Positions 1 through 12,068 of a stretch of DNA of 12,068 bases are shown here, piece by piece (the stretch's first letter is position 1; each line of letters begins with the position of its first letter). Source of the DNA: Oscillospiraceae bacterium (GTDB lineage: Bacteria; Bacillota_A; Clostridia; Oscillospirales; Oscillospiraceae); assembly GCA_017381835.1 (NCBI GenBank), contig JAFOBK010000118.1, forward strand, positions 1 to 12,068, given 5' to 3'. Position numbers and translations under genes: made by a program. The notes under the pieces were generated by a model. That model did no database searches. It was given only the letters and a program-made list of their open reading frames with translations, and was not told where the DNA came from.

Positions 1-668
1 ATATTCAGACCCTCTTCGGCGTGGGTATTGATCACGTCAAAGAGCAGCTTGGCATACTTGCCGTCACCCACCACATTGGTACGGGGGCTGAAGGCTAGGG
101 GCAGATGGGAGGTGATGAAGATGGGGGCGTCATAGCCCTCGCCCAGCTTGTTGTGCAGCCAGGTCTCCAGCTGCTTAGCCAGAGCCTCCACGCCGGCCTG
201 GGTGCCGCCGCCGTCGGGATAGTCATTCTCGTTCAGGACAAAGACGGAGTAGCCGTCAAAGTCATGACCGCCGGTGGCATCGATGCGGGAATCCTTGACG
301 TCATGGTTACCCTGCACCAGAATGCTGTTGGCGTCGTTAATATTGGAATAGCTGTTCTGCACAGCGCCCATCAGTGCAGTGATACCAGCAGCGGTCTGAC
401 CGTTATCATCGCTCTCGTGGGTCTCGCAGTCGTAGTCACCCACGAACAGCATGCCGTCCATGGTCTGATACTTCTTAGAGATCTGCGCCAGAATATTGCG
501 CACATTCTCAGCACTGCCGGCATGGTCGCCAGCCTGCTGGAAGTCGCCGCCAGCCAGGACATATGTGGTTTTCTCTGCGGCATTTGCCTGGAACGTGAAT
601 GTTGGGATTATGCTTACCAGCATCACGAAACACAGAACAAGCGAGAGAACTCTCTTCAGTTCCTTCAT
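1..668 (-). CDS. Secreted calcineurin-like metallophosphoesterase, N-terminal part (runs off the window)
   Basis: Reading leftward from ATG at 668, 222 codons stay open to the window edge, so the C-terminus is missing. Residues 1-31 form a signal peptide (KELKR start, hydrophobic core, ANA-A cleavage site), so the enzyme is exported. Metallophosphoesterase motifs follow in order: GGDFQ (D42, Q44), GDYD (D78), GNHD (120-123) and SHLP (H188). These are the metal ligands of the calcineurin-like fold. The first motif is D-x-Q rather than the common D-x-H, which also occurs in secreted clostridial members as far as I recall. The substrate cannot be read from the sequence; phosphodiesters, nucleotides or phosphoproteins are possible. 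A consensus promoter (754-782) and a strong GGAGGAG ribosome site precede it. Codon use is GC-rich (CTG, GGC, ACC), unlike the middle of the window. Family call is secure, function is not. Confidence 0.88.
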   Translation of the reverse strand, partial: MKELKRVLSLVLCFVMLVSIIPTFTFQANAAEKTTYVLAGGDFQQAGDHAGSAENVRNILAQISKKYQTMDGMLFVGDYDCETHESDDNGQTAAGITALMGAVQNSYSNINDANSILVQGNHDVKDSRIDATGGHDFDGYSVFVLNENDYPDGGGTQAGVEALAKQLETWLHNKLGEGYDAPIFITSHLPLAFSPRTNVVGDGKYAKLLFDVINTHAEEGLN

Positions 669-680
669 AATTTACTCCTC

Positions 681-696
681 CTTGAATTGCTTCAAG
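681..696 (-). promoter_or_regulatory. Leader hairpin directly against the ribosome binding site
   Basis: In the RNA read from the minus strand, CUUGAA and UUCAAG form a perfect 6-bp stem closed by GCAA, a GNRA-type tetraloop. The stem ends at the start of the GGAGGAG ribosome site, 12 nt before the ATG. It could modulate initiation or protect the 5' end of the message; this is inferred from position only. Confidence 0.45.
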
Positions 697-753
697 TTTT
701 TCTGAATATGCAATTTAGAAACACTAATCGCATATTACCTGATAATCAGAGTT

Positions 754-782
754 ATTATAGTCCATGTCAACATAAAAGTCAA
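754..782 (-). promoter_or_regulatory. Sigma-A promoter of the metallophosphoesterase gene
   Basis: On the minus strand, -35 TTGACT (777-782) and -10 TATAAT (754-759) are separated by exactly 17 bp. Transcription should start near 747, leaving a leader of about 80 nt. A second, weaker pair (TTGACA with GATTAT, also 17 bp apart) lies 12-15 bp downstream and could act as an alternative start. Confidence 0.75.
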
Positions 783-832
783 ATTTATTTTTCTATAGAC
801 AATATATAATTCTTATTTAAATTCGATACTTA

Positions 833-860
833 AATAGCCGTTTACTAATAGCCGTTTACT
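833..860. repeat. Perfect tandem duplication of 14 bp
   Basis: AATAGCCGTTTACT occurs twice without any spacer, at 833-846 and 847-860. It lies in the AT-rich gap between the metallophosphoesterase promoter and the terminator of the neighbouring operon. Apart from the promoter and leader hairpin, I see nothing else in 669-881. Confidence 0.8.
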
Positions 861-881
861 GATGATATTGTCGCACAAAAA

Positions 882-913
882 CACCCCAACTTGCTCTTTT
901 GCAAGTCGGGGTG
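882..913 (-). terminator. Intrinsic terminator of the dac-udg-Nudix-AEC operon
   Basis: The minus-strand RNA forms a 13-bp stem (CACCCCGACUUGC with GCAAGUUGGGGUG, loop AAAAGA) followed at once by UUUUUG. The single non-Watson-Crick position is a G-U pair in minus-strand RNA but an A-C clash in plus-strand RNA. This confirms that it serves the leftward operon, whose last stop codon lies at 920-922. Confidence 0.92.
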
Positions 914-919
914 ATGCTT

Positions 920-1828
920 TTAAGGAATAATAATCAGCAGTAGTACGATCATGATGATACTACAAATAATAGAAATAGAGTTGATAGCGCTGGAGAGGCC
1001 AACATCGGATTTCATCTCACCGGTGAAGGCGGGAACCGCTGAACCAATGGGGCTGAATACCAACAGCACCAGGGTTTTTCTCACTTCCGGAGCAAAGGGC
1101 AGCAGGAAATAGAAGCAAGCTGCCAACACCGCTGCCACGGCAAAACGCACCGCAAGCACACGCGCGATTCTGCCCAGCTGTTCCTTCTCCGCGGTAATCT
1201 TAAATCCAACACCCAGCATAAGCATCGCACAGAAGGCATTGGCACCGCTGATGGTATCGGTAAAGGTTGTGATCGGTTTGGGAATCGGAATATGCAGAAG
1301 ACATAGGATCGGCATAATCAAAAAGCAAAGAAACAGTATCGACTTGGACAGGGTTCGAACGATCCGCTTCAGCGTGATCTTGCCGCCGTTTTTCAAGACA
1401 GACGCTATACTGAATGCGCCACCCAGGCAGATAAAGCCGTTGCCGATATCAAAAAGGCAGCAGGAAATCACACCCAAGGGGCCAAGGAAATTTTGAACAA
1501 AGGGCAGCGCAAAACAGCCGATATTATATCCCGGCAGATTCAGCATCTCAAAAGCCTTTTGCTCTTTGCTGTTTCTTAAGTTAAGAACAAAACCCAAAAG
1601 TATATAAATGCCACCGCACAAAAGCGCAAGTAATGTCAGCACAAATAGAGAAGGATCCAATTCTTTATTGGCAAAGTTACTGATGATTGCTGCGGGCAGG
1701 GTAATTTTCAGGGTGACATTGGAAAGAACAGCAAAATCACTGTCCTTGAAAACGCCGATTCGTTTCAGCGTATAGCCTAAAATGATGATTGCAATAAAGC
1801 AACCGGCTTTGATCAGTACTTCAGCCAC
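920..1828 (-). CDS. AEC (auxin efflux carrier) family permease
   Basis: A 302-residue, very hydrophobic membrane protein with about ten predicted helices in two halves around a short polar centre (KNGGKITLKR, near 146-155). The family-typical pattern is present: NVTLKITLPAAIISNF near 37-52 and GYNIGCFALPF near 100-110, the Asn/Gly/Pro-containing breaks of the transport fold. AEC members export or import small organic acids such as malate or malonate; the substrate here cannot be told. The start is GTG at 1828, preceded by AGAGGA at 5 nt spacing, and it overlaps the Nudix stop by 8 bp, implying translational coupling. It is the last gene of the leftward operon and is followed by the terminator at 882-913. 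Why a permease is cotranscribed with nucleotide-repair genes is not explained by the sequence. Confidence 0.9.
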   Translation of the reverse strand: MAEVLIKAGCFIAIIILGYTLKRIGVFKDSDFAVLSNVTLKITLPAAIISNFANKELDPSLFVLTLLALLCGGIYILLGFVLNLRNSKEQKAFEMLNLPGYNIGCFALPFVQNFLGPLGVISCCLFDIGNGFICLGGAFSIASVLKNGGKITLKRIVRTLSKSILFLCFLIMPILCLLHIPIPKPITTFTDTISGANAFCAMLMLGVGFKITAEKEQLGRIARVLAVRFAVAAVLAACFYFLLPFAPEVRKTLVLLVFSPIGSAVPAFTGEMKSDVGLSSAINSISIICSIIMIVLLLIIIP

Positions 1829-2231
1829 GGCAATCCTCTTTCTTTAGCCCACTTCGCTCCATGATCGCCTGCAAAATTTCCTCATCCGCAGGACAGAAAT
1901 CATACTGGGGAATCTCAGCAGGGGTGACCCAACGGGCATCGTTATGTTCCAGCAGACGGATCTCCCCTTCTGCGATCACCGCATTAAACAAAATCAGGTG
2001 AACGGTCAAATCCGGATATTCATGGATTACTTCCATAAAAACATCCAAGGGTTTGACGGTAATATCCAGTTCTTCCCGGCATTCGCGGATCAGAGCCTCT
2101 TCCCTGCTCTCACCGGGTTCCACTTTACCGCCCACAAATTCCCACAGCAGCGCTCTGGCCTTATGGGCAGGTCTTTGGCATGCTAAAAAACGGTTTTTAT
2201 CCCAAATAAGGGCAGCTACAACTTCAGTCAT
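1821..2231 (-). CDS. Nudix hydrolase, MutT-like (8-oxo-dGTP diphosphatase type)
   Basis: A protein of 136 residues carrying a complete Nudix box at 35-57: G35, E41, then R49-E50-C51-R52-E53-E54, the magnesium-binding helix. The usual aliphatic residue is Cys51 and the usual late Gly is Asp56, both tolerated. The WEFVGGK approach and the length match MutT-type enzymes, which clear oxidised dGTP before it enters DNA. A GTG at 2240 would add three residues, but I prefer ATG at 2231 because AGGTG sits 6 nt upstream. With this start the gene overlaps the udg stop by 8 bp (ATGACTGA), the same arrangement as at its own 3' end with the permease. Neighbouring udg supports a role in DNA maintenance. 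The exact substrate is inferred. Confidence 0.9.
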   Translation of the reverse strand: MTEVVAALIWDKNRFLACQRPAHKARALLWEFVGGKVEPGESREEALIRECREELDITVKPLDVFMEVIHEYPDLTVHLILFNAVIAEGEIRLLEHNDARWVTPAEIPQYDFCPADEEILQAIMERSGLKKEDCRG

Positions 2232-2802
2232 TTTGAACACCTAAATCTGCATGTACTTCTTTATACTTTTCGCGAATGCTCAGCAGGTCATCAAAGGTTT
2301 CCGGACGCTTACTGAGATCCCGCAGCAGCGCAGAGGGATGATAGATCGCGGTCATCCATACTCCGTTACTGCAAAACCAGTTGCCATGCTGCTGGGTAAT
2401 CCGGAAATCAGGATCAATCAGCTTTTTCGCTGCAACACGTCCCAGGCAAACAATGATTTTCGGCCGGATCAGTGCTACCTGGTTTCGTAGGTAGGAAATG
2501 CAGGCCTCCTGCTCTTCTTCCTGGGGATCCCGATTTCTGGGAGGGCGGCATTTGACGATATTAGCGATATAGCAATTATGTCTGCCCAGGTCAATGATAG
2601 ACAGCATATCATCCAAAAGTTTACCGGCAGCGCCCACAAAGGGTTCACCCTGCAGGTCCTCCTGCTCACCGGGGCCTTCACCAACGAACATAATATCCGC
2701 ATTTCGGGGGCCTACACCAAATACTACATTGGTACGGGTCTTGCAGAGTTCACATTTTGTGCAGCTCATACATTGCTGCGAAAGAGCTTCCCAATTCAGC
2801 AT
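2224..2802 (-). CDS. Type-4 uracil-DNA glycosylase (4Fe-4S)
   Basis: At 192 residues this matches the family-4 uracil-DNA glycosylases, which cut uracil out of DNA to leave an abasic site. Four cysteines expected to hold the [4Fe-4S] cluster are present: C14 and C17 (CTKC), C85 (KCRPP) and C101 (EACISYL). The uracil-pocket motif GEGPGEQED is at 41-49, [10 protein letters not shown] follows at 55-64, and the DNA-intercalating HPSALLR motif is at 155-161. The start ATG at 2802 lies 1 nt after the dac stop, and its ribosome site AAGGAG lies inside the dac coding end. The abasic sites it makes could be cut by the exonuclease III homologue encoded in the divergent operon (7274-8026). The family call is very secure. 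Confidence 0.95.
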
Positions 2803-2803
2803 C

Positions 2804-4195
2804 TTAACGGCTCCTTCTTTGATATCTTCTGTGCTGCTTAAGCTTTCTTCTACGGATCATCCGGAAAATGATGGGTCTGCCAAACAGAAGAACGATTAGC
2901 AAACCTACAATCACCGCTACAATAATCAGAACAGCAAACGGATTTCCATCACTATGGACAACCGTCTCATCCAAAGTAACTTTTTCCTGCACCGCAACAC
3001 TATTGGATGCAAACATCTCTGCCTGAGCAAGGCAGGTATTTTCGTACCAAACTTCAACCTTTGCAATCTGATCGTCTTTCTGAACAGGTGCCTTGATTGC
3101 TTGCTCCTGGATGAACCGGTAAGTCAGATTTGCATCCGTTGCTTTCAAGGGTAAAGAAGTAGATACATCTACCTTTACATATCCGGTTACATCACAGTCA
3201 CCGTTCTCAACGGAGAATTGTTCCAAAATCTGATTATTATGAAGAACGTTTGCATGACCAAATTCATCAAACCCCTTATCCAGCAGAATGCGTGCTTCCT
3301 TATAACAGCCTTCTTCACCGTTGGGATTGATCTCAGAAGTAGAACCCATAATGATACTGATCAGCTGGATATCATTCTTTTCAGCCAGAACCACGATATT
3401 ATTCTCACCCTCGCCGGTTAAGCCCATTCGGCTGCCGATTGCGCGACTATCGAAGTGATTGGAGCCAAGGTTTCTGTTAAAGAGGAAATTTTCACTGGAA
3501 ACTTTTCTCTCTTCTGCCATGTTTGTAGCAGGAATACGGACAACATAAGTACAGAATGCCTCTTCAAAGTCTTCATTCTCCATGCCCGCAACGACAATTT
3601 TCGCAACATCTCTAGCGGTTGTTAACTGCAAATCATCACTTAAGCCATGCACATTGACAAAGTTTGTGCCAGTACAGCCAATCTCAGCGGCCTTCTCATT
3701 CATCATTTGCACAAAGGCTTCCTGGCTTCCGGCAACATGGTCTGCAAGAATCGTGGCGGCAATGTTGGCGCCCTTGACCATCAGACAGTACATCAGATCC
3801 TGAACGGACAGTTCCTCCCCCGCCTGCAAATCAATACCTCGGTTCAGAGAATACATGGTGTCCAGTACTTCCTGCTTTACGGTAACCCGTTCACTCATGT
3901 CTGCGTTTTCCGCAACAATTAAGCAAGTCATGATTTTAGCAAGACCGGCAGGTGAAAACTGTGCATCCGGATTATCGGCATAGACAACCACATCATTGGT
4001 AATATCAAAAAGGAGCGCAGAAACGGTTTTTACCAAGCGTTCATCCTTGCTGTCCAACGGTCTTTGACCGTCAATGGTCCTGCAGCCCTGCACTACAGAC
4101 ATATCATTCTCTGCAGTAGCACCAACCGGTATAGTCAGCAGCATCAGCGCAAGGATACCGCAGATAAGCCGACGCATAAATCCTGTTTTTTTCAT
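2804..4195 (-). CDS. PBP5-like D-alanyl-D-alanine carboxypeptidase homologue, probably catalytically inactive
   Basis: A 463-residue exported protein with a signal peptide (1-28, ATA cleavage), a peptidase S11-like domain (about 50-310), a beta-rich C-terminal domain (about 315-410), one membrane helix (419-438) and a very basic tail ending RRYQRRSR. The order fits DacA/DacF enzymes that trim D-Ala from peptidoglycan pentapeptide. The active site does not: the SxxK motif reads G84-L-A-K87, SxN reads G142-A-N144, and KTG reads R256-M-G258. Without the acylating serine the normal reaction is impossible, so a binding, scaffolding or sensing role is likely. The frame is intact, which argues against simple decay. 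ATG at 4195 has GAGGG 6 nt upstream. It is the first gene of the operon driven by the promoter at 4265-4293. The fold call is secure and the inactivity is a strong inference. Confidence 0.88.
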
Positions 4196-4215
4196 AATTT
4201 ACCCTCGTTATCAAA

Positions 4216-4234
4216 TGTCGGGTCTTGTCCGACA
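4216..4234. promoter_or_regulatory. Inverted repeat over the -35 box; candidate operator or leader hairpin
   Basis: TGTCGG (4216-4221) and CCGACA (4229-4234) form a perfect 6-bp inverted repeat with a 7-nt centre. It covers the -35 element of the rightward promoter and lies in the leader of the dac message, so it could be a repressor site or an RNA hairpin. No protein is identified as its binder. Confidence 0.4.
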
Positions 4235-4253
4235 GTAAAAATTCGTGTATAAT
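4225..4253 (+). promoter_or_regulatory. Sigma-A promoter of the rightward comEA-TCS-exoA operon
   Basis: TTGTCC (4225-4230) and a perfect TATAAT (4248-4253) are separated by 17 bp, with a start expected near 4260. Its -35 box is weaker than that of the opposing promoter and lies in the dac leader. Confidence 0.75.
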
Positions 4254-4264
4254 ATTTCTGCAGT

Positions 4265-4293
4265 ATTATATCAGTTTTTCGTTTTCTAGTCAA
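4265..4293 (-). promoter_or_regulatory. Sigma-A promoter of the leftward dac operon (extended -10)
   Basis: On the minus strand, -35 TTGACT (4288-4293) and -10 TATAAT (4265-4270) are 17 bp apart, with TGA directly before the -10 as an extended element. Transcription should start near 4258. It overlaps the rightward promoter at 4225-4253. Confidence 0.85.
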
Positions 4294-4313
4294 TGCGGGG
4301 AGGCGCACGCACA

Positions 4314-4667
4314 ATGAAAAAAGGGATTTCTATCTTACTTTTAATTTGTGCGCTGGGCATATCCATGGCAATAGGTATCTTCATCGGACGAACCAACCGT
4401 GAAGAATATCATCCCATGCCCCACAAGGTTTCGATCGAATCCCAGCAGATTCCTTCTCATTCTGAAGATTTTCTGATAGATATCAACACAGCTGAAGAAA
4501 GTCTTCTGATGGACCTACCGGGAATCGGCCAGGAACTTGCTGATCGAATTATCGCTTACCGCACGGAAAACGGACCCTTTGAATCCACCGATGAACTATT
4601 GAAGATTGAGGGAATTGGAGAAAAGAAGCTCCAGCAACTGGAAACATATATAAAGGTTGGAGGATAA
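4314..4667 (+). CDS. ComEA-like membrane-anchored helix-hairpin-helix DNA-binding protein
   Basis: A protein of 117 residues. Residues 1-24 form an uncleaved signal anchor (KKGISILLL to GIFIG), a linker of about 30 residues follows, and the C-terminal third is a double helix-hairpin-helix unit of ComEA type: DINTAEESLLMDLPGIG, then IAYRTENGPF, then LLKIEGIGEKKL. ComEA binds double-stranded DNA outside the membrane during competence. This version lacks the SLBB-like domain that often precedes the hairpins, and no comEC is adjacent, so competence is only a possibility. ATG at 4293 would add seven residues but has no ribosome site; ATG at 4314 has GGGGAGG upstream, at a longish 10 nt, and gives a proper signal anchor. 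It is the first gene of the rightward operon, and its stop is 1 nt before the response-regulator start. Confidence 0.85.
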   Translation: MKKGISILLLICALGISMAIGIFIGRTNREEYHPMPHKVSIESQQIPSHSEDFLIDINTAEESLLMDLPGIGQELADRIIAYRTENGPFESTDELLKIEGIGEKKLQQLETYIKVGG

Positions 4668-4668
4668 T

Positions 4669-5346
4669 ATGAAAATTCTTGTTGTTGATGATGAGGAACT
4701 GCTGGTTAAAGGCATTCGCTTTAATCTGCAGAATGAAGGATATGAGATAATTACCGGATGCAACGGTGTTGAAGCCGTAGAAAAAGCCAAAGATAATAAT
4801 CCGGATCTGATCATATTGGATGTTATGATGCCGGAAATGGACGGTATGACCGCATGCGCCAGAATCCGTGAGTTTTCCAATGTTCCGATCATTCTCCTCA
4901 CCGCTAAAACTGATGATATGGATAAACTCATGGGCTTTGAGCATGGAGCTGATGATTATGTCACAAAACCGTTCAATATTTTGGAATTAAAGGCCCGTGT
5001 CCGTGCGCTGCTGCGCAGAGCCGGTCCGAAGGCTGCTGAGGCCACCCCCACCCTCTCCATCGGTTCTATCAGTTTGGATTTGAATGCACGCAATGCATAT
5101 TGTGACGGAAAACTGGCTGATCTGACTGCCAAAGAATTTGATGTTATTGAGTTCCTGATGCGAAATCCCAACAGAGTCTACTCCCGAGAAGCACTGCTTG
5201 ACACAATATGGACTTATGAGTACCGCAGCGATATTCGTACCGTGGATGTGCACATCCGCAGACTCCGTGAAAAGCTGGAGGTCAATCCTGCTGATCCGCA
5301 GTACATTATGACGAAATGGGGCGTTGGTTATTACTTCCGTAAATAA
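4669..5346 (+). CDS. OmpR/PhoB-family response regulator
   Basis: At 225 residues it has a receiver domain (1-118) with acidic pocket D7-D8, phospho-acceptor D51 (LIILDVMMPEMDG), T78 and K100 (DYVTKPF). A winged-helix DNA-binding domain follows at about 128-225, with the recognition-helix signature RTVDVHIRRLREKLE and the closing GVGYYFRK hairpin. It is a phosphorylation-controlled transcription factor, presumably activated by the kinase encoded next. A TTG at 4657 would add four residues, but ATG at 4669 is chosen because GGAGG ends 5 nt upstream and the start lies 1 nt after the comEA-like stop. It resembles WalR/PhoP-type regulators, but the regulon cannot be read from the window; autoregulation at the divergent promoter pair is plausible and untested. 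Confidence 0.95.
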   Translation: MKILVVDDEELLVKGIRFNLQNEGYEIITGCNGVEAVEKAKDNNPDLIILDVMMPEMDGMTACARIREFSNVPIILLTAKTDDMDKLMGFEHGADDYVTKPFNILELKARVRALLRRAGPKAAEATPTLSIGSISLDLNARNAYCDGKLADLTAKEFDVIEFLMRNPNRVYSREALLDTIWTYEYRSDIRTVDVHIRRLREKLEVNPADPQYIMTKWGVGYYFRK

Positions 5347-6760
5347 ACCAAAGATTATTGATCAGTTCAGAAGTACACATTTTCGATATGCGATTACTTA
5401 TATCGTAATCACTTTTGTCGTTTTGCTATTTCTGAATCTATATTCTTCACAAATGAGCCAGAAGCTCTTTTACAGTAGTAAAGAGACATCGATGATTGAA
5501 AAATGTCTCCTTGCAGCATCTGAAATCTCTGCTGAAGAGGTTCTCAACCAAACTACGGTCAATAAGGCTGTCAAGCAGATTGGTAGTCTGCGAGTAACCC
5601 GGCTTGTTGTCACAGACAGTAGCGGTATTGCCATTTATGATTCTACCGAAAATGACGTCGGCAGGTATATGGTGCTGCCGGAAATTGTACAGGCGCTGGG
5701 CGGTTATGATGTATTCAGCTGGAATTACCATGACGGTGCTATGCAATCCCGGGCCGCAACGCCGATTATGTCCTATGATACGTTAATCGGATGTGTCTAT
5801 ATGATGGAGTATGATACCCAGCAGGGCGCGCTGATTCAGAATCTTCAGAAGAATACTTTCAGCATTTCTCTGTTCCTGGAACTTTGCGTTACTATTTTTG
5901 CAATTTTCTTCTCCAATTCCTTTACCAGAAGACTGCGCAAAATCATGATTTCCATGCGCATCATCCGTGAAGGCGATTACTCACACAAGGTCAAAATGGG
6001 CGGTCATGACGAACTGACCGTTTTGGGTAACGAATTTAACGACTTGGTAGAGCGACTTCAGATTTCCGAGCAAAAACGAAGGAACTTTGTTTCCGACGCA
6101 TCTCATGAACTGAAAACCCCTCTGGCATCCATTAAGCTTTTGAGCGACTCCATTTTGCAAAACGATATGGATGCGGTTACTGTCAAAGAATTTGTCGGTG
6201 ACATCGGCAACGAGGCGGACAGGCTCAACCGCATGACCCAAAAGCTTTTGTCCCTGACAAGAATCGAATCTCAGGAGGACAGCGATTGCGAAATCGTCTA
6301 TATTGCGCCTACTGTTGATCGTGTTATCCGTATGCTGACTGGCATTGCCGAAAATAACGGCATTACCATGCAGACCGACATCATCCAGGACTCTTCTATT
6401 CTGATCATTGAAGATGACCTCTACCAGATCATCTTTAATCTGGTGGAAAACGGTATTAAATATAATACCCCCGGCGGTAAGCTGACAGTAACATTGTACC
6501 GGGAAGAAGAGAACGCAGTGATTGCTGTTAAAGATACCGGTGTTGGTATACCCGAGGAATCGGTAGGCCATGTTTTTGAACGTTTTTACCGCGTTGATAA
6601 AGCCCGCGCCCGTAAAACCGGCGGCAGCGGTTTGGGCTTGTCCATCGTTCGAAATATGGTTGAGAGAAACGGCGGACAAATCGCTTTGGAGAGTAAGGTC
6701 GGCGAAGGCAGTTTGTTTACTTTGCGTTTCCCGGTGTTTGATACGGAGGAAAGCCAATGA
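5324..6760 (+). CDS. Membrane sensor histidine kinase (HAMP-HisKA-HATPase)
   Basis: A 478-residue partner of the preceding regulator. Two membrane helices (about 22-42 and 178-198) enclose an extracellular domain of about 135 residues with a PDC/Cache-like pattern (VVTDSSGIAIYDS, then LPEIVQALGG). HAMP lies at about 199-250, the dimerisation helix with phospho-acceptor H261 (SDASHELKTP) follows, then the N box with N376 (NLVENGIKYN), DTGVGIP at 404-410 and GGSGLGL at 433-439. All catalytic boxes are intact. Unlike WalK there is no cytoplasmic PAS between HAMP and HisKA. The only standard start before the first membrane helix is TTG at 5324, inside the regulator gene (23 bp overlap), with GGGG very close upstream; in-frame stop TGA at 5309 excludes anything earlier. 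Translation is probably coupled. The signal sensed is unknown. Confidence 0.93.
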   Translation: MVITSVNKPKIIDQFRSTHFRYAITYIVITFVVLLFLNLYSSQMSQKLFYSSKETSMIEKCLLAASEISAEEVLNQTTVNKAVKQIGSLRVTRLVVTDSSGIAIYDSTENDVGRYMVLPEIVQALGGYDVFSWNYHDGAMQSRAATPIMSYDTLIGCVYMMEYDTQQGALIQNLQKNTFSISLFLELCVTIFAIFFSNSFTRRLRKIMISMRIIREGDYSHKVKMGGHDELTVLGNEFNDLVERLQISEQKRRNFVSDASHELKTPLASIKLLSDSILQNDMDAVTVKEFVGDIGNEADRLNRMTQKLLSLTRIESQEDSDCEIVYIAPTVDRVIRMLTGIAENNGITMQTDIIQDSSILIIEDDLYQIIFNLVENGIKYNTPGGKLTVTLYREEENAVIAVKDTGVGIPEESVGHVFERFYRVDKARARKTGGSGLGLSIVRNMVERNGGQIALESKVGEGSLFTLRFPVFDTEESQ

Positions 6761-7260
6761 AGAAACTAGCGATACTTTTGTGCTGCGCTGTGTTTCTGCA
6801 AATCTTATTGGGATGCGGTGCAGCCAAAGATGATTATAAAGAACCGGTGAATTTCTATTACGAGAAAACCAATGTTTCTTATAATTCCTCATCCGGTGTG
6901 ATTGAAAAAGAAACCCGGGAGGGGTCTGTCTTTCAAGGCAATTTAACCGCATTCCTGCATTCCTATTTACGCGGGCCTGAATCCGATATACTTCAGAGTA
7001 TCATTCCCTCCGACGTATATCTTGTTTCATGCGAAATTATAGACAATACCGCCTATATAACCCTCAGTTCTCAGTTCGCAAAGCTTTCCGGTGTCAGGCT
7101 TACAACCGCTTGCAGTGCACTGCTGCTGACAATGCATGATTATGTGGGGATCGACACTTTGTCTATCCGGGCAAAGGATGTTCAAATTGATGATAAAAAT
7201 ACGATTATCCTCAAAATGGAGGATGTCATTCTGATTGATGCAGCCGAAAATGTCCAATAA
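6757..7260 (+). CDS. Lipoprotein with GerMN domain
   Basis: A protein of 167 residues. The lipoprotein signal peptide ends in LLGC with the lipid-bearing C20. The rest (about 55-155) matches the GerMN (sporulation/spore germination) domain: LTAFLHSYLRGP, a variable strand, VSCEIIDNTAYITLSSQF and TTACSALLLTMHDYVGIDTLSIR. GerMN domains occur in spore GerM and in the actinobacterial lipoprotein LpqB, which is encoded with the MtrAB two-component system. This gene also follows a regulator-kinase pair, with a 4-bp ATGA overlap, so a role as an outside-surface accessory to the kinase is a reasonable inference. The ribosome site GGAGG lies at the end of the kinase gene. It is short for the family, with a single GerMN copy. 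The domain call rests on pattern memory, not on a search. Confidence 0.8.
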   Translation: MKKLAILLCCAVFLQILLGCGAAKDDYKEPVNFYYEKTNVSYNSSSGVIEKETREGSVFQGNLTAFLHSYLRGPESDILQSIIPSDVYLVSCEIIDNTAYITLSSQFAKLSGVRLTTACSALLLTMHDYVGIDTLSIRAKDVQIDDKNTIILKMEDVILIDAAENVQ

Positions 7261-7273
7261 GAAGGTGAATCAC

Positions 7274-8026
7274 ATGCGTTTTATTTCCTGGAATGTAAAT
7301 GGTCTTCGGGCTTGTATGCAAAAGGGATTTTCTGATTACTTTGAAAGCGAATGTCCAGACTTTTTCTGCCTGCAGGAAACAAAATTGCAGGCAGGTCAGA
7401 TTGATCTTCAGTTAAATGGTTATGAACAATACTGGAACTATGCCCAAAAGAAAGGTTATTCCGGTACGGCCATTTTTACCAAACACACTCCCCTATCTGT
7501 ATACTATGGAATGGGAATTGAGGAGTTGGATACCGAAGGCCGTCTGATTACGCTGGAATATGAGAATTTCTTTTTGGTAACCTGCTATACGCCCAATGCC
7601 CAGCGAGAACTCGCGCGACTTGATTTTCGTATGACATGGGAAAAGGCTTTTGCAGATTATCTGTGCACACTTGACGCAAAAAAGCCGGTAATTGTATGCG
7701 GTGACTTAAATGTCGCCCATCAGGAAATCGACTTAAAGAATCCTAAGTCCAATAAGGGCAGTGCAGGATTTTCCGATGAAGAGCGAGGCTGTTTCTCGAA
7801 CCTTCTGAATCGCGGCTTTATTGATACATTCCGGTATCTCTATCCCGATGTTACCGGTATGTATTCCTGGTGGAGTTATATGTACAAAGCCCGTCAAAAC
7901 AATGCAGGATGGCGCATTGACTACTTCCTTGTATCTGATCGGCTGAAAGACCGTATTGACAACGCTTCTATCCACACAGATATTTTGGGTTCTGATCATT
8001 GTCCCGTCAGTTTGGATTTAAAGTAA
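7274..8026 (+). CDS. xth: Exodeoxyribonuclease III / AP endonuclease
   Basis: At 250 residues it has the full length and motif set of the ExoIII/ExoA (EEP superfamily) enzymes: WNVNGLRA with N7, LQETKL with metal ligand E35, CYTPN with Y105, GDLNVAH with D144 and N146, the WRIDYFLVSDRL block, and SDHCPVSL with the catalytic D241-H242 pair. It cuts DNA 5' of abasic sites and removes 3' blocking ends in base-excision repair, which fits the uracil glycosylase in the divergent operon. Upstream in-frame ATGs (7235 and 7250) lie inside the GerMN gene; ATG at 7274 is chosen because AAGGTG sits 6 nt before it and the protein then begins directly with the conserved MRFISWNVNG. It is the last gene of the rightward operon and is followed by a strong hairpin terminator. 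Confidence 0.95.
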   Translation: MRFISWNVNGLRACMQKGFSDYFESECPDFFCLQETKLQAGQIDLQLNGYEQYWNYAQKKGYSGTAIFTKHTPLSVYYGMGIEELDTEGRLITLEYENFFLVTCYTPNAQRELARLDFRMTWEKAFADYLCTLDAKKPVIVCGDLNVAHQEIDLKNPKSNKGSAGFSDEERGCFSNLLNRGFIDTFRYLYPDVTGMYSWWSYMYKARQNNAGWRIDYFLVSDRLKDRIDNASIHTDILGSDHCPVSLDLK

Positions 8027-8030
8027 ATAG

Positions 8031-8059
8031 TAACCCCCACACGATCTGTGTGGGGGTTA
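8031..8059. terminator. Hairpin terminator shared by convergent xth and mazF
   Basis: A perfect 12-bp inverted repeat (TAACCCCCACAC at 8031-8042, GTGTGGGGGTTA at 8048-8059) with loop GATCT lies 4 nt after the xth stop and 2 nt from the mazF stop. The U tracts are weak on both sides, but the stem is GC-rich and placed to end transcription in both directions. Confidence 0.85.
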
Positions 8060-8061
8060 TC

Positions 8062-8424
8062 TTATATAATGCTGTCATTTAAACCAAAGCTAACTGCAAT
8101 GGCGCTATTTACCATTGTCATCTGCTTCTCATCCAAATGCCCCATATGCTCCCGAAGACGGCGTTTGTCAATTGTCCGAATCTGCTCCAAAAGAATCACA
8201 GAATCTTTACTCAGGCCTACGCTGCCGCCAGGAATATTAATATGGGTGGGAAGCCTTGCTTTCCCGGTTTGACTGGTAATCGCTGCTGCAATGACAGTTG
8301 GAGAATGCCTGTTTCCGGTATCATTCTGAATAATCAGAACCGGGCGGGTGCCTCCCTGCTCACTGCCGACTACCGGCGACAGATCAGCATAATAAATATC
8401 ACCGCGCTTAACTGTACTATCCAT
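8062..8424 (-). CDS. mazF: MazF/PemK-family endoribonuclease toxin, without an adjacent antitoxin
   Basis: At 120 residues it is very similar to Bacillus EndoA/MazF as I recall it: [21 protein letters not shown] at the start, RPVLIIQND with the catalytic R27, AAAITSQ with T50, LPTH, and the dimer helix [17 protein letters not shown]. MazF toxins cut RNA at short sequences when the antitoxin is removed. The usual small antitoxin gene directly upstream is absent: only 143 bp separate this gene from the lipoprotein, too short for an 80-90-residue antitoxin, and no such protein is readable there. The ATG at 8424 has only GGAG at 11 nt, inside a small hairpin, so translation may be weak. It is probably the last gene of the nnrD operon. 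Catalytic residues look intact. Confidence 0.93.
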
Positions 8425-8567
8425 GTAATTTCACGCTCCGTGAGAAATCATTGCCTGCGCTACCGGATGTATCCATATGTAACGAGGCTGTATATATTGT
8501 CCCACTTACAAACGGAAAATATACGATTGCACCGGCAATTTATCCTATGCAGGAGCATGACAAAATT
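8425..8567. other. Gap between lipoprotein and mazF where alr and antitoxin would be expected
   Basis: No convincing gene is visible in these 143 bp. Short open stretches exist on both strands (for example 32 codons on the minus strand from ATG 8555), but none has a good ribosome site or resembles a ribbon-helix-helix antitoxin. It contains the mazF leader and may be remnant sequence. Confidence 0.5.
8431..8443 (-). promoter_or_regulatory. Small hairpin holding the mazF ribosome site
   Basis: The minus-strand RNA reads UCACG-GAG-CGUGA, a 5-bp perfect stem that can be lengthened by three U-A pairs past a 2-nt bulge. The only Shine-Dalgarno-like bases (GGAG) lie in its stem and loop, 11 nt from the mazF ATG. 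It could keep toxin translation low; a 3-nt loop is tight, so its stability is uncertain. Confidence 0.35.
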
Positions 8568-9125
8568 CTACATAATCATGAATTCCCGAATATCCACTGC
8601 GAGAATCCTTTTTTGATTCCAAAAGATATCCGCCCAGATTGGGACATTCTCTGAATTCATTTGAACTTCCATGTGTAAAACCGCATCGTTAAAACTGTCA
8701 TCTATATAAAGGCAAATTCCCTCGTTTTCACTGCTGCATCCGCTGATATAGCCGCTTTTCAATGAATTCAGGAATATCCAAGGAGCACTTACAGGAATCA
8801 GGTGATCGTTGGCAAGCATCGGAAAGGCCAATACTTTATCATCGAAACACAAACCGCCGCCCTCACGGGAAATAACACCGCTGATACCGTAAAGTGTTTC
8901 AGGCTCAGTTACTGTGAAGGTCATATTTCCCTCTGTGTCCATGATGCAATCCATTTGAAACGTATAGATTCTCTCAGCGTAGTCTGCAGAAATAACGCAG
9001 GAAAATGTACATTCCTGCCCGGTCAGCAAAGCATTTCTTAAATCCATAGCCTGATCAAGGGGATCCTTTTTCGCTGAACAGCCGCAAAGCAAGCAGACAC
9101 ACAGTACCAGAGCAGCAAGCTTCAT
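8568..9125 (-). CDS. Small lipoprotein, LolA/YdcC-like position
   Basis: A protein of 185 residues with a Cys-rich lipoprotein signal peptide ending in LLCGC (lipid-bearing C16), so it is anchored on the outer face of the membrane. The mature part is a run of short beta strands (ECTFSCVISADY, YTFQMDCIMDTEG, MTFTVTEPETLYG, GGGLCFDD) that fits a LolA/LolB-like half-barrel, as in YdcC-type lipoproteins. I recognise the type mainly by this pattern and by its place between nnrD and mazF, since Bacillus has acpS-ydcC-alr-ndoAI-ndoA. It is shorter than Bacillus YdcC. ATG at 9125 follows the nnrD stop by 11 bp, with AAGG overlapping that stop. Function is unknown; a role in envelope or germination lipid handling is only a guess. 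Confidence 0.72.
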   Translation of the reverse strand: MKLAALVLCVCLLCGCSAKKDPLDQAMDLRNALLTGQECTFSCVISADYAERIYTFQMDCIMDTEGNMTFTVTEPETLYGISGVISREGGGLCFDDKVLAFPMLANDHLIPVSAPWIFLNSLKSGYISGCSSENEGICLYIDDSFNDAVLHMEVQMNSENVPIWADIFWNQKRILAVDIREFMIM

Positions 9126-9136
9126 TTTATCACGCC

Positions 9137-9985
9137 TTATTTCAGAAGTCGTGGAAGAACATTCACCATATCACTGGGCAGCATACCATACTGACCGATT
9201 TCTTTTTCACAAATGTCTCCGGCAGCCCCGTGAAGCCATGCACCGCAGGCAGCAGCCTCCAACGGTGCTATTCCCTGTCCCAGTAAGGATACGATTACAC
9301 CGGCCAGCACATCACCGGAACCGCCGGTTGCCATGCCGGGATTGCCGGTTCCATTGAGATAAACCGAATCACCATCCGTAATAACAGTTCGATGTCCTTT
9401 CAGAAGCACGATCACCCCCAGGTCCCTTGCAAGTTGGTTGGCAGATGCAATGCGATCACTCTCAAGAACACCTCCCAAACGGACAAACTCACCGTCATGG
9501 GGTGTCAGTATGGTCGGGGCTGTCCTCCCACGCAATATATCCTTATGCATCCGCATCAAATTTATGCCATCCGCATCAAGAACAACCGGACCATTAAAAT
9601 GCTCCAATACAGCGCATACGACCGCCTCTACGCTATCTGATTGTCCGATTCCCGGTCCGATCAGCACCGCATCCTTTCCCTGAAGCAAGGATAGAATCTG
9701 CTCTACAGATTCAGGTGCATATCGTCCGTCTTCATCAGCAATCGGAATGATGACCGGCTCTGTCAGTTTTACAGCTTCAATATCATAAATGCTGTCAGGA
9801 ACCGCCAAATAAACAAGCCCAGCACCTGATCTCAAGGCTCCCATTGCTGCCAGAGCTGCCGCTCCGGTATAGCCGCGACTGCCGCACAAAAGCAAGATCT
9901 TACCAAATGTGCCTTTATGACCATCTGCCGGTCGGTCAGGCAAGAGTGCCCATATTTTTTCATGATCCAAAACAAAATAATCCAT
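9137..9985 (-). CDS. nnrD: ADP/ATP-dependent NAD(P)H-hydrate dehydratase, stand-alone
   Basis: A 282-residue ribokinase-fold enzyme that repairs hydrated NADH and NADPH. Visible motifs are HKGTFGKILLLCGS and YTGAAALAAMGALRSGAG near the start, VLIGPGIG, VVLDADGIN, LTPHDGEF, VLLKGHRTVI, and the catalytic nucleotide loop NPGMATGGSGDVLAG with its aspartate. Most bacteria fuse this domain to the epimerase NnrE in a protein of about 500 residues; here only the dehydratase half exists and no epimerase is in the window. The open frame extends to 10042, but that stretch contains the promoter. ATG at 9985 is chosen because GGGAG lies 8 nt upstream and the protein then begins just before the conserved domain. 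It is the first gene of the leftward nnrD-lipoprotein-mazF unit. Confidence 0.93.
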   Translation of the reverse strand: MDYFVLDHEKIWALLPDRPADGHKGTFGKILLLCGSRGYTGAAALAAMGALRSGAGLVYLAVPDSIYDIEAVKLTEPVIIPIADEDGRYAPESVEQILSLLQGKDAVLIGPGIGQSDSVEAVVCAVLEHFNGPVVLDADGINLMRMHKDILRGRTAPTILTPHDGEFVRLGGVLESDRIASANQLARDLGVIVLLKGHRTVITDGDSVYLNGTGNPGMATGGSGDVLAGVIVSLLGQGIAPLEAAACGAWLHGAAGDICEKEIGQYGMLPSDMVNVLPRLLK

Positions 9986-10013
9986 AGCAGCATCTCCCAA
10001 CTTGATTAGGATT

Positions 10014-10042
10014 ATGGTATCATGGTGAACTTTATTCGTCAA
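10014..10042 (-). promoter_or_regulatory. Sigma-A promoter of the nnrD operon
   Basis: On the minus strand, -35 TTGACG (10037-10042) and -10 TACCAT (10014-10019) are 17 bp apart, with TGA before the -10 as an extended element. It is back to back with the pheS promoter; the two -35 boxes are 16 bp apart. Confidence 0.75.
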
Positions 10043-10058
10043 GAAAAGGAAATTATGC

Positions 10059-10087
10059 TTGCAATTAGCGTGGTAATATGCTAATAT
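10059..10087 (+). promoter_or_regulatory. Sigma-A promoter of the T-box/pheST transcript
   Basis: TTGCAA (10059-10064) and TAATAT (10082-10087) are separated by 17 bp, with TGC in front of the -10 as an extended element. Transcription should start near 10094, giving a leader of about 295 nt. The start region carries a repeated ATATTCAAAA (10084-10093 and 10096-10105). Confidence 0.8.
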
Positions 10088-10105
10088 TCAAAAAGATATT
10101 CAAAA

Positions 10106-10353
10106 GCGATGATTGGGTCGTCTTGTACTGATAAGCGCATTCAGAGAGAGCGGGATGGTGGGAGCCGCTTGCGTGCAGTATCGGGCTTTCCCCCAGGAGC
10201 TGCGGCCTGAACAGTGAGTAGGGTTTGCCGGTTGACTCCGTTATGGGTCTTAGATGTGTTGGCATCGAAAAGCGCGCCGATCGGCGAATTGCGGGTGGTA
10301 CCGCGGAGGTAAGTCCTTCGTCCCCTTTTATTGGGATGATGGACTATTTTTTT
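10106..10353 (+). ncRNA. T-box riboswitch controlling pheST (tRNA-Phe sensing)
   Basis: The hallmark T-box GGGTGGTACCGCGG is at 10293-10306; its UGGU bulge can pair with the ACCA end of an uncharged tRNA whose discriminator is A, as in tRNA-Phe. Stem I folds by hand: UACUG (10127-10131) pairs with CAGUA (10176-10180), AGCGG pairs with CCGCU around the GGTGGGAG distal loop, and AGAGAG precedes it. The specifier loop on the 3' side (10181-10191) contains UUUC, so the Phe codon UUC at 10188-10190 (or UUU) is the likely specifier. A small stem (CGCC-GATC-GGCG, 10275-10286) fits stem III. The alternative terminator follows at 10312-10353. Uncharged tRNA-Phe should stabilise the antiterminator and switch on pheS and pheT. 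Confidence 0.95.
10312..10353 (+). terminator. T-box-controlled intrinsic terminator before pheS
   Basis: AGTCCTTCGTCCC (10312-10324) pairs with GGGATGATGGACT (10333-10345), with one U-U mismatch and one G-U pair, around a loop of 8 nt. It is followed by A and seven T (10347-10353). Forming the T-box antiterminator upstream competes with its 5' side. Confidence 0.9.
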
Positions 10354-10388
10354 GTAAAATTTTCCTGGAAAAGGAAGGAGATCATAGA

Positions 10389-11432
10389 ATGAAGAATCAG
10401 TTAGAGCAAATTAAACTCTCTGCAATGGCTGCTTTGGATGAAGCTGCTACTCCTGCTGCTCTGGATGAACTGCGTGTTCGTTACCTGGGCAAGAAGGGTG
10501 AATTGACCGCTGTTTTGAAGCAGATGGGCAAGCTCTCTGCCGAAGAGCGTCCCGTTATGGGTCAGCTGGCAAACTCTGTCCGTGCAGAAATCGAAGCAAA
10601 GCTGGAAGAGTGCAAGGCTTCCATCAACGCAAAAGTTCTGGAAGCAAAGCTGGCTGCTGAAGCCATTGATGTCACCATCCCCGGTGAAGAAGTTGCTGTC
10701 GGCCATCAGCATCCCATGAACCAGGTTCTGCAGCAGATTAAGGACATTTTTGTGGGTCTGGGTTACCAGGTTGTGGACGGTCCCGAAGTGGAGCTGGCAA
10801 GCTATAACTTTACCCGTCTGAATATCGAGGAGGGCCATCCTTCCCGTGACCGTTCCGATACTTTCTATTTTAACGATGATGACTCTGTGCTGCTGCGTAC
10901 CCAGACCAGCCCCATGCAGATCCGTGTTATGGAAAACGCAGAGCCTCCTATCTGCATTCTGGCTCCTGGCCGTGTTTTCCGTAAGGACGAAGCTGACGCA
11001 ACCCACTCCCCCATGTTCCATCAGATCGAGGGTCTGGTTGTGGATGAGAATATCACCATGGGCGACCTGAAGGGCGCGCTGATCACCATGATGCGTAAGA
11101 TCTACGGTGAAGATGCGCAGATGCGTTTCCGCCCCCATCACTTCCCCTTCACCGAGCCCAGCTGTGAAATGGATATGCAGTGCCACAAGTGCCACGGCAC
11201 CGGTGAAGTGGACGGCCAGGTCTGCTCCACCTGCCACGGCGAAGGCTGGATCGAGCTGCTGGGTGCCGGCATGGTCCACCCCGAGGTCCTGCGCAACTGC
11301 GGCATCGACCCCGAAAAGTACTCCGGCTTCGCCTTCGGCATGGGCCTGGAGCGTACCGCAATGGGCCGCCTGAAGATCAACGACCTGCGTCTGATCTTCG
11401 ACAACGATATGCGGTTCCTGGGCCAGTTCTAA
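10389..11432 (+). CDS. pheS: Phenylalanyl-tRNA synthetase alpha subunit
   Basis: At 347 residues it is full length for PheS, the catalytic subunit that joins Phe to tRNA-Phe as an alpha2-beta2 enzyme with PheT. Residues 1-90 form the N-terminal coiled coil with RVRYLGKKGELT. Class II motifs follow: HPMNQVLQQIKDIF with VVDGPEVE (motif 1 region), RVFRKDEADATHSPMFHQIEGL (195-216, motif 2) and GFAFGMGLERTAM (313-325, motif 3). Between motifs 2 and 3 lie two CxxCxGxG units (C265/C268 and C279/C282), a DnaJ-like zinc knuckle known in some Firmicutes PheS. The frame opens further upstream, at 10254, but that is inside the T-box leader; ATG at 10389 has GGAAGGAG at 8 nt. pheT follows after 13 bp. Confidence 0.97.
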   Translation: MKNQLEQIKLSAMAALDEAATPAALDELRVRYLGKKGELTAVLKQMGKLSAEERPVMGQLANSVRAEIEAKLEECKASINAKVLEAKLAAEAIDVTIPGEEVAVGHQHPMNQVLQQIKDIFVGLGYQVVDGPEVELASYNFTRLNIEEGHPSRDRSDTFYFNDDDSVLLRTQTSPMQIRVMENAEPPICILAPGRVFRKDEADATHSPMFHQIEGLVVDENITMGDLKGALITMMRKIYGEDAQMRFRPHHFPFTEPSCEMDMQCHKCHGTGEVDGQVCSTCHGEGWIELLGAGMVHPEVLRNCGIDPEKYSGFAFGMGLERTAMGRLKINDLRLIFDNDMRFLGQF

Positions 11433-11445
11433 GGAGGATGCAAGG

Positions 11446-12068
11446 ATGAAACTGAACAGAGAATGGATCAATTCCGAATTTGTTGACCTCTCCGCCGTTT
11501 CCGACAAGGAGTATGTGGAGAAGCTGACCGTCTTCGGCCAGAAGGTCGAGACCTATGAGCGCATGGACGCCGAGATCAAGAACGTCAAGCAGGGCGACCT
11601 GGTCCCTGCCTGCCTGCACAATTCCTGGCTGCCCGGCGGCGTCCACATCACCAAGGGCAAGCTCCGCGGCGTCAAGTCCAACGGCATGCTCTGCTCCTTC
11701 CTGGAGCTGGGCCTGACCCAGAACGATATGCCCGGCGTCTTCGCCGACGGCATCTGGATCCTCAACGATGAGGACTGCAAGCCCGGCGACGACATCAATG
11801 ATCTTCTCGGCAACCGCGACACCGTTGTCGAGTTCGAGATCACCAACAACCGCCCCGACTGCTACTCCATCATCGGCCTGGCCCGTGAGTCCGCTGCCGC
11901 CTTCGGTAAGACCATGCGCCATCACGAGCCTGTGGTCAAGGGCAGCGACGCCGGTTCCATCTTCGACCAGCTGGATGTGGAGGTCCCTGCGGAGGACAAG
12001 TGCTACCGCTACACCGCCCGGATGGTCAAGAACGTCAAGATCGGCCCCTCCCCCAAGTGGCTGCGCCA
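11446..12068 (+). CDS. pheT: Phenylalanyl-tRNA synthetase beta subunit, N-terminal part (runs off the window), with an apparent internal deletion
   Basis: From ATG at 11446 (AAGGAGG at 8 nt), 207 codons stay open to the window edge. PheT landmarks are clear: REWINSEFVDL at the start, LPGGVHITKGKLRGVKSNGMLCS (62-84), VVEFEITNNRPDCYSIIGLARE (127-148) and RYTARMVKNVKIGPSPKWL near the edge. What is missing is the first half of the tRNA-binding OB domain. Other PheT proteins have about 40 residues (VGKV...HPDADKL...VDVG...IVTGA) between the equivalents of residues 47 and 48; here KNV runs straight into KQGDLVPACL. The frame is kept. Codons are strongly GC-rich (CTG, GGC, GTC, AAG), as expected for a highly expressed gene. 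Identity is certain; whether the gap is real or an assembly collapse is not. Confidence 0.95.
   Translation, partial: MKLNREWINSEFVDLSAVSDKEYVEKLTVFGQKVETYERMDAEIKNVKQGDLVPACLHNSWLPGGVHITKGKLRGVKSNGMLCSFLELGLTQNDMPGVFADGIWILNDEDCKPGDDINDLLGNRDTVVEFEITNNRPDCYSIIGLARESAAAFGKTMRHHEPVVKGSDAGSIFDQLDVEVPAEDKCYRYTARMVKNVKIGPSPKWLR

Follow-up and report, generated by a model that had tools for sequence, protein, structure and literature searches.

A probable membrane-anchored pseudo-D,D-carboxypeptidase of the S11 family and its clade of relatives, found in an Oscillospiraceae genome

Introduction

Penicillin-binding proteins (PBPs) are usually recognised by three motifs, SxxK, SxN and KTG. In a 12 068-nucleotide contig of an Oscillospiraceae bacterium (JAFOBK010000118.1 of assembly GCA_017381835.1; the whole stretch analysed, hereafter the window), the minus-strand gene at 2804..4195 encodes a putative S11 pseudo-D,D-carboxypeptidase of 463 amino acids, identified by its ORF, Pfam hits, homologue alignment and structure model, with GLAK, GAN and RMG at the places of these motifs. 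The question is whether the protein is a sequencing artefact, a gene in decay, or a pseudoenzyme kept for another purpose.

Results

Gene and domain architecture

The reading frame has an ATG start and zero internal stops. Peptidase_S11 (Pfam) matched residues 55–285 (E 5.4e-40), with a profile score of 137.8 bits at a curated cut-off of 27.6, and PBP5_C matched residues 312–400 (E 7.6e-9). According to the structure model and structure comparison, the predicted fold is of the PBP5/PBP6 type, and the PBP5-like fold with its C-terminal PBP5_C domain places the protein in the S11 family. None of the named S11 equivalogs of NCBIfam (DacA, DacD etc.) claimed it; the highest-scoring profile reached 110 bits, where 610 is required.

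The N-terminus (residues 1–26, 4118..4195, minus strand) is signal-like as read from the sequence, with a model helix at residues 3–21. A C-terminal membrane helix at approximately residues 419–441 (2873..2941, minus strand; model helix 419–459, hydropathy test) is followed by a basic tail at residues 445–463 (2807..2863, minus strand), read from the sequence and covered by the tail test on the relatives described below. All elements listed by the first-pass annotation (full-length intact frame, signal peptide, C-terminal membrane helix and basic tail) were thus seen, the signal peptide as a signal-like sequence.

Catalytic motifs

In the alignment with 120 homologues, GLAK, GAN and RMG were in register with SxxK, SxN and KTG, and the same register was obtained in alignments to the solved enzymes 4k91 and 3it9. 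At GLAK (residues 84–87, 3935..3946, minus strand) the nucleophile Ser of active S11 enzymes is replaced by Gly (codon GGT) and the Lys is kept; at GAN (residues 142–144, 3764..3772, minus strand) the Ser is lost and the Asn kept; and RMG (residues 256–258, 3422..3430, minus strand), which stands in place of KTG, combines a lineage-wide Arg with a further change to Met. The first position of KTG was Arg in 85 of 86 Ser-bearing homologues as well (near and far matches of the protein searches), so Arg is a trait of the lineage, and KTG damage was rejected as a distinguishing mark of the window protein. The proposal that all three motifs are broken accordingly stands for the Ser residues of SxxK and SxN and was overstated for the third motif. 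As aligned, the losses proper to the clade of the window protein are these two Ser residues, the change from Thr to Met being additional.

A clade of relatives bearing Gly

Two protein searches returned 428 and 453 matches, and the best 120 of each were used, giving 133 distinct proteins. Position 84 in the best 120 of the 428 matches plus the window protein was Ser in 75, Gly in 41, Asn in four and a gap in one. In the first tree, 34 of the 41 Gly rows (window protein included) formed one clade together with the gap row P0013 at a support of 100; P0121 and P0122 also joined it. P0013, a fragment without the site, was left out of the clade counts and of the 164-row tree described below, so that the clade comprises 36 sequences, i.e. 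the window protein and, among the matches listed, 35 database proteins of 45–97% identity to it. Neither tree placed a Ser-bearing row inside the clade.

Its members are near full length (453–483 aa), and all 36 carry the C-terminal hydrophobic helix and basic tail by the hydropathy test. Pro82, Ala83, Lys87, Glu127 and Gly258 are invariant in 36/36, the Asn of SxN (Asn144) is present in 35/36, and position 256 is always basic (29 Arg, seven Lys). Position 142 is Gly in 28, Ala in seven, Asn in one and Ser in none of the 36 members, while position 257 varies (Met 13, Thr 11, Ile 9, Val 3). A displaced SxN Ser was considered and rejected, the middle position of the motif being Ser in 6/36 members and the position of the SxN Ser in 0/36.

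Among the matches listed, all 19 that were at least 51% identical to the window protein and covered the site had Gly at position 84, so Gly84 is not due to chance. The closest Ser-bearing proteins in the same matches, P0029 and P0030, were 48–49% identical; since only Gly occurs above 50% identity among these matches, the loss of the nucleophile is old. Sequencing error was rejected on account of P0001, which is 97% identical to the window protein and represents a cluster of 23 sequences, and recent decay on account of the 36-member clade sharing the loss.

The clade has thus lost catalytic residues while its proteins remain intact. A near full-length clade without the nucleophile and the SxN Ser points to a conserved, membrane-anchored pseudoenzyme, and this part of the first-pass annotation is supported both by the absence of Ser rows from the clade and by the predicted PBP5/PBP6-type fold.

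A gained motif before the KTG strand

When columns of the clade were compared with those of its Ser-bearing sisters (34 and 46 sequences, respectively), 20 columns, Gly84 included, held one residue in at least 94% of the clade and the same residue in at most 50% of the sisters. Seven of the 20 gained columns lie within residues 239–247, namely F239 and the clade-specific motif NLGSNH at residues 242–247 (3455..3472, minus strand), which precedes the KTG strand. N242 was found in 97% and L243–H247 in 100% of the 34 clade rows, each letter occurring in at most 50% of the 46 sisters; H247 was present in 36/36 clade members. Conversely, 17 sister-conserved columns were lost in the clade, and these were more widely spread. 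From the clustering of the gains just before the KTG strand we infer a new role more than simple decay. The old pocket is not fully kept, since Asn236, found in 42/42 orthologues from loci like that of the window, is present in only 12/36 clade members, and Thr257 in only 11/36.

Locus and origin

The 42 locus orthologues in these residue counts include L088 and L125, and loci L154–L168 were read only for motifs. In total 57 loci of the same kind were read, these being the best-scoring per search among a larger number of matches. Position 84 was Ser in 53 and Gly in four (L088, L125, L166 and L167), and because 53/57 locus orthologues have Ser, the most likely origin of the pseudoenzymes is an enzyme that already stood at this place. 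Recent decay or error would have been indicated by closely related proteins that keep the motifs at this locus, and here the outcome is mixed: Ser is the rule at such loci, but the orthologues are at most 41% identical to the window protein.

The syntenic marker of the locus was the next gene in the putative operon (2224..2802, minus strand), of the uracil-DNA glycosylase superfamily (PF03167, E 1.1e-35), a relative of which occurred in 55/57 fetched stretches (29/31, 11/11 and 15/15 in the three sets) and was not found in L108 and L090. Relatives of the divergent HHH gene and of the response regulator were present in 53/57 and 46/57 of the short fetched stretches, respectively.

The PBP returned a match at 1e-60 in 5/394 genomes drawn from one order and at 1e-55 in 34/400 genomes drawn from one family. 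In one genus 112 of 136 genomes matched at 1e-60, none at more than 41% identity to the window protein, a distance at which saturation of synonymous sites is to be expected. The PheS of the window was 80–85% identical in three genomes of this genus (G282, G126 and G332), and a fourth, G368, gave a partial 40% match.

In the four Gly-bearing locus proteins the form PSGMNK is combined with SAN and KTG, with Gly at the nucleophile position and Ser one residue earlier; the catalytic state of these proteins is uncertain from their sequences. Further along the window, 8062-8424 (minus strand) holds a gene of the MazF/PemK family (PF02452), with relatives of 88–90% identity in L117, L120, L154, L159 and L164, and no clear antitoxin was seen just upstream of it among ORFs of at least 80 aa. 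A plasmid match was sought for one neighbour gene, 7235-8026, and none was found, which as a single-gene result has little weight.

Number and order of losses

A quick tree of 164 rows, from which rows at least 88% identical to a kept row had been dropped (181 to 164), was rooted on canonical S11 paralogues; 37 of its 161 inner branches had support below 80. Nearly all rows at its base carried SxxK, SxN and KTG (L115 having SxG), the change of the third-motif Lys to Arg came later, with four changes in all as the fewest, and the losses of Ser84 were nested within the tree, requiring at least six nucleophile changes, five of them forced by well-supported branches. We infer about five or six nucleophile losses in the family, from quick trees whose deep branches are partly unresolved.

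The groups are the window clade; a distant clade of five (P0096, P0098, P0103, P0112 and P0115; GK/GN/RTG); P0044 and P0047 (GK/AN/RAG), which can be explained by two losses or by a single loss followed by a regain; the Asn-bearing P0067, P0077 and P0084, with P0075 added in the first tree (NK/SN/RPA); and the locus orthologues L088 and L125 (PSGMNK/SAN/KTG). P0041 and P0049, which adjoin P0044 and P0047, bear the nucleophile Ser and are also without the SxN Ser. The PSGMNK form also occurs in L166 and L167, which are absent from the tree.

A single loss of Ser was rejected by the AU test for all 15 Gly rows (p 1e-119) and again with L088 and L125 left out (p 2e-53), on a thinned quick tree of 80 rows with groups named after the earlier tree had been seen. 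In this smaller tree no single branch separated the outgroup from the remaining rows, and the long-branch rows L090, L108, L126, L095, L115, L102 and L120, present in the 164-row tree, were left out. Losses of the SxxK and SxN Ser went in the same direction in 2/5 independent pairs in nearly all pairings, the rest showing no difference, pairs being few; between loss of the KTG Thr and of the SxxK Ser there was no association.

Among more distant S11 proteins of Clostridia, L013 (the same protein as L084), L071, L009, L081, L083 and L042 (minus strand) have altered motifs, the readings at or close to the SxxK position being CGFLPR, VGNVMK, STVK with LNAG, AALLN, SLVD and CGYMAK, with the register less sure in these.

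Canonical paralogues and rate of divergence

Eight related genomes, all outside the window clade, were checked, and each encoded two further S11 proteins; SxxK, SxN and KTG were intact in 16/16 of these canonical paralogues, L143 being cut off shortly after KTG. Over 21 pairs of seven genomes (G807 was left out, one paralogue being a fragment), the median identity was 67% (62–73) and 65% (59–72) for the two canonical paralogues and 40% (34–55) for the locus PBP. The locus copy is thus a fast-evolving S11 gene relative to the canonical two. Either weaker constraint or a new role would account for this, and the two canonical enzymes may make a loss of catalysis at the locus tolerable.

The divergent two-component system

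Between the PBP and HHH genes, two opposite-strand promoter-like sites lie 11 bp apart (4225-4293). The one ahead of the PBP gene (4265..4293, minus strand) reads TTGACT-17-TATAAT, its -10 element being preceded by TG; it is a consensus match only, of 11/12 positions, and the other, on the divergent side (4225-4253, plus strand), is likewise a consensus match. The region held four such sites and shuffled sequence 1.4; transcription of the two genes could interfere.

The first-pass annotation had suggested a tie to the divergently encoded two-component system, which the comparison does not bear out. Strong matches to the histidine kinase (51–67% identity) occurred in G282, G126 and G711, but at E <= 1e-60 no match was found in G764, G807, G809, G817 and G776, i.e. 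in five of eight PBP-keeping genomes, genome completeness not being stated, and Ser-bearing orthologues adjoin the same regulator. The five genomes without a kinase match belong to the set with regulator-less loci. All five nucleophile-lost loci of known context (the window, L088, L125, L166 and L167) have the regulator, which is uninformative because many Ser-bearing loci have it too. In the short stretches of L091, L117-L120, L154, L156, L159 and L164, a relative of exoA or pemK was found in place of that of the regulator, which would look like a deletion or relocation of the two-component block.

Discussion

Interpretation and alternatives

On balance we favour reading the window protein as a maintained pseudo-carboxypeptidase, exported and membrane-anchored, which would have lost catalysis in steps and taken a non-cutting binding role. 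Judged from its sequence, the protein is very probably catalytically dead and, with slightly less assurance, likely maintained for a function, whereas binding of peptidoglycan or a partner as its mode of action is tentative. The ancestor, encoded at a locus of this kind, would have been a D,D-carboxypeptidase of the active type, in which the KTG Lys was first replaced by Arg, in an ancestor shared with the Ser-bearing relatives; next, the SxxK and SxN Ser would have been lost and the KTG Thr changed. The retained pocket and the new NLGSNH motif would then hold stem peptides, or a partner in wall synthesis, and not turn them over; alongside the two S11 enzymes of active type encoded in related genomes, the protein would serve as a scaffold, decoy or regulator. 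The faster divergence of the locus, the 17 lost columns, the partly lost pocket and the behaviour of a PBP5 mutant discussed below speak against this reading.

Among the rivals, the nearest overlaps with the favoured reading: the protein could act by pairing, forming complexes with an active S11 enzyme or a synthase and steering it. The canonical S11 paralogues of related genomes offer possible partners, and a heterodimer with a degenerate partner is known in Csd1-Csd2 (PMC5053510, in excerpt); degenerate M23 proteins may steer partners likewise, and by this analogy pairing is conceivable, if unlikely. The same two canonical genes, found in 8/8 genomes checked, would also supply the redundancy for slow neutral decay of a gene heading to a pseudogene, with which the fast divergence of the locus copy, the repeated motif losses and the lost sister-conserved columns agree. 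Broken copies would, moreover, be under-reported, since the search lists predicted proteins. Against decay stand 36 near full-length proteins with 7.2 changes per column (32 rows kept), an anchor and tail in every one, a large number of invariant residues and the fixation of a new motif, which together render it improbable.

The fixed motif could instead mean that the nucleophile has moved and that, for example, Ser245 with His247 of NLGSNH does the chemistry, the protein being an enzyme that is still active after remodelling of its site. Both residues are invariant in the 34-row set and each occurs in at most 50% of the 46 Ser-bearing sisters, the KTG strand follows the segment, and migrated catalytic residues are described in other pseudoenzymes (PMC10211241, in excerpt). 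The motif, however, lies 9–14 residues before R256 and may be outside the cleft, and the SxN Ser is gone as well, so that we hold a moved nucleophile to be highly improbable. Most improbable is an accessory sensor modulating the divergent kinase upon binding of wall peptides or of a drug: the divergent gene arrangement, with promoter-like sites no more than 69 bp from each other, and the frequent regulator relative (46/57 short stretches) invite the idea, but most PBP-keeping genomes checked (5/8) gave no kinase match at the threshold used, Ser-bearing orthologues sit at the same place, and the clade's own context is that of the window only.

A bolder combination, which we consider rather doubtful, would extend the favoured pseudo-carboxypeptidase reading by taking the fast-evolving locus as a repeated source of dead carboxypeptidases (about five or six losses), with the site of the window clade rebuilt around NLGSNH as a non-covalent, beta-lactam-insensitive receptor for wall peptides or a partner.

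Implications

As the window protein illustrates, a family profile is blind to single motifs, Pfam scoring it far above the cut-off as a carboxypeptidase, and such genes should not be counted as D,D-carboxypeptidases or beta-lactam targets. Going by the motifs, S11 pseudoenzymes may be commoner than annotated; among the papers listed in searches of the open-access literature there was no earlier report of S11 or PBP pseudoenzymes. A dead clade nested among Ser-bearing orthologues would separate catalytic from structural roles of S11 proteins, and the two together offer natural live/dead pairs for testing.

Comparison with known systems

In E. coli PBP5, the change Ser44Gly abolished penicillin binding and carboxypeptidase activity, and the mutant did not complement (PMC2909392, in excerpt); in DacA, S73G abolished all activity (PMC9430164, in excerpt). 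By analogy, since Ser to Gly abolishes both functions in PBP5, no cleavage of D-Ala-D-Ala and no covalent penicillin binding would be expected of the window protein, and covalent penicillin labelling should be negative. Should findings of this type also apply here, one would expect weak carboxypeptidase activity with penicillin binding retained in the RTG sisters already, and neither function in the window clade. PBP5 S44G also lost its midcell or septal concentration, and the authors suggest that its substrate affinity may be reduced (PMC2909392, as excerpted), and this tells against a simple stem-peptide receptor lacking the Ser. The laboratory mutant and the window protein share the same change of the nucleophile, which is by design in the former, whereas in the window protein it is natural, clade-wide and paired with a newly gained motif and an SxN site that has lost its Ser.

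The window protein resembles the S11 enzymes of the PBP5/PBP6/DacA type (E. coli PBP6 3itb and PBP5 1nzo; B. subtilis 3mfd) in predicted fold, in Peptidase_S11 and PBP5_C domains, and in keeping the SxxK Lys, the SxN Asn and the KTG Gly; it differs by lacking the nucleophile and SxN Ser and by replacement of the KTG Lys and Thr. Its anchor is a hydrophobic C-terminal helix with a basic tail, while that of PBP5 is amphipathic (PMC2909392, in the part available). The RTG-type locus orthologues (e.g. L091 and L117, with SxxK and SxN kept) share with it the kind of locus, the anchor type and Arg at the first KTG position, and differ in that the nucleophile Ser is present. NlpD and EnvC are degenerate peptidoglycan hydrolases of the M23/LytM type. 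Csd2, also a degenerate peptidoglycan hydrolase, is like the window protein a non-catalytic member of a wall-hydrolase family (PMC5053510, in excerpt), but one of the M23/LytM family without penicillin-binding ancestry.
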